Source of the DNA: Candidatus Schekmanbacteria bacterium
Lineage (GTDB): Bacteria; Schekmanbacteria; GWA2-38-11; J061
Length of the DNA stretch: 64,000 nt
Assembly: GCA_016219965.1 (NCBI GenBank)
Contig: JACRJM010000003.1
Span: forward strand, 593,902 to 657,901
Direction: 5' to 3'
The notes under the pieces were generated by a model. The model was not told the origin of the DNA. It did not search any database and was given only the letters and a program-made list of their open reading frames with translations. The translations under genes and the position numbers were made by a program. This document shows positions 1 through 64,000 of the stretch, piece by piece (positions within the stretch are counted from its first letter, which is position 1; each line of letters opens with the position of its first letter).

Positions 1-1227
1 GCCATGTGCGTCAAAAGCTTTAAGAGGGGTGAGGAAGGAGATATGAGCCTCAATACATTCAAGAGGCTTCTCCCTGTCCTTCGCGAAGTCGAATATGTAA
101 ACCTTAACGGCATCGGTGAGCCACTGATGAACCCTGAATTCCTTGAGATTTTGAAGTTTGCCAAGGATAATATGAAAAAAACTTCTAAGACAGGGTTTAC
201 TACAAATGGGATGCTTCTTAATGGGGAGATAGCGGAAAAACTTGTCCTGGCAGGACTTGATAAGCTTGTAATTTCATTGGACAGTGTAGATCCTGAGAAT
301 TTTTCCGGCATAAGGGTAGGGGCCTGTTTCAAGCAGGTTGAATTGAATATAGATTCTTTAAATATGGCAAAAAAGAAACTTGGCAGGGAGAACCCCGTCC
401 TTGGATTTGAGCTTGTTGCCACAAAGGAAAACTTCCACGAAATACCTCAGGTTGTTGAATTTGCCCATAGGAAAGGGGCAAAGCTTTTAATATTTTCACA
501 TATATTTCCATACTCACCTGATATGAATTTAAAGAAGCTTTTCGAACCCCTGTCAAATGACTCCTTTGACATTTACAGGGATATAAAGGAGAAACTTAAG
601 GAGAAGGGATTAGATATAAAAAAATATGCAAATTTCAATTTTCTGCTCCTTAAACATAAAAAGGATGAATTGTCTGGGATTCTTTGGGACATAATGGATA
701 AGGCATTCAATGAAGCCAAGAAAAAAGAGCTGTTCCTCAATATACCGAGGCTGATAGAGATAGACGGGGACAAGATTTATGCTGAGGCTGCTAAGGTTTT
801 TTCTGATGCTTTAAAGCTTGCTTTAGAATATAATATTGAGCTGATTTACCCTCCTATAATTCCGGAATTTACAAGGGAGTGCAAATTTATAAAGGATGGG
901 ACCTGTTTTGTCGGATGGGACGGAGATGTTTCGACCTGTCTGCGTGTCCTCCATGAAAACAGGTATTTCGTAAATGGCTGCCAGAGGGAAACTTTCAGAA
1001 CGAGTTTTGGGAATATCAATGAGCAGGATATAATTGATATCTGGAAAGGGAAAAAATACAGCACATTAAGGGAAAAGGTTGCAAAGTTTGACTTTCCAAA
1101 CTGCCTTGACTGCTCGGCTTACGATTCCTGTGGATATTTTAAGGATAATTTCAACTATGATTGTTATGGAAATGAAGAACCCTGTGCGGACTGTCTATGG
1201 AGCAAGAAACTGCTCCATTGTTTGTAA
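1..1227 (+). CDS. Radical SAM/SPASM domain protein, 5'-truncated by the window edge
   Basis: Radical SAM enzyme; substrate unknown. The frame is open to base 1 and reads Ala-Met-Cys. That Cys is probably the last cysteine of the CxxxCxxC iron-sulfur motif, whose other cysteines lie upstream, so the ATG at 4 is unlikely to be the real start. The barrel continues with NGIGEPLMNPEF (the GGEP-like SAM-binding strand), TTNGML and ISLDS. The last 120 residues are Cys-rich (CKFIKDGTC, STCLRV, NCLDC, SCGYF, CADC), typical of a SPASM domain that holds auxiliary Fe-S clusters. Known SPASM enzymes modify peptides or mature cofactors and enzymes. No peptide substrate gene is visible downstream. The arsC-like gene follows after 22 nt and may be co-transcribed. 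Confidence 0.8.
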   Translation, partial: AMCVKSFKRGEEGDMSLNTFKRLLPVLREVEYVNLNGIGEPLMNPEFLEILKFAKDNMKKTSKTGFTTNGMLLNGEIAEKLVLAGLDKLVISLDSVDPENFSGIRVGACFKQVELNIDSLNMAKKKLGRENPVLGFELVATKENFHEIPQVVEFAHRKGAKLLIFSHIFPYSPDMNLKKLFEPLSNDSFDIYRDIKEKLKEKGLDIKKYANFNFLLLKHKKDELSGILWDIMDKAFNEAKKKELFLNIPRLIEIDGDKIYAEAAKVFSDALKLALEYNIELIYPPIIPEFTRECKFIKDGTCFVGWDGDVSTCLRVLHENRYFVNGCQRETFRTSFGNINEQDIIDIWKGKKYSTLREKVAKFDFPNCLDCSAYDSCGYFKDNFNYDCYGNEEPCADCLWSKKLLHCL

Positions 1228-1249
1228 ATTATTAAAATGCCTGTAAATT

Positions 1250-1696
1250 ATGAAAAAGAAAACGCGCATATTGTTTGCATGCACTAACAATTCCTGCCGG
1301 AGCCAGATGGCTGAAGGCATTGGGAGGGCTTTAGGCGGAGATACTGTAGAAGTCTTGAGTGCCGGTACGGTTCCAACATCAGTAAATCAGCTTGCCATAA
1401 AGGTAATGAAAGAGGTCGGCACTGACATCTCCGGACAGAGGTCGAAATCAATAGAAGAGATCAATCTTCAGGAAATAGACTATGTTGTCACTCTATGCGG
1501 GGATGCCCGTGATACATGTGCCATGATCCCGGTAGGTTCCTTTAAAAGACTTCATTGGGATATAATTGACCCTGCCTCTGCCCATGGGGGAGAGGAAGCA
1601 GTCCTTCATATCTTCAGGAGTGTAAGGGATGAACTTCGGAAAAGGATAGAGTTATTGATAAAGGAAACAGGGGGCTCCCAGCTTCCCCTTTTCTGA
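1250..1696 (+). CDS. arsC: Arsenate reductase, thioredoxin-coupled (LMW-PTP fold)
   Basis: Reduces arsenate to arsenite in the cytoplasm using an intramolecular disulfide relay that thioredoxin resets. The N-terminal P-loop CTNNSCR (residues 11-17, CX5R) is followed by SQMAEG. The second and third redox cysteines are in TLCGDARDTC, matching Cys82/Cys89 of Staphylococcus-type ArsC. HWDIIDPA carries the family's catalytic Asp-Pro. At 148 residues it has the usual family length. No arsenite efflux gene (arsB, acr3) or ArsR is adjacent, so it stands alone here or belongs to the radical SAM unit. A plain low-molecular-weight tyrosine phosphatase is less likely because the Cys pair is present. Confidence 0.9.
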   Translation: MKKKTRILFACTNNSCRSQMAEGIGRALGGDTVEVLSAGTVPTSVNQLAIKVMKEVGTDISGQRSKSIEEINLQEIDYVVTLCGDARDTCAMIPVGSFKRLHWDIIDPASAHGGEEAVLHIFRSVRDELRKRIELLIKETGGSQLPLF

Positions 1697-1738
1697 TTCC
1701 GGGGCACCTTGTTTAATACCATTTTACATCTCTTTGTC

Positions 1739-1768
1739 TTGACACAATAGACTATAGAAGGTTATATT
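1739..1768 (+). promoter_or_regulatory. Sigma-70-type promoter upstream of the MltD-like gene
   Basis: TTGACA at 1739-1744 and TATATT at 1763-1768 are separated by 18 nt. The ATG of the transglycosylase gene is at 1812, behind an AAGGGGAG Shine-Dalgarno. Both hexamers are near consensus; no start-site data are available. Confidence 0.55.
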
Positions 1769-1811
1769 TATCAGGTAACGCAGGGGGGGTAGTTATATTT
1801 AAGGGGAGAGA

Positions 1812-3755
1812 ATGCGCAAATTTTCACTGCTATTGATAATTTTGATCCTCTTGACAGGGGGTTGTGCCTGGGAAAAGCTTTCATCAGATTATTGGGATAA
1901 TAACAAGGTCTATGTTTTAGAAGGGCCGCCTTTGCCTCCTGCCGATTATGAATCTGACATAGCTGAAGCTGACTCCAATGATTTGCAGGTTGACACAGAG
2001 CCTGTTCCTGAAGTTACACTCCCTGAAAATCCGCCCAACAAGGAATTGGAAGAGCTCTTTGTCTCTTCAGATGAGTTCTACAATAAAGGTGTCAAATTTA
2101 CACAAGAGGGAAAGTGGGAACTTGCAGAGGATGAATTCGAGAACGCACTCGAATTGCTTCAAAACTCTGAACTTAAGGACAACTATCCTGATGAAGTAAA
2201 TAACTTCTATAACCAGCTATCCCGGAATGTGCTTGATATACTGGAAAAGAAAGAATCAGAAGATGTTAAGACACGTGAAGAGATTCTTCTTGCAAGGATA
2301 AGAGCAAAACCCGAGGAAGAGAGGACAATCAGGGAAAAGGTAATGCTTGACTTCAAGGAAATAGACTATGATCTCCCTTTGGAGATAAATGATAAAGTGA
2401 TCAAGTATATTGAATTTTTTTCAACTGACGTAAAAAGTAAGTTTCAGACATGGCTTTCAAGGTCAAATGCCTATCTTCCCATACTTAGAAAAATCCTTAA
2501 AGAAGAAGGCCTCCCCCTTGACCTTGCCTATCTTCCCCTTATAGAAAGTGGTTTTAATACAAGGGCTTATTCTAAGGCAAGGGCTGGTGGAATGTGGCAG
2601 TTCATTCCCGGTACAGGGAAAAAATATGGTCTTGATATTAATTGGTGGGTTGATGAACGCCGTGACTTTGAAAAATCAACACACAGCGCTGCGGCATATT
2701 TAAAATTTCTTTACGAGTCATTCGGCTCATGGTATCTGGCCCTTGCAAGCTATAATGCAGGAGAGGGGAGGGTTGCAAAATCCATCCAGAGTCAGGATAC
2801 AGCAGATTTCTGGTCGCTGCGTCTTCCCCGGGAGACCATGAACTATGTACCAGCTTTTATAGCCTCTGTAATTGTGGCAAAAAACCCACAGCGTTACGGA
2901 CTGGAGGTGGAATATGAAAAGCCCCTTGAGTATGATACTATAACGCTTGACCGTCCTATAGATCTTGATTCTGCCGCAAAATGCGCAGAAACAGAAAAGG
3001 AAGAGATCAAACACCTTAACCCTGAAATAACTTACTGGTCAACACCGCCTGTTGCGAGCTATCAGCTCCGCATTCCGGGTGGGAAATCTGAAGTATTCGC
3101 TAAAAATTTTGAAGAAATAAAAGACTCCTTCAGTCTTGCCTTTGTAAAATATACAGTTCAGAAGAATGAAACCCTGAAATCTATCTCCCGCAAATTTGGC
3201 GTTCCTTCTGAAGCAATAATTGCGGCAAACCATATAAAGAAGCCTTCAACGATACTTGCGGGTACACAAATATTAGTTCCAAACAAATGGGCAGGTCAGG
3301 GGAAAAAGACTACAGCCTATGCTTCTTCTTCTCCGGTTAAAGGAAAGAAAGGTGAGCTTTCAGTCCACACTGTAAGAAATGGCGACACTTTATTTGATCT
3401 TGCCCGCGCCTACGGAACATCAACGGAAAGTATAATGAAATGGAATAATCTTAAGTCATCAGCCCTTTCATTAAATCAGAAACTCAAGATTTATTCTGGA
3501 ACAAAAGCGGGAGAGTCGCAAAAAACTGCAACTAAAGTTGCAAGCAGCAAACAGGCAGCAAAGACAAAGCAGGATAATTATATCCTTCACAGTGTCAAAA
3601 AAGGAGAAACACTTTCCGTCATAGCAAAGAAATATGGTGTTACAATTCCTAAGATTATGCAGTGGAATAAGATTAAATCTGCAACAAGCATCCAGCCAAG
3701 CCAGAAGATAATCATCTATCCTAACTTAGTGAGCTCGCTCGAAAGAGACGGATGA
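1812..3755 (+). CDS. mltD: Membrane-bound lytic murein transglycosylase D-like lipoprotein with three LysM repeats
   Basis: Cleaves peptidoglycan glycan strands to 1,6-anhydromuropeptides at the inner face of the outer membrane. The signal peptide ends in a lipobox (TGGC, lipidated Cys18). An acidic, partly helical linker precedes a GH23/SLT domain at about residues 225-345. The SLT domain contains the catalytic Glu in PLIESGFN, then GGMWQFIPGTG and ALASYNAGEGRV. Three LysM modules follow at about 445-490, 518-562 and 592-637, each with the (K/N)GDTL or KGETL signature. Its 647 residues are longer than E. coli MltD because of the N-terminal helical region. The start is set by AAGGGGAG just upstream. 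It faces the convergent antiporter gene with only a 7-nt gap. Confidence 0.92.
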   Translation: MRKFSLLLIILILLTGGCAWEKLSSDYWDNNKVYVLEGPPLPPADYESDIAEADSNDLQVDTEPVPEVTLPENPPNKELEELFVSSDEFYNKGVKFTQEGKWELAEDEFENALELLQNSELKDNYPDEVNNFYNQLSRNVLDILEKKESEDVKTREEILLARIRAKPEEERTIREKVMLDFKEIDYDLPLEINDKVIKYIEFFSTDVKSKFQTWLSRSNAYLPILRKILKEEGLPLDLAYLPLIESGFNTRAYSKARAGGMWQFIPGTGKKYGLDINWWVDERRDFEKSTHSAAAYLKFLYESFGSWYLALASYNAGEGRVAKSIQSQDTADFWSLRLPRETMNYVPAFIASVIVAKNPQRYGLEVEYEKPLEYDTITLDRPIDLDSAAKCAETEKEEIKHLNPEITYWSTPPVASYQLRIPGGKSEVFAKNFEEIKDSFSLAFVKYTVQKNETLKSISRKFGVPSEAIIAANHIKKPSTILAGTQILVPNKWAGQGKKTTAYASSSPVKGKKGELSVHTVRNGDTLFDLARAYGTSTESIMKWNNLKSSALSLNQKLKIYSGTKAGESQKTATKVASSKQAAKTKQDNYILHSVKKGETLSVIAKKYGVTIPKIMQWNKIKSATSIQPSQKIIIYPNLVSSLERDG

Positions 3756-3762
3756 AATATCT

Positions 3763-4962
3763 TTATTGATTTTCCCTGAAGCTTATCTTTATCAGCGGCG
3801 GGGTTACTAGCGTTGTAACCATCACCATTATTACGACAGCACTGAAGATGGAATCGTCTAAGACTCCAATCTGTTTTCCGATTGAGGCAAAAATCAGTCC
3901 AACTTCTCCTCTTGGAACCATTGCGAATCCTACGCATAATCGGTTTATCCCCTTGCCGACAGCAAATCCGCAGACCTGTTTTCCTGCAAAGGCTGCGAGA
4001 GTTATTCCAGCCGCAACACCAAGGACTTTCATATCAGTGAATGTTTGAAGATTAACCTGTACCCCCATAAGGACAAAAAATATTGGGACAAGGAATCCTG
4101 AGATAGGTTTAATGATGTCTGTTAATGGTTCGTCTGTTCTGAAACGAGAAAAATGCACTTCATCGAGGATAAGACCTGCGGCAAAAGCGCCAACAATAGG
4201 TGCAAGCCCTATCATGCTCGCAATATAAGAAAAGATAAAAGCTGTGCTCAAAGCAAAGACAAGCTTTGTCCCGTCAACCTTCATCTTTGCAACATATTTT
4301 GTAAGTATTGGGGCGGCTTTAATCCCTATCAATATTCCGAGACAAATGAAGATTACTGACTTAGCAGTTATTAGGAGAACGGATGAAACACTTATGGTTC
4401 CGGATATTACAATTCCAGTGACTACACTTAAGATGACGAGCCCCATTACATCATCTATTACTGCGGCGCCAAGCACGATCTTTGCCTCTTTTGATGAAAT
4501 CTTCCGGAGGTCTTTAAATACCCTTGCAGTAATTCCTACACTTGTGGCGCATAAAATTGCGCCAATGAAAATATGCAGATTGGTGCTGCCTGAAGGATAA
4601 AAATAGAGGCTGACAAAGTAACCAAGTATAAATGGGGCAATAACACCTACGGTAGCAACCCAGAGCGATGTCCAGCCCACCTTCATCATTTCGCCGAGGT
4701 TGGACTCAAGTCCCACTTCAAAAAGCAGAATTACAACTCCTATCCTTGAAAGAATGTCAATATAGGGGTCATGAGCAATTGGTTTGAAAAAATCTATACC
4801 TGTAAAGTAAGGGAGATTTCCTATTAGAATGCCGGCTAAAAGTTCGCCCAGAACAGCCGGCTGCTTGATTTTTTCAAATAATTCACCGCCAATTTTGGCT
4901 GCCACCAGGATTATAACAAGCCATAACAATATCGGGGTTACAGGGTCAATATGGGTATCCAT
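3763..4962 (-). CDS. Cation:proton antiporter, CPA2 family (Na+/H+ or K+/H+)
   Basis: Integral membrane antiporter of about 399 residues with roughly 12 predicted hydrophobic spans. It has the CPA2 hallmarks [12 protein letters not shown] near the N terminus, an unwound-helix region [11 protein letters not shown], and [16 protein letters not shown], whose adjacent Asp pair is the ion-binding motif of electrogenic NapA/NhaA-type exchangers. No RCK/TrkA_N regulatory domain follows, unlike KefB/KefC. The ATG at 4962 overlaps the stop of the ABC ATPase gene by one base; a TTG one codon earlier is also possible. It is the last gene of the minus-strand metal/redox operon, which hints at coupling ion exchange to that system. 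The transported ion cannot be told from sequence. Confidence 0.85.
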
Positions 4963-5633
4963 CAATTTTCTTTTATCTTTCCATCGAGGATGACTATTTT
5001 CCGGCTTGCGTGCGTTGCATTTTCAGGGTTGTGCGTCACCATTATAATTGTATGCCCATGTTTATTCAACGTATCAAATACAGCCATAATCTCATTGCTT
5101 GTGCCTGTATCGAGGTTTCCAGTGGGTTCATCTGCAAGGATTATTGGCGGATCGTTAACAATAGCTCTTGCGATTGCCACCCGCTCCTGTTCGCCCCCTG
5201 AAAGCTGGTTCGGGAGTCTTTCAATCTTTTTTTCCAGCCCGACCTTTGCCAGCACCCGGAGGGCTTTATCAGATTTTTCAGCTTTGCTCCCTTTCTGTAT
5301 GGCAAGGGGGAGCATTACGTTCTCTATGACATTAAGATAGGGGATAAGATTAAAATCCTGAAATACAAAACCAAGATACTCGCTTCTGTAGGCTGCTATC
5401 TGCTCATTGGAAAGAGAATATATGTCCATCTCATCAATGAGAACATTTCCCCCGGAAGGGTGATTCAAGCCTCCCAAAACAGAAAGGAGCGTGCTTTTGC
5501 CGGAGCCTGACTGTCCCATTATGGATACAAACTCTCCGTCATCGATTGTTACGTTTACTCCGTTAAGAGCAAACACCTCCTCGTGACTGCCTGTGTATTT
5601 TTTCTTAATGTTTTTAATTTCAATAAAATTCAT
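4962..5633 (-). CDS. ABC transporter ATP-binding protein, MacB/LolD type
   Basis: Cytoplasmic ATPase partner of the FtsX-type permease encoded just upstream. Walker [10 protein letters not shown] at residues 40-48, signature [14 protein letters not shown], Walker [13 protein letters not shown] and a switch His in VTHN are all intact. The 223-residue length is that of the LolD/MacB/FtsE class, whose members usually power mechanotransmission or extrusion across the envelope rather than uptake. The start at 5633 is chosen because the family begins with a short strand before its Walker A, and because the upstream permease stop (5635-5637) sits immediately before it. An in-frame upstream extension would overlap the permease by about 80 nt. 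Confidence 0.9.
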
Positions 5634-5634
5634 A

Positions 5635-6888
5635 TCATAATGACCTAAGTGCGGCTGATGGGTCAAGCCTTGAAGCCTTTCTCGCCGGATAATAGCTTGC
5701 AAGGATTCCTGCGACAATAGAAAGTCCTACTGAGCTTAGGGCGAGATATGGGTTAAAGGAAATACCTCCTCCTGAAAAATCCTTCAACGCAGTCATAACA
5801 ATGTAGGCTGCTCCTATGCCGGCAGCATAACCAATTATGCCCGCAATGGCTCCCACAGTAACTGCTTCAATAAGGAATATATGCATTATACTTTTCTGCT
5901 GGAACCCTATGGCTCTGAATATTCCTATCTCTCGTTTTCTTTCATTTACAGAGCCCATCATTGTAACAAAAACAAGGAGCGTTCCCACAAGTATAACTAC
6001 ACCGGAAATACCGGCAGCAAAATTTCTGAAGTGATCGAGCGTTTCTATTCTCCCCCGCACAACCTCTTTTAAAGCTGTTACCCTTGCCTGCGGGAGGATC
6101 CCTGATATCTGTGAAACGATATCCTCTATAGGGCAGTTGTAACAGTAAGCACTTATTTCAATTAAAGAGATTTTTCCGTCTTTCCCGAGGATTTTCTGCG
6201 CAAAGGGGAGGCTTGTGAATATCATCATGTCATCCTGTGAACCGGTCTCCTCAAGAACTACAGATGAATAGAGACGAAAGTCTTTTCCCGGTATATCCTC
6301 TCCGGGAGATATTCCAAGTTTGCGGGCAGCTTCGTATCCTATAATAGCAGCATTTTCAACGCGCATGTCAGATAGTATGACAGGTTCTCCGTTATTTTGC
6401 GGAATGTCGGCGCTGGTGCCCTCCATATCCATATCGTGTTCAGGCATAGGTGCTTTATAATTTGGAGAGGCTTTTCTCCACCATCTCTTAAGTCTCAGTT
6501 CCTCTTCAAAGTCAATCCCTGCTATCGGTACATTTATACCGGCAAAATTTACTACTCCTATTATCTTGGGGGCTATAATACTTATGTTCCTGCTGTTTTC
6601 AATATTACGGATCTTGTCAAGAACGGCTTCATCCATTTCTTTTTTTTCGAGAGACATCTCGCCTAAAGCAATACCTCCGTAGCTTAAGGTAAGGCCGTCA
6701 GACTTTGGGATTACAATGATGTTTGCTCCGTATTCATCAAGTTTCCGTCCCAGGCTTTCTCCCATTTTCTCGGTTACAGTTACAAGTGTTACTACGGTAG
6801 ATACAGCAACAAGAAGTCCAAGTATTATGAAGAAAGTTTTTCCTTTTCTTCTTTTCAGATTTTCAAATGCTATGTCTCTAAGTCTCAT
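5635..6888 (-). CDS. ABC transporter permease, MacB/FtsX family
   Basis: Inner-membrane permease of 417 residues in the type VII ABC (mechanotransmitter) arrangement. One N-terminal membrane segment (about 17-38) is followed by a periplasmic MacB_PCD-like domain of about 230 residues. Three C-terminal spans of the FtsX domain begin near AAGISGVVILVGTLLVFVTM. The region ERKREIGIFRAIGF is the cytoplasmic loop that contacts the ATPase. The periplasmic domain has a stretch rich in Met, His and Asp (MPEHDMDMEG) and a CYNC pair, which might bind metal. The ATG overlaps the stop of the HMA gene upstream (ATGA). Related FtsX-type permeases are found beside DUF2318 proteins in bacterial iron-uptake loci of the FTR1/P19 kind. 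Confidence 0.88.
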   Translation of the reverse strand: MRLRDIAFENLKRRKGKTFFIILGLLVAVSTVVTLVTVTEKMGESLGRKLDEYGANIIVIPKSDGLTLSYGGIALGEMSLEKKEMDEAVLDKIRNIENSRNISIIAPKIIGVVNFAGINVPIAGIDFEEELRLKRWWRKASPNYKAPMPEHDMDMEGTSADIPQNNGEPVILSDMRVENAAIIGYEAARKLGISPGEDIPGKDFRLYSSVVLEETGSQDDMMIFTSLPFAQKILGKDGKISLIEISAYCYNCPIEDIVSQISGILPQARVTALKEVVRGRIETLDHFRNFAAGISGVVILVGTLLVFVTMMGSVNERKREIGIFRAIGFQQKSIMHIFLIEAVTVGAIAGIIGYAAGIGAAYIVMTALKDFSGGGISFNPYLALSSVGLSIVAGILASYYPARKASRLDPSAALRSL

Positions 6889-7280
6889 CCTTCTGCACGC
6901 TCCTTAACAATCAACACTTCTCCTTTATAACCGCCTGTACCTGCCTTTGCTATTGCAGCTACGAATTGCTGAGGATCAGTCCTCTTGCTGTCAAAATATA
7001 CAAGTGCGCTGTTGGTTGACAAATCAACGTCAGCTTTTATGACACCGGGTACGCTTTCTATGGCTGCCTTAACTCTTGGAGGGCACGACGGACAGTAGAG
7101 TCCGTCTATCTTAAGGGTCGCAAGACTGTATGACTTTAATTCATTTACTTTATAAAGGTAAAATCCTGCTGATGCAAAAAGGATTAAAGCCACTGCAAGG
7201 GATATAACTCTTGCAGTAGTGTTTTTTTTGCCTTTGCCGGTGTTTAAAACCTTTGCTCGCTTTTCAGGGTAATGTATCAT
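6885..7280 (-). CDS. Membrane-anchored heavy-metal-associated (HMA) domain protein
   Basis: 131 residues: a basic N terminus, one membrane span (about 24-43) and an HMA/MerP-like domain (about 53-125). The domain starts LKIDGLYCPSCPPRV, with the paired cysteines of the CxxC metal site, and continues ESVPGVIKADVDL. HMA domains bind Cu(I), Zn(II), Hg(II) or similar soft metals. The tyrosine before the first Cys and the proline-rich loop differ from the usual GMTCxxC of copper chaperones and resemble mercury or unknown-metal variants. Topology suggests a periplasmic domain. It overlaps the ABC permease gene by 4 nt, so the two are translationally coupled. Metal identity is not determinable here. 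Confidence 0.82.
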   Translation of the reverse strand: MIHYPEKRAKVLNTGKGKKNTTARVISLAVALILFASAGFYLYKVNELKSYSLATLKIDGLYCPSCPPRVKAAIESVPGVIKADVDLSTNSALVYFDSKRTDPQQFVAAIAKAGTGGYKGEVLIVKERAEG

Positions 7281-7294
7281 TTCAAGAATTTAAC

Positions 7295-7777
7295 TTACTG
7301 AAAGTAAAAAGCTCCTTCCTCAATGTTCTTCCTCAGGATTACCAGATTTTTTCCATTAATCTTTCTGTCAAGAGGAGCAGGATTACATCCACCCTTAACT
7401 TCATTGATTTTGGAAGATGGGAATGTCTGTCCACAGCGCCTGCAAACCATTAAATCGCCATTCTGATAATATCCAAGTTTCCACCTGAAACATACATCGC
7501 AGGTGTCAAAGGCGGCCCTTATCGCCCCGTCTGAGCTTTTAACTATGAAGAAGCGTACAGGAGAGGTTCCTTTATTATAAATAAAATAATGGACTTTCCC
7601 GTCTGAAACTTTGTCAACTGGGTATGTGAAATCCGCCCCATCTGCAAGTTCAACCTTTTCAAATTGCGTTATGTCGAGGGGCGGGACATTTGGTCCTGCT
7701 GTTGTTGCCTTCCATGGGGAAAGAAACATCAGAACTCCCGCAACAAATAAAATAGCAAATAACTTATTTTTTCCCAT
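7295..7777 (-). CDS. DUF2318 Cys-rich membrane-associated protein
   Basis: 160 residues with an N-terminal signal/anchor (KLFAILFVAGVLMFL). The C-terminal half has the DUF2318 signature: CDVC, then CRRCGQTF, then GGCNPAPL, three Cys clusters expected to bind an iron-sulfur cluster or metal. Members occur as separate proteins, or fused to FTR1-type iron permeases, in iron-uptake loci together with MacB-like ABC transporters; that fits the following genes. The ATG at 7777 is chosen because an AAGGAG ribosome site lies 8 nt upstream; longer in-frame versions lack one. No FTR1 permease or P19 protein is present in this window. Confidence 0.85.
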   Translation of the reverse strand: MGKNKLFAILFVAGVLMFLSPWKATTAGPNVPPLDITQFEKVELADGADFTYPVDKVSDGKVHYFIYNKGTSPVRFFIVKSSDGAIRAAFDTCDVCFRWKLGYYQNGDLMVCRRCGQTFPSSKINEVKGGCNPAPLDRKINGKNLVILRKNIEEGAFYFQ

Positions 7778-7788
7778 ATTGTATCTCC

Positions 7789-8727
7789 TTAGCTTTTTGA
7801 GCAGCATGAGCCGCCACATCCTTTTGTTGATCCTCCACTATCTTTTGCCTGAAGAATTTCCGGGTTGTATATCTGAATGTCTGCAGCATCCTCTATCTCT
7901 GTAAGCCATGCCTGAAAAAGATCTCCTTTTTTGCTGTCCGGCGTATCCTTTGGAAACACTTTGGAGGTTAGAAACTTTTCCAGCATAATGTTCTTTCCGA
8001 CATCATTGCGAAAATCGTCAAAGCTCCTTCCATCTTCTTTTAGACTTGCATTGAGGCTTTCCATATTCATGTTATATTGCTTGAGAATACTGTCTATCTG
8101 CTGATTGATTTCTGCATCAGAAACCTGTATTTTTTCCTTTTCAAGTACATCATTTATCAGCATCTCAGTTATCATTTCATCAGCGAGATCTCCTGTTAAG
8201 CTGAGTTTTTGCTCCTCGGTGAGCATTGGAAGCTTATTCTGTTTTTTTATAATGTTTATTGTGTTAAAAAGTTTTTTGTTGAATTCCTCGTTAGTTACCC
8301 TCTTTCCGTTTACTGCCATTGTATAATTCGCTGAAAACTCTTTTCTCTTTGCAGCTTCTCCGGCAAGGGTTTTTTCATCTTTAAGTTTTACTAGAGTTGC
8401 CTTGTAATTGCCTGCTTTGGCAACTCTATCAATAAGCTCTTTTGTTGATATCTTAGAGGGATTGAATATGATGGAAGCATTCTCTCTTGCAAGGCTGACA
8501 TAAACCTTCTCAGTTTTTCCTGGGATAGAAAGGGCAGTTTTTATTTTTTCAACACAACTTCCGCACGTCATTCCTTCTATTTTTAATAAGGCTTCATTCT
8601 TCCCGATTAGTTCCTCCTGTGCTGAAGCTTCAGACTCAGGAAAGCCCTTTAACGTTATTGCCTGCCTAAGAACCAAGAGCGCAGTAATAAACAGTATTGC
8701 TATTATAACGATATTTTTTTTGTTCAT
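7789..8727 (-). CDS. HMA domain fused to a SurA_N-like chaperone domain, Cys-rich tail
   Basis: 312 residues in an unusual order. A membrane anchor (about 5-22) comes first. An HMA domain with GMTCGSCVEKI follows (about 47-115). Next is a helical region similar to SurA/trigger-type N-terminal chaperone domains (about 135-285: TMAVNGKRVTNEEFNKKL, then a helix pair around EMITEMLINDVLEKEKIQVSD). The tail ends CGGSCCSKS, with three cysteines at 304, 308 and 309. No parvulin isomerase domain is present. A role in delivering a metal to, or holding, an exported client such as the neighbouring cytochrome c is an inference. The gene lies directly against the cytochrome gene and just before the DUF2318 gene. 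Confidence 0.8.
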   Translation of the reverse strand: MNKKNIVIIAILFITALLVLRQAITLKGFPESEASAQEELIGKNEALLKIEGMTCGSCVEKIKTALSIPGKTEKVYVSLARENASIIFNPSKISTKELIDRVAKAGNYKATLVKLKDEKTLAGEAAKRKEFSANYTMAVNGKRVTNEEFNKKLFNTINIIKKQNKLPMLTEEQKLSLTGDLADEMITEMLINDVLEKEKIQVSDAEINQQIDSILKQYNMNMESLNASLKEDGRSFDDFRNDVGKNIMLEKFLTSKVFPKDTPDSKKGDLFQAWLTEIEDAADIQIYNPEILQAKDSGGSTKGCGGSCCSKS

Positions 8728-9138
8728 TTACTTTTTCTCCGGAACAGAAAACTTTCTTATGTGATTTACCAGATCCCATATCTCGCTTTCCTTCAGTTTA
8801 TCCTTCCATGAAGGCATGGGTCCTTTGCCTGTTGAGATCTTCCAGAAAATTTCTCCATCTGTCATTTCGTCCATCATTTCTTTGTCAGTGAAGTTTGACG
8901 GTTTAACCGTAAGGTTTGCTCCTACCACACCTTTGCCATCGCCCTTCTCGCCATGACATATAACGCACTTTTCCTTATAAGTTTTTGCCCCTCTTTCAAT
9001 TGAAGTTGTATCCGCCTGTATGGGATTTTTAATCGCCTTTACATTGTCCGGAGCTATCCACCCCATATTATGGGAATATGCGAGGGTTGTAATTGTTAAC
9101 AGTATTATTGATGAAACCATTAAATGCTTAGATTTCAT
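8728..9138 (-). CDS. Monoheme class I cytochrome c, exported
   Basis: Periplasmic electron carrier of 136 residues. The signal peptide (KHLMVSSIILLTITTLAYS) precedes a cytochrome c fold with one CVICH heme site (CxxCH) followed by GEKGDGKG, and a distal Met ligand candidate in GKGPMPSWK. The C-terminal helix ESEIWDLVNHIRKF is typical of cytochrome c mono- and diheme families. The start at 9138 was chosen since it gives a normal signal peptide and has GGGAG upstream; an in-frame start at 9213 would overlap the preceding gene. In this operon it probably feeds or drains electrons for the metal proteins; no oxidase or reductase is adjacent. Confidence 0.88.
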   Translation of the reverse strand: MKSKHLMVSSIILLTITTLAYSHNMGWIAPDNVKAIKNPIQADTTSIERGAKTYKEKCVICHGEKGDGKGVVGANLTVKPSNFTDKEMMDEMTDGEIFWKISTGKGPMPSWKDKLKESEIWDLVNHIRKFSVPEKK

Positions 9139-9169
9139 GGCTATTTTTCTCCCTTTTATTTTAGAAAAA

Positions 9170-9649
9170 TTATTTAAGTTCATGCCAGAATTTTGCAATG
9201 TGTTTCTTTTCATCAGCAGTTTTAAATAAAACTATGACCCCGTATTTCCCTTTTTTCTGCATATTAAAGTCACAGCTGTAGTGATTCATTTCTTTTAAAA
9301 ACTCTGCCCATTGTATCTGGTCTTTCTGATCAGGATCTATTATTTTTACTCGTACAACTGCATTATCAACAACTTTTCCGTCAGTTCCTTTCATTTCAAG
9401 CGAAAAAAAGTGTGTTGCCTGTGGGGTCATCTTCATTTTGGCTGGATCAATCTTCATGTCTGTCATCATTTTTTTATGCTCGTCAGCAGTCTGAACACTG
9501 TAGTTTAATATGTAACCGTCAACTGTAAGAGTGCTCATAGGTCCCATATTCATCATGTCATGCTGAGTTTCAGCTTTGGCATTTGCCGGAAGAAATAAAA
9601 CTGTACAGAGAAACGTAATAGCTATTACACCAAGCAACCCTTTCTTCAT
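9170..9649 (-). CDS. Met-rich exported periplasmic protein of unknown function
   Basis: 159 residues with a clear Sec signal (LLGVIAITFLCTVLFLPANAKA). The mature N terminus is rich in Met and His (HDMMNMGPMS; HKKMMTDMKIDPAKMKM), a pattern seen in proteins that bind copper or other soft metals. The rest looks like a compact beta-sandwich with a single Cys (NHYSCDF). I do not recognise a named family with confidence; it could be a distant relative of periplasmic metal-binding beta proteins. It is the first gene of the minus-strand operon, so it is closest to the sigma-54 promoter at 9710-9725. The AAGGGAGGAG ribosome site is very strong, suggesting high expression. Confidence 0.75.
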   Translation of the reverse strand: MKKGLLGVIAITFLCTVLFLPANAKAETQHDMMNMGPMSTLTVDGYILNYSVQTADEHKKMMTDMKIDPAKMKMTPQATHFFSLEMKGTDGKVVDNAVVRVKIIDPDQKDQIQWAEFLKEMNHYSCDFNMQKKGKYGVIVLFKTADEKKHIAKFWHELK

Positions 9650-9709
9650 TTTGCTCCTCCCTTAGATATTTAGTTAACTACTTTCAATTATCTTATCTTT
9701 AATAATAAA

Positions 9710-9725
9710 TGCAAGATGAATGCCA
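9710..9725 (-). promoter_or_regulatory. Sigma-54 (RpoN) promoter for the metal/redox operon
   Basis: On the minus strand the bases read TGGCATTCATCTTGCA, matching TGGCAyrNNNNTTGCa with correct GG-to-GC spacing. The predicted start site is near 9699, about 50 nt before the ATG at 9649. It has the same core as four sites in front of flagellar units in this window. Confidence 0.75.
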
Positions 9726-9863
9726 AATCTGTTTACTAATAATAGTTGGAGTTAATATGTTGAAAATGTAAACTTATTAGTTGATGTTTGGGATTGAAAT
9801 CCAACATTTCTATAAAAAAATTTGTATCAAATGCTGCATGAAGGTTTCATTTAATGCTACAGA

Positions 9864-9899
9864 AAAAAATGGGAAGCCTAAAAAGGTTTCCCATTTTTT
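9864..9899. terminator. Bidirectional intrinsic terminator
   Basis: Inverted repeat with 16-nt arms: left 9864-9879, loop AAAA, right 9884-9899. One G.U pair is the only imperfection. A-runs on the left and T-runs on the right give U-tracts in both directions. It ends the minus-strand gene at 9939-10259 and separates it from the sigma-54 operon. Confidence 0.85.
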
Positions 9900-9938
9900 A
9901 TTACTATCTGTTTGTCAGAAAAAATTTTCCCTATTATT

Positions 9939-10259
9939 TTATTTTCCCTGAGTGTTTGGTCCGTACCATGATCCCGGTCCGGGACAGAACCATCCGCCTC
10001 CGCTTTGCGGACTACTCTGTGCATTTGGCTGTCCCTGGAAGTATCTCATTCCTCCTCTGGGGCCATAGCCTTGCCCGCGCGGTCCATAGCCGCCACCTCC
10101 GCAGCATCCATAATAATACTGCCCTTCTGCCGGAGCCTGCTGTGCAGAAGTGTCAGGAGCATTCTTTGATGCTGACTCATCAGCAGCAAAGGCCAGCATG
10201 AATGTCCCAAGTGCTGCTACGCAAAAGAGAACCATAATAATTAATGTTGTCCTTTTCAT
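9939..10259 (-). CDS. Small Gly/Pro-rich exported protein, probable ECF sigma target
   Basis: 106 residues: a signal peptide (TTLIIMVLFCVAALGTFMLAFA), then a low-complexity mature region rich in Gly, Pro, Gln and Tyr. It includes a double repeat of GYGPRGQ/GYGPRGG, a GCCGGGG cluster and an FCPGPG segment. No enzymatic domain is visible; it could be a surface, matrix or metal-binding protein. The ATG at 10259 is preferred because GGAGG sits 8 nt upstream, whereas the in-frame GTG at 10268 lies on top of that site. It is downstream of the RseB-like gene but has its own sigma-E-type promoter (10331-10359) and ends at a strong terminator. Confidence 0.75.
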   Translation of the reverse strand: MKRTTLIIMVLFCVAALGTFMLAFAADESASKNAPDTSAQQAPAEGQYYYGCCGGGGYGPRGQGYGPRGGMRYFQGQPNAQSSPQSGGGWFCPGPGSWYGPNTQGK

Positions 10260-10330
10260 CTTGTTCACCTCCTCCGGTTATTTTTGATTTGCTGTTCCGG
10301 AATAAGAAGTTTATTTCGGCTTATACTTTT

Positions 10331-10359
10331 TAAGACAACCCATATGCTTATAAGGTTCC
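10331..10359 (-). promoter_or_regulatory. ECF (sigma-E-type) promoter of the Gly-rich protein gene
   Basis: Minus strand: -35 GGAACCT (10353-10359), 16-nt spacer, -10 GTCTTA (10331-10336). The same element type precedes the ECF sigma gene itself, with GGAACTT and GTCTA. It lies just after the stop of the RseB-like gene. Confidence 0.6.
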
Positions 10360-10367
10360 AATGAATT

Positions 10368-11465
10368 TTAATTACCTTCATTTTTCTCCAGGTTTTTTCT
10401 CAGTGTATCGAGGTCTGATTCAGCTATTGTCCCGATTATTATAAACCTTGTGCCGCTGTTGAAGAATGCCCTCAGATTTTCTCCGCTCTGTTCCAAAAGC
10501 TCACAGTTTGCAGGCGAACATCCTCTGCCCATGCGCATCCGTCCCCTCATCATTGTCCTCGGTGAAAAACCTTCGTCACATCTCGGGCATTTTTTTGGCC
10601 CCTCAAAGATTGATATACTTGTCAGCCCGTCAAAATAACGGATGTGTGCCATTTCAACCCCGCACTGGCATTGATAAGTGTAGATGCCATCGAGAACAAA
10701 ACCGGGTGGAAGCCAGCCGGGTTGTAAAACTTTAAAGCCGGCATGCTTTGAGAAATCATCAATTGATGTTATTTTTTTAGGGCCTTCGCTAATATCTATT
10801 ATTCTAACTTCGCGTGGGACATTGAATGCATTTTCAGGGACAGAAGAATTAAAATCCACGCTGGTAAAATATGTCACAAGCTGCAAAGAATTATCAGGAT
10901 TATAAAGTTTGGAACTCAATATTGCGTAGTTGGATTTATCGATCCAGAGCTTCTTATATGGCCGGCCGGAATATTTTGAACTGACTTCAATAAGATAGGT
11001 GTCCCGCCCGGCAACTTTTTCTTCTCCCTCCTGAATGACCTTATAATTTTCAAATAACAGTTTCTTCTTGTCTTCCGTATTTTGAGGAGAAGCTTCCGCT
11101 AGAGTTCGAAACACTATCTTTTTTACCCTGTCATAACGTAACAGACTGTTGTCTTTATTTATTACAACAATGTTTGAAGCCCCGGCTCCTTTATATTCCA
11201 TCCTGCACATACCATGCTGCCTGTAACTTACATTAGCCTCGTTAGAAAAGTCATAGGGCTTCATGTAGGATATGGTTTTTGATGTCCCGGTGAAATCAAG
11301 CATCCCCTCAGTGCTGAGGGCTTTTTTGAGGATTTCTTCGCCAGTCTCTGCATATATTTCAAAAAAACAGCCGGTCCAGACAAATATCTGGATAATGATG
11401 ACGGGAATAAGAAAAGACAACTTTCTGAATATAATATCGTTGTTACAATATATTGGAGGTTTCAC
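10368..11465 (-). CDS. RseB/MucB-like periplasmic sigma-factor regulator
   Basis: 365 residues, GTG start overlapping the TAG of the anti-sigma gene. After a hydrophobic signal segment (about 16-37) there is a LolA/LppX-like half-barrel typical of MucB/RseB N-domains (FTGTSKTISYMKPYDF... CRMEYKG... YDRVKKIVF). A smaller C-terminal domain follows (about 245-360: LQPGWLPPGFVLDGIYTYQ) containing several Cys (QCQCG, CPRCDEG, GCSPANC). RseB proteins sense misplaced lipoproteins or lipids and shield the anti-sigma factor from proteolysis. The Cys-rich C domain is unusual and may give metal or redox sensing. The third gene position after sigma and anti-sigma supports the call. Confidence 0.75.
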   Translation of the reverse strand: MKPPIYCNNDIIFRKLSFLIPVIIIQIFVWTGCFFEIYAETGEEILKKALSTEGMLDFTGTSKTISYMKPYDFSNEANVSYRQHGMCRMEYKGAGASNIVVINKDNSLLRYDRVKKIVFRTLAEASPQNTEDKKKLLFENYKVIQEGEEKVAGRDTYLIEVSSKYSGRPYKKLWIDKSNYAILSSKLYNPDNSLQLVTYFTSVDFNSSVPENAFNVPREVRIIDISEGPKKITSIDDFSKHAGFKVLQPGWLPPGFVLDGIYTYQCQCGVEMAHIRYFDGLTSISIFEGPKKCPRCDEGFSPRTMMRGRMRMGRGCSPANCELLEQSGENLRAFFNSGTRFIIIGTIAESDLDTLRKNLEKNEGN

Positions 11466-11965
11466 TATTTTTGTTCCTCTGCTTTTGCTATTATGAAATT
11501 TAAAGCAATCCTGTCAGAAAGCGGGTCATTCATTGATGCTTCCATGTATTCTTCCATATACTCCCCCCCGCCTGAAGTGCTTAGTGACCTGGTTTGGTTC
11601 CAGTAAAGAAATCCTCCTGCGAGCAGCAGGATAAATGCCAAAACTCCGAAAGCAGCGGCTACGCGTTTTCTAAATGAAAATGAGGCGAAGTAAATGTCGA
11701 GATTACTTAAGGCATCAGACAGGGATAAACGCTTTGAATGTTTTTGTTCGATCATTATCTCATTTCTGATGGCATTCCACATTCCTTCAGGTTCTTCCTC
11801 GAAATCTATGTTGCCGATCATATTGTTTATGCTTTTAAGATATTCAAATTCTCCATTGCACCTTCTGCAGGAGGAAAGATGTGATTGAAGTTTTCTGATC
11901 TCCTCAGCATTCAGGGCATCTGAAAGATAAGGGTTTATTTTTTTTAGTGTTCTCCTGCAGTTCAT
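11465..11965 (-). CDS. Membrane anti-sigma factor with zinc-finger (ZAS) domain
   Basis: 166 residues. The cytoplasmic N terminus carries MNCRRTL, then HLSSCRRC, the HxxxCxxC motif of zinc-binding anti-sigma domains that hold ECF sigma factors. One membrane span (about 107-128, VAAAFGVLAFILLLAGGFLYW) is followed by a short periplasmic tail of about 40 residues. The tail is short compared with RseA, leaving little for a periplasmic protease or RseB to grip. It overlaps the ECF sigma gene by 4 nt (ATGA) and the RseB-like gene by 1 nt, so the three are translationally coupled. Confidence 0.88.
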   Translation of the reverse strand: MNCRRTLKKINPYLSDALNAEEIRKLQSHLSSCRRCNGEFEYLKSINNMIGNIDFEEEPEGMWNAIRNEIMIEQKHSKRLSLSDALSNLDIYFASFSFRKRVAAAFGVLAFILLLAGGFLYWNQTRSLSTSGGGEYMEEYMEASMNDPLSDRIALNFIIAKAEEQK

Positions 11966-12576
11966 TGATTTCCCTCTTTATTCTGATAATACTTAAATTT
12001 TTCAGCTATTTGCACTCTCCCCCGTGAAAGGCGTGACTTGATTGTCCCTTCAGGAAGCCCTGTGATTTCAGAGATATCCTCTATTTTTATTTCTTCTATG
12101 TAATGAAGTATCAGAATTTCCCTGTAAGTTTGGTTTATTTCTGAGAGACAGGTAAGAAGTATTCTTTTGTTTTCATTGACAATTAATTTTTCTTCCGGGT
12201 TATCATCTGGTGACATATGATCATCCGGGCTCGAATTGTAGCCCTCCATCCTCTTATTTGTATATTCCCCTTTATCAATAAATAGTTTTAACTCATGTTT
12301 TTTTTTGCTAATTACATCTTTTATAAGGTTAGATGCTATTCTCATAATCCATATACCGAAGAGTTTCTCATCCCTTAATGACTTTAACCCTTTGAATACT
12401 CTTATAAAAATATCTTGAGTTGCTTCTTTGGCTATTTCATGGTTTCCAACCATTCTCAGGCAGTAGTTATATATCCTTTTCTTGTGTTTCAGGAAGATTT
12501 GCTCAAAAGCTCCTATATCTCCGGAACTTGCCTTCCTGATAAGGTCAACTTCAACATTCCCATCCTGTTCAGCCAT
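11962..12576 (-). CDS. ECF-family RNA polymerase sigma factor (sigma-E-like)
   Basis: 204 residues. Region 2 includes FEQIFLKHKKRIYNYCLRM, with EATQDIFIRVFKGL (the -10 recognition helix). Region 4 spans the end (CLSEINQTYREILILHYIEEIKIEDISEITGLPEGTIKSRLSRGR), with the HTH that reads GGAAC -35 boxes. A longer-than-usual acidic linker (about 105-140, NSSPDDHMSPDDNPEEK) joins them. It is followed by anti-sigma and RseB-like genes. A GGAACTT/GTCTA promoter precedes it at 12596-12622, so it probably activates its own operon. Confidence 0.9.
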   Translation of the reverse strand: MAEQDGNVEVDLIRKASSGDIGAFEQIFLKHKKRIYNYCLRMVGNHEIAKEATQDIFIRVFKGLKSLRDEKLFGIWIMRIASNLIKDVISKKKHELKLFIDKGEYTNKRMEGYNSSPDDHMSPDDNPEEKLIVNENKRILLTCLSEINQTYREILILHYIEEIKIEDISEITGLPEGTIKSRLSRGRVQIAEKFKYYQNKEGNQ

Positions 12577-12595
12577 TTCTTCCCTTTGTTATTAA

Positions 12596-12622
12596 TAGAC
12601 GGTCGGGAGCAAAAAAAGTTCC
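12596..12622 (-). promoter_or_regulatory. Autoregulatory ECF (sigma-E-type) promoter
   Basis: Minus strand: -35 GGAACTT (12616-12622), 15-nt spacer, -10 GTCTA (12596-12600), 20 nt before the ECF sigma start codon at 12576. It matches the RpoE consensus GGAACTT-N15/16-GTCtaA almost fully. Confidence 0.7.
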
Positions 12623-12741
12623 TTAGCTATTCCTAACTATTTGACTAATTTTACATTTTATGTTATCAGGTTCCTAATTAGTTGCAATCCATTTGGGGGT
12701 CCTGCTCAAAAGATTTTCGAATTTTTTTTAAGGAGGCGTAG

Positions 12742-13182
12742 ATGACTATAAAAAGGGAGGATTTGGTAGAGAATAATACTATCAACATCTTTTGTGGAAA
12801 GTGTAATGGTAAGTCTCCACATAATATCCGTTCAGTTAGTGAAGATAAAGTTAAAATTCATTGTAACGGATGCGGGAAAAACTCAACCAGGCTTGTCCGC
12901 CGCTTATTGAATGAGAAAGAACCTGGCATAAGGAAATCTAAGAAAAGAACAAGCAGTGACAGACTTTCCGGCATTTACAGAGAGGAATCATATTACAACA
13001 AGCTTCTTAGCAGCAATCCTAAGCCCTATATCTTCAGGGAGAGCTATATTCTTGATGATATCATTTCCCATGACACCTTTGGTCTCGGAAAGGTGGTAGA
13101 GCAGAAAGGCGACAATAAGATAATTGTCCTTTTCTACAAACATGGTGAAAAGATGCTTATCTGCGGAACGGACTATAAGTAA
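12742..13182 (+). CDS. Zinc-ribbon protein with C-terminal Tudor/CarD-like fold segment
   Basis: 146 residues, no named family recognised. The N terminus has two CxxC pairs (CGKC and CNGC) about 27 residues apart, forming a likely zinc ribbon that resembles small DNA- or RNA-binding ribbons. A basic, Ser/Lys-rich linker follows (about 50-95). The last 40 residues (ISHDTFGLGKVV...NKIIVLFYKHGEKMLI) resemble the small barrel seen at the ends of UvrD/PcrA helicases and in CarD-type RNA polymerase-binding domains. The combination suggests a nucleic-acid or polymerase-associated factor; this is an inference. The AAGGAGG ribosome site sits just before the ATG. It is divergent from the ECF sigma gene. 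Confidence 0.65.
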   Translation: MTIKREDLVENNTINIFCGKCNGKSPHNIRSVSEDKVKIHCNGCGKNSTRLVRRLLNEKEPGIRKSKKRTSSDRLSGIYREESYYNKLLSSNPKPYIFRESYILDDIISHDTFGLGKVVEQKGDNKIIVLFYKHGEKMLICGTDYK

Positions 13183-13225
13183 GTAAAGAAGGAAATAGAT
13201 GGAAATTTTTCGTTCATTTATTCGC

Positions 13226-13254
13226 TTGACAACTTTGAAAGCTCTCATTAATAG
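13226..13254 (+). promoter_or_regulatory. Possible sigma-70 promoter for the 80-residue protein gene
   Basis: A perfect TTGACA (13226-13231) is followed after 17 nt by TAATAG (13249-13254), a poor -10 match; TAGAAT lies 4 nt further on. The position suits the gene starting at 13290. Confidence 0.35.
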
Positions 13255-13289
13255 AATAATGTGAAACTTTATCTTCGGAGGGGAATGGC

Positions 13290-13532
13290 ATGGCAGAATA
13301 TTTTGTATATCTCAGCTATCCGGATAGCAGGGCTGTAATTCATCTGGCGACGTGCCCAGATTGCAAACCTCATAACGGAACACCTACAGATTACTGGTCA
13401 GGTCCGTATAATAATGTGGAAAAAGCAAAGGGGTATGCCTTCGTAGCATTAAAGAAGAACATAAGCGGTTGCCCGAAATGCACGAACATCGGTAAGGTAA
13501 TTAATCCGCTACCGATGGATTCTTTTGACTGA
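13290..13532 (+). CDS. Small protein with two CPxC motifs, unknown function
   Basis: 80 residues, cytoplasmic by composition. It begins AEYFVYLSYPDSRAVIHLATCPDCKPH and ends SGCPKCTNIGKVINP. The two CPxC pairs (around residues 28-31 and 64-67), plus nearby His, could hold one zinc. Between them is a Tyr/Trp-rich segment (DYWSGPYNNVEKAKGYAF). It looks like a compact single-domain zinc-binding protein, but I cannot assign a family or role. It has a good GGAGGGG ribosome site and is followed by a strong terminator, so it is probably a single-gene unit. Confidence 0.65.
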   Translation: MAEYFVYLSYPDSRAVIHLATCPDCKPHNGTPTDYWSGPYNNVEKAKGYAFVALKKNISGCPKCTNIGKVINPLPMDSFD

Positions 13533-13556
13533 TTAGAAATTGCCATAAAATAGAAT

Positions 13557-13623
13557 CTGCTGCAAAGATCTTAAATTGAATTTTTTAAACATTACTTTTA
13601 AGATTCTTGCAGCAGTTTTTTTT
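13557..13623. terminator. Intrinsic terminator between convergent genes
   Basis: Arms 13557-13575 and 13597-13615 pair over 17 of 19 positions (CTGCTGCAA outer stem, ATCTTAAA inner stem, two central mismatches), followed by a T8 tract. It ends the 80-residue protein gene; the TSUP gene converges from the other side. Confidence 0.85.
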
Positions 13624-14371
13624 AATTCCCTTTTAATGCGGGTATAACAAGAAATACTGCTGAACAGATCAAAATCCCGGCAACAATCCTGTTGAAGTAA
13701 ACCTCATTTATTTTGAGATGAAATATCGAACCGCATATAACCGCAGCAATCAAGGATGGTAAGAAATATAAAGCAGATGTTAAAAGTTCCTGTGTAAAAA
13801 GCCCCTGTGCTGTATACACGCCGCACCTTAAGATGTCGTTTATAAAAAATATTGCAATAAGCGTTGACCTTAATTTTCCCCTGTCTTCTATCTGGCTTTC
13901 AGTATATATGGCAATTGGAGGACCCTGCTGTCCTGTCACTCCTCCAATACTTCCTCCTGCAAAACCACAAAGTAATCCAAAAGGTATATTTGGCGTTTTT
14001 TTTATTGAAAATCTTGTTGATGCAGGGAACAATATTTTTATGGCAAATATGAATATCAGCGCTGAAAGAATTATCCTCAGGCTATTCTGACTTGCATATG
14101 CAAGTATCCTGGAACCTACCATTACTCCGGCAAAGGAGCTTGATATCATTATGACTAATATGTCTTTTTTTACCTGGCCCCATATTTTGATTATTATTAC
14201 TGCACCAAAAAAAACCTCGAATATAAGTTCCAGAGGGACTACTGTTTTGATGTCGATAAGTAATGAAAGTAATGGAACACAGACAAGAGCTGCACCAAGA
14301 CCTGTAACCGCTTTTAAACCGAATGAAATGAAAACTATGAGACTTCCCGCTATTAACTGATATGAATTCAT
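13622..14371 (-). CDS. TSUP-family (TauE/SafE) membrane transporter
   Basis: 249 residues with about 8 hydrophobic spans. The family repeat is visible: an N-terminal SFGLKAVTGLGAALVCVPLL and a second-half GFAGGSIGGVTGQQGPPIAIY, the conserved Gly-rich half-repeats of sulfite/organosulfonate exporters. TSUP members export or import sulfite, sulfoacetate, taurine-related anions or oxalate; specificity cannot be read from sequence. It ends inside the U-tract of a shared terminator and stands alone. No sulfur-metabolism gene is adjacent. Confidence 0.85.
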   Translation of the reverse strand: MNSYQLIAGSLIVFISFGLKAVTGLGAALVCVPLLSLLIDIKTVVPLELIFEVFFGAVIIIKIWGQVKKDILVIMISSSFAGVMVGSRILAYASQNSLRIILSALIFIFAIKILFPASTRFSIKKTPNIPFGLLCGFAGGSIGGVTGQQGPPIAIYTESQIEDRGKLRSTLIAIFFINDILRCGVYTAQGLFTQELLTSALYFLPSLIAAVICGSIFHLKINEVYFNRIVAGILICSAVFLVIPALKGN

Positions 14372-14488
14372 TGTTCAGTCAATATCTTATACAGATTCTA
14401 ATCTGTGAGAGATATCCAATTATTCTAGGAATCAAGTTTTGACTTTTCATTGACGACATGCCCCGCTATCTCTTATAAAAGTATATAC

Positions 14489-15217
14489 ATGAACTCTATT
14501 TCTATTATTATACCGGCCTATAATGAAAGTAAACGGATTCTTCCCACGATTGAAGGTCTTGTGGATTTTTTTTCCGGCTTCATGTCGAAGTATGAAATAA
14601 TAGTAGTTGATGATGGCAGCACAGACGGGACCTCTGAGCTGGTGAAGAAATTTGCATCAGGGGTTTCAGCGAATATCTCTGTTGAGCGTCTTGATTTAAA
14701 TTGCGGCAAGGGGATGGCTGTGAAAAGAGGGGTTGAGAAGGCAGAAAATGATATTGTCTTTTTTGTTGATGCAGACCAGTCATATGGACCTGAGAATATA
14801 GCATACGCGGTAAAGGAGTTTGAAGATCCTGCTATTTCAATGCTAATAGGAGACAGAAATCTAAAGAACTCCCGGATAATAAATCCCCCTCCATTACTGC
14901 GGACTATTTCCGGAAAAATATATTCCCTTCTTGTGCAGTCTCTTGTACTTCCCGGAATAACTGATTCGCAATGCGGATTTAAGGCATTCAGGCATGAATG
15001 TGCGGTCAACATATTTAAGAGAGTTACCATATTCAGATTCGGGTTCGACGTTGAAGTCCTCTATATCGCAAAGAAGCTTGGTTACAAAATAAAGAAGATG
15101 CCCATAACATGCAGGAATACTATTGAATCAAGGGTGCGCCTCATAAACGATTCCCTCAGAATGTTTTCTGACCTTTTTACAATTAGAGCTAATGACAAAA
15201 AAGGACTCTACCTCTGA
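14489..15217 (+). CDS. GT2 family glycosyltransferase (dolichyl/polyprenyl-phosphate sugar synthase type)
   Basis: About 242 residues from the ATG at 14489, which begins directly with the GT-A strand MNSISIIIPAYNESKRI; an in-frame TTG at 14450 would add 13 unlikely residues. Nucleotide-sugar motifs VVDDGSTDGT and FVDADQS (the DxD-like metal site) are followed by GDRNLKNSR and DSQCGFKAF, matching DPM1/ALG5-type synthases. These load a sugar onto a polyprenyl phosphate at the cytoplasmic membrane face. The next gene, a GT-C membrane enzyme, overlaps by 26 nt and could use that lipid-linked sugar, so the pair probably act in sequence. Confidence 0.88.
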   Translation: MNSISIIIPAYNESKRILPTIEGLVDFFSGFMSKYEIIVVDDGSTDGTSELVKKFASGVSANISVERLDLNCGKGMAVKRGVEKAENDIVFFVDADQSYGPENIAYAVKEFEDPAISMLIGDRNLKNSRIINPPPLLRTISGKIYSLLVQSLVLPGITDSQCGFKAFRHECAVNIFKRVTIFRFGFDVEVLYIAKKLGYKIKKMPITCRNTIESRVRLINDSLRMFSDLFTIRANDKKGLYL

Positions 15218-16853
15218 CTTTGTTGTTTTAATAATCATACTCACTTTAGCAGGTGCATCATTTTTTCTTAACCTTGGGGATATCCCTTTCTGGCAGGATG
15301 AAGGAGAAACAGCGGTAGTTTCATCAAATCTGTTAGAAAATAAAATTCCTGTTGCCTGGGATGGGAAAAACCTTGTTTCATCTTTGAATGGTGCAGATTT
15401 TAATTCTGACTTTGTCTGGACCTGGCATCCATGGGTTCAGTTCTATGTTACTGCTGCATCATTTTTGGTTTTTGGGAAGTCAACCTTTGCAGGAAGGATC
15501 CCTTTTGCATTATGCGGTTTTCTTACAGTTTGGCTTCTTTATTTTGTTACAGTTAAACTGACGGATAATAAAAAAATAGGCCTTCTTGCAACCTTTTTTC
15601 TCGCCACGAATCTTCAGTTCATTCTGTTTTGCAGACAATGCCGGTATTATGCACTTCTTCCATTATTCACTCTTCTCATGGTTTATGCCGTAACTTTTCT
15701 CGAAACAAGAAAGGGGTTTTGTATCTTTGCCTGCTCTGCTGTTCTTCTTTTCCATTCAAATTATGCCTCATTCCCATTTATTATGTTAGGGCTTTTTTGT
15801 TATCTGGTGATGTACAGGGATAATAGGAAACTCAAGAATTTTTTTTATTCCCTGATCCCCATAGTGCTTCTTACTGTACCCTGGTTTATATATGCAAAAG
15901 CATATCTCAGAAAACCTCAATCACCATCATCAGGAAAGCTACATGAGTATATTGTTCAACTTACTGATCTTCTTTATCTGGTGAATCAGGTTGCACTACC
16001 TCTTCTTCTGATGTTACCTGCAATTTATTTTCTTTTTAAAAGAAAAGCAGATTACAAAAATGCTGTGATGGTTTCGCTGGCTGTAGTGCTTCCTGTGATT
16101 TTTCTTCTCCCATTCGTAAGCTATACACAATACATAGTAGGGATGAGATATGCCACTGGAATTATTCCTCTGCTATGCGTGATTGGTGCATTGTCTGTTG
16201 CTAACCTTTACGGTGTACGCAAATGGCTTGGAGTTTCAGTGTTTCTTATTTTTATTCTTACCGACCTCTTGGTGTGGGTTCCTGCCTATGGTTTCAGATT
16301 AGCAGCAGGTGAAAGCGGGAAATATAAGATTTTCCCTATTACAGAGGAAATAAAAACGGCACTCACCGGAAAATCTGTGTATTCCGATTTTTTCCATGAA
16401 ATCATGTATCACTTTAAAAGCCCTATAGAAGGTATCTCAGATTTTTTAAAATCAAAGAGCGAGCCCGGGGATGTAGTTCTTACCAATTATGAAAGAGACC
16501 CGTTAATTTTTTATACCGGAAGGAGAATGGCGTATATACTTTCAGATGATGAGATCTTCTGCAATTCCATTCCGGCAGCACCTTATGATCCGTCGCTTAA
16601 AAATAAACTACCTGATTATATATTTTCAATTGAAAACATTGACTGGATAGTTGAAAGATCAAATTATCCGATACGTCTTTTTGATTTCAACGCATTAAAG
16701 GAGAGGCTTGAGAAGGATGGTCTAATAGAAAAGGTTTATAAACTTGACTACCCCGATCTTCCATGGAGCAACAGAGAAGATATCAGGTACCATAAATTTA
16801 AAACTCCGATTGGATATCCACAGGTTACGATTTTTAAATTAAGAAGACATTAA
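15192..16853 (+). CDS. GT-C fold membrane glycosyltransferase (GT39/ArnT-like)
   Basis: 553 residues with about 10-12 hydrophobic spans. The first periplasmic loop has FWQDEGETAV, the acidic DE pair that is catalytic in GT-C enzymes such as ArnT and protein O-mannosyltransferases, and the second loop begins HPWVQFYVTAASFLVFG. A soluble C-terminal part (from about residue 395) contains SEPGDVVLTNYERDPLIFYTGRR, common in this family. The predicted reaction is transfer of a sugar from polyprenyl phosphate to an acceptor on the periplasmic side. The donor would come from the overlapping GT2 gene. The acceptor is unknown. Confidence 0.85.
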   Translation: MTKKDSTSDFVVLIIILTLAGASFFLNLGDIPFWQDEGETAVVSSNLLENKIPVAWDGKNLVSSLNGADFNSDFVWTWHPWVQFYVTAASFLVFGKSTFAGRIPFALCGFLTVWLLYFVTVKLTDNKKIGLLATFFLATNLQFILFCRQCRYYALLPLFTLLMVYAVTFLETRKGFCIFACSAVLLFHSNYASFPFIMLGLFCYLVMYRDNRKLKNFFYSLIPIVLLTVPWFIYAKAYLRKPQSPSSGKLHEYIVQLTDLLYLVNQVALPLLLMLPAIYFLFKRKADYKNAVMVSLAVVLPVIFLLPFVSYTQYIVGMRYATGIIPLLCVIGALSVANLYGVRKWLGVSVFLIFILTDLLVWVPAYGFRLAAGESGKYKIFPITEEIKTALTGKSVYSDFFHEIMYHFKSPIEGISDFLKSKSEPGDVVLTNYERDPLIFYTGRRMAYILSDDEIFCNSIPAAPYDPSLKNKLPDYIFSIENIDWIVERSNYPIRLFDFNALKERLEKDGLIEKVYKLDYPDLPWSNREDIRYHKFKTPIGYPQVTIFKLRRH

Positions 16854-16894
16854 GTTGAATGTGTCCGGCGGGTGAAATACCGTTGGAATTATAC

Positions 16895-19033
16895 CTACTT
16901 TTGTATAGACAATCCATTCCCGTCTGATATTTTGTTTAGAGTTTCATTTTGAAGAATGGGATCATTAAAAGTCATAGTAACCGCGTACTTAATTCCGGAA
17001 GTAAATGGTTTTAGCATTTCTGGATTAAGTCCCTTTGATGCTAGGATTATCTTAGAAACATTTTTATTAAGCAGGTTATCGAAAGCAGAAACTGCATTGG
17101 CAGTTTGGTTCTTAGTAAAAACTGCCTGCTGCAATCCCATAAGCCAGTAGGATGACAATTCGTAACCAAACCCCTCTATTACTTCCCCTTTTTTATCAGG
17201 TGGAATATCAGAAATAATGCTTAGGCATTTCGGCATGATTCTCTCGAGAGGTAGACGGTTGGATGTTGACACAAAAAGCTCTACCTCCATAATATAACGT
17301 GCAAGTCCTCTGTACGCTGATGACCTGTTTCTTTCGTCAGTAATCTTAATTAATTTTGATACTTTGCTTATTTCCCATATACATTTAAATCCATGATCCA
17401 AAGAAATATATTTAGAATATTCTCTGGCTGCTTCGTTAATATATCCTTCATAACAAAAGCCCTGGTAAGCCTCCGGAATGACTGTTATTGCTTTTTGGAC
17501 CGAGACTATATCATCTTTAAACTCATCAAAGATTCCCTTGCCGATTCCGAAATAGAGCCTCGACTTGAGAAATTCATCTCTTCCTTCTGCAATTCTCTCT
17601 ATAATAGTAGGTTCTTTTAATGAGTAGGATGCAAGCTGTCTTCCGACCTCCGGGAAGTTAATTAATGCGGCCTCCCTTTCAAGCTTTTGCACAAGGATTT
17701 TCAGTTCTTCTTCACTTCTTACTTTCAGAAGGTAGTTGGGAATAAGCTCCCAGTAACTGTAGCCGCGGTTAACAGTTCCTGAAAGAAATTTTGAAGGCTC
17801 GATATAAACTGAATTCTCTTTGAATCCGGCTATCATTATGGATGCCAATATTATTATAGGCAGATACTTCTTAGATGTACCGGAAAAACGGTTAATTAAA
17901 TTTTTAATTCCCCAGGCAGCGAAGAAATATAAGAATGGAATAAGCGGAAGATAATAACGGTATTTTGAAATAAAGAACCATTCCTTTTCAGGGATTGATG
18001 GGTTGTAAAATCCACTGAAGAAAAAAATGAATAAAAATGAAGCAAGAAAAGAAACAGGAAATAAACAGAAAAAGTTATTATGCTTTTGAAACAGTTTTTG
18101 TATATAGAATATCAGAGAAAATCCTATGACACACAGAAGAATAAATGTTGCAATCTTACCAAAGATGGGGAATCCATTAATATAATGAAGAGAAGAAGGA
18201 ATATCATTTATAATAATCTGGATTATTTTGTCAGCAATATGGGAAGGGCTGAAATTCAAATCCATCCTGCTTGTAAAAACTTTTGAGAAAAGAAGAGCCT
18301 TCCCTCTGACAGGATCAGTATGCTGAAGTCTATAAAAAATCCATGGAGAAAAACCGGCAATAAATGAGATCAGAAGATAACAAATATTCTTTATGGTGAA
18401 AATATTTCTTTTTACCACTAATACGGCCAACATGACAGCCATGAGAGTAATGGCATAAATATAGTCAAAATATATTCCAAGACCTGCTATTATTCCAATT
18501 GCGACCAAATTTTTAACATAATTTTCCCGGTTTTCATCTTTTTCAAGCAGGGATGCTGTTAACCACACAGTTGAGATCGTAAAGAGATTTGATTCGCAAT
18601 GGTTTGCCCATGCGATTAATTCGCCTCTGCATAAAAGATCTGATGAAAATATATAGAAACCGGAAAAGATCAGCGCCATTAAAGAGTCAAAATATTTTTC
18701 TATTATTTTAAACCAAAGGGCAAGAGTGATTAGTGAGAATATCAGGGGTATCAATTTAAGAGAAATAATAGATTTTCCAAATAAAGCAAAAAACGGGACA
18801 GCAATTAATCCATAAATCAGTGTTCCCCCTGAATGAGGATATGCCTGGTAGTTGAACATTCCCATAAGCAGTTTCCCGCTAAGAATATCATTTGCAAGGC
18901 ATCCATTGGTTGTCTCCTCATATGCAAGGAAAGGTTCGGTTGCTGTTAAAAGCTGAGTAATCTTCAGCAGGCAAAAGACTGCCAGTACTGACCAAAATAC
19001 TTTCTTTGACTTTTTATTGTTTTCAGTTAGCAA
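16895..19033 (-). CDS. Large GT-C-like membrane protein with soluble C-terminal domain
   Basis: 712 residues. The first about 410 have roughly 11 hydrophobic spans and the first loop FLAYEETTNGCLANDIL. The Glu pair there may replace the usual DE catalytic residues of GT-C transferases, followed by AYPHSGGTLIYGL. The last 300 residues are soluble, helical and TPR-like in texture (YWELIPNYLLKVRSEEELKI... GFCYEGYINEAAREY... GFGYELSSYWLMGLQQA); I do not recognise them. It could be a glycosyltransferase whose C domain binds the acceptor. The start overlaps the end of the SGNH-like gene by 11 nt, so the two form an operon. Confidence 0.7.
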   Translation of the reverse strand: MLTENNKKSKKVFWSVLAVFCLLKITQLLTATEPFLAYEETTNGCLANDILSGKLLMGMFNYQAYPHSGGTLIYGLIAVPFFALFGKSIISLKLIPLIFSLITLALWFKIIEKYFDSLMALIFSGFYIFSSDLLCRGELIAWANHCESNLFTISTVWLTASLLEKDENRENYVKNLVAIGIIAGLGIYFDYIYAITLMAVMLAVLVVKRNIFTIKNICYLLISFIAGFSPWIFYRLQHTDPVRGKALLFSKVFTSRMDLNFSPSHIADKIIQIIINDIPSSLHYINGFPIFGKIATFILLCVIGFSLIFYIQKLFQKHNNFFCLFPVSFLASFLFIFFFSGFYNPSIPEKEWFFISKYRYYLPLIPFLYFFAAWGIKNLINRFSGTSKKYLPIIILASIMIAGFKENSVYIEPSKFLSGTVNRGYSYWELIPNYLLKVRSEEELKILVQKLEREAALINFPEVGRQLASYSLKEPTIIERIAEGRDEFLKSRLYFGIGKGIFDEFKDDIVSVQKAITVIPEAYQGFCYEGYINEAAREYSKYISLDHGFKCIWEISKVSKLIKITDERNRSSAYRGLARYIMEVELFVSTSNRLPLERIMPKCLSIISDIPPDKKGEVIEGFGYELSSYWLMGLQQAVFTKNQTANAVSAFDNLLNKNVSKIILASKGLNPEMLKPFTSGIKYAVTMTFNDPILQNETLNKISDGNGLSIQK

Positions 19034-20231
19034 TATTTTCAGAAGGTATAAGATTGTTCTGTTTTAAGAAGCTTATTATTTCACTTGTGGCAACACTATT
19101 TCCGTCCGGGCTAAGATGCCCCCATCGATATAAATGCATGTCTTTCCTGTTTTTAAATGCCGGTAAAAGATCAAGCACCGGAATATTAGCCTTCGCAATA
19201 TATTTTGCAAGCTTAGAGTTTAAGCCTTCAATATTATAATCCTTTTCCTGCAATTTGTATTCATAGATAAGTCCTTTGTAAATTTCTTCATAAACCTGAA
19301 AGCCGGCTGGGATTATTACAACTGCGAACTTTGCTCCGCTTTTTTCCGACTCCTCTTTGATGTCGGTAATTAGCTTTATTGTTTTACTGAACAACATTTC
19401 CTCTTTTTTCGGCATTGGATCTCTGAAGAATTCAAAATTTCCTCTGTCTAAATATCCATAGGGATCTAGTACTTTCCAGTTAAAATATTTCTGCAAAAAA
19501 AGTTCTGACCTGTTCTTTATTAAGAAGAACAAAAGACTTCTTTTCTCAAGGAAATTCCCCGCTTTATATAAAGATAACTTAAAGATATTTCTTTTTAATT
19601 CCTTGCATGCCATATTCTCAATATATCTGTCATAAAGAAAGCCGTTAGACTCAACCCGCCTCCGTTTTATTCCGCCTATCATGTTGTCAATAAGATCGTT
19701 TCCGGTATAGAAAGTTAGAAGGACAAGATTAGGATGTGTCAGTTTTTTTGTTTCTATAAGCATTTCAAGTTCCTGATCAGTTCCAAAACCTGGGACACCG
19801 GCATTGATTATGTTTATTTTTGGATTTCTATCTTTGTTTTTGAAATACTCCGCGAGTTCGGCTACGTAATTTTCCTTGTCCTCTGTTCCCTCTCCAAAAG
19901 TGAATGAATCACCTATGGCAAGTATGGTATAATTGTATAATTGATCATCACTTGTAACGTTTTTTCTAAATCCAAAAGGGTCAGTTGTTATGATGTGTCC
20001 CTGAAACTTGGTGTTGAGATTAGGAGCCATTTTGTATCCGGTATTTGGATTGTTCACATAAATGTTTTTCTGCTCAAAATCAGGAATATTTTCTCTTAAC
20101 ATTTGTCCCGGGCATAACCGTAATATTCCTTCCCCAATTAGCATGAATGCAAAAATGGAAAGTAACATCGTAACTATATTGACTGCAAGTTTCATAAAAG
20201 AAGTATATCTAAAATATTTTTTTCTACTCAA
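19023..20231 (-). CDS. SGNH/GDSL-like hydrolase with N-terminal membrane anchor
   Basis: 402 residues. One membrane span (about 13-35) is followed by an exported SGNH fold: block I AIGDSFTFGEGTE (nucleophile Ser), block II INIINAGVPGFGT (oxyanion Gly), block III TFYTGNDLIDN (Asn), and a C-terminal HLSPDGN providing His/Asp. Such proteins are typically acetyl-esterases or transferases acting on surface polysaccharides. The TTG start is supported by AGGTG 8 nt upstream; an ATG at 20195 is the alternative but has no ribosome site. It is encoded with a GT-C-like gene, which fits glycan modification. The true substrate is unknown. Confidence 0.78.
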   Translation of the reverse strand: MSRKKYFRYTSFMKLAVNIVTMLLSIFAFMLIGEGILRLCPGQMLRENIPDFEQKNIYVNNPNTGYKMAPNLNTKFQGHIITTDPFGFRKNVTSDDQLYNYTILAIGDSFTFGEGTEDKENYVAELAEYFKNKDRNPKINIINAGVPGFGTDQELEMLIETKKLTHPNLVLLTFYTGNDLIDNMIGGIKRRRVESNGFLYDRYIENMACKELKRNIFKLSLYKAGNFLEKRSLLFFLIKNRSELFLQKYFNWKVLDPYGYLDRGNFEFFRDPMPKKEEMLFSKTIKLITDIKEESEKSGAKFAVVIIPAGFQVYEEIYKGLIYEYKLQEKDYNIEGLNSKLAKYIAKANIPVLDLLPAFKNRKDMHLYRWGHLSPDGNSVATSEIISFLKQNNLIPSENIAN

Positions 20232-20323
20232 TCTTTTTGCACCTGAATATGAAAAATGTTAGTATATAACAATTATTATATATTATTAATATAACAGCCT
20301 GGAAGGTAAATGGTCATTAAATT

Positions 20324-21712
20324 ATGAATGGGAAATCAATACTTATTGTTGATGACGAACAGGAATTCAGGGAGTTCTTGTCTGAATTTCTTCGCAACAA
20401 GGGATTTGTTACTGAACAGGCATCGAGTTTTGAAGAAGCAGAAAAAAATATTCACGAAAAAGACTTCAATCTTGCCCTTATAGATCTAATCATGCCTGGC
20501 AAAAGTGGTATTGAAGTGATGAAGATGCTTAAGGGTAATCTTCCCGATATTATTACAGTAATAATGACCGGATACGCATCCATAGAAACTGCCGTTGAAG
20601 CAATGCGCAGCGGTGCCTTTGATTATGTTACAAAACCTTTTAATCTTGAAGAAATATTGCTTACTATAAATCGTGCGTTGGAGCTTAAACAATTACGCGG
20701 TGAAAATATTCTGCTTAAAAGCCAACTCAAGAAAAAGTATGATTTTGAAAATATTATTGGCGACAGCGAACCAATGCAAAAAATATTTAGACTGATAGAA
20801 AAAGTAGCTGACACAGATAGTACGGTACTGATTAAGGGGGAAAGTGGAACCGGTAAGGAACTTGTAGCACGTGCTCTTCATTATAACAGTAAGAGAAGAA
20901 ACAATCTGCTTGTTCCTGTCAACTGCGGTGCCATACCTGAGGAACTACTTGAAAGTGAACTATTCGGGCATGTCAAAGGAGCTTTTACAGGAGCGATAGC
21001 GGATCGACCCGGCAGATTTGAAATAGCCAATGGTGGGACTATTTTTCTCGATGAAATTGGTGATATGAGCCCAAAATTGCAGGTAAAACTATTGAGAATA
21101 TTGCAATCCAGGGAATGTGACCCTATTGGGAGTACAAAGACCAAGAAGGTTGATGTGAGAGTAATAGCCGCAACAAACCAGAACCTTGAAGCGCTTGTTG
21201 AAACAAAGCTTTTCAGGGAGGATCTTTTTTACAGATTAAATGTTATTCCCATCTATCTTCCTCCTCTCAGGGATAGAACCGGTGATATTCCTCTGCTTGT
21301 TAATTACTTTCTTACCAAGATGAATGCAGAAAAGAAGTGTTCCATAGATGGAGTTGATGATGATGTAATAGAATACCTTACTAAATATTCCTGGCCTGGA
21401 AATGTGAGAGAGCTTGAGAATCTGCTTGAGAGGATTGTCATAATCAATTCCGGTGTTAATTGTCTTAAATTGGAACATTTTCCTGAGAAGATCAGATTGT
21501 TGAAACAGAAGGATAATAATTACAATATTTCACTTCCAGAGGATGGGATCAACCTTAATTCTGTTTTAGACAAGGTTGAAAATAACCTGATACTGCAGGC
21601 TCTTGAGAAAAGCGGATGGGTTAAAGAAAAAGCAGCCAGGCTTCTTAATATAAATAGAACTACTCTGGTTGAAAAGCTAAAAAGAAAAGATTTTATAAAG
21701 AAAGAACAATAA
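20324..21712 (+). CDS. Sigma-54-dependent NtrC-family response regulator
   Basis: 462 residues. Receiver domain about 5-115 with Asp54 as the phosphate acceptor (LALIDLIMPGK). The AAA+ domain spans about 140-375: Walker A GESGTGKE, sigma-54 contact loop GAFTGA in GHVKGAFTGAIADRPG, Walker B GGTIFLDEIGD, arginine-finger region DLFYRLNVIPI. A Fis-type HTH ends the protein (EKAARLLNINRTTLVEKLKR). It activates RpoN promoters. No kinase gene is next to it. Its closeness to the flagellar locus, and the many sigma-54 sites here, make it a candidate upstream (FlrA-like) activator, although it keeps a full receiver domain. Confidence 0.9.
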   Translation: MNGKSILIVDDEQEFREFLSEFLRNKGFVTEQASSFEEAEKNIHEKDFNLALIDLIMPGKSGIEVMKMLKGNLPDIITVIMTGYASIETAVEAMRSGAFDYVTKPFNLEEILLTINRALELKQLRGENILLKSQLKKKYDFENIIGDSEPMQKIFRLIEKVADTDSTVLIKGESGTGKELVARALHYNSKRRNNLLVPVNCGAIPEELLESELFGHVKGAFTGAIADRPGRFEIANGGTIFLDEIGDMSPKLQVKLLRILQSRECDPIGSTKTKKVDVRVIAATNQNLEALVETKLFREDLFYRLNVIPIYLPPLRDRTGDIPLLVNYFLTKMNAEKKCSIDGVDDDVIEYLTKYSWPGNVRELENLLERIVIINSGVNCLKLEHFPEKIRLLKQKDNNYNISLPEDGINLNSVLDKVENNLILQALEKSGWVKEKAARLLNINRTTLVEKLKRKDFIKKEQ

Positions 21713-21729
21713 GGGATATTCCGGCTTAA

Positions 21730-22461
21730 TTAAAGATCAGTCAAAATTTTTTTTTTAAAATTCTCGAATTCTTTTTCATCGATTGCGCCATCTGATTTCA
21801 ATTTTGACAATGTCTTCAGTTCTTCAATTGCCTGCTGAAGGTCTATAAGGTTTTTTTTGTTATATTGATCATAATGACAGGGGAGAATTCTGGTTGTTGC
21901 CCATTTCATTATGGAACTCATATCTGGCGGTAAAGCTTCATCGCAACCATCTTCACCAAGAAATTCTCTGCATTGAGCAACAAGTGAGTCATTTAACGGT
22001 TGTGATGACTTAAGTCTTTCATAAGCCTTTTTTAACTGTTCTACTAGTATCTTATTAGCTTTTATAAGATTGACCTTAAGAACCGCATTTCTTATTACAA
22101 CATCTATTTCATCAAATGTGAATGGCTTCTTTATATAATCATATGCACCGGTTTTAATCGCTTTTAATGCTGTATCAAGCGTTGCATAGCCGGTTATTAT
22201 TATTACCTGGCAATCAGGGTTAGAGTCGAGACTTTTTTCGAGCACTGCAAAACCGTCGGCTCCGGGCATTATAAGGTCGGTTATTACGAGATCGAACTTT
22301 TCTCTGTCAATATATTCAATTGCCTCCCTTCCGTCATATGCTGTCTTTACCGGGAAGCCCTTATTTTCAAGAAACGATTTAAAAAGTTCCCTGAAGTTTT
22401 TGTCATCATCTGCAACTAGAATTTTTATCTCAGTTTTATTAGTAACAGTGTTAGCAGTCAT
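21730..22461 (-). CDS. Orphan response regulator with C-terminal SHOCT-like domain
   Basis: 243 residues. A typical receiver domain (about 12-125; phosphorylation Asp62 in LVITDLIMPGADG, switch Thr/Tyr and Lys in KTGAYDYIKKPF). A helical linker follows, then a middle segment with two Cys (CREFLGEDGCDEALPPDM). The C terminus, ELKTLSKLKSDGAIDEKEFENFKKKIL, fits the short SHOCT motif known in oligomerisation tails. No DNA-binding or enzymatic output domain is present. It converges with the NtrC-type gene (18-nt gap) and is divergent from the TPR/FlrBC unit, so it may act in the same phosphorelay, for instance as a phosphate sink or scaffold; this is an inference. Confidence 0.78.
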   Translation of the reverse strand: MTANTVTNKTEIKILVADDDKNFRELFKSFLENKGFPVKTAYDGREAIEYIDREKFDLVITDLIMPGADGFAVLEKSLDSNPDCQVIIITGYATLDTALKAIKTGAYDYIKKPFTFDEIDVVIRNAVLKVNLIKANKILVEQLKKAYERLKSSQPLNDSLVAQCREFLGEDGCDEALPPDMSSIMKWATTRILPCHYDQYNKKNLIDLQQAIEELKTLSKLKSDGAIDEKEFENFKKKILTDL

Positions 22462-22665
22462 TATTGTTCATTCCTATATTTATATAAACTGTCTGGCTTT
22501 CTTAACTTTCGTCTAAGGTGTAGGGAACTTAAAGTTAAAATTCGCCAGAATATTGGCATTGAATCAAGATATTGACGATAAAAAATCATACAAGAAAATT
22601 CATCGCTACTACATACCTATCAGAAAAATAAGACTATTTAAAGGCTAGAGATAACTTTTTGTTGT

Positions 22666-22681
22666 TGGCATAGCATTTGCA
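22666..22681 (+). promoter_or_regulatory. Sigma-54 promoter for the TPR protein-FlrB-FlrC unit
   Basis: TGGCATAGCATTTGCA matches the RpoN -24/-12 consensus with exact spacing. The predicted start is near 22692, 12 nt before the ATG at 22704 and 27 nt before the in-frame ATG at 22719. The 242-nt gap upstream (22462-22703) holds no gene that I can support. Confidence 0.8.
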
Positions 22682-22703
22682 CGTAGCAGACTGAAATTTA
22701 TAT

Positions 22704-25379
22704 ATGATGAAACAGTTGATGAAAAAATTATATACCAAAAAAATATTGTTTGCGTATGCAATACTAATAATTAGCATTGTTTTCGTTGTTCCAGAAATTT
22801 CGTATTCAGGCGAATCAAAAAAAGTACTTTCATTTAAAGCTGCAGATCACGGGAATTTTTACAGAATAGTGTTTGTCCTTAGCGCGCCGGATAAAGCTGA
22901 AATTAAAAAACAGGATGAAAGTGGACAGCTTGAAGTGACTTTCAAGGAAGCTGAAATAGCAGATAACCTATCTTTGACTTTGAGCAATAAGTATATCAAA
23001 AGCAGTTCAATTATCAGTCCATCACCATTTGTGTGGCAGTGCGTGTTAGTAGATAGCGGAATTAACATAGCAAAAATGGTTTTGGTAAATCCTGACAGGG
23101 TGGTATTTGACTTTAAGAAATCTGCTGTCCCGAAAGAGATTATACAAAATGTAAAAGCTGAGGTAAAAAATATCTCCAACCCTTCTAAATCCAAGAATAA
23201 TCAAGAGCCTAAAAAGGATGTTAATGTTCAGAAACTAGAAAATAAAAAAAGCAAAGAAGATATCAAGGTAGCTTCATCAGTTAGTTCTGCGCACATTAGT
23301 TCTCCGCAAAATAAAATAAATGAAATTAAGCAAAGTAAGCTTATAGAAAAAAATGGATATAAAGAATATCCACAAAAAGTTAATACTTCGCCATTAATTG
23401 ATTTACCAAAGACATCTGCAAGGACAGTAAATATTCAGCAGCCAGAAGACGTTCAAAGTTTAATTCCTGCAAATGCTCCGCCGCTCGTTATCGATGCTGT
23501 AAAGGACTTTAAAGCAAAGAAGTACGCCGATGCATTCCGCAAGTTTAATCAGGCAATAAGAGAAAACAATGGTACGAAGTTTGCAGCTGTATCACATGTC
23601 CTCGCTGCAGAATCTCTCTTAAACATAATGAAATTACAAGACAAAGAGAGCTTTACTAATGCATTAAAGTTTCTGAATTCGGCGCTTTCATTAAGCAATG
23701 ATAAAATATTGCAGGCCAAAGCTTATTATCTGCTGGGAAACGCTTATTCCAAGATGGGTTTCTATGATGAAGCATCTGCTTATTATAATATGATAGATAA
23801 GAAATTCCCTTCAACTTATTATGCGACTGCGGGAATATTGGAGAGAGCAAACCTTCATTTTGAGAAAAAAGAATTTGATAAGGCATTAATGCTTCTTAAC
23901 TCAATTCAAACAGAAAGCCTTGATGCTAAAATGCGAGAACAATTATTCCTCCAAATGGCCTCAGGTTATTTCAAAATTGCCAATTATAATATGGCATGTG
24001 AGTGTTTCGAGAGAGCAACAACACTCTCGTCTGGTTTTGTATCAAAATCCGTTTCGGAAGATAATTGGCTGCAATATGCTCAATCGTTGTATAAAGTTGG
24101 ACGGTATAGCGAATCAAAAAACATATTGTCAAAATTTATTATTTCAAATGATGCAAAATCCTTGTCTGTTGCCGGAGCAAAAATAATAATGGCCGATGTG
24201 GATTTGGCTGAAGGGAGAGAAGCAGACGCGATTAACAGTCTGTCTCAGTTAGCAAGAGAGTTTGCAGGTACAAAATATGCAGGTGAGGCAAAGCTGAGAA
24301 GAGCGGAATATAATTTTAGGAGAAACCACAATTTAGGTGTAGCAATAACAGACTTCAATGATATTGTTTTTTCAGATTATCCATCTGACTTAAGGCGCAA
24401 AGCTTTAAGCAGCGAAATCAGCGCCTTTTGTGAACAATCTAAGTATAACGATGCATTGAAGATTCTTTCAAAAGTTAAAAGTACTAAGGACGGGAATATG
24501 ACAGATACCATTAATGAGTGTATCGGAAAAATCATTAATGAAGGAGTTTCATTTTATTACCTTAGTGGCAACCACAGCAAAATTGTTGAATTGTATATTG
24601 CAGCTAATGAGATAAGCAATGTTCAAAGCAAAGGTATCGAAGCTGCAGCGGCCTTAAAACTTTGTGAATCATTAATTGAATTATCTTACGTTTCTGAAGC
24701 AAGGAGAATACTGGAAGGTAGTATGATTCAATCTGGCATAGACGAACAAAATCGGGCTATATATCTGGAGTCAATTTCCTATATGAAGGAGAACTCTTTT
24801 GCTAAAGCAGAGGAGAGTTTAAGAAGATTTTTGCAGGAAAATTCTGATACCATAAGTCAGGAAAATGGGACTATGTTTCTCGCAGAGTCCCTATATGAAC
24901 AGGGAAAGTATGAAGGATCGCTCCAAATTCTGAAAGAAACTAAAAAAGATGGTGTTAAAAGAAAATATCTTGAAGGAAAGAATTTTATGATGATGTCTCA
25001 ATATGGTGTGGCAGTTTCAAGCTTCAAAAGGGCTTTGGAATATATTGAAAAATTACCTGATAGACAGCCTCTTTACGAAGATATAGTTTTTTGGATGGCG
25101 TATAGCTGCTATAAGCTTGATGATTATGAAGAGGCATTATCTAATTTGAGCCTTATTGATACATCTCTTTATAAGTCAAAGGAAAGTGAAGTGGCATTGC
25201 TGAAGGTACAGATACTGAACCAAATGGGTGAACAAAAAAGAGCACTTAAAGTTGTTGAAGAAGATGAAAATAAAAATTCCACTATGCCTGAACTCAATGA
25301 TGAGATAAAAGAAGATATTTTATGGAAATTAAAACATGAAAAACAGTTAAGAAAGATACTGAAGAGAGGTCAAAGTTAA
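22704..25379 (+). CDS. Exported AMIN-like/TPR-repeat protein linked to flagellar regulators
   Basis: 891 residues. A Sec signal (FAYAILIISIVFVVPEISYSG) is followed by an AMIN-like beta domain (about 40-145: VLSFKAADHGNFYRIVFVLSAPD... PDRVVFDFKK) that may bind peptidoglycan. A Lys/Ser/Asn-rich linker (about 150-250) precedes about 600 residues of TPR-type helical repeats (KAYYLLGNAYSKMGFYDEA; YAQSLYKVGRYSESKNIL; AMYLDDYEEALSNL-like copies). The layout recalls periplasmic TPR scaffolds of flagellar motors such as Campylobacter PflA, without proven homology. It starts 4 nt before the kinase gene and is driven by sigma-54. The ATG at 22719 gives a more usual signal peptide than that at 22704. Confidence 0.75.
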   Translation: MMKQLMKKLYTKKILFAYAILIISIVFVVPEISYSGESKKVLSFKAADHGNFYRIVFVLSAPDKAEIKKQDESGQLEVTFKEAEIADNLSLTLSNKYIKSSSIISPSPFVWQCVLVDSGINIAKMVLVNPDRVVFDFKKSAVPKEIIQNVKAEVKNISNPSKSKNNQEPKKDVNVQKLENKKSKEDIKVASSVSSAHISSPQNKINEIKQSKLIEKNGYKEYPQKVNTSPLIDLPKTSARTVNIQQPEDVQSLIPANAPPLVIDAVKDFKAKKYADAFRKFNQAIRENNGTKFAAVSHVLAAESLLNIMKLQDKESFTNALKFLNSALSLSNDKILQAKAYYLLGNAYSKMGFYDEASAYYNMIDKKFPSTYYATAGILERANLHFEKKEFDKALMLLNSIQTESLDAKMREQLFLQMASGYFKIANYNMACECFERATTLSSGFVSKSVSEDNWLQYAQSLYKVGRYSESKNILSKFIISNDAKSLSVAGAKIIMADVDLAEGREADAINSLSQLAREFAGTKYAGEAKLRRAEYNFRRNHNLGVAITDFNDIVFSDYPSDLRRKALSSEISAFCEQSKYNDALKILSKVKSTKDGNMTDTINECIGKIINEGVSFYYLSGNHSKIVELYIAANEISNVQSKGIEAAAALKLCESLIELSYVSEARRILEGSMIQSGIDEQNRAIYLESISYMKENSFAKAEESLRRFLQENSDTISQENGTMFLAESLYEQGKYEGSLQILKETKKDGVKRKYLEGKNFMMMSQYGVAVSSFKRALEYIEKLPDRQPLYEDIVFWMAYSCYKLDDYEEALSNLSLIDTSLYKSKESEVALLKVQILNQMGEQKRALKVVEEDENKNSTMPELNDEIKEDILWKLKHEKQLRKILKRGQS

Positions 25380-25382
25380 AAA

Positions 25383-26123
25383 ATGAATCAGCATAATGAA
25401 AAAAGAGAACTTGAGATCCAGTCTGAAAGATCAAAAAAGCTTAGGGCTATGGGAGAACTTGCGGCAGCCATGGCGCATGAAATTAGGAACCCTCTTGGAA
25501 GCATTGAGCTCTTTGCCTCAATGATTAAATCGGGGATGCTTGAAGGCGAAGAGATAAAAAAATTCTCTGAACATATTCTGGTTTCAGTTAAGAAACTTGA
25601 TTGTCTGATAACTAATCTACTCATTTTCTCTAATTTACCAAAGCCTGCATTGTTTAAGATTGACCCAAATAATTTTATTGAGGAATTTTTTGGATCTCTT
25701 AAATATTTCCTGGAGCAGAACAACATAGAACTGAAAAAAAATATCTCTTCAGAACCAGCCAGCATACTTGTAGATCGTGAATTTTTTAAACAGACACTGC
25801 TTAATATTGTTATTAATTCATTACAGGCAATGCCTGAGGCAGGTATTATTTCTGTAAATACTTATTTAAGTGCTGCTAATTATGATTTTTTAAAGACCTA
25901 TTATGTGATAGAAATATCAGATACTGGATGCGGTATATCTCCTGATGTGATTGATAAAATATTTAATCCTTTTTTTTCTACAAAGGAGAAAAAGGCGGGA
26001 ATAGGACTGTCTATAGTAAACAACATAATGGAAACGCATAAAGGACTGATAGAGGTTGAAAGCAAGGAGAATAAAGGAGCATTATTCAGATTAAAATTCC
26101 CATTAGTTATTATGGAGACTTGA
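25383..26123 (+). CDS. flrB: Cytoplasmic sensor histidine kinase, FlrB/FleS-like
   Basis: 246 residues with only HisKA and HATPase_c domains and no membrane span or PAS domain. The phospho-acceptor His32 lies in MAHEIRNPLGSIELFASMI, a form of H-box common in FlrB/FleS/FlgS kinases. The N box INSLQAMPEAG, G1 DTGCGI, F box FNPFFSTKEKKAG and G2 GIGLSIVNN are intact. The gene is followed after 1 nt by its likely partner, the sigma-54 activator. In related bacteria this pair senses flagellar export-apparatus or MS-ring assembly and switches on rod and hook genes. At 246 residues it is shorter than Vibrio FlrB because the sensory N domain is missing. Confidence 0.85.
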   Translation: MNQHNEKRELEIQSERSKKLRAMGELAAAMAHEIRNPLGSIELFASMIKSGMLEGEEIKKFSEHILVSVKKLDCLITNLLIFSNLPKPALFKIDPNNFIEEFFGSLKYFLEQNNIELKKNISSEPASILVDREFFKQTLLNIVINSLQAMPEAGIISVNTYLSAANYDFLKTYYVIEISDTGCGISPDVIDKIFNPFFSTKEKKAGIGLSIVNNIMETHKGLIEVESKENKGALFRLKFPLVIMET

Positions 26124-26124
26124 A

Positions 26125-27468
26125 GTGACCAGGGCTATCCTTGTTGTAGATGATGAACCGGAAATGAGAATTGCCATATCCAAGGCAATAAGCATGGGTG
26201 GTTTCAGAGTTGAATCAGCTTCAAATGGTTATGAAGCTATAGCTAAAATGAAACAGTCTTTCTTTGATCTTATTCTCACTGATCTTAGAATGCCTAAAAT
26301 GGACGGAGTAACACTTCTCGGTCAGATAAAATCTCTTTCTCCGGAATCTTCTGTTGTTCTAATTACAGCTTATGGCACCATAGAAAATGCAGTGGAAGCT
26401 ATGAAACTTGGCGCTGACGATTACATACTTAAACCATTTTCATTTGAGATACTAAATAATGTAATTGAAAAAGTATTAGACAGAAAAAATGAAGCCTATA
26501 GGTCAGGAACTGACGCGGATATTCCATATAAAAAGGAGATTATTACAAAAAACTCCGACATGGCGAAGCTTCTGTTATTTGCAAAATCGATAGCTGTCAG
26601 CAATGCCACAGTCCTTATTCAGGGAGAGAGTGGCACAGGAAAAGAGCTTCTTGCGAGGTATATACATCAGGAGAGCGACAGACGTAACATGCCTTTTGTT
26701 GCCATAAATTGCGCTTCTCTTCCTGAAGGGCTTCTGGAAAGTGAACTTTTTGGTCACGAAAAAGGTGCTTTTACCGGAGCGGTTGCACGAAAAGAGGGAA
26801 AGTTTGAACTGGCTAATGATGGTACATTGATGCTTGATGAGATTACTGAGATGAAATATTGCCTTCAGGCAAAGCTTTTAAGAGCAATCCAGGAGGGAGA
26901 GATTGATAGAGTTGGCGGAAGGAATCCCGTAAAAATAAATACCAGAATTATTGCTACTACCAATAGAGATATTAAAGAGTGCATAAAAAATGGAGAATTC
27001 AGACAGGACCTTTTTTATAGATTGAATGTTATACCACTAAGAATACCATCGCTTTCTAAACGTGTTGATGACATTCCTTTCCTTGCTGAATACTTTCTAA
27101 AAAAATCTTGTGAACGCAATAAGAGGAATTTACTTAAACTAAGTTCAGATGCTTTAGCATCTCTTGAAAACCACTCATGGCCTGGAAATGTAAGAGAATT
27201 TGAAAATCTTATAGAAAGAGCTGTGTTATTGTGTGAAGGAGATAATATAGAACCTGAACATCTTTTGTTTGATTATAATGACGATTCTTCTTGTGAGGAA
27301 TCATCAGATTCATTAGCAGACGATATTACAATTCATGAAATGGAAAAACGTCTGATAGTAAATACTCTCAAGAAGGTAAATGGTAACAGAACAAAAGCTG
27401 CTTCTATTCTGCAAATAAGTATAAGAACGTTGAGAAACAAACTCCGGGAATACCAGATAAGCCAGTAG
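26125..27468 (+). CDS. flrC: Sigma-54-dependent flagellar response regulator, FlrC/FleR-like
   Basis: 447 residues, GTG start with GGAG upstream. Receiver domain about 1-115 with Asp53 (LILTDLRMPKMDG). AAA+ domain about 140-375: Walker A GESGTGKE, GAFTGA loop in GHEKGAFTGAVARKEG, Walker B GTLMLDEITEM, and DLFYRLNVIPL. A C-terminal Fis-type HTH (GNRTKAASILQISIRTLRNKL) binds DNA. It sits after the FlrB-like kinase and 0.2 kb before flgB, whose promoter is sigma-54. Phosphorylated FlrC-type proteins activate class III flagellar promoters; the sites at 27641, 38359 and 53616 are the expected targets. Confidence 0.88.
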   Translation: MTRAILVVDDEPEMRIAISKAISMGGFRVESASNGYEAIAKMKQSFFDLILTDLRMPKMDGVTLLGQIKSLSPESSVVLITAYGTIENAVEAMKLGADDYILKPFSFEILNNVIEKVLDRKNEAYRSGTDADIPYKKEIITKNSDMAKLLLFAKSIAVSNATVLIQGESGTGKELLARYIHQESDRRNMPFVAINCASLPEGLLESELFGHEKGAFTGAVARKEGKFELANDGTLMLDEITEMKYCLQAKLLRAIQEGEIDRVGGRNPVKINTRIIATTNRDIKECIKNGEFRQDLFYRLNVIPLRIPSLSKRVDDIPFLAEYFLKKSCERNKRNLLKLSSDALASLENHSWPGNVREFENLIERAVLLCEGDNIEPEHLLFDYNDDSSCEESSDSLADDITIHEMEKRLIVNTLKKVNGNRTKAASILQISIRTLRNKLREYQISQ

Positions 27469-27640
27469 GAATTCTTTTCATCTCTGCGGGAAAAAATATC
27501 CTTCTTAAAGGTAAAAACTACCTTAAGCATTCAATTCAAAAATGATTAGCATTTTACTTCAGCTCCAAAAAAAGCTTTAAATCAATAGGTTGCAAGAATT
27601 GTTGTTTTGTTTTTTTAGTATCAAAAACGGCAAAGTGTTG

Positions 27641-27656
27641 TGGCATATTTCTTGCT
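27641..27656 (+). promoter_or_regulatory. Sigma-54 promoter for the flgB-flgE operon
   Basis: TGGCATATTTCTTGCT, consensus GG/GC with correct spacing; predicted start near 27667. Its position shows that flgB must start after this point, at 27697, not at the in-frame codon at 27640. Confidence 0.82.
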
Positions 27657-27696
27657 ATTAAAAGCTCCGGTAACTCTTAATGAAGGTAATGCAGAT

Positions 27697-28113
27697 ATGG
27701 GTGACAGTGAAATATTCGGCAAAACGATCGACATCCTGAAAAGCAGCATGGATATGAGAGCTGCACGCCATCTTGCTATCTCTTCGAACATAGCCAATTA
27801 TGAAACTCCGAACTATAAGGCTAAAGATCTGAAGTTTGATAAAGTGTTGGCAGATGAAATCAGGAGCAATGATGCTATAAAACTTAATGTCACTAATCCT
27901 AAACATTTTATTCTATCTGGAACTCCCAGCAGTTCAACTGGTGTAACTGTGGAAGAGAATGATACGGCTAATATGGATAGGAACAACGGAAATACAGTTA
28001 ATATAGACCAAGAGATGGTAAAGCTTGCTGAGAATGGAATTATGTATGATGCCCTTTCCCAGATAATTGCCCGTCAGTTCAATTCACTGAAAGATGTTAT
28101 TAAGGGATATTAA
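27697..28113 (+). CDS. flgB: Flagellar proximal rod protein FlgB
   Basis: 138 residues; a subunit of the proximal rod that joins the MS ring/FliE to the distal rod, exported without a signal peptide by the flagellar type III apparatus. The N-terminal rod motif DMRAARHLAISSNIANYETPNYKAKDLKF is followed by a C-terminal helix (QEMVKLAENGIMYDALSQIIARQFNSLKDVI). The start at 27697 is set by AAGGT 9 nt upstream and by the sigma-54 promoter, which lies inside any longer reading. First gene of a 12-gene rod/motor/hook operon. Confidence 0.92.
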   Translation: MGDSEIFGKTIDILKSSMDMRAARHLAISSNIANYETPNYKAKDLKFDKVLADEIRSNDAIKLNVTNPKHFILSGTPSSSTGVTVEENDTANMDRNNGNTVNIDQEMVKLAENGIMYDALSQIIARQFNSLKDVIKGY

Positions 28114-28132
28114 GGAAGGAGGAAGTTAAATC

Positions 28133-28573
28133 ATGGATTTTTTGACAGCGCTTCAAGTAAGTTCTTCAGCACTTGATGCCCAAAGGGTAAAGATGAACAC
28201 TATTGCTTCAAACCTGGCTAATGCAGAAACAACAAGGACTCCTGAAGGAGGCCCATATAAGAAAAAAACCGCTGTATTGACAGCTACGGAAGTTAATAAT
28301 GCTGGCGGCTTTAAGAATTTTAAAGATGCGCTTGAACAGAGTATTAAAGGAGTAAAAGTTTCAGAAATAACTGAGGATAATGAAAGTTATAAATTGAAAT
28401 ATGAGCCGGGTAGCCCGGATGCTGATGAGAAAGGCTATGTAAAACTTCCAAACATAAATTTAATGGAAGAGATGGTAAACATGATGTCTGCTAGCAGGGC
28501 TTATGAAGCTAATGTGACGGCAATCAATGCTACCAAAAGTATGGCACAAAAGGCTTTGGATATAGGTAAATAA
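28133..28573 (+). CDS. flgC: Flagellar proximal rod protein FlgC
   Basis: 146 residues; a proximal rod subunit that assembles with FlgB and FlgF. It has the flagellar axial N-terminal motif SALDAQRVKMNTIASNLANAETTRT and the C-terminal motif NINLMEEMVNMMSASRAYEANVTAINATK, which form the coiled-coil core of axial proteins. The usual family length is seen. A GGAGGAAG ribosome site precedes the ATG, 19 nt after flgB. It is secreted by the type III apparatus and has no Sec signal. Confidence 0.95.
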   Translation: MDFLTALQVSSSALDAQRVKMNTIASNLANAETTRTPEGGPYKKKTAVLTATEVNNAGGFKNFKDALEQSIKGVKVSEITEDNESYKLKYEPGSPDADEKGYVKLPNINLMEEMVNMMSASRAYEANVTAINATKSMAQKALDIGK

Positions 28574-28587
28574 AAAAGGGGATATAA

Positions 28588-28893
28588 GTGGTTGATTTAA
28601 AAATAGGCAGTCTTCCCTTCAAAGATTTGATTCAGGAAAAAAAGCTGAACAATGATGTGGCAACGACCAATGGTCCGTCATTTTCAGATACTATCAAAGA
28701 TTTTGTAAAGGACGTAAACCAGTCCCAGAAGGAAGCTGATCAGGCTGTACAGAATTTCGCCTCTGGAGGAAACATCAGTATACACGAAACAATGATTTCT
28801 CTCCAGAAAGCAGATGTCTCATTTAAATTGATGCTTCAAATAAGAAACAAAGTGTTAAGTGCGTATGAAGAGATAATGAAAATGCAACTTTAG
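28588..28893 (+). CDS. fliE: Flagellar hook-basal body protein FliE
   Basis: 101 residues; the adaptor between the MS ring (FliF) and the rod (FlgB), and an early export substrate. The GTG start is supported by AAAGGGGAT upstream. The conserved half is FSDTIKDFVKDVNQSQKEADQAVQNFASG followed by HETMISLQKADVSFKLMLQIRNKVLSAYEEIMKMQL, the helical hallmark of FliE. It lies between flgC and fliF as in most bacteria. Confidence 0.94.
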   Translation: MVDLKIGSLPFKDLIQEKKLNNDVATTNGPSFSDTIKDFVKDVNQSQKEADQAVQNFASGGNISIHETMISLQKADVSFKLMLQIRNKVLSAYEEIMKMQL

Positions 28894-28909
28894 TTTTTTG
28901 GGAGTGTAA

Positions 28910-30469
28910 ATGGCTTTAATAAATCAATTATTGAATCAGTTAGGAAATATTTTTAAAAATCTTCCAGTAGCAAACAGGGTATCATTTATTCTTCTCCTGT
29001 CAATTTTTTTGGCTGCTTTTGGTGCTGTTGTATTCTGGGGGACAAGACCGGATTATGAACTCCTGTATGCTAATCTTTCAGGGTCTGATGCTTCTTCTAT
29101 TGTATCTAGCCTTAAAGAGAAAAAGGTTTCTTATAAATTGGAAGGTAATGGCAGCAGAATATATGTCCCGGCAGAATCTGTTTATGACATTAGAATGGAG
29201 CTTGCAGCTGAAGGGGTGCCAAAGGGAGATGGTATAGGTTTTGAAATTTTCGACAAGAATAGTTTCGGGCTTACGGATTTTGTACAAAAGGTAAACTATC
29301 AGAGATCTCTTCAGGGGGAACTTGAAAGAACTATATCCAGGCTTGATTCTGTGGAAACAGTGAGGATTCATCTTGCTATACCAGAGAAATCTCTTTTCCT
29401 TGAAAATGCAGAAGAACCTAAAGCATCAGTAGTAATAAAGCTCAAACCAGGGATGACCATTAACCAGAAACAGGTCCGTGGAATTGTGAACCTTGTTTCA
29501 GGTTCAGTTGAGAGGCTTAAGGCACAGAATGTTACTGTTATAGATTCACTTGGCAATATCTTGTCCAATAATGAAGCAGATGAACTTGGAATAGGAGAAA
29601 ACACTCTTCAGATGGAATACAAACAATCTATTGAAAGCTCTTTTGAAAAAAGAATTCAAACTATGCTTGAAAGGGTTGTAGGGAAAAACAACATAATTGC
29701 CAGAGTAACTGCAACTTTGGATTTCCAACGTGTGGAGCTAACTGAAGAAAAATATGACCCTGATTCACCGGTTGTAAGAAGTGAACAGATTAGCGAAGAA
29801 AAAACTCAAGGGTCACAGGGGCAGTTAGGCGGTCAATCAAATAAGAGCAATGAAGTAAGGAATTATGAGATCAATAAAACTGTAAGTCATCAAGTTGCCC
29901 CGTCAGGAACCATAAAAACTCTTTCGGTGGCGGTATTGATTAATGGTTCTTATAAGGAAACCGGTGAAGCTGGAAAAAATGAATACATGCCGCGTACTAA
30001 TGACGAGATGAAGAAGTTTTCAGATATTGTCAGGACAGCAGTCGGATTCAACCAGGACAGGGGAGATAAAGTAGAAGTCGTAAATGTCCCGTTTGAAACA
30101 GTAAATGATGAGAGTATTAAGCCTGCAGGATTCTTCAATAATGAAACGACCAACCTTGCTATTAAATACGGTGTAATGCTCGTACTAATGTTACTCACAT
30201 ATTTCCTCATAATTAGACCATTAATCGCCTGGATGACAAAACCCATAGAACCAGGTGGATATGCAGTTTCATATCCCATGAGTGTAAGTGAAATTGAAAG
30301 AAGGATGTCTGAGCCAGCGGCAATTTCGGGAGAAAGAGCTTCGGCTGCATATGGACAGAGAAATGCTGATTTTGGCGGAACGCAAAGAGATAAAGTGCTT
30401 GAGATGGCAAAAACAAATCCTGAAATTACAGGGAAAGTAATAAAGGGATGGCTTAATTCCAGGAGTTAA
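28910..30469 (+). CDS. fliF: Flagellar MS-ring protein FliF
   Basis: 519 residues; forms the inner-membrane MS ring that anchors the rotor. Two membrane spans (about 23-45 and 418-438) enclose the large periplasmic ring-building domains (LYANLSGSDASSIVSSLKEK; FVQKVNYQRSLQGELERTISRLDSVETVRIHLAIPE). The C-terminal tail (RDKVLEMAKTNPEITGKVIKGWL) is the FliG-binding segment and is fully kept. The linker between ring domains is Gly/Gln-rich (GSQGQLGGQSNKSNEV). Its length is slightly under the Salmonella protein. Confidence 0.96.
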   Translation: MALINQLLNQLGNIFKNLPVANRVSFILLLSIFLAAFGAVVFWGTRPDYELLYANLSGSDASSIVSSLKEKKVSYKLEGNGSRIYVPAESVYDIRMELAAEGVPKGDGIGFEIFDKNSFGLTDFVQKVNYQRSLQGELERTISRLDSVETVRIHLAIPEKSLFLENAEEPKASVVIKLKPGMTINQKQVRGIVNLVSGSVERLKAQNVTVIDSLGNILSNNEADELGIGENTLQMEYKQSIESSFEKRIQTMLERVVGKNNIIARVTATLDFQRVELTEEKYDPDSPVVRSEQISEEKTQGSQGQLGGQSNKSNEVRNYEINKTVSHQVAPSGTIKTLSVAVLINGSYKETGEAGKNEYMPRTNDEMKKFSDIVRTAVGFNQDRGDKVEVVNVPFETVNDESIKPAGFFNNETTNLAIKYGVMLVLMLLTYFLIIRPLIAWMTKPIEPGGYAVSYPMSVSEIERRMSEPAAISGERASAAYGQRNADFGGTQRDKVLEMAKTNPEITGKVIKGWLNSRS

Positions 30470-30472
30470 TTT

Positions 30473-31513
30473 ATGGTTTTGGTTCCACCGGATTCAAATA
30501 ATTTAAGAGCTGAAGCAAGTAATTCAAAGAAAGCAGCCATTCTCCTATATATGCTTGGTGAGGATGTAGCCTGCGAATTGTTAAAAAATTTAAACAGCAA
30601 TGAAATTAGAGAAGTTTTGGAACATCTTTCCAAGCTTGATAAAGTATCGCAGGCTGAAGTGGATATGATAATGGATGAGTTTTATAAACAAGCCTCATCC
30701 ACAAACGTTGGAGCACTTAATCCTGACAAGGGTTATGCAAACAAGCTGATGAAAAAGGTAGCAAATCTGGTTAAGGAAACAGATGAAGACTTTGACTTGT
30801 CTTTTGCTTTTACAAATGAGGAAGGTCTGTCTCTTCTCAGAATGACTGATCCTGAACTTTGTGCCAATTTTTTAAAGACTCAGTATCCGCAGATTTCAGC
30901 CTTGATTATATCACGTCTGGAGCCATTGAAGGCCGCCAACATCATAGAGAAGATGCCAAAAAAACTTCAAAGTGAAATTATCACCAGGATGGCAAACCTT
31001 AAAGAAGTTGCCCCTGAGGTTTTGAACGAAATCGATTTCATATTAAAAAAAGAATTAAGTGATTTAGGGGGAAATCGCAAGAATGCCATAGGAGGAGTAA
31101 AACCGGTTGCTGAGATACTAAACCACCTGCCTAAATCAATTGAAAACAAAATACTAAGTGCAGTATCAGAAAAGGACAAAGATATAGCGCAGAAAATAAA
31201 AGAACATATGTTCACATTTGAAGACCTCATTCATGTTGCTGCAAAAGATCTGCAGGCTGTGCTGAAAGAAACAGACGGACAGAAACTTGCTTTAGCTCTA
31301 AAAGCGGCCAGTGAAGGACTTAAAGAAAAAATATTTTCTAATGTGTCTGAACGCGTCAAAGATATGATTAAGGATGATATTGACACAATGGGTCCGGTAA
31401 AACTTAAAGATGTTGAAAAAGCTCAGCAGGACGTAGTCTTGATTGCGAGAAAGCTTGAAGAAGAAGGCAAAATAACCTTTGGCGGGAATGCCGAGGAAGA
31501 AATGATAGTGTAA
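30473..31513 (+). CDS. fliG: Flagellar rotor switch protein FliG
   Basis: 346 residues; the C-ring torque protein that contacts MotA. The N domain (KKAAILLYMLGEDVACELLKNLNSNEIREVLEHL) binds FliF, and the middle domain has a PQ-turn (TQYPQISALIISRL) in place of the usual EHPQ. The C domain holds the charged torque helix (LIHVAAKDLQAVLKETDGQKLALALKAAS... ERVKDMIKDDIDTMGPVKLKDVEKAQ) with the conserved acidic/basic residues. It starts 3 nt after fliF. Confidence 0.96.
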   Translation: MVLVPPDSNNLRAEASNSKKAAILLYMLGEDVACELLKNLNSNEIREVLEHLSKLDKVSQAEVDMIMDEFYKQASSTNVGALNPDKGYANKLMKKVANLVKETDEDFDLSFAFTNEEGLSLLRMTDPELCANFLKTQYPQISALIISRLEPLKAANIIEKMPKKLQSEIITRMANLKEVAPEVLNEIDFILKKELSDLGGNRKNAIGGVKPVAEILNHLPKSIENKILSAVSEKDKDIAQKIKEHMFTFEDLIHVAAKDLQAVLKETDGQKLALALKAASEGLKEKIFSNVSERVKDMIKDDIDTMGPVKLKDVEKAQQDVVLIARKLEEEGKITFGGNAEEEMIV

Positions 31514-31515
31514 AT

Positions 31516-32238
31516 ATGAAAGGGAATACTGTGTCCACTTTGCCATTTAAGCTCGAAGATCTCGAGCCCGGGAAACGAAGAATAAAGGTTAAGAAAAAAA
31601 ATCATGAGGTGTTTGAGAGGATAACAATACTTCAAAATTTAAATTCAAATGGTTTCAAACAAAATCAAAAAAAAGATCCACACAATGCTGGAGATGAAAG
31701 CAACAGTTCTCAGTCTGCAGACTTATATTTATTAACGGAAAATGAAAATGCCTATCAAAAAGGTCTCGAAGAAGGAGAAGAAAAAGCACTGAGGAAACTA
31801 AAGGAATTTTTTGATTCCTTAGGGCTACTTTCTCATGAAATGAAAAAGAAAATAGAGGAACTCGACGGAGAAAGTATGTCTTTCTCCATTCAAATGTCAC
31901 TGAAGATAGCTGAGAAGATTGTTGGAAGCGAACTTTCTGTCAATGAGAAATCTGTAGAAAATGTTTTGAGGCGTGTACTTAAAAAAGTACCAAAATCTGG
32001 AGAAATAAAAATTTTAATGAATATGTCAGACCTTGAAAGATTTAAATCACTACATCCTAAAGTTGATGAGTTTCTCGGGGGAATAAGTGAAACAGTAGTA
32101 TTCGAGGGAAGTGAAAAGGTTAAATCAGGTGGATGCTATGTACATACAGAAACGTTTTGCATGGATTCGTCTGTAGAGAAACAGCTTGAAAATATCGGTT
32201 CCAAACTTTTGGAAACGGTAAGTAAAAAAGAAAAATAA
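31516..32238 (+). CDS. fliH: Flagellar export ATPase regulator FliH
   Basis: 240 residues; the stator of the flagellar export ATPase. It dimerises, binds FliI and brings it to FliN and FlhA. A variable, charged N terminus is followed by an extended helical part (AYQKGLEEGEEKALRKLKEFF), which replaces the Gly-zipper repeats of enterobacterial FliH. The C-terminal domain (MSLKIAEKIVGSELSVNEKSVENVLRRVLKKV... VKSGGCYVHTETFCMDSSVEKQLENI) is typical of FliH/YscL and resembles V-ATPase E subunits. It lies between fliG and fliI, with a 5-nt gap to fliI. Confidence 0.9.
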   Translation: MKGNTVSTLPFKLEDLEPGKRRIKVKKKNHEVFERITILQNLNSNGFKQNQKKDPHNAGDESNSSQSADLYLLTENENAYQKGLEEGEEKALRKLKEFFDSLGLLSHEMKKKIEELDGESMSFSIQMSLKIAEKIVGSELSVNEKSVENVLRRVLKKVPKSGEIKILMNMSDLERFKSLHPKVDEFLGGISETVVFEGSEKVKSGGCYVHTETFCMDSSVEKQLENIGSKLLETVSKKEK

Positions 32239-32243
32239 AATTA

Positions 32244-33581
32244 ATGGTAAACTCAATGGCAATAGATTTTGATTTGTATAGCAAGGCAGTAGAAGAGGCA
32301 GAGAATTTCGATATTTATGGGAAAGTTACAAAAGTCGTCGGTCTTGTTATTGAAGGTTATGCACCGCACTCCATTATAGGATCTTCTTGCATGATTTATC
32401 CGCACGACAAGGATACTCCAATTCAGGCAGAAATCGTAGGATTTAGAGATGGGAAAGCCCTGTTGATGTCATTGGGCGACATAAGAGGGATTGGCCCAGG
32501 GAGTCTTATAAAGGTTAAGAACAATAAAGCATCATTGAAGATAAGCAGACAATTTCTTGGACGCGTAATAGATGGGTATGGAGATCCAATAGATGGTAAG
32601 GGACGATTATTTGGAGAGGAAGAGTATCCAATCTATTCTGAACCGCTGAATCCGCTCGAAAGAAATATGATAAGCGAAACCCTGGATCTTGGAGTAAGGA
32701 GCATAAATGGGTTGCTGACATGCGGTAAAGGACAAAGGATGGGCATCTTTGCAGGTTCAGGGGTAGGCAAGAGCGTACTTATGGGAATGATTGCCAGGAA
32801 TACCATGGCGCAAGTAAATGTAGTTGCCTTAATTGGTGAACGGGGAAGAGAAGTAAGGGAATTCCTGGAAAAGGATCTGGGGAAAGATGGACTTAAAAGA
32901 TCTGTTGTTATTGCCGCGACGTCAGACCAACCTCCATTAGTAAGGGTTAGAGGTGCATTTATTGCAACGACCATAGCAGAGTATTTTCGCGACTTGGGAA
33001 TGGATGTAATTCTGATGATGGATTCAGTGACAAGACTTGCTATGGCGCAACGCGAAGTAGGTCTTGCTATAGGGGAACCACCGACAGCTAAAGGATATAC
33101 TCCATCGGTGTTTGCAATGCTTCCTAAGCTTCTTGAAAGAGCAGGTCTTTCAAACGGGAAGGGAAGCATAACTGGAATGTATACTGTTCTCGTCGAAGGA
33201 GATGATTTTAACGAGCCAGTCTCTGATGCCATGAGATCTATTCTCGATGGGCATCTGTGTCTTACGAGGGAACTGGCGGCAAGAAACCACTACCCTGCAG
33301 TAGATATCCTTCAAAGCATCAGCAGATTGATGAAAGATATCTCTTCAAAGGAACACATAGAGACTGCAAAGAAATTGATAGAAGTTTTAGCAGTCTATAA
33401 GAAAGCTGAAGACATGATAGATATAGGTGCATACTCCAAGGGGAGTAATCCAAAAATTGACCTTGCAATCAAAATGATTGACAAAATTAACTCTTATTTA
33501 AAGCAGAACGTAGATGAAAAGGTGACAATTCAGCAGTCAATTTCTCAGCTTATGAATCTTTTCAAAGAAAAAACAGGTTGA
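32244..33581 (+). CDS. fliI: Flagellum-specific export ATPase FliI
   Basis: 445 residues; a hexameric ATPase that unfolds and delivers flagellar export substrates. Walker A is GSGVGKS within IFAGSGVGKSVLMGMIARN. The catalytic Glu region is ALIGERGREVREF, Walker B VILMMDSVTRLAMAQREV, and the signature region GEPPTAKGYTPSVFAMLPKLLERAG is of the F1/FliI type. An in-frame ATG at 32256 gives four fewer residues and is an equally possible start. Length and order match the family. Confidence 0.97.
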   Translation: MVNSMAIDFDLYSKAVEEAENFDIYGKVTKVVGLVIEGYAPHSIIGSSCMIYPHDKDTPIQAEIVGFRDGKALLMSLGDIRGIGPGSLIKVKNNKASLKISRQFLGRVIDGYGDPIDGKGRLFGEEEYPIYSEPLNPLERNMISETLDLGVRSINGLLTCGKGQRMGIFAGSGVGKSVLMGMIARNTMAQVNVVALIGERGREVREFLEKDLGKDGLKRSVVIAATSDQPPLVRVRGAFIATTIAEYFRDLGMDVILMMDSVTRLAMAQREVGLAIGEPPTAKGYTPSVFAMLPKLLERAGLSNGKGSITGMYTVLVEGDDFNEPVSDAMRSILDGHLCLTRELAARNHYPAVDILQSISRLMKDISSKEHIETAKKLIEVLAVYKKAEDMIDIGAYSKGSNPKIDLAIKMIDKINSYLKQNVDEKVTIQQSISQLMNLFKEKTG

Positions 33582-33598
33582 GATAAAAGGAGGTCGCT

Positions 33599-34054
33599 AT
33601 GCCTAGGCAATCATTTAAATTACAAAGGGTTCTCGAATACAGAGAAATGCTGGAAGAGCAGCTCCAGATGGAGGTTGCAAAAATAAAAACAAATCTGGCC
33701 GAACAGGAGAACGCCTTAAAAGCGAAACATGACAAGCTTTCTAAATGTAAGAGCAAACTAAATGAATTACAAAAAAATGCAACATCTGTGAATGATTATA
33801 AGACCTACATGGATTACATCGGTTATCTCCTTAAAGAAATCATGATACAGGAGAAGGTAATTATGGGAATACAGGAGACTTTGACGACCTCAATAGAAGG
33901 TCTGAAAAAAGCGTGCCAGGACAAACATGTTCTGGAGAAGCTTAAAGGGCGGGAAGCAACAAAAATCAGTCAGGAACACAGCAGGAAAGAACAGATATTT
34001 TTTAATGAGCTCGGTCTTAAATCGCATAGCGGGTCGGGCAGATCTTCTTTGTAA
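33599..34054 (+). CDS. fliJ: Flagellar export chaperone FliJ
   Basis: 151 residues, predicted to be one long antiparallel coiled coil (FKLQRVLEYREMLEEQLQMEVAKIKTNLAEQENALKAKHDKL and the C-terminal half). FliJ resembles the F1 gamma subunit, enters the FliI hexamer and couples it to FlhA. The FxLQRVLEYRE N terminus is the family signature. The ribosome site AAAGGAGG is 6 nt before the ATG. It directly follows fliI. Confidence 0.9.
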   Translation: MPRQSFKLQRVLEYREMLEEQLQMEVAKIKTNLAEQENALKAKHDKLSKCKSKLNELQKNATSVNDYKTYMDYIGYLLKEIMIQEKVIMGIQETLTTSIEGLKKACQDKHVLEKLKGREATKISQEHSRKEQIFFNELGLKSHSGSGRSSL

Positions 34055-34074
34055 AATAATTTGAGGGATCAACT

Positions 34075-34647
34075 ATGAGCATAATGAAAAATAATAAATT
34101 TCTTAAACTTGCAGTTTTTGTTTTGTTAATAAAAGTATTTCTCCTTGGTTTTTTTATTGTTCCTGCAATGATTGGAAATGAAGTTAAAGCAGAAAATGGT
34201 CAAAATAACGCAGGAAACATTAAGGTTTCAGAACAAACAGCTTCCATTCAACCATCTGAATCCGAGAAATCTCTTTCTATTTTTAATGAAAAGGAAAAGG
34301 AGATTGCAAGGAGATATTCTGAGCTGAAAGAAAAAGAGGAAAAAATAAAGATAGCAGATGAGGAGATAAAAAACAGAATAATTGAATTAAAAAACCTTAG
34401 GAGTGAGATTGAAGGAATGCTGAAAATCAAGGAACAAAAAGATGAAGAGAAAATACAGCATCTTGTAAAAATATACTCGTCAATGAAAGGAGAAGCAGCA
34501 GCTCAGATAATGGATAAACTACCAGATGATGTTATAACTGAGATGTTTTCAAGGATGAAGGGAGATCAGGTCGCGAAAATACTGGGATTGATTTCAAAGG
34601 ACAAAGCAGTAAGGATTACAAGCAGCCTGACCGGAATGGAGCCTTGA
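34075..34647 (+). CDS. MotE-like protein with MgtE_N-type C-terminal domain
   Basis: 190 residues. One N-terminal membrane span or signal (FLKLAVFVLLIKVFLLGFFIVPAMI) is followed by a Glu/Lys coiled coil (about 55-125). The C-terminal domain, VKIYSSMKGEAAAQIMDKLPDDVITEMFSRMKGDQVAKILGLI, is of the MgtE N-terminal/FliG middle-domain superfamily. Proteins with this order in fliJ-fliK gaps are annotated MotE or FliG-like chaperones, and in some bacteria MotE acts with the stator in the periplasm. Topology predicts an envelope protein, not a cytoplasmic rotor part. Its end overlaps a TTG start option of fliK. Confidence 0.78.
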   Translation: MSIMKNNKFLKLAVFVLLIKVFLLGFFIVPAMIGNEVKAENGQNNAGNIKVSEQTASIQPSESEKSLSIFNEKEKEIARRYSELKEKEEKIKIADEEIKNRIIELKNLRSEIEGMLKIKEQKDEEKIQHLVKIYSSMKGEAAAQIMDKLPDDVITEMFSRMKGDQVAKILGLISKDKAVRITSSLTGMEP

Positions 34648-34652
34648 CGCTG

Positions 34653-36086
34653 ATGAATTCTGTCTCGTTAAATTCACTTTTAGAGATAAACCCTAACATG
34701 AACTTGGCTGTCGGTGGAAAAATTGACGTAGCCAATTCCGGGGAAGATTTTAGTATTGAACAGTCTCTCGATACATCTGGTGAAACAGAAGGTATCCCGG
34801 ATTTTGCAGATTTGGTTAACAAAATAATAGAGGATGCTCTTCAGCCGAGTTCCGGGAAAAATATAAAAAATATAAGTGATGATAATGTAGAAGATATTGA
34901 TGAATCAATGAACGCTGACAAAACTGCAGCAGTGCAGTTGTTGGGGATGTTCCCGACAGAGGCTTTAATATTTGACAATACAGAAAATGCTGTTCCTCAA
35001 GAAGCAGTTCAAGAGCTTCAAGAGACTGGGATTCCGTTACCTCAGATAGATTTTAATACACATCTTAATACACAAACGACTGTTGGCACATGGAATGTTG
35101 AATATAATGAAATAACGGATGTGAAAAAAGATAATGTTCTTGATAAAGCAATTAATCTTGATGAAAACATTGTTAATAGAACCGTTGAAAGCATAGATTA
35201 TGAATCTGATGCTGTCGCACCTGACAATAACGCTGATATATTAAAGGCTGAATCAAGCCAGTCACTTCCATCTTCCAAGAATCCATTAGCCAGTAATACT
35301 GTTTATTCTGGGATCTTTAATGCAGACAGCTCAAATATAGGAGATGTACCCAAAGCTCCAGCAAAAGAGATTAAAGATAAGCCTCAATCAAAGATGCAAG
35401 ATGAAAATCAAAAGGTAAGTTTAGGTCAACAACAAACAAAGCCTTTTTCAATCACAATAGAAACCAAGAACACTGATATCCAGCAATTGACTCAAAAAAA
35501 TTCTGGAAAAGATAGTAATGGAAATGGGGAAAAGGACTTTGCAGAATCAGAGAAAATATCTCAGTCTGCTGTATTAAATAATAGAAAAACTGGTTATGAG
35601 ACTTTTAAGATTGAAACTTCTGAAAAACAAATCCAGATAGGACAAAAAGAAATAGATGGCAAGTTTCATACTGTTAAAGAACAGATTACTGATTCTGTTC
35701 ATGCAATGTTGTCAAGCGATAAAAAGGAATTGAAAATAGATTTTTCCCCTCCGAATCTTGGAAGTATAAAAATTGAACTTGTAACTAACGATAAAAAAGA
35801 AATCATAATATCTATTATTACCAGGGACAGTGGTGTCAAATCAGCTATTGAATCTAATCTTTCAAGTCTAATTAACAATATTTCTGATAGCGGTGTAAGC
35901 GTTAAAGAATTTACCGTCTCTGTAGGAGGCAACAGAGATTCATACTTACAGGATGACGGTAATTCTAGAAATCCGGCAAGAGACGGATTCCTTAAGTCAG
36001 ATGCATCATTATTAGAATCTGGAGCAGAGACACAAAAAATAAACCGTGTCAATTATTTGAACAGCGTAGTGGATCTCTACGTTTAA
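34653..36086 (+). CDS. fliK: Flagellar hook-length control protein FliK
   Basis: 478 residues from ATG 34653 (GGAG 11 nt upstream; an in-frame TTG at 34644 is too close to it). FliK is secreted during hook growth and tells FlhB to switch to filament substrates. The first 340 residues are low-complexity, rich in Asn/Asp/Ser/Gln, as usual. The C-terminal Flg_hook domain (about 340-430) contains KKELKIDFSPPNLGSIKIELVTNDKKEIIISIITRDSGVKSAIESNLSSLINNISDSGVSV, the strongest family match. It comes before flgD. A second FliK-like protein is encoded at 52110. Confidence 0.88.
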   Translation: MNSVSLNSLLEINPNMNLAVGGKIDVANSGEDFSIEQSLDTSGETEGIPDFADLVNKIIEDALQPSSGKNIKNISDDNVEDIDESMNADKTAAVQLLGMFPTEALIFDNTENAVPQEAVQELQETGIPLPQIDFNTHLNTQTTVGTWNVEYNEITDVKKDNVLDKAINLDENIVNRTVESIDYESDAVAPDNNADILKAESSQSLPSSKNPLASNTVYSGIFNADSSNIGDVPKAPAKEIKDKPQSKMQDENQKVSLGQQQTKPFSITIETKNTDIQQLTQKNSGKDSNGNGEKDFAESEKISQSAVLNNRKTGYETFKIETSEKQIQIGQKEIDGKFHTVKEQITDSVHAMLSSDKKELKIDFSPPNLGSIKIELVTNDKKEIIISIITRDSGVKSAIESNLSSLINNISDSGVSVKEFTVSVGGNRDSYLQDDGNSRNPARDGFLKSDASLLESGAETQKINRVNYLNSVVDLYV

Positions 36087-36110
36087 CCTTATTTTTTTGG
36101 AGGAATCTAA

Positions 36111-36770
36111 ATGACTATCTCAAACATATCCGGGATAACGTCTACAGCTCAATATGAGAAGCAGACTGATTCGACTAACTCACTCGGACAGGATGCTTTT
36201 TTAAGTATGCTTGTTACCCAGATGAAATACCAGGATCCGCTGGAACCGATGAAAAATACTGATTTCACAGCTCAGCTTGCGCAGTTTTCAAGTCTTGAAG
36301 CGTTAACTAATATACAAGATCAGTTTTCATCGTTAACTGCATCAATTGATTCACAGAATAATTTAATGACAGCGGCATTAATTGGCAAAGATGTTGAGGT
36401 GTCCGGAGATAGTATTGAAGTAAGCAATGGTAATGTTCCGCAGGTCAGCTTTGACCTAAGTGATAAAGCTTCATCAGTTGAAATATCAATTTACGATTCA
36501 ACAAATAATCTTGTCCAAAAAACTAGCGTGGGTGCTGCTGATGAAGGAAGAAACAGCTTTTCCTGGGACGGCCTCGATTCTTCCGGGAATAAAGTAAATG
36601 ATGGGTATTATACATTTACAGTATCAGCAAATAGCAGTGAGAATCTCCCTGTGAATGTTACTACTATTACAAGCGGTACAGTAACCGGAGTAGTTTTCAA
36701 AGAAGGGAAACCATATCTGCAGGTCGGAGGGCTGGAGATAGATCCGGACAACCTGCTGAACATTAAGTAA
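36111..36770 (+). CDS. flgD: Flagellar hook capping protein FlgD
   Basis: 219 residues; the scaffold at the tip of the growing hook that lets FlgE polymerise. The N-terminal region has the FlgD signature LGQDAFLSMLVTQMKYQDPLEPMKNTDFTAQLAQFSSLEALTNI. The C-terminal Fn3/tudor-like part includes GRNSFSWDGLDSSGNKVNDGYYTFTVSA, the FLIK-type beta sandwich. It is exported by the flagellar type III system; the GGAGG ribosome site is 6 nt upstream. Sits between fliK and flgE. Confidence 0.95.
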   Translation: MTISNISGITSTAQYEKQTDSTNSLGQDAFLSMLVTQMKYQDPLEPMKNTDFTAQLAQFSSLEALTNIQDQFSSLTASIDSQNNLMTAALIGKDVEVSGDSIEVSNGNVPQVSFDLSDKASSVEISIYDSTNNLVQKTSVGAADEGRNSFSWDGLDSSGNKVNDGYYTFTVSANSSENLPVNVTTITSGTVTGVVFKEGKPYLQVGGLEIDPDNLLNIK

Positions 36771-36821
36771 GAAAAATTTAATAAAGTATGGTGATTTCTA
36801 ACGCTTTTTAGGAGGAAAAAA

Positions 36822-38093
36822 ATGTTAAGTTCATTATTTGCAGGTATTAGCGGATTAAATGCCCACCAGGCAGCATTGTCTGTCATTGGGAACAACATTG
36901 CGAATGTAAACACAGTAGGTTTTAAGTCAAGCAGGACAAGTTTTTCTGATATTCTAAGCCAAAGTCTTTCTGGAGGCGGTCAGATAGGTAGAGGTGTAAA
37001 ACTTCAAACCGTAAGTCCAATGTTTACACAGGGTTCTTTTCAAAGTACATCCAACGTTACCGATCTTGCTATTGATGGGAACGGGTTCTTTATAGTAGAG
37101 AACTCTAATGGCAGATTTTATACGCGGGCAGGTCAGTTTTCTTTTGACAATGACGGAAGTCTGGTTACAAACGATGGATCAAAAGTAAAAGGTTACACCA
37201 TAGACCAAAATGGCAATACAAGCGGGAGTTTGACTGATATAAACTTGTCATCAACATCTTCTTCTCCAAAGGCTACTGAATCTATTACTATGGCGGTTAA
37301 CCTTGATTCAAGTGAGGCAGTCCAATCTTCTTTTGATGCAACAGATCCAGAGAGTACATCTAACTTTTCCTCATCTGTTACTGTTTATGACTCACTAGGC
37401 AACGGACATCTAACGACAGTTTATTTTAATAAGACTTCAGAAAATAGCTGGGATTGGCATGCACTTGTTGATGGCAGCGACTTGACGGGTGGGACCGCAG
37501 GAATAATGCAGGAAACTGCTTCTGGTAGCATTACATTTAATGACAGTGGTGCACTTGATACGGAAACTATTAACGCATCTGATTTCGATTTTAACAGCGG
37601 TGCACAGCAGAACCAGTCTATATCATTGGATTTTGGTACAAGCATAACAACAGATTCAGGGAACGGGCTTGATGGTACTACGCAATTTGCTGCGGCATCG
37701 GCTACCAATTTTCAAGATCAGGATGGTTATAGCTCTGGATCTCTTCAGAGCATTTCTATAGATAGCGAAGGAATAGTGTCTGGTATGTTTTCAAATGGTG
37801 CGGCAAAAAATCTCTATAAGGTAGCCCTTGCAAGCTTCAAAAATGATGGGGGGCTTACCAGTGTTGGAGGTAATATGTATGCAGAAAGTAAAGATTCAGG
37901 ACTTCCAATTATAGGGATGGCTAACTCTGCAGGGTTCGGTAATATCAATTCTAGCAGCCTGGAACTTTCAAATGTCGATCTTTCACAGGAATTTGTAAAT
38001 CTGATAACTATACAGAGAGGATTTCAGGCAAATTCCAAGGTGATTACTGTCGGTGATGAAATGCTTCAGGATCTTGTAAATCTTAAGAGATAA
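36822..38093 (+). CDS. flgE: Flagellar hook protein FlgE
   Basis: 423 residues; polymerises into the hook. The N-terminal axial motif ([39 protein letters not shown]) and the C-terminal motif (SSSLELSNVDLSQEFVNLITIQRGFQANSKVITVGDEMLQDLVNL) form the coiled-coil core. The middle holds the usual FlgE D1/D2 beta domains, rich in Ser, Asp and Thr. The family range is about 400-430. A clear terminator follows at 38104, so flgE is the last gene of the sigma-54 operon starting at flgB. Confidence 0.96.
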   Translation: MLSSLFAGISGLNAHQAALSVIGNNIANVNTVGFKSSRTSFSDILSQSLSGGGQIGRGVKLQTVSPMFTQGSFQSTSNVTDLAIDGNGFFIVENSNGRFYTRAGQFSFDNDGSLVTNDGSKVKGYTIDQNGNTSGSLTDINLSSTSSSPKATESITMAVNLDSSEAVQSSFDATDPESTSNFSSSVTVYDSLGNGHLTTVYFNKTSENSWDWHALVDGSDLTGGTAGIMQETASGSITFNDSGALDTETINASDFDFNSGAQQNQSISLDFGTSITTDSGNGLDGTTQFAAASATNFQDQDGYSSGSLQSISIDSEGIVSGMFSNGAAKNLYKVALASFKNDGGLTSVGGNMYAESKDSGLPIIGMANSAGFGNINSSSLELSNVDLSQEFVNLITIQRGFQANSKVITVGDEMLQDLVNLKR

Positions 38094-38103
38094 TTCTTAG
38101 TTT

Positions 38104-38128
38104 GGCCCTGTCAATTGCTGACAGGGCC
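38104..38128 (+). terminator. Intrinsic terminator after flgE
   Basis: Perfect 10-bp stem GGCCCTGTCA/TGACAGGGCC (38104-38113 and 38119-38128), loop ATTGC, followed by a T-rich run with interruptions (TTCCTTTCATTTTT). It ends the flgB-flgE operon. The rest of the 335-nt gap up to fliL shows no credible gene. Confidence 0.8.
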
Positions 38129-38358
38129 TTCCTTTCATTTTTAATACTATTATCAAATACCATTAGCGTCAGCGGATTGACTTATAATCAGTAAATTGAC
38201 GAATATATAAATTGTCTGGCTATGTTAATAGTCACATCTCTTAGGGTTTGTTTTCTGATTATCTTCTGATGTTAGTTAACATACTGATTGTTAATGACAA
38301 TCAATTATATGTATGTTCGAAATATTTATTCTTATTTTATTCTAAAAAAAGAAACCTT

Positions 38359-38374
38359 TGGCATAACCCTTGCT
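38359..38374 (+). promoter_or_regulatory. Sigma-54 promoter for the fliL operon
   Basis: TGGCATAACCCTTGCT, matching TGGCAyrNNNNTTGCw; predicted start about 38386, some 43 nt before the fliL ATG. Confidence 0.8.
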
Positions 38375-38428
38375 TAATCACTTCTATCAAAGGGCACAGT
38401 TATATTTTGGAGAAATAAGGAGAATAGT

Positions 38429-38983
38429 ATGGATGAAGAAAAAAAAGCAGTTGAAGATAAGGCAGCAGATAAAAAAACACCTGATAAGGATAAAGTAAAA
38501 AAAATTTCTGGAGAACCTGGCAAAGGTACCAAAAAGAAATTTTCGCTTAAGATGATTTTAATAATTTCAGGAGTAATCCTTGCTTTAGGTGGCGCATCTT
38601 TGGCTGCTATAACTTATTTTAAAAAAAGTTCTCCTGCAGAATCAGAAACAAACGTCACAAATGAGGATCTTTCTGCAATAAAAACGGAAAACTACAAATT
38701 AGAAACCTTTATTGTGAATCTTACAGATAGCGAGAGGAATAAATATCTCAAAGTTACTATGGAACTTGAAATTGCGGGTCTTAAGGCTAAGGAAGATATA
38801 GAAACAAACCTCTCAAAGATCAGAGATGTAATTGTTTTATTCCTTTCAGCAAAAAGTTTTGATGAGGTTAAGTCAATAGAAGGAAAAATAGATCTTAAAA
38901 CAGAGTTGGTTAAAAGAATCAATGCTTCATTAAAATCAAGTGTTGTAAGGGAAATATATTTCACTGAGTTCGTTGTTCAATAA
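38429..38983 (+). CDS. fliL: Flagellar basal body-associated protein FliL
   Basis: 184 residues; a single-pass inner-membrane protein that rings the MotA/MotB stator and supports torque. A highly charged Lys/Asp-rich cytoplasmic N terminus (about 1-38) is followed by one span (about 39-60). The periplasmic stomatin-like domain (YKLETFIVNLTDSERNKYLKVTMELEI... LSKIRDVIVLFLSAKSFDEVKSIEGKIDLK) has the YL(K/R)VTxxLE family mark. It is the first gene of a long sigma-54 operon of switch, export and regulatory genes. Confidence 0.92.
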   Translation: MDEEKKAVEDKAADKKTPDKDKVKKISGEPGKGTKKKFSLKMILIISGVILALGGASLAAITYFKKSSPAESETNVTNEDLSAIKTENYKLETFIVNLTDSERNKYLKVTMELEIAGLKAKEDIETNLSKIRDVIVLFLSAKSFDEVKSIEGKIDLKTELVKRINASLKSSVVREIYFTEFVVQ

Positions 38984-38999
38984 ATATTAAGGGGAAGAC

Positions 39000-40010
39000 T
39001 TGAACCAAATACTTTCACAAGAAGAAGTAGATGCCCTATTAAATGGCATAAAGTCTGGAGATGTAACGACAGAAAGCACAGTTAAGGACAACAGATATAG
39101 CGATGGTTGTCAACCTTTTGACTTTATAAAGAATAACAGACGTATGAAGGGCAGCTTTCCGGCTGTTGACATGGTACATGAAGTTTTTTGCAGAAAACTA
39201 AGAACGACAATCTCAAGTCTCTTTGGGAAAATAATTGAGAATATAAGCCTGAGAGATTCAAGAATATTAAAATATAAAGATTTTCTAAGAAGTATTCAGC
39301 TACCAGCAAGCTTCCATGTGATAAGAATGAATCCTCTGAGAGGACTAGGTTTGCTGGTTTTGGACTCTAAATTAGCTTTTTCGTTTATTGATTGCCTGCT
39401 TGGAGGAAGAGGAGACAACACTTTTACGGTAGAGGATAGAGAGTTTACAACCATAGAACAGAGTTTAATAAAAAAACTTAATGTAAATATAACAGCTGAT
39501 CTTCAGAAATCGTGGGTCAGCGTGTATCCGCTTAAGATTGAAGAAGTCAGCACGGAGACAAACCCGCAGTTTGTTTCAATTTGTTTTCCTTCTGATATGG
39601 TCATGGTCACCTCAATAGATGTAGATATACTTGGCGCTCTGGATATATGCGTGCCTATGTCAATTCTTGAGCCATTGAGGGGAAAGTTCAGCAAAAATCT
39701 TTCAGGGATGAAGACTGATGTTGATGCTAACTGGAGAAAGATGATGCTAAATCAACTTGTAAAGACAAAACTCGATTTGAAAGTAGAATTAGGAGAAGTA
39801 AAAATTACAGGGAGACAGTTAATATCTTTAAGGCAGGGCGATGTCATCTTCCTCAAAAACGGACCGTCTGATGAATTCCCAATATTCATTGAAGGAAAAC
39901 AAAAATTAAGAGGTACGCCAGGATCTATGAAAGGAAATAAAGCAATTCAGATTATGAATGATATTAATACAAGGAGGTTAGGGAATGGAAGAAAATCTAA
40001 ACGTAAATGA
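39000..40010 (+). CDS. fliM: Flagellar motor switch protein FliM
   Basis: 336 residues; the C-ring subunit that binds phospho-CheY. TTG start with AAGGGGAAG just before. The N-terminal CheY-binding peptide LSQEEVDALLNGI is intact, although no cheY is present in this window. The GGxG-type middle domain follows (FGKIIENISLRD; IEQSLIKKLNVNITADLQKSWVSVYPLKIEEV). The C-terminal SpoA part (VELGEVKITGRQLISLRQGDVIFLKN) binds FliN. It overlaps fliN by 26 nt. Usual length. Confidence 0.95.
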   Translation: MNQILSQEEVDALLNGIKSGDVTTESTVKDNRYSDGCQPFDFIKNNRRMKGSFPAVDMVHEVFCRKLRTTISSLFGKIIENISLRDSRILKYKDFLRSIQLPASFHVIRMNPLRGLGLLVLDSKLAFSFIDCLLGGRGDNTFTVEDREFTTIEQSLIKKLNVNITADLQKSWVSVYPLKIEEVSTETNPQFVSICFPSDMVMVTSIDVDILGALDICVPMSILEPLRGKFSKNLSGMKTDVDANWRKMMLNQLVKTKLDLKVELGEVKITGRQLISLRQGDVIFLKNGPSDEFPIFIEGKQKLRGTPGSMKGNKAIQIMNDINTRRLGNGRKSKRK

Positions 40011-40377
40011 TGCCAACAGCTTTTCCTTGGAAGAAATTGAAGCCGGGAAAACTCAAATGAGAAATCAGGAAAACTCAAATGATGAAGAAAAAGATGATGT
40101 TCTATCTAATGTTAAAACTGCTGATTTAGATTTCATAATGGATATACCTCTAAAGGTATCAGTCATTTTTGGGAAAGCTAAAATGCGTATAAATGATTTG
40201 ATCCAACTCGGGCAGGGATCAGTAATAGAGCTAGACAAAGAAGTTGGAGAACCTCTCGAGATATATGTCAATGAGAAGCTTCTGGCTCTGGGAGAAGTGG
40301 TTGTTATAAATGAAAAGTTTGGGATTAAACTATTAAACATTGTCAGTCCTGAAGAAAGGTTAAGTAAACTAAAATGA
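39985..40377 (+). CDS. fliN: Flagellar motor switch protein FliN
   Basis: 130 residues; forms the bottom ring of the rotor and docks FliH-FliI. The N terminus is short and acidic (NSNDEEKDD). The SpoA domain (about 50-128) begins FIMDIPLKVSVIFGKAKMRINDLIQLGQGSVIELDKEVGEPLEIYVNEKLLALGEVVVINEKFGIKLLNIV, the canonical signature. It overlaps fliM by 26 nt and fliO by 4 nt, so the genes are coupled in translation. Confidence 0.96.
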   Translation: MEENLNVNDANSFSLEEIEAGKTQMRNQENSNDEEKDDVLSNVKTADLDFIMDIPLKVSVIFGKAKMRINDLIQLGQGSVIELDKEVGEPLEIYVNEKLLALGEVVVINEKFGIKLLNIVSPEERLSKLK

Positions 40378-40970
40378 AGTTGGGACTGATCGTTTTTTCA
40401 TTATTATTTGGGCTGGTTTTCGCAATAGGCTCGTTTCCTGTTCTGGTATCAGGAGCAGAAACAGATATTGTAAGTGATGCATCATTAATCCCTGCTGAAA
40501 TTTCGAGCAATAGTACTTTAAAAACTGATATTCCTGTTAACGATGGGTTAGATTTTAAAAAGAACTTATTAAAAAGTGCAGGTATCTTAATAATATTACT
40601 TGGTGTTATGTTCCTGGCAATTTTTATCATTAAACAATGTCAGGGTACCCAGAGGAAGCCTGAAAACATAAAAGTAGTATCTAACTGTTATTTAGGAAGT
40701 AACAGACGAGTAAGCGTTCTTGAGATTGGCGAAGAAAAACTCCTGATAGGCATTACTCCAACACAAATTAATCTTCTAATAAGATTTCCAGTATCAGATA
40801 CATCTCATGATATTTTTTCAGGAGAAGACGATGGAGTTACTTCGAACTTTAAAGAACATCTTGAGAAGAACATATTATTTCATTCTGATAAAAGTCAACT
40901 ATCCGGTCTAAATAGTATTTGTAGAAGCTCAATATCATTAATTCAGAAAATGGTTAAACGTTATGCTTAA
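40374..40970 (+). CDS. fliO: Flagellar biosynthetic protein FliO
   Basis: 198 residues; an assembly factor for the FliP export-gate complex. An N-terminal signal-like segment (1-25) and a central span (about 65-85, [22 protein letters not shown]) are followed by a short beta-rich cytoplasmic domain. [35 protein letters not shown] is the FliO mark. It overlaps fliN and fliP at its ends. This is a poorly conserved family, so assignment rests on this motif and on position. Confidence 0.85.
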
Positions 40971-41706
40971 AATAATAGCCGCTACATTAATTACAATCTT
41001 AATAACATCAGTTGCAGCTGCAGCACCGGTACCTGTTCCAAATATAAGTATTGGCATTGGGGAAGGGAACAATCCAGAGACTGTATCTGCGGGTGTAAAG
41101 ATCCTCATTCTTCTTACAATATTATCCTTAGCTCCTGCTATACTTATTATGCTGACAGGCTTCACAAGGATAATAATTGTTTTTCACTTCCTTAGGCAAG
41201 CACTTGGCACTCAGCAGATGCCTCCCAACCAGGTTATAATCGGACTCGCATTATTTCTTACTTTTTTCATAATGTCCCCATATTTTATACAAATAAACGA
41301 CGAAGCCATACAACCATATTTAAAGAAGAGCATTACCCAAGAAGAAACAATTCAACGAGCAGCAGAACCTCTCAAGAAGTTTATGTTTAAACAAACAAGA
41401 GAAAAAGACCTTGCTTTGTTTGTAGAACTTTCAGGGAAAAAAAATTTAAAATCTAAACAAGAAACACCTTTTTTTGTTTTAGTCCCAGCTTTCGTTATAA
41501 GCGAGCTTAAGACAGCATTTCAAATAGGCTTCTTAATTTATATTCCTTTTCTGGTTATTGATATTGTTGTTGCGAGTGTCTTGCTTTCCATGGGAATGAT
41601 GATGTTGCCGCCAGTTATGATCTCTCTTCCATTTAAGATTATTCTATTTGTTCTTGTAGATGGTTGGTATCTGATTGTCGGTTCTTTGGTAAAAAGTTTC
41701 TATTAG
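40963..41706 (+). CDS. fliP: Flagellar export gate protein FliP
   Basis: 247 residues; a core subunit (five copies) of the FliPQR export gate. It begins with a cleavable signal ([18 protein letters not shown]). The signature [48 protein letters not shown] is kept (first residues vary). The second half includes [55 protein letters not shown]. Usual length; it overlaps fliO by 8 nt. Confidence 0.96.
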
Positions 41707-41714
41707 GAGATAGT

Positions 41715-41984
41715 ATGAGCCCTGATTTTGTAATAAATATTTCAGTCCAATCACTGAAAACTGCTTTTCTAATTTCTGCACCAATGCTGAGCTTTGGGCT
41801 TGTTGCAGGTCTTTTAATAAGCATTTTTCAGGCAGTTACACAGATTAATGAAATGACTCTGTCAATAATACCAAAAATAATCGCAGTTGCTGTTGCCTTG
41901 GTTATTTTTGGACCATGGATGATAAGGCATATGATGGAATTTACGACCAATATTTTTGTCAATATACCAAATTACATAAAATGA
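41715..41984 (+). CDS. fliQ: Flagellar export gate protein FliQ
   Basis: 89 residues, two membrane spans (about 18-40 and 50-75); an export-gate subunit in four copies. The core sequence AFLISAPMLSFGLVAGLLISIFQAVTQINEMTLSIIPKI is the family hallmark. The start at 41715 follows TAGGAGATAGT; an in-frame codon at 41664 would overlap fliP by 43 nt and add non-conserved residues. Its stop overlaps the fliR start (ATGA). Confidence 0.95.
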   Translation: MSPDFVINISVQSLKTAFLISAPMLSFGLVAGLLISIFQAVTQINEMTLSIIPKIIAVAVALVIFGPWMIRHMMEFTTNIFVNIPNYIK

Positions 41985-42757
41985 AGCCATTCAATATAGA
42001 AGTCGTTCAAATAGAAATATTCATGCTGATTTTTTTCAGGATATTTGCGCTCTTATATGTAACTCCAATAATGGGTGACAAGAGAGTACCAATAATACTG
42101 AGAATTGGATTTTCTGTGATACTTTCATTTGTCGTATTTCCTGTGACCAATGGCTATAACGTTGTATTGAATGATGTGATGAACTTTTTGTTTGCCGCTG
42201 GTAGGGAGATAATTATAGGAATGGCATTGGGCTTTTTAGTTAAACTCCTTTTTTCAGCTATTGACTTTGCTGCTGAGATTTCTGGATTCCAAATGGGATT
42301 CGGAATGGTAAGTGTGTTAGATCCTAATTTTGACGACCAGGTTTCAATAATTACACAGTTTGAAAGTATTGTTGCAACTCTAATTTTTCTTTCAATAAAT
42401 GCTCATCATTTCATAATAGAATCTATATGCAGAAGCTTCAAAGTAGTCCCTCTTGGCCGTATGATATTATCCGGGAAAATTACTGACTATTTTATCATGA
42501 CGAGTACAGAAATATTTAGCATATCTCTTAAAATTAGTGCCCCTATAATTGTTACCCTTCTTCTTACTAATATAATCTTGGGAATACTTGTCAGAACTGT
42601 TCCGCAAATTAACATGTTCATGATAAGTTTCCCGGTGACCATAGGGCTAGGTTTGATAGTGCTCGGGTTTTCACTCCCTTTCATGGCTGGAGTTTTTAAA
42701 AACATTTTTTTTACAATAGATTTTAGAATGCTTAAGCTTTTAAAGCTTTTTATATGA
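41981..42757 (+). CDS. fliR: Flagellar export gate protein FliR
   Basis: 258 residues, about six hydrophobic spans. FliR is a single-copy gate subunit that binds FlhB. Marks: FFRIFALLYVTPIMGDKRVPIILRIGFSVILSF, AAGREIIIGMALGFLVKLLFSAIDFAAEISGFQMGFGM. The ATG at 41981 overlaps the fliQ stop (ATGA), which fixes the start; the longer in-frame reading from 41915 lies inside fliQ. Usual length. Confidence 0.95.
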   Translation: MKPFNIEVVQIEIFMLIFFRIFALLYVTPIMGDKRVPIILRIGFSVILSFVVFPVTNGYNVVLNDVMNFLFAAGREIIIGMALGFLVKLLFSAIDFAAEISGFQMGFGMVSVLDPNFDDQVSIITQFESIVATLIFLSINAHHFIIESICRSFKVVPLGRMILSGKITDYFIMTSTEIFSISLKISAPIIVTLLLTNIILGILVRTVPQINMFMISFPVTIGLGLIVLGFSLPFMAGVFKNIFFTIDFRMLKLLKLFI

Positions 42758-42771
42758 TTAAGGATTAAAGA

Positions 42772-43848
42772 ATGGCAGATCAGGAAAAAGATCAGAGGAC
42801 TGAACCCGCAACACCTAGAAAGCGTGAAGAAGCACGCAAAAAAGGCAACGTTGCGCACAGCAGGGAAGTAAATACAGTGTTTATTCTTCTAAGTGGTCTT
42901 TCAGTTTTTTATTTTTTAGGAAGGGAGATGATAATAAAAATTCAAAATCTCCTTTATTTTCTCCTTAAGTCAGCTGGACAAAGGGAGATGTTACCTCAAG
43001 ACTTGTATTCATATATGGTTATGCTTATTGGTCAGTTAGCAATTATTTTAATTCCGCTATTTGCAGTTATTTTAATAAGTGGTGTAGTATCGCAGCTTAT
43101 ACAAGTCGGACTTCTTTTTACCTTTGACCCAATTAAGCCACAACTATCCAAGATAAATCCAATGTCCGGATTTAAACGTTTATTATCCAAAAAATCGCTA
43201 GAAATGCTCGCAAAATCGATATTGAAAATTTTAGGACTTTCCTTATGTGCTTATTTTGCAGTGAAAAATGAATTTGCCAATATCTCAAGCATGGTAAATT
43301 TCAGTGCGGCTGAGCTGCTAAATTATTTTGGCAATATTTCTTTTAGACTTTTTAAGTATACACTTGGGTTTTTTAGCATAATAGCAGCAGCAGACTATCT
43401 TTTTACAAAACGAGAATATGATAATGAACTGAAAATGACAAAAGAAGAAGTGAAAGAAGAGTATCGTCAACGAGAAGGTGACCCACAGGTTAAAAGCAGG
43501 GTTAGGTCAATCCAAAGAGAATTAGCAAGAAGAAGGATGATGGAGGAAGTTCCGAAGGCTGATGTCGTTATTACAAACCCTACAAGATTAGCCATTGCTC
43601 TTTTATATGACCCAGTGAAAATAGGAGCACCGCAAGTAGTTGCAAAAGGCCAAGGTTACATTGCAGAAAGAATCAGAGAAATAGCAAAGAAAAATTCCGT
43701 TCCTATAGTTGAAAACAAACCACTTGCAAGAACACTTTTTAAACTTGTTGATGTTGGTATGGCAGTCCCACCTAATCTATATAAAGCTGTGGCTGAGATT
43801 TTAGCGTACATTTATAAAATTAATGGAAAACTAAAACATATTAAATAA
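42772..43848 (+). CDS. flhB: Flagellar export switch protein FlhB with NPTR cleavage site variant
   Basis: 358 residues; an inner-membrane export-gate protein whose C-terminal domain switches specificity from hook to filament subunits after it cuts itself between Asn and Pro. An N-terminal basic cytoplasmic part (DQRTEPATPRKREEARKKGNVAHSREV) precedes four spans. The C domain includes VPKADVVITNPTRLAIALLYDP. The almost universal NPTH site reads NPTR here (AAC CCT ACA AGA), while the scissile Asn-Pro is kept. It is followed by the flhA start overlapping its stop by one base. A separate FlhB C-domain paralogue is at 53148. Confidence 0.94.
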   Translation: MADQEKDQRTEPATPRKREEARKKGNVAHSREVNTVFILLSGLSVFYFLGREMIIKIQNLLYFLLKSAGQREMLPQDLYSYMVMLIGQLAIILIPLFAVILISGVVSQLIQVGLLFTFDPIKPQLSKINPMSGFKRLLSKKSLEMLAKSILKILGLSLCAYFAVKNEFANISSMVNFSAAELLNYFGNISFRLFKYTLGFFSIIAAADYLFTKREYDNELKMTKEEVKEEYRQREGDPQVKSRVRSIQRELARRRMMEEVPKADVVITNPTRLAIALLYDPVKIGAPQVVAKGQGYIAERIREIAKKNSVPIVENKPLARTLFKLVDVGMAVPPNLYKAVAEILAYIYKINGKLKHIK

Positions 43849-45926
43849 TGGCTATGAAAGTTGAAAATCAAGTTGGCTTAGTTGCATCACTCAGGAAAAC
43901 TGATGCGTTAATGGGAATAGGAGTCATTATGGTGCTAGCCATAATGATAATGCCTCTTCCTTCATTTATTCTGGACCTGATGCTAGCTCTTAATGTAACA
44001 ACCTCTCTGGTTTTAATACTTATTTCTATGTATGTCCTGAAACCATTAGAGTTTTCGATGTTTCCAACAATTTTACTTTTAACTACATTATATAGGTTGT
44101 CTTTAAATGTAGCTTCTACAAGGTTGATATTGCTTCATGGAAGCGAGGGAGTTGCAGCTGCAGGTCAAGTTATAAAATCATTTGGAATGTTTTTAGTAGG
44201 AGGGAATTATTTTGTGGGAATGGTCATATTCCTTATTCTCTCTGTAATAAATTTTGTTGTTATAACTAAAGGAGCTGGAAGAATAGCAGAGGTTGCAGCA
44301 AGATTCACATTAGATTCTATGCCTGGAAAGCAGATGAGCATTGATGCTGACATGAATGCAGGCCTTATTTCTGAAAAAGAAGCGATTCAGCGTAGGAAGG
44401 AAGTAACAAAGGAAGCAGATTTTTACGGTGCAATGGATGGTGCAAGTAAATTTGTGAGAGGAGAGGCAGTTGCAGGCCTTGTAATATTAGCAATAAATAT
44501 TGTTGGAGGATTTCTTATTGGAATTTTTCAAAATAATATGAATTTATTGGATGCCGCAAAAACTTATACACTGTTAACAATTGGAGATGGCTTGGTCTCT
44601 CAAATACCGGCACTCATAGTATCTACTGCCGCAGGTATTGTCGTAACGAGAGCTGCATCCGAAGAAAACCTTGGAGAAGATTTCAGCAGACAGATTTTAT
44701 CCTACCCAAAAGCTGTTGGTATTGCTGGTGCAATTATGTTTGTTTTCGGGCTTGTCCCAGGGCTGCCTCATATACCTTTTTTTATAATAGGTATAGCAGG
44801 TGGAGCGTTAGCTTATTTTAGTTCATTAAAAATTCAGGAAGAAAAGGAAATCGAGGATAAAAAACCGGCTAAAACTTCATTTGAAGAAACCTTTGAATCA
44901 ATTTTTACCCCTGATATCTTGGGATTGGAAGTTGGATATGGGTTGATACCTTTTATAGATGGAACACAAAATGGCGAGCTTTTAACAAGAATCAAATCTA
45001 TTAGAAAACAGATAGCTGTTGAACTTGGAATACTGATTCCACCGATTCACGTCAGAGATAACCTCAATTTTAAGCCTGGAGAATATTCTATACAATTGAA
45101 GGGAATAGAAATAAGCAAAGGTGACATGATGTTAGGCCATTACCTCGCTTTATCAGGTAGCGAATCTAGCAAGTCGCTAGAAGGTATACCAACAAAAGAT
45201 CCTGCTTTTTCTCTTCCTGCATTGTGGATACCTGAGAGTGAAAAAGAAAGGGCTCCACTGCTTGGTTACACGGTAGTTGACATCCCTTCTGTAATAGCAA
45301 CCCATTTGACAGAGATTATTAAAAATTATAGTAGCGAGTTCTTAGGCAGACAAGAGGTGCAGTCATTGCTTGATGGTGTTACAAAAACCCATCCAAAGCT
45401 GGTTGAAGAATTAATTCCCAATAATCTTACACTTGGAGGAGTACAAAAGGTTTTACAGAACCTTCTTAAAGAGCAAATCCCAGTTAAAGATTTAATAACT
45501 ATATTAGAAACACTTGCAGATTATTCTCCACTTACAAAAGACACGGATGTATTGACTGAATATGTGCGTCAGAGTCTTTCAAGATACATATCTCATAGTT
45601 TTAAAAATAACGATGGAGAGATAACTGTAGCAATGCTTGATAGCAGTATTGAAGAGGTAATCGGAAACTCAATTCAGCACACACCTCAGGGATCTTATCT
45701 GGCTCTTGATCCCAACTTTACTCAAAAATTTCTTACTAAGCTGTCAACAGTTGTGCACAGATTTGCTTCCTTAAATTATCAACCAGTAATTCTGTCCTCC
45801 CCCTTGATAAGATTTCACTTAAAAAAGATGACAGATAAGTTTATCCCTAATCTTGCAATTCTTTCTCACAATGAACTTACTTCAGACATCAAAATTAAAA
45901 CTCTGGAGGTGGTTAGTCTATCATGA
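43848..45926 (+). CDS. flhA: Flagellar export gate protein FlhA
   Basis: 692 residues; forms the nonameric ring of the export gate and uses the proton motive force. About eight spans fill the first 325 residues. The conserved FHIPEP cytoplasmic loop reads ARFTLDSMPGKQMSIDADMNAGLISEKEAIQRRKEV, with charged residues intact. The C-terminal domain (about 345-690; EVGYGLIPFIDG, GYTVVDIPSVIATHLTEIIK) binds chaperone-substrate complexes. It overlaps flhB by 1 nt and flhF by 4 nt. Normal length. Confidence 0.96.
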   Translation: MAMKVENQVGLVASLRKTDALMGIGVIMVLAIMIMPLPSFILDLMLALNVTTSLVLILISMYVLKPLEFSMFPTILLLTTLYRLSLNVASTRLILLHGSEGVAAAGQVIKSFGMFLVGGNYFVGMVIFLILSVINFVVITKGAGRIAEVAARFTLDSMPGKQMSIDADMNAGLISEKEAIQRRKEVTKEADFYGAMDGASKFVRGEAVAGLVILAINIVGGFLIGIFQNNMNLLDAAKTYTLLTIGDGLVSQIPALIVSTAAGIVVTRAASEENLGEDFSRQILSYPKAVGIAGAIMFVFGLVPGLPHIPFFIIGIAGGALAYFSSLKIQEEKEIEDKKPAKTSFEETFESIFTPDILGLEVGYGLIPFIDGTQNGELLTRIKSIRKQIAVELGILIPPIHVRDNLNFKPGEYSIQLKGIEISKGDMMLGHYLALSGSESSKSLEGIPTKDPAFSLPALWIPESEKERAPLLGYTVVDIPSVIATHLTEIIKNYSSEFLGRQEVQSLLDGVTKTHPKLVEELIPNNLTLGGVQKVLQNLLKEQIPVKDLITILETLADYSPLTKDTDVLTEYVRQSLSRYISHSFKNNDGEITVAMLDSSIEEVIGNSIQHTPQGSYLALDPNFTQKFLTKLSTVVHRFASLNYQPVILSSPLIRFHLKKMTDKFIPNLAILSHNELTSDIKIKTLEVVSLS

Positions 45927-47101
45927 TGTTTAAAACTTATGAAGCTGGCAATTTTGAAGAAGCTCTGAAGATGGTTAAGAAAGAAATGGGGCCGGAAGCG
46001 ATCATAGTTTCATCAAGGACAAAGAAGACTAATATCTTCAAAGGGAGCTTTTCTTCTAAGGTAGAAATAGTAGCAGCATACGATGATGGTATCTATCCCA
46101 GCATAAATAATAGCAAGGAACCTGCCAAATGTTATTCTGATCGTATAACAGCAGACGAAGAAGCAAATAACTCTGGGGAAGGTATATATAGTGAATTAAA
46201 TGATAGAAGCAGAAAAAATATTCAAGATAAATTATATAAAGATTTTACAGAAACCCTATTCGACCCCGGCCAAAAAAGCCTTTCTCGCATTAATGATTAC
46301 AAGATGCGTTTTATGGAGATTGGTATCAATAAGAGAGTTATAGAATCATTTATAAACGAAAAAGATGTAGCTAATACTGTTTACAGTAATATTTCTGGAA
46401 AATCTTATAGCAAACTTCTTAGAGAAAGAATGAACAATGTAGTAAAAATAGCACCCCTTATTGGTTTAGAACAAAAAGAGAAAAAAATCATTGCGCTCGT
46501 TGGTCCTACTGGTGTTGGAAAAACTACTACTGCTGCTAAAATTGCAGCCAGAATGTTTCTTCTAAAACAAAAAACTGTAGGACTTATAAGTGCGGATTTT
46601 TATAGGGTTGGCGCTACTAAACAGCTTCAAATATATGCGGATATTATGGATATCCCAATGATAACTGCTGTTAACCGGAACGAACTGATTAATGCGATAA
46701 CATATTTTAATTCTAAAGACATAATTCTTATTGATACGGCAGGCCAAAGCCAAAAAAATACTTCTAGAATGAAGGATATTAAAGAAATATTTAGTGGACT
46801 TAACAATGTCGAAATCTGGCTGCTGATTTCTGCCAATATCAAAACTGAAGATTCAATTGAAGTTTTTAACGAATTTTCAAATTTAGGAATTAATGGGCTT
46901 ATATATACTAAGCTTGATGAGAGTAGTTATTATGAGAATCTTTTTAATTTGTCAGGCATTTCTAATCTTCCTGTTGTCTATTACACTACTGGTCAAGAAG
47001 TTCCGCAAGACATTGAAGAAGCTTCAAGCAGCATAATAGTGGATTCAGTTTTATCTAAGTATTCTAACAAGTTGCTAAACGTTAAAAATCTGGAGATATA
47101 A
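45923..47101 (+). CDS. flhF: Flagellar placement SRP-like GTPase FlhF
   Basis: 392 residues; an SRP-family GTPase that sets the position (usually polar) and number of flagella. The N-terminal region (TYEAGNFEEALKMVKKEMGPEAIIVSSR) is the B domain, followed by a variable linker. The NG domain has G1 GPTGVGKTTTAAKIAA, SADFYRVGATKQLQIYADIM, G3 DTAGQSQ and G4 TKLDE. It is followed by flhG with no gap, as in polar flagellates. Confidence 0.95.
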   Translation: MMFKTYEAGNFEEALKMVKKEMGPEAIIVSSRTKKTNIFKGSFSSKVEIVAAYDDGIYPSINNSKEPAKCYSDRITADEEANNSGEGIYSELNDRSRKNIQDKLYKDFTETLFDPGQKSLSRINDYKMRFMEIGINKRVIESFINEKDVANTVYSNISGKSYSKLLRERMNNVVKIAPLIGLEQKEKKIIALVGPTGVGKTTTAAKIAARMFLLKQKTVGLISADFYRVGATKQLQIYADIMDIPMITAVNRNELINAITYFNSKDIILIDTAGQSQKNTSRMKDIKEIFSGLNNVEIWLLISANIKTEDSIEVFNEFSNLGINGLIYTKLDESSYYENLFNLSGISNLPVVYYTTGQEVPQDIEEASSSIIVDSVLSKYSNKLLNVKNLEI

Positions 47102-48031
47102 ATGGACCAAGCTTCATCTCTAAGGAAAATTGTTAGTCTGTCAAATCAAAGTCCTAATTATGAGAAACTTCGATACGTAAAATCCGGGCAACATAATAAA
47201 AATGTTAGAATATTCTCTGTAACTAGTGGGAAGGGTGGAGTTGGTAAGACAAATATAGTTACTAATCTTGCCTATTCTTTTTCCTTATTAGGCAAAAAAG
47301 TAATGATACTTGATGCTGATTTAGGATTAGGAAATGTTGATGTTCTGCTTGGTTTAAATCCAAAATATAATTTGTTGCATGTTTTTATGGGTCTAAAATC
47401 CTTAGAAGAAATTATAGTAAAAGGGCCTGGTGGGATACTTATACTTCCTGCTGCTTCAGGAGTTGAAGAACTTACAAATATTACTGAAAACCAAAAGCTC
47501 CATTTGCTTTCTGAATTTGAGCGTCTTGATGTTGATATTGATTTACTGCTTATAGATACAAGTGCTGGCATCTCATCAAATGTAATGTATTTTAATACGG
47601 CTTCTCAGCATATAATGATAATTTCTACTCCTGAACCAACGTCAATTACTGATGCATATGCCCTTATAAAAGTGCTTTCCCTAAAATATGCTGAAAAAAA
47701 GTTTAACCTACTTGTTAATTGCGCTACTTCTCAAAACGAAGCAAAGGCAGTTTATGAGACAATTAGTAAAGCTACAGAAGAGTTTTTACATGTCTCTATA
47801 AATTATCTTGGCTTTATCCCAAGGGATTTGAATGTTTCAAATGCTGTAAAAAAACAAAAACTAATTACTGAATTTACTCCAGGTTCTGATGCAAGCATAT
47901 CACTTAAATGTCTTGCACAAAAAATGGATGACATTTCTGAGATGTGTTTACCGAAGGGTAACATTCAAATTTTTTGGAATAGGATTGTTGACGGATTATT
48001 GACAAATAATAATCCTCAAAAAAGGATTTAG
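47102..48031 (+). CDS. flhG: Flagellar number regulator FlhG (FleN/MinD-like ATPase)
   Basis: 309 residues; a ParA/MinD ATPase that counters FlhF and limits flagellar number, in some species by binding the flagellar master activator. The deviant Walker A SGKGGVGKTNIVTNLAY is followed by DADLGLGNVDVLLGL and Walker B LLIDTSAGIS. An N-terminal extension (DQASSLRKIVSLS) is the FlhF-activating DQAxxLR motif, in full. The C-terminal membrane helix region is present. The next gene is the small TM ORF after 17 nt. Confidence 0.94.
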   Translation: MDQASSLRKIVSLSNQSPNYEKLRYVKSGQHNKNVRIFSVTSGKGGVGKTNIVTNLAYSFSLLGKKVMILDADLGLGNVDVLLGLNPKYNLLHVFMGLKSLEEIIVKGPGGILILPAASGVEELTNITENQKLHLLSEFERLDVDIDLLLIDTSAGISSNVMYFNTASQHIMIISTPEPTSITDAYALIKVLSLKYAEKKFNLLVNCATSQNEAKAVYETISKATEEFLHVSINYLGFIPRDLNVSNAVKKQKLITEFTPGSDASISLKCLAQKMDDISEMCLPKGNIQIFWNRIVDGLLTNNNPQKRI

Positions 48032-48048
48032 AATAGGGAGCATATTGT

Positions 48049-48228
48049 TTGGATAAAATTCCATGTATAGCATCTTTAACTATGCTAGTCGCAATAATAG
48101 TTATTGGGTTTGTAAATAGTTGGGCAACTGAGACTATAATTATAAGATCAGTAATATGTATGATCGTAATTAGTTTAGTGTCAAAATTATTAATTAGACT
48201 AATTATTTCTCTGGAGCGAGTTAGATGA
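48049..48228 (+). CDS. Small transmembrane protein between flhG and fliA (59 residues)
   Basis: A short gene with a TTG start at 48049, AGGGAG 8 nt upstream, and a TGA that overlaps the ATG of fliA (ATGA), so translation is probably coupled. The product starts MDKIPCIASLTMLVAIIVIG and has two hydrophobic stretches (about 8-22 and 33-50) with a basic end (LLIRLIISLERVR). No family is recognised. A coding gap of nearly 200 nt is otherwise unusual in this tightly packed operon, which supports it being real. A role near FlhG/FliA (for example at the membrane pole) is only a guess. Confidence 0.6.
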   Translation: MDKIPCIASLTMLVAIIVIGFVNSWATETIIIRSVICMIVISLVSKLLIRLIISLERVR

Positions 48229-48980
48229 GTAAAAATAATGCATATTTGAACCTACAAAGTGAATATGAAGCTGAAGAAAAAGATGGAATTATTAAAGAGT
48301 ACTCTCCAATTATAAAAAATATAGCTCAAAGAATGGCCAGTAGGTTTGCACCATATGTTACAATTGATGATATGATTAGTGTAGGTGTTATCGGGCTTAT
48401 TGACGCGATAAGCAAGTTTGACAAGAATAAGGGCGTAAAGTTTAGAACATATGCTGAGTATCGGATCAGAGGCTCAATGTTGGATGAACTCAGGGGGGTA
48501 GATTGGGTTCCGAGATCAACTAGAGATAAAATAAAAGAAATGGAAACAGTTGTAGTGAGACTGGAACAGAAATATTCTTGTGTTCCATCAGAAGAAGAAA
48601 TAGCAAGAGAGATGAATATTTCACTGGATGAGCTACATGAAATACTATTTAAATCTACAAAATGTTCACTTTTGAGTTTGAACGAAATAGAAGAATATAA
48701 CTCTTCAAGCGATAAAAAATTTTTTCCTAAGGCAAATGCAGACAAAGAAGATGATGTTGTTTCAAGAATAAACTTGGAATGGTTGAAATCTATTTTAGCT
48801 TCTTCTATTCAAAATCTTACAGAAAAAGAAAAACTAGTCATTTCGCTTTATTATTATGATGAAATAACAATGAAAGAAATCGGAGAAATTTTAGGATTGA
48901 CGGAATCAAGAGTTTCTCAGATTCATTCTAAAGCTCTTTTTATTTTACAAACTAAAATAAGAAAAAAAATGAAAACTTAA
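48225..48980 (+). CDS. fliA: Flagellar sigma factor FliA (sigma-28)
   Basis: 251 residues; directs transcription of late flagellar genes such as fliC. Region 2 (IAQRMASRFAPYVTIDDMISVGVIGLIDAISKFDKNKGVKFRTYAEYRIRGSMLDELRGVDWVPRSTRDK) is strongly FliA-type. Region 3 has VPSEEEIAREMNISLDELHEIL. Region 4 is EKLVISLYYYDEITMKEIGEILGLTESRVSQIHSKAL. Its antagonist is probably the FlgM encoded at 58930. A sigma-28 promoter is seen at 63720. Confidence 0.96.
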   Translation: MSKNNAYLNLQSEYEAEEKDGIIKEYSPIIKNIAQRMASRFAPYVTIDDMISVGVIGLIDAISKFDKNKGVKFRTYAEYRIRGSMLDELRGVDWVPRSTRDKIKEMETVVVRLEQKYSCVPSEEEIAREMNISLDELHEILFKSTKCSLLSLNEIEEYNSSSDKKFFPKANADKEDDVVSRINLEWLKSILASSIQNLTEKEKLVISLYYYDEITMKEIGEILGLTESRVSQIHSKALFILQTKIRKKMKT

Positions 48981-49073
48981 AATCGAGATTATTGTTTCTT
49001 AACATAAATCCGAAAACAAATTCGTTTCACTATTGAACTTAATAATGAAGATAGTAGTAAGGAGATCAAAGTA

Positions 49074-49967
49074 ATGGAACCTACGGAAGTAAAAAAACAA
49101 CTATTAGACAATCTGGATAGCGGAGATGATTTACCATATTTTTCTTTAACAGTTAAAAAACTTCTTGAATTAACTGAAAACCCTGAGACATCTCTTTCAG
49201 AAATTGTAAGCTCAATGGATTCTTCTATTGCTGCAAAAACTTTAAAAATGGCAAATTCTGTTTATTTTGGAGGAAGCAATTTTAGAAACATTAGATCTCT
49301 TGAACATGCAATTATGGTAATAGGGTTTGATAGTCTTAGAGAACTTGCCTTTAATGCATCATTCGTTTCAATGTTCCAAAAAGAAGATGATGATATTAAA
49401 GCAAACATCCATTCGTGCCTTGAACACTGTTTTCAGGTTGCCATTGCAGCGAAATTACTTGCTTCACTTTTTAATTATGAAAAGAAAGCACAATGCTATG
49501 TTGCAGGATTGCTGCATGATATTGGTAAACTTGCTATTGAAAAATATTTTAGAAGTGAAGCACAAAAGATTACAACACTTACTGAAAATAAACAAAATAA
49601 CTCTATAGAAGCTGAGATAAAAGTGCTTGGAATTGACCATATGGAAATAGGTTCTATTATTGCTGAAAAATGGAATTTACCGGCTACTATGGTTGAAGCG
49701 ATAGGATGTCATTCAAAACCTTATATAGCTACGATTGATAAAAAATTTAGTTCAATTATTTATCTTGCAGATGAATTGTGTAAGAAAACTGCAGGAGTTT
49801 TTGATTTTCGATTATTAAATTCATTAATAGATAGCGAAATTAAACAGTTTTTTCCACACAAAGACAAGCTACAAGATGACTATTTGCAGGATCAATTCGC
49901 AGCAAAATTTACTCAAGAAGTGGAAAATGTATCTTTCATAATTGGTTCACTTTTAAAAAATAATTAA
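49074..49967 (+). CDS. HDOD domain protein
   Basis: 297 residues. An HDOD domain (about 15-215) resembles an HD-type phosphohydrolase but lacks a full metal-binding set: LPYFSLTVKKLLELTENPETSLSEIVSSMDSSIAAKTLKMANS, with a later YVAGLLHDIGKLAIEKYF. HDOD proteins are regulatory, often acting in c-di-GMP, stress or motility control. It lies between fliA and motA, and some flagellar operons in this branch carry an HDOD gene. Own ribosome site AAGGAGAT. No GGDEF/EAL domain is present. Function is not fixed. Confidence 0.82.
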   Translation: MEPTEVKKQLLDNLDSGDDLPYFSLTVKKLLELTENPETSLSEIVSSMDSSIAAKTLKMANSVYFGGSNFRNIRSLEHAIMVIGFDSLRELAFNASFVSMFQKEDDDIKANIHSCLEHCFQVAIAAKLLASLFNYEKKAQCYVAGLLHDIGKLAIEKYFRSEAQKITTLTENKQNNSIEAEIKVLGIDHMEIGSIIAEKWNLPATMVEAIGCHSKPYIATIDKKFSSIIYLADELCKKTAGVFDFRLLNSLIDSEIKQFFPHKDKLQDDYLQDQFAAKFTQEVENVSFIIGSLLKNN

Positions 49968-49984
49968 TAGGTGGAAAAAGCGAA

Positions 49985-50746
49985 ATGGACTTCGCTGTAC
50001 TTGTCGGACTATTTATTGGTTTTGGCTCAATCATTACTTCAGTCTTTTTAGAACATGGGAGAATAACTGCCTATGTAAATTTGGCTGCTCTGGTTATTAT
50101 TTTAGGGGGAACCTTATCAGCCACTACAATAAGTACCTCAATTAAAGATATTTTAAATTTACCTAAATTACTTAAAGTACTTTTTTCAAATAAAATAAAT
50201 AAGTACAAAGATATTATTGATGAGATGACTAAAATAGCTCTATCAATAAGAAAAGATGGTTATTTGAGTGTTGATGATAAAGTTAAAGAAATAAATGATC
50301 CTATCTTTAAAAAAGGATTACAGCTAATTGCTGATGGAGTTGATTCATCTGATATTTCTGAAATAATTAACTCAGAAATAAATGCTATGGAAAAGCGACA
50401 TAAAAAAGGTATTGAAATATTTAGCATGATGGGTGGATATGCGCCAACTATGGGAATAATTGGGACAGTTTTAGGATTAGTTAATATGCTTATGTCTTTT
50501 GGAACAAGCGAGGGTGAAAGTCTTGGAAAATCAGTAGCAGTTGCATTCATTGCAACACTATATGGTATTTTTTTTGCCAATTTAATTTTTTTGCCTATAA
50601 GTTCTAATCTTAAGGCAAAAAGTACTCAGGAAATAATTGGGAAAGAATTAATTCTGGAAGGGCTTCTTGCAGTTCATGCTGGATTAAGTCCAAAAATGGT
50701 TGAGGAAAAAATGAAATCTTTTCTTGGTACAGTAAAAATAAAGTAA
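49985..50746 (+). CDS. motA: Flagellar stator protein MotA
   Basis: 253 residues; an inner-membrane ion channel subunit, four predicted spans. Marks: VGLFIGFGSIITSVFLEHG, then a cytoplasmic region with EMTKIALSIRKDGYLSVDDKV (contains charged residues facing FliG), and the PTMGIIGTVLGLVNMLMSFG span followed by SVAVAFIATLYGIFFANLIFLPI. It is 7 nt before motB. Length and order are typical of the PomA/MotA family; ion type (H+ or Na+) is not determinable. Confidence 0.94.
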   Translation: MDFAVLVGLFIGFGSIITSVFLEHGRITAYVNLAALVIILGGTLSATTISTSIKDILNLPKLLKVLFSNKINKYKDIIDEMTKIALSIRKDGYLSVDDKVKEINDPIFKKGLQLIADGVDSSDISEIINSEINAMEKRHKKGIEIFSMMGGYAPTMGIIGTVLGLVNMLMSFGTSEGESLGKSVAVAFIATLYGIFFANLIFLPISSNLKAKSTQEIIGKELILEGLLAVHAGLSPKMVEEKMKSFLGTVKIK

Positions 50747-50753
50747 ATAAATA

Positions 50754-51518
50754 ATGAGATCGAACAGAAATAAAAGACTAATACATGTTGACGAAAAAAG
50801 CTCTTTCCATGATAGTTCAAATGGATTGAGATGGTTACTTACTTATGCTGACCTGATAACGCTATTACTTATTTTTTTTATTATTATGTATTCGATTTCA
50901 ACTACTAATGCTAATCGTTTTATAAAGTTTGTAAAAGTAGTTAAAAATGGGTTTTCTGTTTTTCCACAATCAGATGAATCAATTTACTATATGAAAGATT
51001 TTACAAATAGAACCCCTTCTGAAGGTGATGATATTGCAAATTATCTTACTGAAGAGATTAATTTCATGAAACTTAAAGAGAACCTAACAAAAAATCTTAA
51101 GAAAGAAATGCAATCTGGTGAAATAACGCTGACAAATGAGAGCCGTGGACTCAATCTTAAGATAACAGATTTGATTTTATTTAATTTAGGTCAATCCGAG
51201 CTGACCGAGCCCGCAAAAAAAGTTCTATCCAAAATAGCGGAATCTATAGGAAAAGTTTCAAATAAAATTATAGTTGAAGGTCACACTGATAATATCCCAA
51301 TTCATTCAGACTTATTCCCTTCGAATTGGGAATTGTCAACATCAAGAGCGACGAATGTAGTTAGATATTTCATTGAGAGTTGCCACATTACCCCTAACAG
51401 GTTTTCAGCAAGTGGTTATGCGCAATATAAGCCAATTGTAGATAATAGTACAACTTTAGGAAATCAAAAAAATAGAAGGGTTGAAATTATTATTTTACCA
51501 TCATCCGATAGTGCATGA
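50754..51518 (+). CDS. motB: Flagellar stator protein MotB
   Basis: 254 residues; peptidoglycan-anchored stator subunit. One span (about 26-47) starts WLLTYADLITLLLIFFIIMYSIST, with the ion-binding Asp in YADL. The plug region is followed by an OmpA-like domain (about 130-250) with IIVEGHTDNIPIHSDLFPSNWELSTSRATNVVRYFIE and NRRVEIIILP, which binds peptidoglycan. It is followed closely by an unknown protein gene. Length is slightly short for MotB. Confidence 0.95.
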   Translation: MRSNRNKRLIHVDEKSSFHDSSNGLRWLLTYADLITLLLIFFIIMYSISTTNANRFIKFVKVVKNGFSVFPQSDESIYYMKDFTNRTPSEGDDIANYLTEEINFMKLKENLTKNLKKEMQSGEITLTNESRGLNLKITDLILFNLGQSELTEPAKKVLSKIAESIGKVSNKIIVEGHTDNIPIHSDLFPSNWELSTSRATNVVRYFIESCHITPNRFSASGYAQYKPIVDNSTTLGNQKNRRVEIIILPSSDSA

Positions 51519-51529
51519 GGAAATTAATA

Positions 51530-51829
51530 ATGGACGGACCTATAGAAGTAAAAAATATTCTTAATAATCTGATGCATGCGGAGAAATTACAGGCATTGGG
51601 AAAAGTTCAAGAAACTAGTGAGCGAAAAAAATTTAACGAGAGATTAAATAAAAAAATAAAGAAAAATAAACAAAATGAAAATAAGGAACAGCGAACTCAA
51701 AACGAAGTCAGTTTGTTAAAATCTGATAATGTCGAATACGAGAACAAAGAAACTAATAATGGTTTCGAAGAAGAAAAAGATAAAAACGCTGAAGGAAAAG
51801 AATTTAAAAAAATTGATGTTTTTATATAA
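51530..51829 (+). CDS. Charged cytoplasmic protein of unknown function, motB-linked
   Basis: About 99 residues from ATG 51530 (GAGG 10 nt upstream; an in-frame ATG at 51515 overlaps motB). Very rich in Lys, Glu and Asn. A helical N terminus (PIEVKNILNNLMHAEKLQALGK) is followed by a disordered charged part and a hydrophobic end IDVFI. Proteins of such build, ending in an ID-hydrophobic motif, are found after motB in deltaproteobacteria-like flagellar loci; I know no function. The C-terminal peptide may be a docking segment. It is not similar to FliK or FlgN. Confidence 0.6.
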   Translation: MDGPIEVKNILNNLMHAEKLQALGKVQETSERKKFNERLNKKIKKNKQNENKEQRTQNEVSLLKSDNVEYENKETNNGFEEEKDKNAEGKEFKKIDVFI

Positions 51830-51841
51830 AGGAGAATAATT

Positions 51842-52099
51842 TTGGGAACAATAATGTATGTCCAAATTGCAATTGATTCTTTTCTTTTAATTGTACTGAT
51901 TTTCCTTTTTTCAAAATATTATTTTACAATGAAAAAATTTGAAATCAAAAATAATATACAAAATGAGTCTAATAATAAAGATAACTATATTAAGGTAAAA
52001 AACTTAATAGATAATAAAGTTGCAGCAGATGATATTGCTTCTTCTCTTAAGATTCCAATTGCAGAAGTTAAGCTGATAAAAAATCTAAAATCATTTTAA
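51842..52099 (+). CDS. Small membrane protein with DUF2802-like C terminus
   Basis: 85 residues, TTG start with GGAG 7 nt upstream. One N-terminal span (about 6-26, VQIAIDSFLLIVLIFLFSKYYF) is followed by a charged linker and a C-terminal helix-turn-helix-like segment, VKNLIDNKVAADDIASSLKIPIAEVKLIKNL. That resembles the ending of DUF2802 proteins, which occur in flagellar gene clusters of Pseudomonas and others. Function is not known to me. It lies between the motB-linked unknown gene and the second FliK-like gene. Confidence 0.6.
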   Translation: MGTIMYVQIAIDSFLLIVLIFLFSKYYFTMKKFEIKNNIQNESNNKDNYIKVKNLIDNKVAADDIASSLKIPIAEVKLIKNLKSF

Positions 52100-52109
52100 A
52101 ATATAACCC

Positions 52110-53129
52110 TTGAATATAAAATCTTTATATTCCATTTCAAGAGAAACTCATGTTAATCGTGTAACAGATGTTGTTCCAGTCAAAGGGGATATTATTCCTG
52201 CTGGAATATCCGAGGGGAAAATAGAGCAGATCATTTCTCCAACCAAAGTTATAGTTTCTCTAAATGGCAAAAAATTTCCAGCTTCTATTGATGTTGATGT
52301 CGTTGAAGGCGAAACAATTCTTTTTAAAGCAATAAAAAATCAAGAACAAACTTATTTGAAGATATTAGATTCTAATTATACAAAAAACCTAAATCAAGTA
52401 ACTGATATTCGAAATTCTATAAAAGAAAATTTTGTGGAAATTTTTAATTTTTTAAAAGAACCAGAATTTAATTTTTTATTTAATAAACTGTTACTAGAAA
52501 AGAATCAAATTCCTAATATCAAAACAACTATAGAAGAAGAATTTAGAGAACAGCTTATTTTCTTTATGAAAAAATATTTAAAAGATCAAGGAAGCCTCAT
52601 AGAATCAATTTTTGATAGTATTTTTTCACTATCTTCAGTAAAAAATTACAAAACTAGCTCAAAAAATAATGAAAAAATACAAAAACTATTATCTTATTTC
52701 TTTTCAATTAAGCTTCACAATCAACTTTCCAATAGAGCTGATCAACCTTTTCTTAGTTGGTACTTTCCTTTTTATACTGATAGAGGTCGCAATGATATTT
52801 TTATAAATATTTTTGCGAAAAAATTTATTAAAAATAAAAAAAATAAAGGAGGATTTAATGCTCAGGTTGGATTCAAATTATCAAATAATAGATTTATTTC
52901 ATTTCTTATAAATCTTAATGGCAAAAATATTTCATGCTATATTTATTCATCAGATAAAAAATTTTTAAATTTATTAGAAAATAATAAAAAGCTTTTAACT
53001 AGAAAAATTAATTCATTAGGCTTTTTTTCAGAAATATTATGTTTTAATTCTCAGGGAGAAAGTGCTCTTTTTTTTAAAGATAATATATTTATTAAGTCTG
53101 ATAAATTTTCAATAAATGAATCTATATGA
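52110..53129 (+). CDS. Second FliK-like protein (YlqG-type)
   Basis: 339 residues from a TTG at 52110 (no clear ribosome site). The N terminus has a short beta region (IISPTKVIVSLNGKKFPASIDVDVVEGETILFKAIKN). The middle is helical and very AT-rich in code (many Asn, Lys, Ile, Phe). The end (NAQVGFKLSNNRFISFLINLNGKNISCYIYSSDKKFLNLLENNKKLLTRKINSLGF) is similar in pattern to Flg_hook domains. Its position right before an FlhB C-domain gene matches the ylqG-ylqH pair known in firmicutes and other bacteria. It may therefore tune substrate switching. The alternative is a degenerating or unrelated gene. Confidence 0.65.
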   Translation: MNIKSLYSISRETHVNRVTDVVPVKGDIIPAGISEGKIEQIISPTKVIVSLNGKKFPASIDVDVVEGETILFKAIKNQEQTYLKILDSNYTKNLNQVTDIRNSIKENFVEIFNFLKEPEFNFLFNKLLLEKNQIPNIKTTIEEEFREQLIFFMKKYLKDQGSLIESIFDSIFSLSSVKNYKTSSKNNEKIQKLLSYFFSIKLHNQLSNRADQPFLSWYFPFYTDRGRNDIFINIFAKKFIKNKKNKGGFNAQVGFKLSNNRFISFLINLNGKNISCYIYSSDKKFLNLLENNKKLLTRKINSLGFFSEILCFNSQGESALFFKDNIFIKSDKFSINESI

Positions 53130-53147
53130 TTTTCTTTTAACAACATT

Positions 53148-53438
53148 ATGTCTACTCAAAAGAAAGCAGTTGCGCTAAATTATAACCCTGAAAAATCTTC
53201 AGTCCCTAAAGTTTCAGCTAAAGGAATAGGGGTTCTAGCTGATAGATTAATTAAAATAGCTATAGAACACAAAGTTCCAATAAAAGAGGACCCTGTTCTC
53301 GTAGAAATTCTTACAAAATTAGACATAGGTGAGAATATCCCAGACGAGTTGTTTAAGATAGTTGCAGAAATATTAGCGTTTATTTATTTGGAAAATGGAA
53401 AATTTGAAGATTTCATAAATACTCCAAGCCGAAAATAA
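53148..53438 (+). CDS. fhlB: FlhB C-domain paralogue (FhlB/YlqH-type)
   Basis: 96 residues. It matches the cytoplasmic C-terminal half of FlhB after the cleavage site (AVALNYNPEKSSVPKVSAKGIGVLADRLIKIAIEHKVPIKEDPVLVEILTKLDIGENIPDELFKIVAEILAFIYLENGKF), with no membrane part and no NPTH motif. Such stand-alone proteins (YlqH in Bacillus, FhlB) can partly replace the FlhB C fragment, so they may act in the export switch. It is the last gene of the long fliL operon and lies 18 nt after the FliK-like gene. Confidence 0.85.
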   Translation: MSTQKKAVALNYNPEKSSVPKVSAKGIGVLADRLIKIAIEHKVPIKEDPVLVEILTKLDIGENIPDELFKIVAEILAFIYLENGKFEDFINTPSRK

Positions 53439-53615
53439 AGAAATTCAATCTTTATAATTGTCAAACTTTCCTTCTGCTATTTTCATCCTATTCAATAGGA
53501 AAAAAATTCCTATTCTTCCGGTAATTAAAAAAAAACAAATTTATATTAATAAATTTCCGTTTGTAACACACTGAAAAATAAAAGATAATATTTTGCATAT
53601 GAGTTAGCTCAATGA

Positions 53616-53631
53616 TGGCACGTTATTTGCA
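53616..53631 (+). promoter_or_regulatory. Sigma-54 promoter (perfect consensus) for the flgF operon
   Basis: TGGCACGTTATTTGCA, a full match to TGGCACGNNNNTTGCA. Predicted start near 53642, 19 nt before the flgF ATG at 53661, which has GGAGG in front. Confidence 0.88.
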
Positions 53632-53660
53632 TTTCCATATAGCAAATCTTTGGAGGTGTT

Positions 53661-54431
53661 ATGGATAGTGGAGTTTTAATGGCATTATCGGCATCAAAAA
53701 AAGCTGAACTCAAGCTGGATATAATTGTCGATAATTTAGCTAATATTAGCACAATAGGGTATAAAAATAATAAAAAAACATTCGGACAAATAATAGACGA
53801 ATATATAGTAAAAAATAATATAAATGGTACTTCTGTAAGTCCGGATCTATCAAATCAAATAACAACATCTAATAACTCACAATTTAATTTAGAAAAACCT
53901 TCTACAGATTTTACATCAGGAAAACTTATTTATACAGCAAACCCTTTTGATGTTGCTATCGCAGAGGGTGGATTTTTTAAAATTCAAACTCCAGAAGGTA
54001 TAAGATATACGAGGAATGGGCATTTTTCTATGGATGAAATGGGTAGATTAGTAACGAATGATGGAAGCCTAGTTTTAGGAGATTCTGGAGAGATTGAAAT
54101 AAAGGGTAAGGATTTAGGAATAGCAGAGGATGGAACAATAAAAATTAATGGAGCTAGTGTTGGAAAGATTTCAGTGGTTAATTTTAAAAATTTAGCAGAA
54201 CTGGAAAGAGCGGGGAATAAATTTTATTTACCATCAGGGAAGGAAGATAATGAATTACAACTTGATAATCCTAAACTTAGTCAGGGATATCTTGAGCTTT
54301 CAAATGTCAATGTAGTTGAGGAGATGGTAAAAATGATGGGCGATATAAGAGCGAATGAATCTTATCAGAAAGTTATTCAAAACTTTGATTCTATTGATTT
54401 AAAAGCAGCCAATGAAATAGGTAAATTCTGA
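53661..54431 (+). CDS. flgF: Flagellar rod protein FlgF
   Basis: 256 residues; proximal rod subunit. N-terminal axial motif SGVLMALSASKKAELKLDIIVDNLANISTIGYKNNKKTF; the hook-basal-body middle section has NPFDVAIAEGGFFKIQTPEGIRYTRNGHFSMDEMGRLVTNDG; C-terminal QGYLELSNVNVVEEMVKMMGDIRANESYQKVIQNFD. It opens a third sigma-54 operon (distal rod, rings, hook-filament junction). Length fits FlgF, which is shorter than or equal to FlgG. Confidence 0.93.
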   Translation: MDSGVLMALSASKKAELKLDIIVDNLANISTIGYKNNKKTFGQIIDEYIVKNNINGTSVSPDLSNQITTSNNSQFNLEKPSTDFTSGKLIYTANPFDVAIAEGGFFKIQTPEGIRYTRNGHFSMDEMGRLVTNDGSLVLGDSGEIEIKGKDLGIAEDGTIKINGASVGKISVVNFKNLAELERAGNKFYLPSGKEDNELQLDNPKLSQGYLELSNVNVVEEMVKMMGDIRANESYQKVIQNFDSIDLKAANEIGKF

Positions 54432-54460
54432 ACAATATGATAATTGGGAGGTAAATAATA

Positions 54461-55249
54461 ATGATAAGAGCTTTATGGACAGCAGCATCTGGAATGGAAG
54501 CTCAGCAATTAAATATAGATGTTATTGCTAACAATCTTGCTAATGTTAATACAGTGGGTTTTAAGCGTAGCAGAGCTGATTTTCAAGATCTTCTTTATCA
54601 AACTTTAAAGTTGCCTGGGACGTCATCATCGGCTACTAGTGAAGTACCAACTGGTGAGCAGATAGGATTAGGCGTAAAACCAGTAGCTATTCAGAAACTT
54701 TTTCTTCAGGGAGATTACCAGCAGACTCAAAATGATCTTGACGTTGCTATTGAAGGCGATGGTTTTTTCCAAGTTTTACAACCAAATGGTGAAATCGCTT
54801 ATACAAGAGCTGGTTCTTTTAAAAAAGATAGTGAAGGGAAAATAGTCACCTCTGATGGGTATGCTGTAGAGCCAGCAGTAACCATACCAACAGATGCAAC
54901 ATCTATAACTATTGGAAGTGATGGAACTGTCTCAGTTGTACAGGCTGGGTCAACTGCGTCAAATATAGTAGGAAAAATTGAATTGGCAAAATTTGCTAAC
55001 TCTGGAGGGTTAAATAGTATAGGTAGAAGTTTGTTCTTGCCAACTACTTCTTCAGGGGATGCAGTAACCGGTACACCTGGTGAAACTGGTTATGGTACTC
55101 TATCTCAGGGATATTTGGAGATGTCTAATGTTAATGTAGTTGATGAAATGGTTAACATGATAGTTGCTCAAAGAGCATATGAAACTAACTCGAAAGCTAT
55201 TCAAGCAGCTGATGATATGTTGTCACAGGCTAATAATATTAGAAGATAA
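54461..55249 (+). CDS. flgG: Flagellar distal rod protein FlgG
   Basis: 262 residues. N-terminal [47 protein letters not shown] is the FlgG mark; the middle has [43 protein letters not shown]; the end [44 protein letters not shown]. It forms the distal rod that crosses the periplasm through the P and L rings. Ribosome site GGGAGG. Next to flgA. Confidence 0.96.
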
Positions 55250-55255
55250 TAAATT

Positions 55256-56239
55256 ATGAAATTACATTTTAAAAAAAATATGAGTTTTTTGTTTTTTAGT
55301 ATTTTAATTTTTTCCCAAAATACTGAGGCTGCCTTGACTGAAAAGATTTTATCTATTGAGGTTAATAAAAGCTCAATAGTTACTAATAATTTAATTTTAT
55401 TAAAGGATATTGCAAAAATAAATGGTGATGACAATAATATTGTAAATAATGTTGAAAAAATTTTCATTGGATATTCACCTCTTGTTGGCAAGATAAAAAT
55501 TATAAATCCCAACGAATTATTAATAAAGCTAGCCCAGCAGGGTATTACCTCTTTTAATACGGATGTTTCTTTACCTCAAAATATAGCCGTGACTAGAGGA
55601 TCCCAGCTTTTAAAAAAAGAAGAGATTGTTGATGATTTTAAACTATTTTTTCAAAATAATTTGGGGAGAGAAAGTATTTATCAATTGAAGGATTTAAAAG
55701 GCGCAAAAGATATTTTATTGCCTGAAGGTAAATTAGATAAACATTTTGAGTTAATAAAAGGATTTAATTCTGAAAATACAATCCCTGTGTTTTTAACAAT
55801 AAATGTAAATGATACAAAAGTTGCTTCACTTCAATTAACAGCTGACGTTTCTTTCCTAGAAGAAACTATAGTTGCAACAAGGAGTATAGGCAGGGATGAG
55901 ATTATAAATGACTCAGATCTATATATTGAAAAGAGAGAGATGAAAACTCATGAAAAAAATATTTTTAGAAATATTATGGATGTAGTTGGCCTGAAAGCAA
56001 ATCGTGTCATTAGCAAAGGAGAAACTATTAAATCTGATATGGTTATAAAAGTACCACTTGTCAAAAAGGGTGACAGGGTCTTGATAAGTGCAACTAGTCC
56101 TGAGCTAAAAATATGTACGGTGGGTGAAATATTAGATCAAGGGAATTTGGGAGAATTGGTTAGAGTAATTAATGTTGATACACATAAAGTCATAAGGGGT
56201 AAAGTAATTAACAATAAATCTATACAGGTTGAGTTCTAA
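55256..56239 (+). CDS. flgA: Flagellar P-ring chaperone FlgA
   Basis: 327 residues, exported by Sec (signal about 1-26, FLFFSILIFSQNTEA). It helps FlgI form the P ring in the periplasm. The C-terminal SAF/ChapFlgA domain begins VVATRSIGRDEIINDSDLYIEKREM and includes VVGLKANRVISKGETIKSDMVIKVPLVKKGDRVLISATSPELKICTVGEILDQGNLGELVRVINVDTHKVIRGKVI, which is standard. The added N-terminal part (about 27-200) makes it longer than enterobacterial FlgA but is common elsewhere. Confidence 0.92.
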   Translation: MKLHFKKNMSFLFFSILIFSQNTEAALTEKILSIEVNKSSIVTNNLILLKDIAKINGDDNNIVNNVEKIFIGYSPLVGKIKIINPNELLIKLAQQGITSFNTDVSLPQNIAVTRGSQLLKKEEIVDDFKLFFQNNLGRESIYQLKDLKGAKDILLPEGKLDKHFELIKGFNSENTIPVFLTINVNDTKVASLQLTADVSFLEETIVATRSIGRDEIINDSDLYIEKREMKTHEKNIFRNIMDVVGLKANRVISKGETIKSDMVIKVPLVKKGDRVLISATSPELKICTVGEILDQGNLGELVRVINVDTHKVIRGKVINNKSIQVEF

Positions 56240-56243
56240 TTGA

Positions 56244-56951
56244 ATGAGACACATTACTAATTTTATATATATTCTTATAGCGTTAATTGTCACTTCCTGC
56301 GCGAGTGGTCCTGATTCTATTCCTCTTCATGCAGCACAATTAAACTTAGATGAAACTAAACTCGCAGAATTAAATAAAGATTACTATAGAGAAGGGTCAC
56401 TATGGCCTCAGAATGACAATGGTTTCAATCTTTTTTCAGATAATAAAGCTGGTAAGGTAGGAGACATTATAACTATTCTTGTGAATGAGAATGCTGAAGC
56501 TACCAAAAATGCGACTACAAAGCTTAATAAAGATTCTAGTCTTGACAGCTCAGCATCAGCACTTTTTGGTTTTGAAAAAGCTATTCAATTAAGAAATCCT
56601 AATTTTAATCCTGAAGCGCTAATGAGCACAAAACATAAAGATCAATTTGATGGAAGCGGAACAACAACAAGATCAGGGGATTTAAAAACTACGATTTCAG
56701 CAAGGGTTATTAAAGTATTTTCCAATGGAAACTTTTTAATTTCAGGAAGTCGCGAGATTACTTTGAATGAGGAAGAACAGATTATAATGCTAACAGGAAT
56801 TATACGGCCTGAAGATATTTCTCAAGACAATACCGTCGATTCCAGTAAAATTGCGGATGCAAAAATGACTTATACTGGGAAGGGTGTAATTGCTGAAAAA
56901 CAACATCCTGGATGGATGTTACGAATTTTGGCCTGGATATGGCCTTTTTAG
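56244..56951 (+). CDS. flgH: Flagellar L-ring lipoprotein FlgH
   Basis: 235 residues; forms the L ring in the outer membrane. The signal ends in the lipobox VTSC with Cys19 as the lipid site. The mature protein has GSLWPQNDNGFNLFSDNKAGKVGDIITILVNENAEATKNATTKLNKDSS, RVIKVFSNGNFLISGSREITLNEEEQIIMLTGIIRPEDISQDNTVDSSKIADAKMTYTGKGVIAEKQHPGW, the family mark. Its presence shows that the bacterium has an outer membrane. Confidence 0.96.
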   Translation: MRHITNFIYILIALIVTSCASGPDSIPLHAAQLNLDETKLAELNKDYYREGSLWPQNDNGFNLFSDNKAGKVGDIITILVNENAEATKNATTKLNKDSSLDSSASALFGFEKAIQLRNPNFNPEALMSTKHKDQFDGSGTTTRSGDLKTTISARVIKVFSNGNFLISGSREITLNEEEQIIMLTGIIRPEDISQDNTVDSSKIADAKMTYTGKGVIAEKQHPGWMLRILAWIWPF

Positions 56952-56962
56952 AGAGAACTTAT

Positions 56963-58072
56963 ATGAAGTTACGGGTTAATATACTATTTGTTCTGACAAT
57001 AATAATTTTTGGGATTCCATTTTTATCAAACGCAGTAAAAATAAAAGATTTAACATATATTGAGGGTCAGCGGGGAAATAAGCTTATTGGTTATGGAATG
57101 ATTGTGGGATTAAATGGAACAGGAGACAAACAGGGGACTAAATTTACTATTCAATCTCTGGCAAGCATGCTTAAAAGAAGTGGGATTTTGGTTTCACCTG
57201 ATGAAATAAAAGTAAAAAATGTTGCAGCTGTAATAGTCACAGCTGAATTGCCTCCATTTCCAAGAGGTGGTGTTAAAATTGATGTATTAGTATCTTCAAT
57301 TGGTGATGCAACAAGTCTTCAGGGTGGGACTCTTTTGTTAACACCTTTAAAGGGAGCTGACGGGAATATTTATGCTGTAGCCCAAGGAGCTATTTCTATT
57401 GGTGGGTTCTCAGCTTCAGGAAAGGGAGGGGATCAAGTTCAAAAAAACCATTTAAATGCTGGCAAAATACCAGAGGGTGCAACTATTGAACGAGAGATAC
57501 CTAATGATTTTATAAACAAGGATAATATAACATTATCAACAAGAAATTCTGATTTCACTACTGCTTTAAGAATAGCTGACTCAATAAATAAATATTTGGG
57601 GGAGCAGAATGCAGTTCCCCTCGACGGAGTCAATGTAAAAGTTAATATCCCACAAAACTATAAAGGGGATATGGTAAGGTTTGTGTCTCTTCTTGAAAAC
57701 TTAGATATTGAGCCAGATAGTGTTGCTAAAGTAATTATTGATGAACGAACCGGTACAATTATTATGGGAGAGAATGTTAAAATATCTTCAGTAGCAATTT
57801 CACATGGTAATCTTACTATAGAAGTTAAGACGCAGCACAATATATCCCAACCGGCTCCTTTTTCTAAGAAGGGAGAAACTGTTGTAGTCCCTGAAACAGA
57901 AACATCAATTTCAGAAGAAAAAGGGAATCTTATTTTTCTAGAAGGTGGCGTAAGTATAAAAGAACTTGTCAGAGCCTTAAATTCTATTGGTGTTTCAACC
58001 AGAGACCTAATTGTTATTTTTCAAGGAATAAAGGCAGCTGGGGCATTACATGCAGAGTTAGAAATCATTTAA
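56963..58072 (+). CDS. flgI: Flagellar P-ring protein FlgI
   Basis: 369 residues from ATG 56963; a longer in-frame reading from 56912 would overlap flgH and lacks a signal. The Sec signal ends near Ala24 (GIPFLSNA). Marks: GQRGNKLIGYGMIVGLNGTGDKQGTKFTIQSLASML, PPFPRGGVKIDVLVSSIGDATSLQGGTLLLTPLKGADG, VAQGAISIGGFSASG, and the C-terminal VSIKELVRALNSIGVSTRDLIVIFQGIKAAGALHAELEII. It forms the P ring in the peptidoglycan layer. Confidence 0.96.
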   Translation: MKLRVNILFVLTIIIFGIPFLSNAVKIKDLTYIEGQRGNKLIGYGMIVGLNGTGDKQGTKFTIQSLASMLKRSGILVSPDEIKVKNVAAVIVTAELPPFPRGGVKIDVLVSSIGDATSLQGGTLLLTPLKGADGNIYAVAQGAISIGGFSASGKGGDQVQKNHLNAGKIPEGATIEREIPNDFINKDNITLSTRNSDFTTALRIADSINKYLGEQNAVPLDGVNVKVNIPQNYKGDMVRFVSLLENLDIEPDSVAKVIIDERTGTIIMGENVKISSVAISHGNLTIEVKTQHNISQPAPFSKKGETVVVPETETSISEEKGNLIFLEGGVSIKELVRALNSIGVSTRDLIVIFQGIKAAGALHAELEII

Positions 58073-58080
58073 AATAAATT

Positions 58081-58866
58081 ATGACTAAAATTAACGATAA
58101 CTTAATAGGGGCATCTAATAGAAAGCTTTCAGATGATCTATTAACATTGCATAAAGAAAGACTTAGTTCTTCTTCTGCACAAGATCTCAATATAACTAAC
58201 CAAGAAGATGCTGCAAAAGCCTTTGAGTCATTTTTTGTCTTTTATTTGCTTCAGACAATGAGAAAGTCCACCGCAGAATCAGGACTTTTAGGTAAAGGTT
58301 TTGGAAATGATTTTTTTACACAGCTTTTTGATGAACAGATATCAAATAAACTTTCTGAAACTAAAGGGATAGGAATTGCTAAATTATTAGATCAACAAAT
58401 AAGTAAAAAAGATAACATTAGTAATTCTGAAACACTAAATTTAAAATCTAACAAAGTTGAAAGTGAAGAAGTTAGTTTAAAAAAAGTTCTTCCTGGTTCG
58501 GTACTATCTTCAGGATATGGGTTAAGAAATGATCCAATTACTGGTAAAGAACGGTTTCACAATGGAATTGATTTAGCATGTAGCGAAGGAAAAACAATTC
58601 AACCCTTAATGCCAGGTAAAGTAATCTTTAGTGGATGGAAAGGAAATTATGGGAATCTCGTAATTGTTAAGCATGAAGGAGGTGTTGAAACATATTACGG
58701 TCATAATATGCAAAATTTGGTTAAGGAAGGGGATGTTGTAACTTCATTGACTTCTATTGCTTTATCCGGGAAAACCGGACGAACGACAGGACCACATTTG
58801 CACTTTGAAGTAAGAGTTAATGATATACCTCAAAATCCTAATAAATACGTAAAAAATTATGAATAA
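58081..58866 (+). CDS. flgJ: FlgJ-type rod-binding protein fused to an M23 (LytM) peptidase domain
   Basis: 261 residues. N-terminal rod-binding domain (about 45-105: DAAKAFESFFVFYLLQTMRKSTAESGLLGKGFGNDFFTQLFDEQISNKL), then a C-terminal M23 metallopeptidase domain (about 145-255). Zinc ligands are in HNGIDLA (HxxxD) and HLHFEVR (HxH). Classical FlgJ carries a muramidase domain; here an endopeptidase of stem cross-links is used to open peptidoglycan for the rod. Such fusions are known in some bacteria but are not the common form. No signal peptide is seen, as expected for export through the flagellar channel. Confidence 0.9.
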   Translation: MTKINDNLIGASNRKLSDDLLTLHKERLSSSSAQDLNITNQEDAAKAFESFFVFYLLQTMRKSTAESGLLGKGFGNDFFTQLFDEQISNKLSETKGIGIAKLLDQQISKKDNISNSETLNLKSNKVESEEVSLKKVLPGSVLSSGYGLRNDPITGKERFHNGIDLACSEGKTIQPLMPGKVIFSGWKGNYGNLVIVKHEGGVETYYGHNMQNLVKEGDVVTSLTSIALSGKTGRTTGPHLHFEVRVNDIPQNPNKYVKNYE

Positions 58867-58929
58867 TTATTTAATTAACCCTCTATTACTCCGAGATAAA
58901 TATGACAATCTATATTTATGGGGAGAAAA

Positions 58930-59232
58930 ATGAAAATAGACAGTAAATCTCAAACAACAAACTTATTAGTTGGGATCAATAAAGATTTAAAAAAGACACC
59001 GAAAAATGAAACTTATAAAAACGATGGAGAAGTCAAAATTGCCGTATCTGAAACAGGTTCAAAAATTTCACAATATGTTGATATAGTAAAAAAAGCTGAC
59101 ACAACTGATTCTCAAAAACTATCTGAATTAAAAAGGCAAATTGAAACTGGGACTTATAGTATTAAGTATAATGAAATTGCAGAAAAAATGATTGAATCCT
59201 CTTTGCAGGAATTATCAATAGAAAAAAAATAA
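58930..59232 (+). CDS. flgM: Anti-sigma-28 factor FlgM
   Basis: 100 residues from ATG 58930, where GGGGAG lies 4 nt upstream; an in-frame ATG at 58918 lacks a ribosome site. The C-terminal FliA-binding region (VDIVKKADTTDSQKLSELKRQIETGTYSIKYNEIAEKMIESSLQE) matches FlgM, whose usual motif DxxKVxxIRxAIxxGxYxxD is present in weakened form. FlgM is exported when the hook is finished, which frees FliA. It is the link between basal-body completion and fliC expression. Confidence 0.85.
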   Translation: MKIDSKSQTTNLLVGINKDLKKTPKNETYKNDGEVKIAVSETGSKISQYVDIVKKADTTDSQKLSELKRQIETGTYSIKYNEIAEKMIESSLQELSIEKK

Positions 59233-59256
59233 AGCTATGATTGGGTTATTGTAACT

Positions 59257-59760
59257 ATGATTAAAATGGAAAGTTTTTCTAATTTAGCAACAGTTTTGGA
59301 AGAGCTGGTTATTGAATATGGAGAATTATTAGTGTCCCTAGAAAAACTTTCTGGATCTCTTTGTAGCTCTAGTACAAATGTTTTTATGGAATCACAAAAA
59401 CGAGTTGAAACTATTGTCCTTAAAATAAAGTTATTAGAAGAACTAAGATTGAAACATGTAAGGACTATTTGTTTATCGTTAGAAATTGAAGAAGATACGC
59501 TAAGTTTACAGACCTTAAGCCAAATGGTTCCTGTTTTAAGCAGAAGATTTCTTTCTATCCGTGAAAGATTAAATGAAGTAGTTAGTAAATTGAGTGAATC
59601 TATTAAGCATATTAGTAAAATATTAGAAAGTTCAATAATTACAATAGAGAATACACTCAATTTTATAAAATCACTTTGTACTGTTAATCCTATTTATAAA
59701 AAATCCGGGAAAATAGAAACAGGCGAAAGATCAATGTCATTTATTACTCAAAAAATATAA
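59257..59760 (+). CDS. flgN: Flagellar export chaperone FlgN-like
   Basis: 167 residues; a helical, cytoplasmic protein between flgM and flgK, the usual place for FlgN, the chaperone of the hook-filament junction proteins FlgK and FlgL. Seen: LATVLEELVIEYGELLVSLEKLSGSLCSSSTNVFMESQKRVETIVLKIKLLEELRLKHVR, the helix pattern of FlgN with an LL(E/V) heptad. The C-terminal end (ERSMSFITQK) is short. Sequence similarity within the family is low, so the call rests mainly on context and helical build. Confidence 0.78.
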   Translation: MIKMESFSNLATVLEELVIEYGELLVSLEKLSGSLCSSSTNVFMESQKRVETIVLKIKLLEELRLKHVRTICLSLEIEEDTLSLQTLSQMVPVLSRRFLSIRERLNEVVSKLSESIKHISKILESSIITIENTLNFIKSLCTVNPIYKKSGKIETGERSMSFITQKI

Positions 59761-59767
59761 TTAACTT

Positions 59768-61450
59768 ATGTCCGGAATACTTTCACTTTTAGATATTGGG
59801 AAAAAATCACTTTCAGCTCAAAATGCTGCTATGAATATTGCAGGCAATAATATTGCCAATGTCAATACTGCAGGATATTCTCGTCAAGAGGCTGTTTTTA
59901 ATACTAGTGCATCTGTTGAAAATGATTCTGGATACTTTGGTACTGGAGTTGAATTAAGTAGTGTAAAAAGAATAACCGACAACTTCCTGTCCAATCAAAT
60001 TACTTTGGAAAATTCAAATTTAGGGAAACTATCTCAACAAAAAAATGCATTAGAAAATATAGAATCTGTATTAAGTTATTCCAGTGACAGTGGAATTAAT
60101 TCAGCAGTTCAAGATTTTTTTAATTCTTTTCAGGACTTAGCTAATGACCCATCAAGTTCATCGGCTAGGACTATGGTTGTTTCCAAAGGGAATTACTTAG
60201 CTGATACTTTCAATAATACAGCATCTGAAATAAAAGATTTAGAGACAAATATAGATGTAACTGCAGCTAGTACTGCTAAAGAAATTAATAGTTTAACGCA
60301 AAGAATAGCTAAACTAAATGGAGATATTTCGGCTTTAGAATCAGGGTCAAAAAATATTAATGCTAATGATTTGAGAGATCAGAGAGATGAACTCTTAAAA
60401 GAGCTTTCTTCAAAAATTGATATAACATATTTTGAAAATAAAGATGGACAATTATCCGTTATTTTTGGAGGGGGTAAATCCTTAGTTGATGGAGTTAATT
60501 CTTGGTCTATTGAAACAGTTTCAGACTCTTCAAATGAAAATTCTCTTAAAGTATTATATGTGTCTGATGGAGGAAAAGAGTTAGATATTACCAATAAAAT
60601 ATCTGGTGGAGAAATTGGGGGCTTGTTAGAAATTAGAAACAACACCATAAAAAATTATAGATCAAATATTGATAAGTTAGCTTTATCTATTTCCAATGAA
60701 GTTAATAAGATTCATCAAGAAGGTGTTGGTTTAGATGGAAGCAGCGGGAATATTTTTTTTGATCTAAATACGCCTTCAGGCTATTTAACTGCTGGGAGCA
60801 AAGGTAATGCTTCAATTACATCAGTGGATATTATTTCTTCTTCCTCTCCCCTTGTATATGATAACTATCAATTGATTTTTACATCCTCTACGTCTTTTGA
60901 TATTTATGATTCAGATAGCAAACAGTATGTTTCCACCAATAATTCTTATACGTCGGGTAACAATATAGATTTTAACGGAATAAGTGTTGTAATTGAAGAC
61001 CAAGGTGGAACTCCAGTGGCCGGAGATAATTTTGTTATATCTACAAGTAAAGACGCCGCTGCCGATATGCATGTTACTGATACAATAACTGGAAATACTA
61101 ATAAAATAGCTGCAGGAGTCAGTTCAAGTTCAGGAGATAATGAAAATGCACTAAAAATAGCTGAGTTACAATTTACAGGGATATTGAACTCAGGACAAAG
61201 TAATTTTGGGGAATACTATCAGAATTTTTTATCTCAGGTAGGCAATGATGTTCAGATGGTAGATGAAGGATATAAAAGTCAGCAATCTTTTATAGATGTT
61301 CTTGTGAGCCGAAAAGAATCAATATCAGGTGTGTCACTCGACGAAGAAATGAGTAATCTAATTAAGTATCAGTATGGATATGAGGCTTCTGCAAAATTAA
61401 TTTCAACTGTAAATGATTTGCTTGATACGGTTATTAATTTAGTTAAATAG
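59768..61450 (+). CDS. flgK: Flagellar hook-associated protein FlgK (HAP1)
   Basis: 560 residues. The first hook-filament junction protein. N-terminal motif SLLDIGKKSLSAQNAAMNIAGNNIANVNTAGYSRQEAVF and C-terminal GVSLDEEMSNLIKYQYGYEASAKLISTVNDLLDTVINLV are typical. The middle (about 200-480) has Ser/Asp-rich beta domains and INANDLRDQRDELLKELSSKIDITYFENKDGQLSVIFGGGKSLVDG, a FlgK mark. It is followed by flgL. Confidence 0.96.
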   Translation: MSGILSLLDIGKKSLSAQNAAMNIAGNNIANVNTAGYSRQEAVFNTSASVENDSGYFGTGVELSSVKRITDNFLSNQITLENSNLGKLSQQKNALENIESVLSYSSDSGINSAVQDFFNSFQDLANDPSSSSARTMVVSKGNYLADTFNNTASEIKDLETNIDVTAASTAKEINSLTQRIAKLNGDISALESGSKNINANDLRDQRDELLKELSSKIDITYFENKDGQLSVIFGGGKSLVDGVNSWSIETVSDSSNENSLKVLYVSDGGKELDITNKISGGEIGGLLEIRNNTIKNYRSNIDKLALSISNEVNKIHQEGVGLDGSSGNIFFDLNTPSGYLTAGSKGNASITSVDIISSSSPLVYDNYQLIFTSSTSFDIYDSDSKQYVSTNNSYTSGNNIDFNGISVVIEDQGGTPVAGDNFVISTSKDAAADMHVTDTITGNTNKIAAGVSSSSGDNENALKIAELQFTGILNSGQSNFGEYYQNFLSQVGNDVQMVDEGYKSQQSFIDVLVSRKESISGVSLDEEMSNLIKYQYGYEASAKLISTVNDLLDTVINLVK

Positions 61451-61460
61451 AGGATGCAAA

Positions 61461-62342
61461 ATGAGAGTTACACAAAAAATGGTTATGGACGATTTGGTTA
61501 AGAGTTTGTCTCATATTAATAGTAGAATTGCATCTCTTGAAGAAAAGGCATCGAGTGGAAAGCGAATTAACAAGCCATCAGATGATCCCGCTGCCTATTA
61601 TAAGACGTTAGATATTAATTCAGCGAAAAATTCAATTACTCAATTTGAAACTAATTTATCTTCAGGGAAAGATTGGCTAAGCTCAACAGATTCAGCTTTA
61701 GGTTCAGTGTATGATATGCTTGTTAGAGCAAAAGAGATTACATTGGCCAATTCTAATGATACTGTAAGTGCAAATGAAAGAAAGAATGCGGCTCAGGAAG
61801 TTTCAGGAATATTTGAACAGGTAGTTCAAACTGGAAACACTCAAGTAGGTTCGAGTTTTATTTTTGGTGGCACAGAAATTCTTTCTGAGCCATTTGACTC
61901 GGACGGCGAATATAATGGCAACCAGGCGAATATTGAAATTGAGATTGATAAAAACAAGCGTATGGTAATTAATTGTAATGGTAAGGATGTTTTTAAGAAA
62001 GACGGTGGAGAAGATATTTTTAATATATTAAATGATTTAAAAACAGGTCTTGAGAATAATGATAAAGTAACGATCCAGGCACAGATTGATAAACTAGATT
62101 CTGCTATGGATCAGATATCCGATTATAGGGCAAATGTAGGAGCAAAAATTAATCACATTGATAATACATCTGTATGGTTTCAAGATTCTAAATCACGACT
62201 TGATGTACTTTTATCCGATAATCAGGATGCTGATATGACAGAAGTTATTACTGATCTTGCTCGCGAACAAACTGCACTACAGGCTACCCTTTCTTCAGCT
62301 GCTAAAGTTATATCATATAGCTTGGTAGATTTTTTGAAATAG
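61461..62342 (+). CDS. flgL: Flagellar hook-associated protein FlgL (HAP3)
   Basis: 293 residues; the second junction protein between hook and filament. N-terminal flagellin-like region VTQKMVMDDLVKSLSHINSRIASLEEKASSGKRINKPSDDPAAYYKTLDINSAKNSI; middle TQVGSSFIFGGTEILSEPFDSDGEYNGNQANIEIEI; C-terminal YRANVGAKINHIDNTSVWFQDSKSRLDVLLSDNQDADMTEVITDLAREQTALQATLSSAAKVI. Length is close to the usual 300-320. Followed by csrA. Confidence 0.95.
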   Translation: MRVTQKMVMDDLVKSLSHINSRIASLEEKASSGKRINKPSDDPAAYYKTLDINSAKNSITQFETNLSSGKDWLSSTDSALGSVYDMLVRAKEITLANSNDTVSANERKNAAQEVSGIFEQVVQTGNTQVGSSFIFGGTEILSEPFDSDGEYNGNQANIEIEIDKNKRMVINCNGKDVFKKDGGEDIFNILNDLKTGLENNDKVTIQAQIDKLDSAMDQISDYRANVGAKINHIDNTSVWFQDSKSRLDVLLSDNQDADMTEVITDLAREQTALQATLSSAAKVISYSLVDFLK

Positions 62343-62379
62343 TTTTCATAATTGTAGTTAAAACCAGGGATGGTTAACA

Positions 62380-62616
62380 GTGCTTATTATAACTCGTAAA
62401 GTTGGAGAAATAATTTCAATCGGTGATAGCATAGAAGTTAAGATTCTCGATATTAAGGGACGTCAAGTGAGGATTGGGATAGGCGCCCCAAATAATGTGC
62501 AAATATATAGAAAGGAAATTTATTTAAAAATACTTGAGGAAAATAAAAAAGCTGCAAATATTTTACCTGAGCATTTACATGAGATAAACTTAATCTGGGA
62601 TAATAAAAAAGACTAA
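62380..62616 (+). CDS. csrA: Carbon storage regulator CsrA
   Basis: 78 residues, GTG start. An RNA-binding dimer that blocks or stabilises translation by binding GGA in hairpin loops. MLIITRKVGEIISIGDSIEVKILDIKGRQVRIGIGAPNNVQIYRKEIYLKI has the RNA-contacting strand beta1 (LIITRK) and the strand beta5 (VQIYRKEI), with an Arg at position 44. Its neighbours flgL and fliW, and the fliC leader at 63753-63890, fit the flagellin-directed CsrA/FliW system of Bacillus and Campylobacter. AGGGATGG before the start is a possible self-binding site. Confidence 0.95.
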   Translation: MLIITRKVGEIISIGDSIEVKILDIKGRQVRIGIGAPNNVQIYRKEIYLKILEENKKAANILPEHLHEINLIWDNKKD

Positions 62617-62638
62617 AATTATTAATTGAGATAATATT

Positions 62639-63070
62639 ATGATATTTGAAAGTAAGAATTTTGGAACATTGAATATTGAAGACAAAAATATTGTTTTGTT
62701 TGTTGATGGCTTAATAGGTTTTTGCGAACTTAAAAAATTTATTATATTAACACCGCAAGAAGATACTCCTTTTCGTTGGCTTCAATCATTGGATAATCCT
62801 GAAATTGTTTTTGCAATTATAAACCCCTTATTATTTTTTCCTGACTATAAAATAAAAATAACTAAAGCAGATATAGATCTTATTGAAGCCAAAACTCTTG
62901 AGGATATTCAGATATACGCTATAGTAACAATTCCTGATAATTTTTCTAAATTGACAGCAAATCTACTTGGTCCAATTATAATTAATGCCAATAAATGTAA
63001 AGCTAAACAAATAGTTGTTGATAATTCTTCATATAGTACAAAACATCTTTTGCTTTCAGATTGCAGATAA
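62639..63070 (+). CDS. fliW: Flagellar assembly factor FliW (CsrA antagonist)
   Basis: 143 residues. Binds flagellin, and in its free form binds CsrA to release fliC translation. The family mark reads IVLFVDGLIGFCELKKFIILTPQEDTPFRWLQSLDNPEIVFAIINPLLFFPDYK, followed by TIPDNFSKLTANLLGPIIINANKCKAKQIVVDNSSYSTKH. It directly follows csrA. The code is very AT-rich. Usual length. Confidence 0.96.
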   Translation: MIFESKNFGTLNIEDKNIVLFVDGLIGFCELKKFIILTPQEDTPFRWLQSLDNPEIVFAIINPLLFFPDYKIKITKADIDLIEAKTLEDIQIYAIVTIPDNFSKLTANLLGPIIINANKCKAKQIVVDNSSYSTKHLLLSDCR

Positions 63071-63096
63071 TTTATTAATTATAAATTTTATTTAAT

Positions 63097-63717
63097 ATGT
63101 CTGAACAAATAAAAAAATATATATATAATGCTAATTTAGAACAAAATTCTAAATCTGATAACAGAAAATTTTTTAGAATAAATACTATTTTAAAAATTAA
63201 ATATCTATTAATAGATAATAACTATGAATCTTTGTCATTTGTCAGAAACAATAAGTTATTTGAAAAAAATTGTGATTTTCCAATAACCTCGTTAGAAGAA
63301 AATGAGAAATATGGAGCTAAAGTTGACATTTTAAGTATCCTTGTCAAATTGGATAGTAAATTAAATTTTATTATAAATGCATTAAATCTTAAAGGTTCAG
63401 AAAATATTCTTCCAGGTAATCCTACAGAAGTTACTATAAGTGGTTCCGGTTTATCTTTTTGTAGTTACGATAATTTTAAAAAAAACGATATATTGAAAAT
63501 TGATATTGAGTTACCGATATTCCCATTTAGTCTTATTACGGTTACTGGTAAGGTAGTTAATACTATTAGACAAAGCGATGGAAAAAATAAGATTTCAATT
63601 AGGTATATAAATCTCCCAGATTTTATAGCTGACAAAATAATTCAATATACCCTTTCATGTCAAAGAGAAATGATCAGATCTTTTTCTGATACTAAAAGTA
63701 ATAGAAAAAAAAAATAG
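63097..63717 (+). CDS. PilZ-domain protein (putative c-di-GMP-binding)
   Basis: 206 residues. N-terminal DNRKFFRINTILKIKYLLI is an RxxxR-like opening region, reduced to a KFFRIN form. The central part is helical (KVDILSILVKLDSKLNFIINALNLKG). The C-terminal barrel has TEVTISGSGLSFCSYDNFKKNDILKIDIELPIFPFSLITVTGKVV, with an (N/T)ISxxG-like motif (TISGSG) in place of (D/N)xSxxG. It may bind c-di-GMP or be a degenerate form. Proteins of this build regulate motility near flagellar operons. It lies between fliW and fliC. The reading frame ends 3 nt before the sigma-28 promoter. Confidence 0.75.
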   Translation: MSEQIKKYIYNANLEQNSKSDNRKFFRINTILKIKYLLIDNNYESLSFVRNNKLFEKNCDFPITSLEENEKYGAKVDILSILVKLDSKLNFIINALNLKGSENILPGNPTEVTISGSGLSFCSYDNFKKNDILKIDIELPIFPFSLITVTGKVVNTIRQSDGKNKISIRYINLPDFIADKIIQYTLSCQREMIRSFSDTKSNRKKK

Positions 63718-63719
63718 TT

Positions 63720-63746
63720 TAAAGAGTATAAAATCGCATCCGACAA
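63720..63746 (+). promoter_or_regulatory. Sigma-28 (FliA) promoter of fliC
   Basis: TAAA (63720-63723), 15-nt spacer, TCCGACAA (63739-63746), compared with the consensus TAAA-N15-GCCGATAA: the -35 box is full and the -10 box matches 6 of 8 bases. Predicted start about 63753, giving a leader of about 138 nt. Confidence 0.75.
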
Positions 63747-63824
63747 ATAAATTGGTTAAAAACGGGAAGGAGGTGAAATCAGGTCTTTGTTGGATTGGTT
63801 TTTGAAGGATTATATTAATTGGGC

Positions 63825-63848
63825 GATTAAAGTATGGAAGCTTTAATC
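63825..63848 (+). promoter_or_regulatory. Hairpin with GGA in the loop in the fliC leader: candidate CsrA site 1
   Basis: Perfect 8-bp stem GATTAAAG/CTTTAATC (63825-63832 and 63841-63848) with loop TATGGAAG, so ATGGA is exposed as CsrA prefers. It lies 42 nt before the fliC start codon. Other GGA copies in the leader occur near 63792 and 63807, and at the ribosome site. Confidence 0.55.
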
Positions 63849-63876
63849 CCAGCTATTAACAAATAGCGAAACTTTC

Positions 63877-63885
63877 AAGGAGGAA
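63877..63885 (+). promoter_or_regulatory. fliC ribosome site, candidate CsrA site 2
   Basis: CAAGGAGGA precedes the fliC ATG by 5-6 nt and contains two GGA copies. CsrA bound here would block ribosome entry, as in the Bacillus hag leader, where an upstream hairpin site and a Shine-Dalgarno site are bound together. Confidence 0.5.
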
Positions 63886-63890
63886 TTAGC

Positions 63891-64000
63891 ATGGCATTAC
63901 GTATTAACACGAACATAGAATCAATCAATGCACAACGCAACCTTACTACATCTACCTCAGCATTAAACAAATCTCTTGAAAAATTGTCATCTGGTTTGAG
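63891..64000 (+). CDS. fliC: Flagellin FliC, 3'-truncated by the window edge
   Basis: The first 36 codons are visible. The N terminus ALRINTNIESINAQRNLTTS, then TSALNKSLEKLSSGL, is the D0/D1 helix signature of flagellin. AAGGAGGAATTAGC precedes the ATG. It is transcribed from the sigma-28 promoter at 63720 and is the expected target of CsrA/FliW control. The rest of the gene, and probably fliD and fliS, lie beyond the window. Confidence 0.93.
   Translation, partial: MALRINTNIESINAQRNLTTSTSALNKSLEKLSSGL

Follow-up and report, generated by a model that had tools for sequence, protein, structure and literature searches.

A probable CsrA/FliW-type switch with a candidate spacer hairpin and an orphan Shine-Dalgarno box in a flagellin leader from the phylum Schekmanbacteria

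The closest described counterparts of the flagellin leader analyzed here are found in Campylobacter jejuni and Bacillus subtilis. C. jejuni is a diderm whose middle flagellar genes depend on RpoN and whose late flagellar genes depend on FliA, according to two reports (PMC4894983, PMC11187230). The leader of its flaA gene carries two GGA-containing stem-loops to which CsrA binds; FliW relieves this control, and 18 nt is quoted as the optimal site spacing for one CsrA dimer (PMC4894983). The hag leader of B. subtilis also has two CsrA sites, one of them over the Shine-Dalgarno (SD) sequence, and the adjacent csrA and fliW genes provide the repressor and its antagonist (PMC6529632, PMC7652899). 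Another relevant element is the STAB-SD of Bacillus, an SD sequence that has no start codon of its own and sits in the 5′ leader ahead of an abundant product (Agaisse and Lereclus 1996, as cited in PMC3997798).

We analyzed a window of 64,000 nucleotides (the whole stretch of DNA presented above) from a Candidatus Schekmanbacteria bacterium. From 63718 to 64000, the order of elements from 5′ to 3′ is a sigma-28-type promoter, a 5′ box, two hairpins (HP1 and HP2), the SD and the start of fliC. These features and the two upstream regulatory genes are as follows.

62380 to 62616, forward strand: csrA, GTG start, 78 amino acids (Pfam PF02599, 77.8 bits)
62639 to 63070, forward strand: fliW, encoding the CsrA antagonist (Pfam PF02623, 131.9 bits)
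63720 to 63746, forward strand: sigma-28-type fliC promoter, TAAAGAGT-N11-TCCGACAA, with a start predicted near 63753
63767 to 63776, forward strand: 5′ box AAGGAGGTGA, an orphan full-length Shine-Dalgarno sequence
63825 to 63848, forward strand: HP1, putative high-affinity CsrA hairpin with the hexaloop AUGGAA (GGA at 63836-63838)
63852 to 63867, forward strand: HP2, putative spacer hairpin GCTATT-AACA-AATAGC, which lacks GGA and has an identical stem in four of four leaders
63877 to 63885, forward strand: SD AAGGAGGAA with GGA at 63879-63881 and 63882-63884, the ribosome site and putative second CsrA site
63891 to 64000, forward strand: first 36 codons of fliC, encoding the flagellin N-terminus MALRINTNIESINAQRNL; the contig ends there

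We consider it probable (roughly 0.83) that this leader is a CsrA/FliW switch of the hag/flaA kind, in a variant that has a spacer hairpin and a separate 5′ ribosome-binding element. For this reading we infer CsrA binding. The arrangement resembles C. jejuni flaA in that an upstream GGA hairpin is combined with a GGA at the ribosome site, the target would be a sigma-28-type flagellin gene with FliW as the antagonist, the host is a diderm with RpoN-type middle genes, and the structure is backed by compensatory changes (PMC4894983). In contrast, the flaA leader is 45 nt long, its GGA motifs both lie in hairpin loops and are separated by 21 nt, and fliW does not adjoin csrA in C. jejuni (PMC4894983). 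The leader described here is about 138 nt long, its SD GGA lies in no conserved hairpin, a gap of 41-44 nt is filled by HP2, and there is an additional SD box near the 5′ end. With hag, which we compared by description, the locus shares two putative CsrA sites including one over the SD, the adjacency of csrA and fliW, and presumed relief by FliW (PMC6529632, PMC7652899); unlike this organism, B. subtilis is a monoderm and lacks such a sigma-54 tier.

A first-pass annotation of the window had proposed a translational switch with the layout of the hag leader. Its two GGA sites are present, but it overlooked HP2 and the orphan SD box. The proposed CsrA/FliW switch itself has good comparative support, as detailed below, although it is neither novel nor simply of the usual layout. 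Novelty had been implied by placing such a switch on top of a diderm, sigma-54-controlled cascade. However, C. jejuni is already documented as a diderm that combines RpoN and FliA with a CsrA/FliW switch (PMC4894983, PMC11187230), so this combination is not new.

Both regulatory genes are genuine by Pfam and adjacent, and they lie upstream of the fliC start at distances of about 1.3 kb (csrA) and about 0.8 kb (fliW). The csrA gene gives the single match in the whole genome and is the sole copy. Residues 1-62 of CsrA align with structure chain 1t3o_A and residues 2-70 with 5dmb_D, a CsrA chain whose structure entry contains FliW too, and these alignments show that R44 and N55 are conserved. Residues 5-139 of FliW match the FliW chain 5dmb_A (E value of 3.4e-29). 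A PilZ-domain gene (63097-63717; Pfam) lies between fliW and fliC. The PilZ protein is retained with 35% identity in the related genome G001 (L033 4919-5458, minus strand), where the order fliW-PilZ-fliC is kept and fliC thus lies downstream of both genes. This protein is a possible c-di-GMP receptor and hints that flagellin control may be connected with c-di-GMP.

Flagellin is carried by just two genomes of the phylum, namely the window genome (G000) and G001, which belongs to the same family and another genus. In G000, fliC is present three times, once each on contigs C3 (which carries the window), C8 and C6, and our comparison set therefore consists of four leaders: the three G000 paralogues and that of G001. 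The promoter, 5′ box, HP1, HP2 and SD are retained in all four, and the stretch from the box to HP1 has diverged. Contigs C3 and C8 stop at the identical base of fliC, and two more contigs, C6 and C17, are likewise interrupted within fliC (break loci: window 63891-64000, L003 1501-1610, L036 6965-7495 and L034 2-406). The assembly has collapsed at least three near-identical flagellin genes, and for this reason the body of the window fliC is invisible. Given that the identical block spans HP1 into the coding sequence and that C3 and C8 share their break point, the HP1-HP2-SD identity among the three paralogues could be attributed to recent duplication or gene conversion and not to function. This explanation is scarcely credible, as G001 retains all elements despite belonging to another genus and does so with compensatory changes, and the promoter and 5′ box have been kept although the sequence around them has diverged.

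The leader is predicted to be 138 nt long, from the predicted start near 63753 to the ATG start codon of fliC at 63891, which agrees with the earlier estimate of about 138 nt. The promoter, which can also be written TAAA-N15-TCCGACAA (63720-63746), scores 20.0 compared to a shuffled 95th percentile of 17.5 and is kept in the three paralogues and G001. It is sigma-28-type and not sigma-54. Elsewhere in the window, a perfect sigma-54 match at 53616 (forward strand) lies just before a flagellar rod gene, and near-matches occur on the same strand at 22666, 27641 and 38359; three of these four motifs directly precede flagellar genes. The diderm and sigma-54 context described previously is borne out by FlgH, FlgI, two sigma-54 activators, a FliA-like sigma factor and the site at 53616.

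HP1 is formed by GATTAAAG (63825-63832) and CTTTAATC (63841-63848) with TATGGAAG between them, which pair without mismatch over 8 bp. In the RNAfold prediction, a closing U-G pair brings HP1 to 9 bp and leaves the hexaloop AUGGAA, and the stem is prolonged beyond a bulged C by GG at 63822-63823 with CC at 63849-63850. The coordinates first given for the 8-bp hairpin and the two SD GGA copies were right. Two checks that had been suggested at that stage, folding of the leader and stem covariation in relatives, also came out in favor of the proposal: HP1 and HP2 form in all four leaders (RNAfold), two HP1 pairs in G001 are fully compensatory, and the loop GGA is retained in four of four. In the alignment, the changed pairs differ on both sides, from G-C to A-U and from A-U to G-C. 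All HP1 cells are paired (100%), compared to 28-45% in slid-strand controls. The shuffle control (27/500) is weak with four related sequences, and with only two flagellin genomes in the phylum the covariation rests on few events. For these reasons, we regard it as support and not as proof.

The HP1 loop reads ANGGA (AUGGA or AAGGA) upstream of the flagellin SD in every one of the four leaders. The SD AAGGAGGAA is likewise unchanged among them, and the second GGA overlaps the SD. When the 138-nt leader was subjected to dinucleotide shuffling, a GGA-loop hairpin of equal or greater strength arose in 60 of 20,000 shuffles. A covariance model of HP1-HP2-SD was used to search the genome and matched only the three fliC leaders (100-101 bits), with the next match at 19 bits; this search revealed no CsrA regulon with the same architecture elsewhere in the genome.

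To place the leader in a broader setting, we surveyed 71 other genomes, which contributed 80 flagellin leaders, in addition to the four leaders of this phylum. Hairpins were counted if they had at least 5 bp and a GGA in the loop and lay upstream of the SD, and expected counts were obtained from shuffles. The counts ignore kinship, nearly every genome represents a different family, and the set lacking FliW is small (n = 11). A GGA-loop hairpin precedes the flagellin SD in 34 of 62 genomes with FliW versus 5.7 expected, and in 2 of 11 genomes lacking FliW (G174 and G272) versus 1.0 expected. Each of these two genomes is at most 91% complete, has no detected CsrA and has a FliW-carrying relative in the same family, and the absence of FliW is therefore probably an assembly gap. 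GGA is the most enriched loop triplet of all (36 versus 7.0 expected). Among the leaders scored from genomes with FliW, 20 of 27 have a GGA-GGA spacing of 21-28 nt, in keeping with the 21 nt of C. jejuni flaA and the 18-nt optimum quoted for one CsrA dimer (PMC4894983). This link between FliW and GGA hairpins, together with the spacing and the match to C. jejuni, makes the window leader a member of a widespread and known kind.

These observations also bear on whether HP1 and HP2 might be a protein-free structural switch or attenuator, acting by SD sequestration or termination independently of CsrA. In the minimum free energy structure of the window copy, part of the SD does pair with an upstream U-rich stretch. 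However, that pairing is missing in C8 and G001 and is different in C6, and we rejected SD sequestration by folding on the grounds that it is not conserved among the four leaders. Neither hairpin is followed by a U-run, and an Rfam search of the leader region matched no relevant family. Moreover, the loop GGA is what is conserved in this phylum and enriched in other FliW genomes. An attenuator is thus very improbable.

The CsrA/FliW reading leaves HP2 to be accounted for. HP2 has no GGA and no U-run, which excludes it both as a CsrA site and as a terminator. Bridging by one CsrA dimer would call for a GGA-GGA spacing near 18-28 nt. In the phylum leaders the GGA-GGA gap is 41-44 nt, and it becomes 26-29 nt when HP2, which is 15-17 nt long, is looped out. 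Hardly any shuffled version of the linker from HP1 to the SD folds as well as the real one (P = 0 to 0.047). The HP2 stem is invariant in four of four leaders, and since it never varies, its pairing has no covariation support. In the survey, 21 of 22 short linkers are unstructured, and in several other long-gap lineages (G248, G094 and G027/G174) the linker forms hairpins whose stability exceeds that of most shuffles. An effective spacing of 20-32 nt was found in 7 of 12 long-linker leaders versus 5.1 in shuffles, which is not clearly above expectation, and we therefore rejected a general rule that HP2-like hairpins restore spacing. Given this count, we put the odds that HP2 itself acts as a spacer between CsrA sites at about even. 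Loci L060, L068 and L100 also have a long gap between HP1 and the SD with a strong GGA-free hairpin, and these may be independent spacer hairpins.

The remaining element is the 5′ box, whose core AAGGAGGTG (63767-63775) lies approximately 15-20 nt past a sigma-28 start that is predicted and not mapped. The sequence AAGGAGGTG is the full complement of the 16S rRNA tail. The box is conserved within otherwise diverged sequence in the four phylum leaders, and no start codon is conserved behind it among them. The motif GGAGGTG occurs upstream of the real SD in 13 of 62 genomes with FliW versus 0.81 expected, and in 2 of 11 genomes lacking FliW (G030 and G179) versus 0.11 expected. It is found at +10 to +23 of good sigma-28 matches in the unrelated genomes G144, G115, G141, G261, G139 and G030. 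A sigma-28 motif together with the box is found nowhere in G000 except at the three copies of fliC, and fliC is likewise its sole location in G001. An orphan GGAGGTG near the predicted 5′ end is also present at L067, L065, L078, L094, L112, L114, L047 and L093, and the flagellin genomes bearing the box differ as to the presence of FliW, of RNase J and, in the case of G030, of CsrA.

One could read the box as the SD of a short upstream open reading frame, such that ribosome transit through a 19-codon TTG frame (63787-63846) melts HP1. The window copy does have this frame, LLDWFLKDYINWAIKVWKL, but its TTG is 13 nt past GGAGG and thus too far away. No ATG, GTG or TTG stands within reach of the box in C8 or C6, and in G001 the corresponding stretch lacks start codons altogether. 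We rejected the leader-peptide reading because the start codon is not conserved, and we judge it highly unlikely. The frame through HP1 is chance-like and is missing from the other three leaders.

The box could instead be a third CsrA site that aids repression or protects the 5′ end. It includes AAGGA, which is a CsrA-like core, and the E. coli flhDC mRNA is shielded from RNase E by CsrA near its 5′ end, as stated in PMC3997798. Nevertheless, conservation goes beyond AnGGA and takes in AGGAGGTG, which is complementary to the whole anti-SD, and no stem presents the box across all four folds. The box is also present in G030 and G179, both of which lack FliW and detectable CsrA (G179 is just 81% complete). 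Because G030 carries the box although CsrA and FliW are undetectable in that genome, we consider a CsrA site unlikely, if by no means far-fetched.

By analogy with STAB-SD elements, the 5′ box may be a separate orphan SD that binds 30S subunits and protects an abundant message, an assignment we make tentatively and at slightly less than even odds. STAB-SD elements are found mainly in Bacillus and give 5′ protection against RNase J (PMC3997798), whereas the window genome has no RNase J over the curated cut-off. The same is true of G001, G144, G139 and G030. RNase J was thus rejected as the partner of the box, and the textbook STAB-SD route is not directly applicable. We therefore say only that the box would work like a STAB-SD and do not class it as one. 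More speculatively, an orphan SD near the sigma-28 start might recruit 30S subunits without translation and independently of CsrA in many unrelated flagellin messages, and in this phylum it might stand beside a CsrA switch whose two sites a dedicated spacer hairpin keeps at the proper distance.

Taken as a CsrA/FliW switch, the locus would operate as follows. The message would begin at the sigma-28-type promoter. One CsrA dimer would place one face on the ANGGA hexaloop of HP1 and the other on the SD GGA, and the ribosome would be blocked. By folding within the 41-44 nt gap, HP2 could give an effective distance of approximately 26-29 nt, near the 21-28 nt of most other FliW genomes. As in B. 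subtilis and C. jejuni, export of flagellin would free FliW, which would bind CsrA and allow translation to resume. In what is the weakest step, the 5′ box may bind 30S subunits and shield the message.

This analysis extends the probable range of the CsrA/FliW flagellin switch to a phylum with few sampled genomes. The orphan SD box may add a further level of control over flagellin mRNA, of which we found no report among the open papers searched. The survey suggests a simple rule, whereby a GGA-loop hairpin located 21-28 nt before the SD GGA predicts which bacteria use the switch. Finally, the candidate spacer hairpin would offer a clean test case for how CsrA dimers gauge the distance from site to site.
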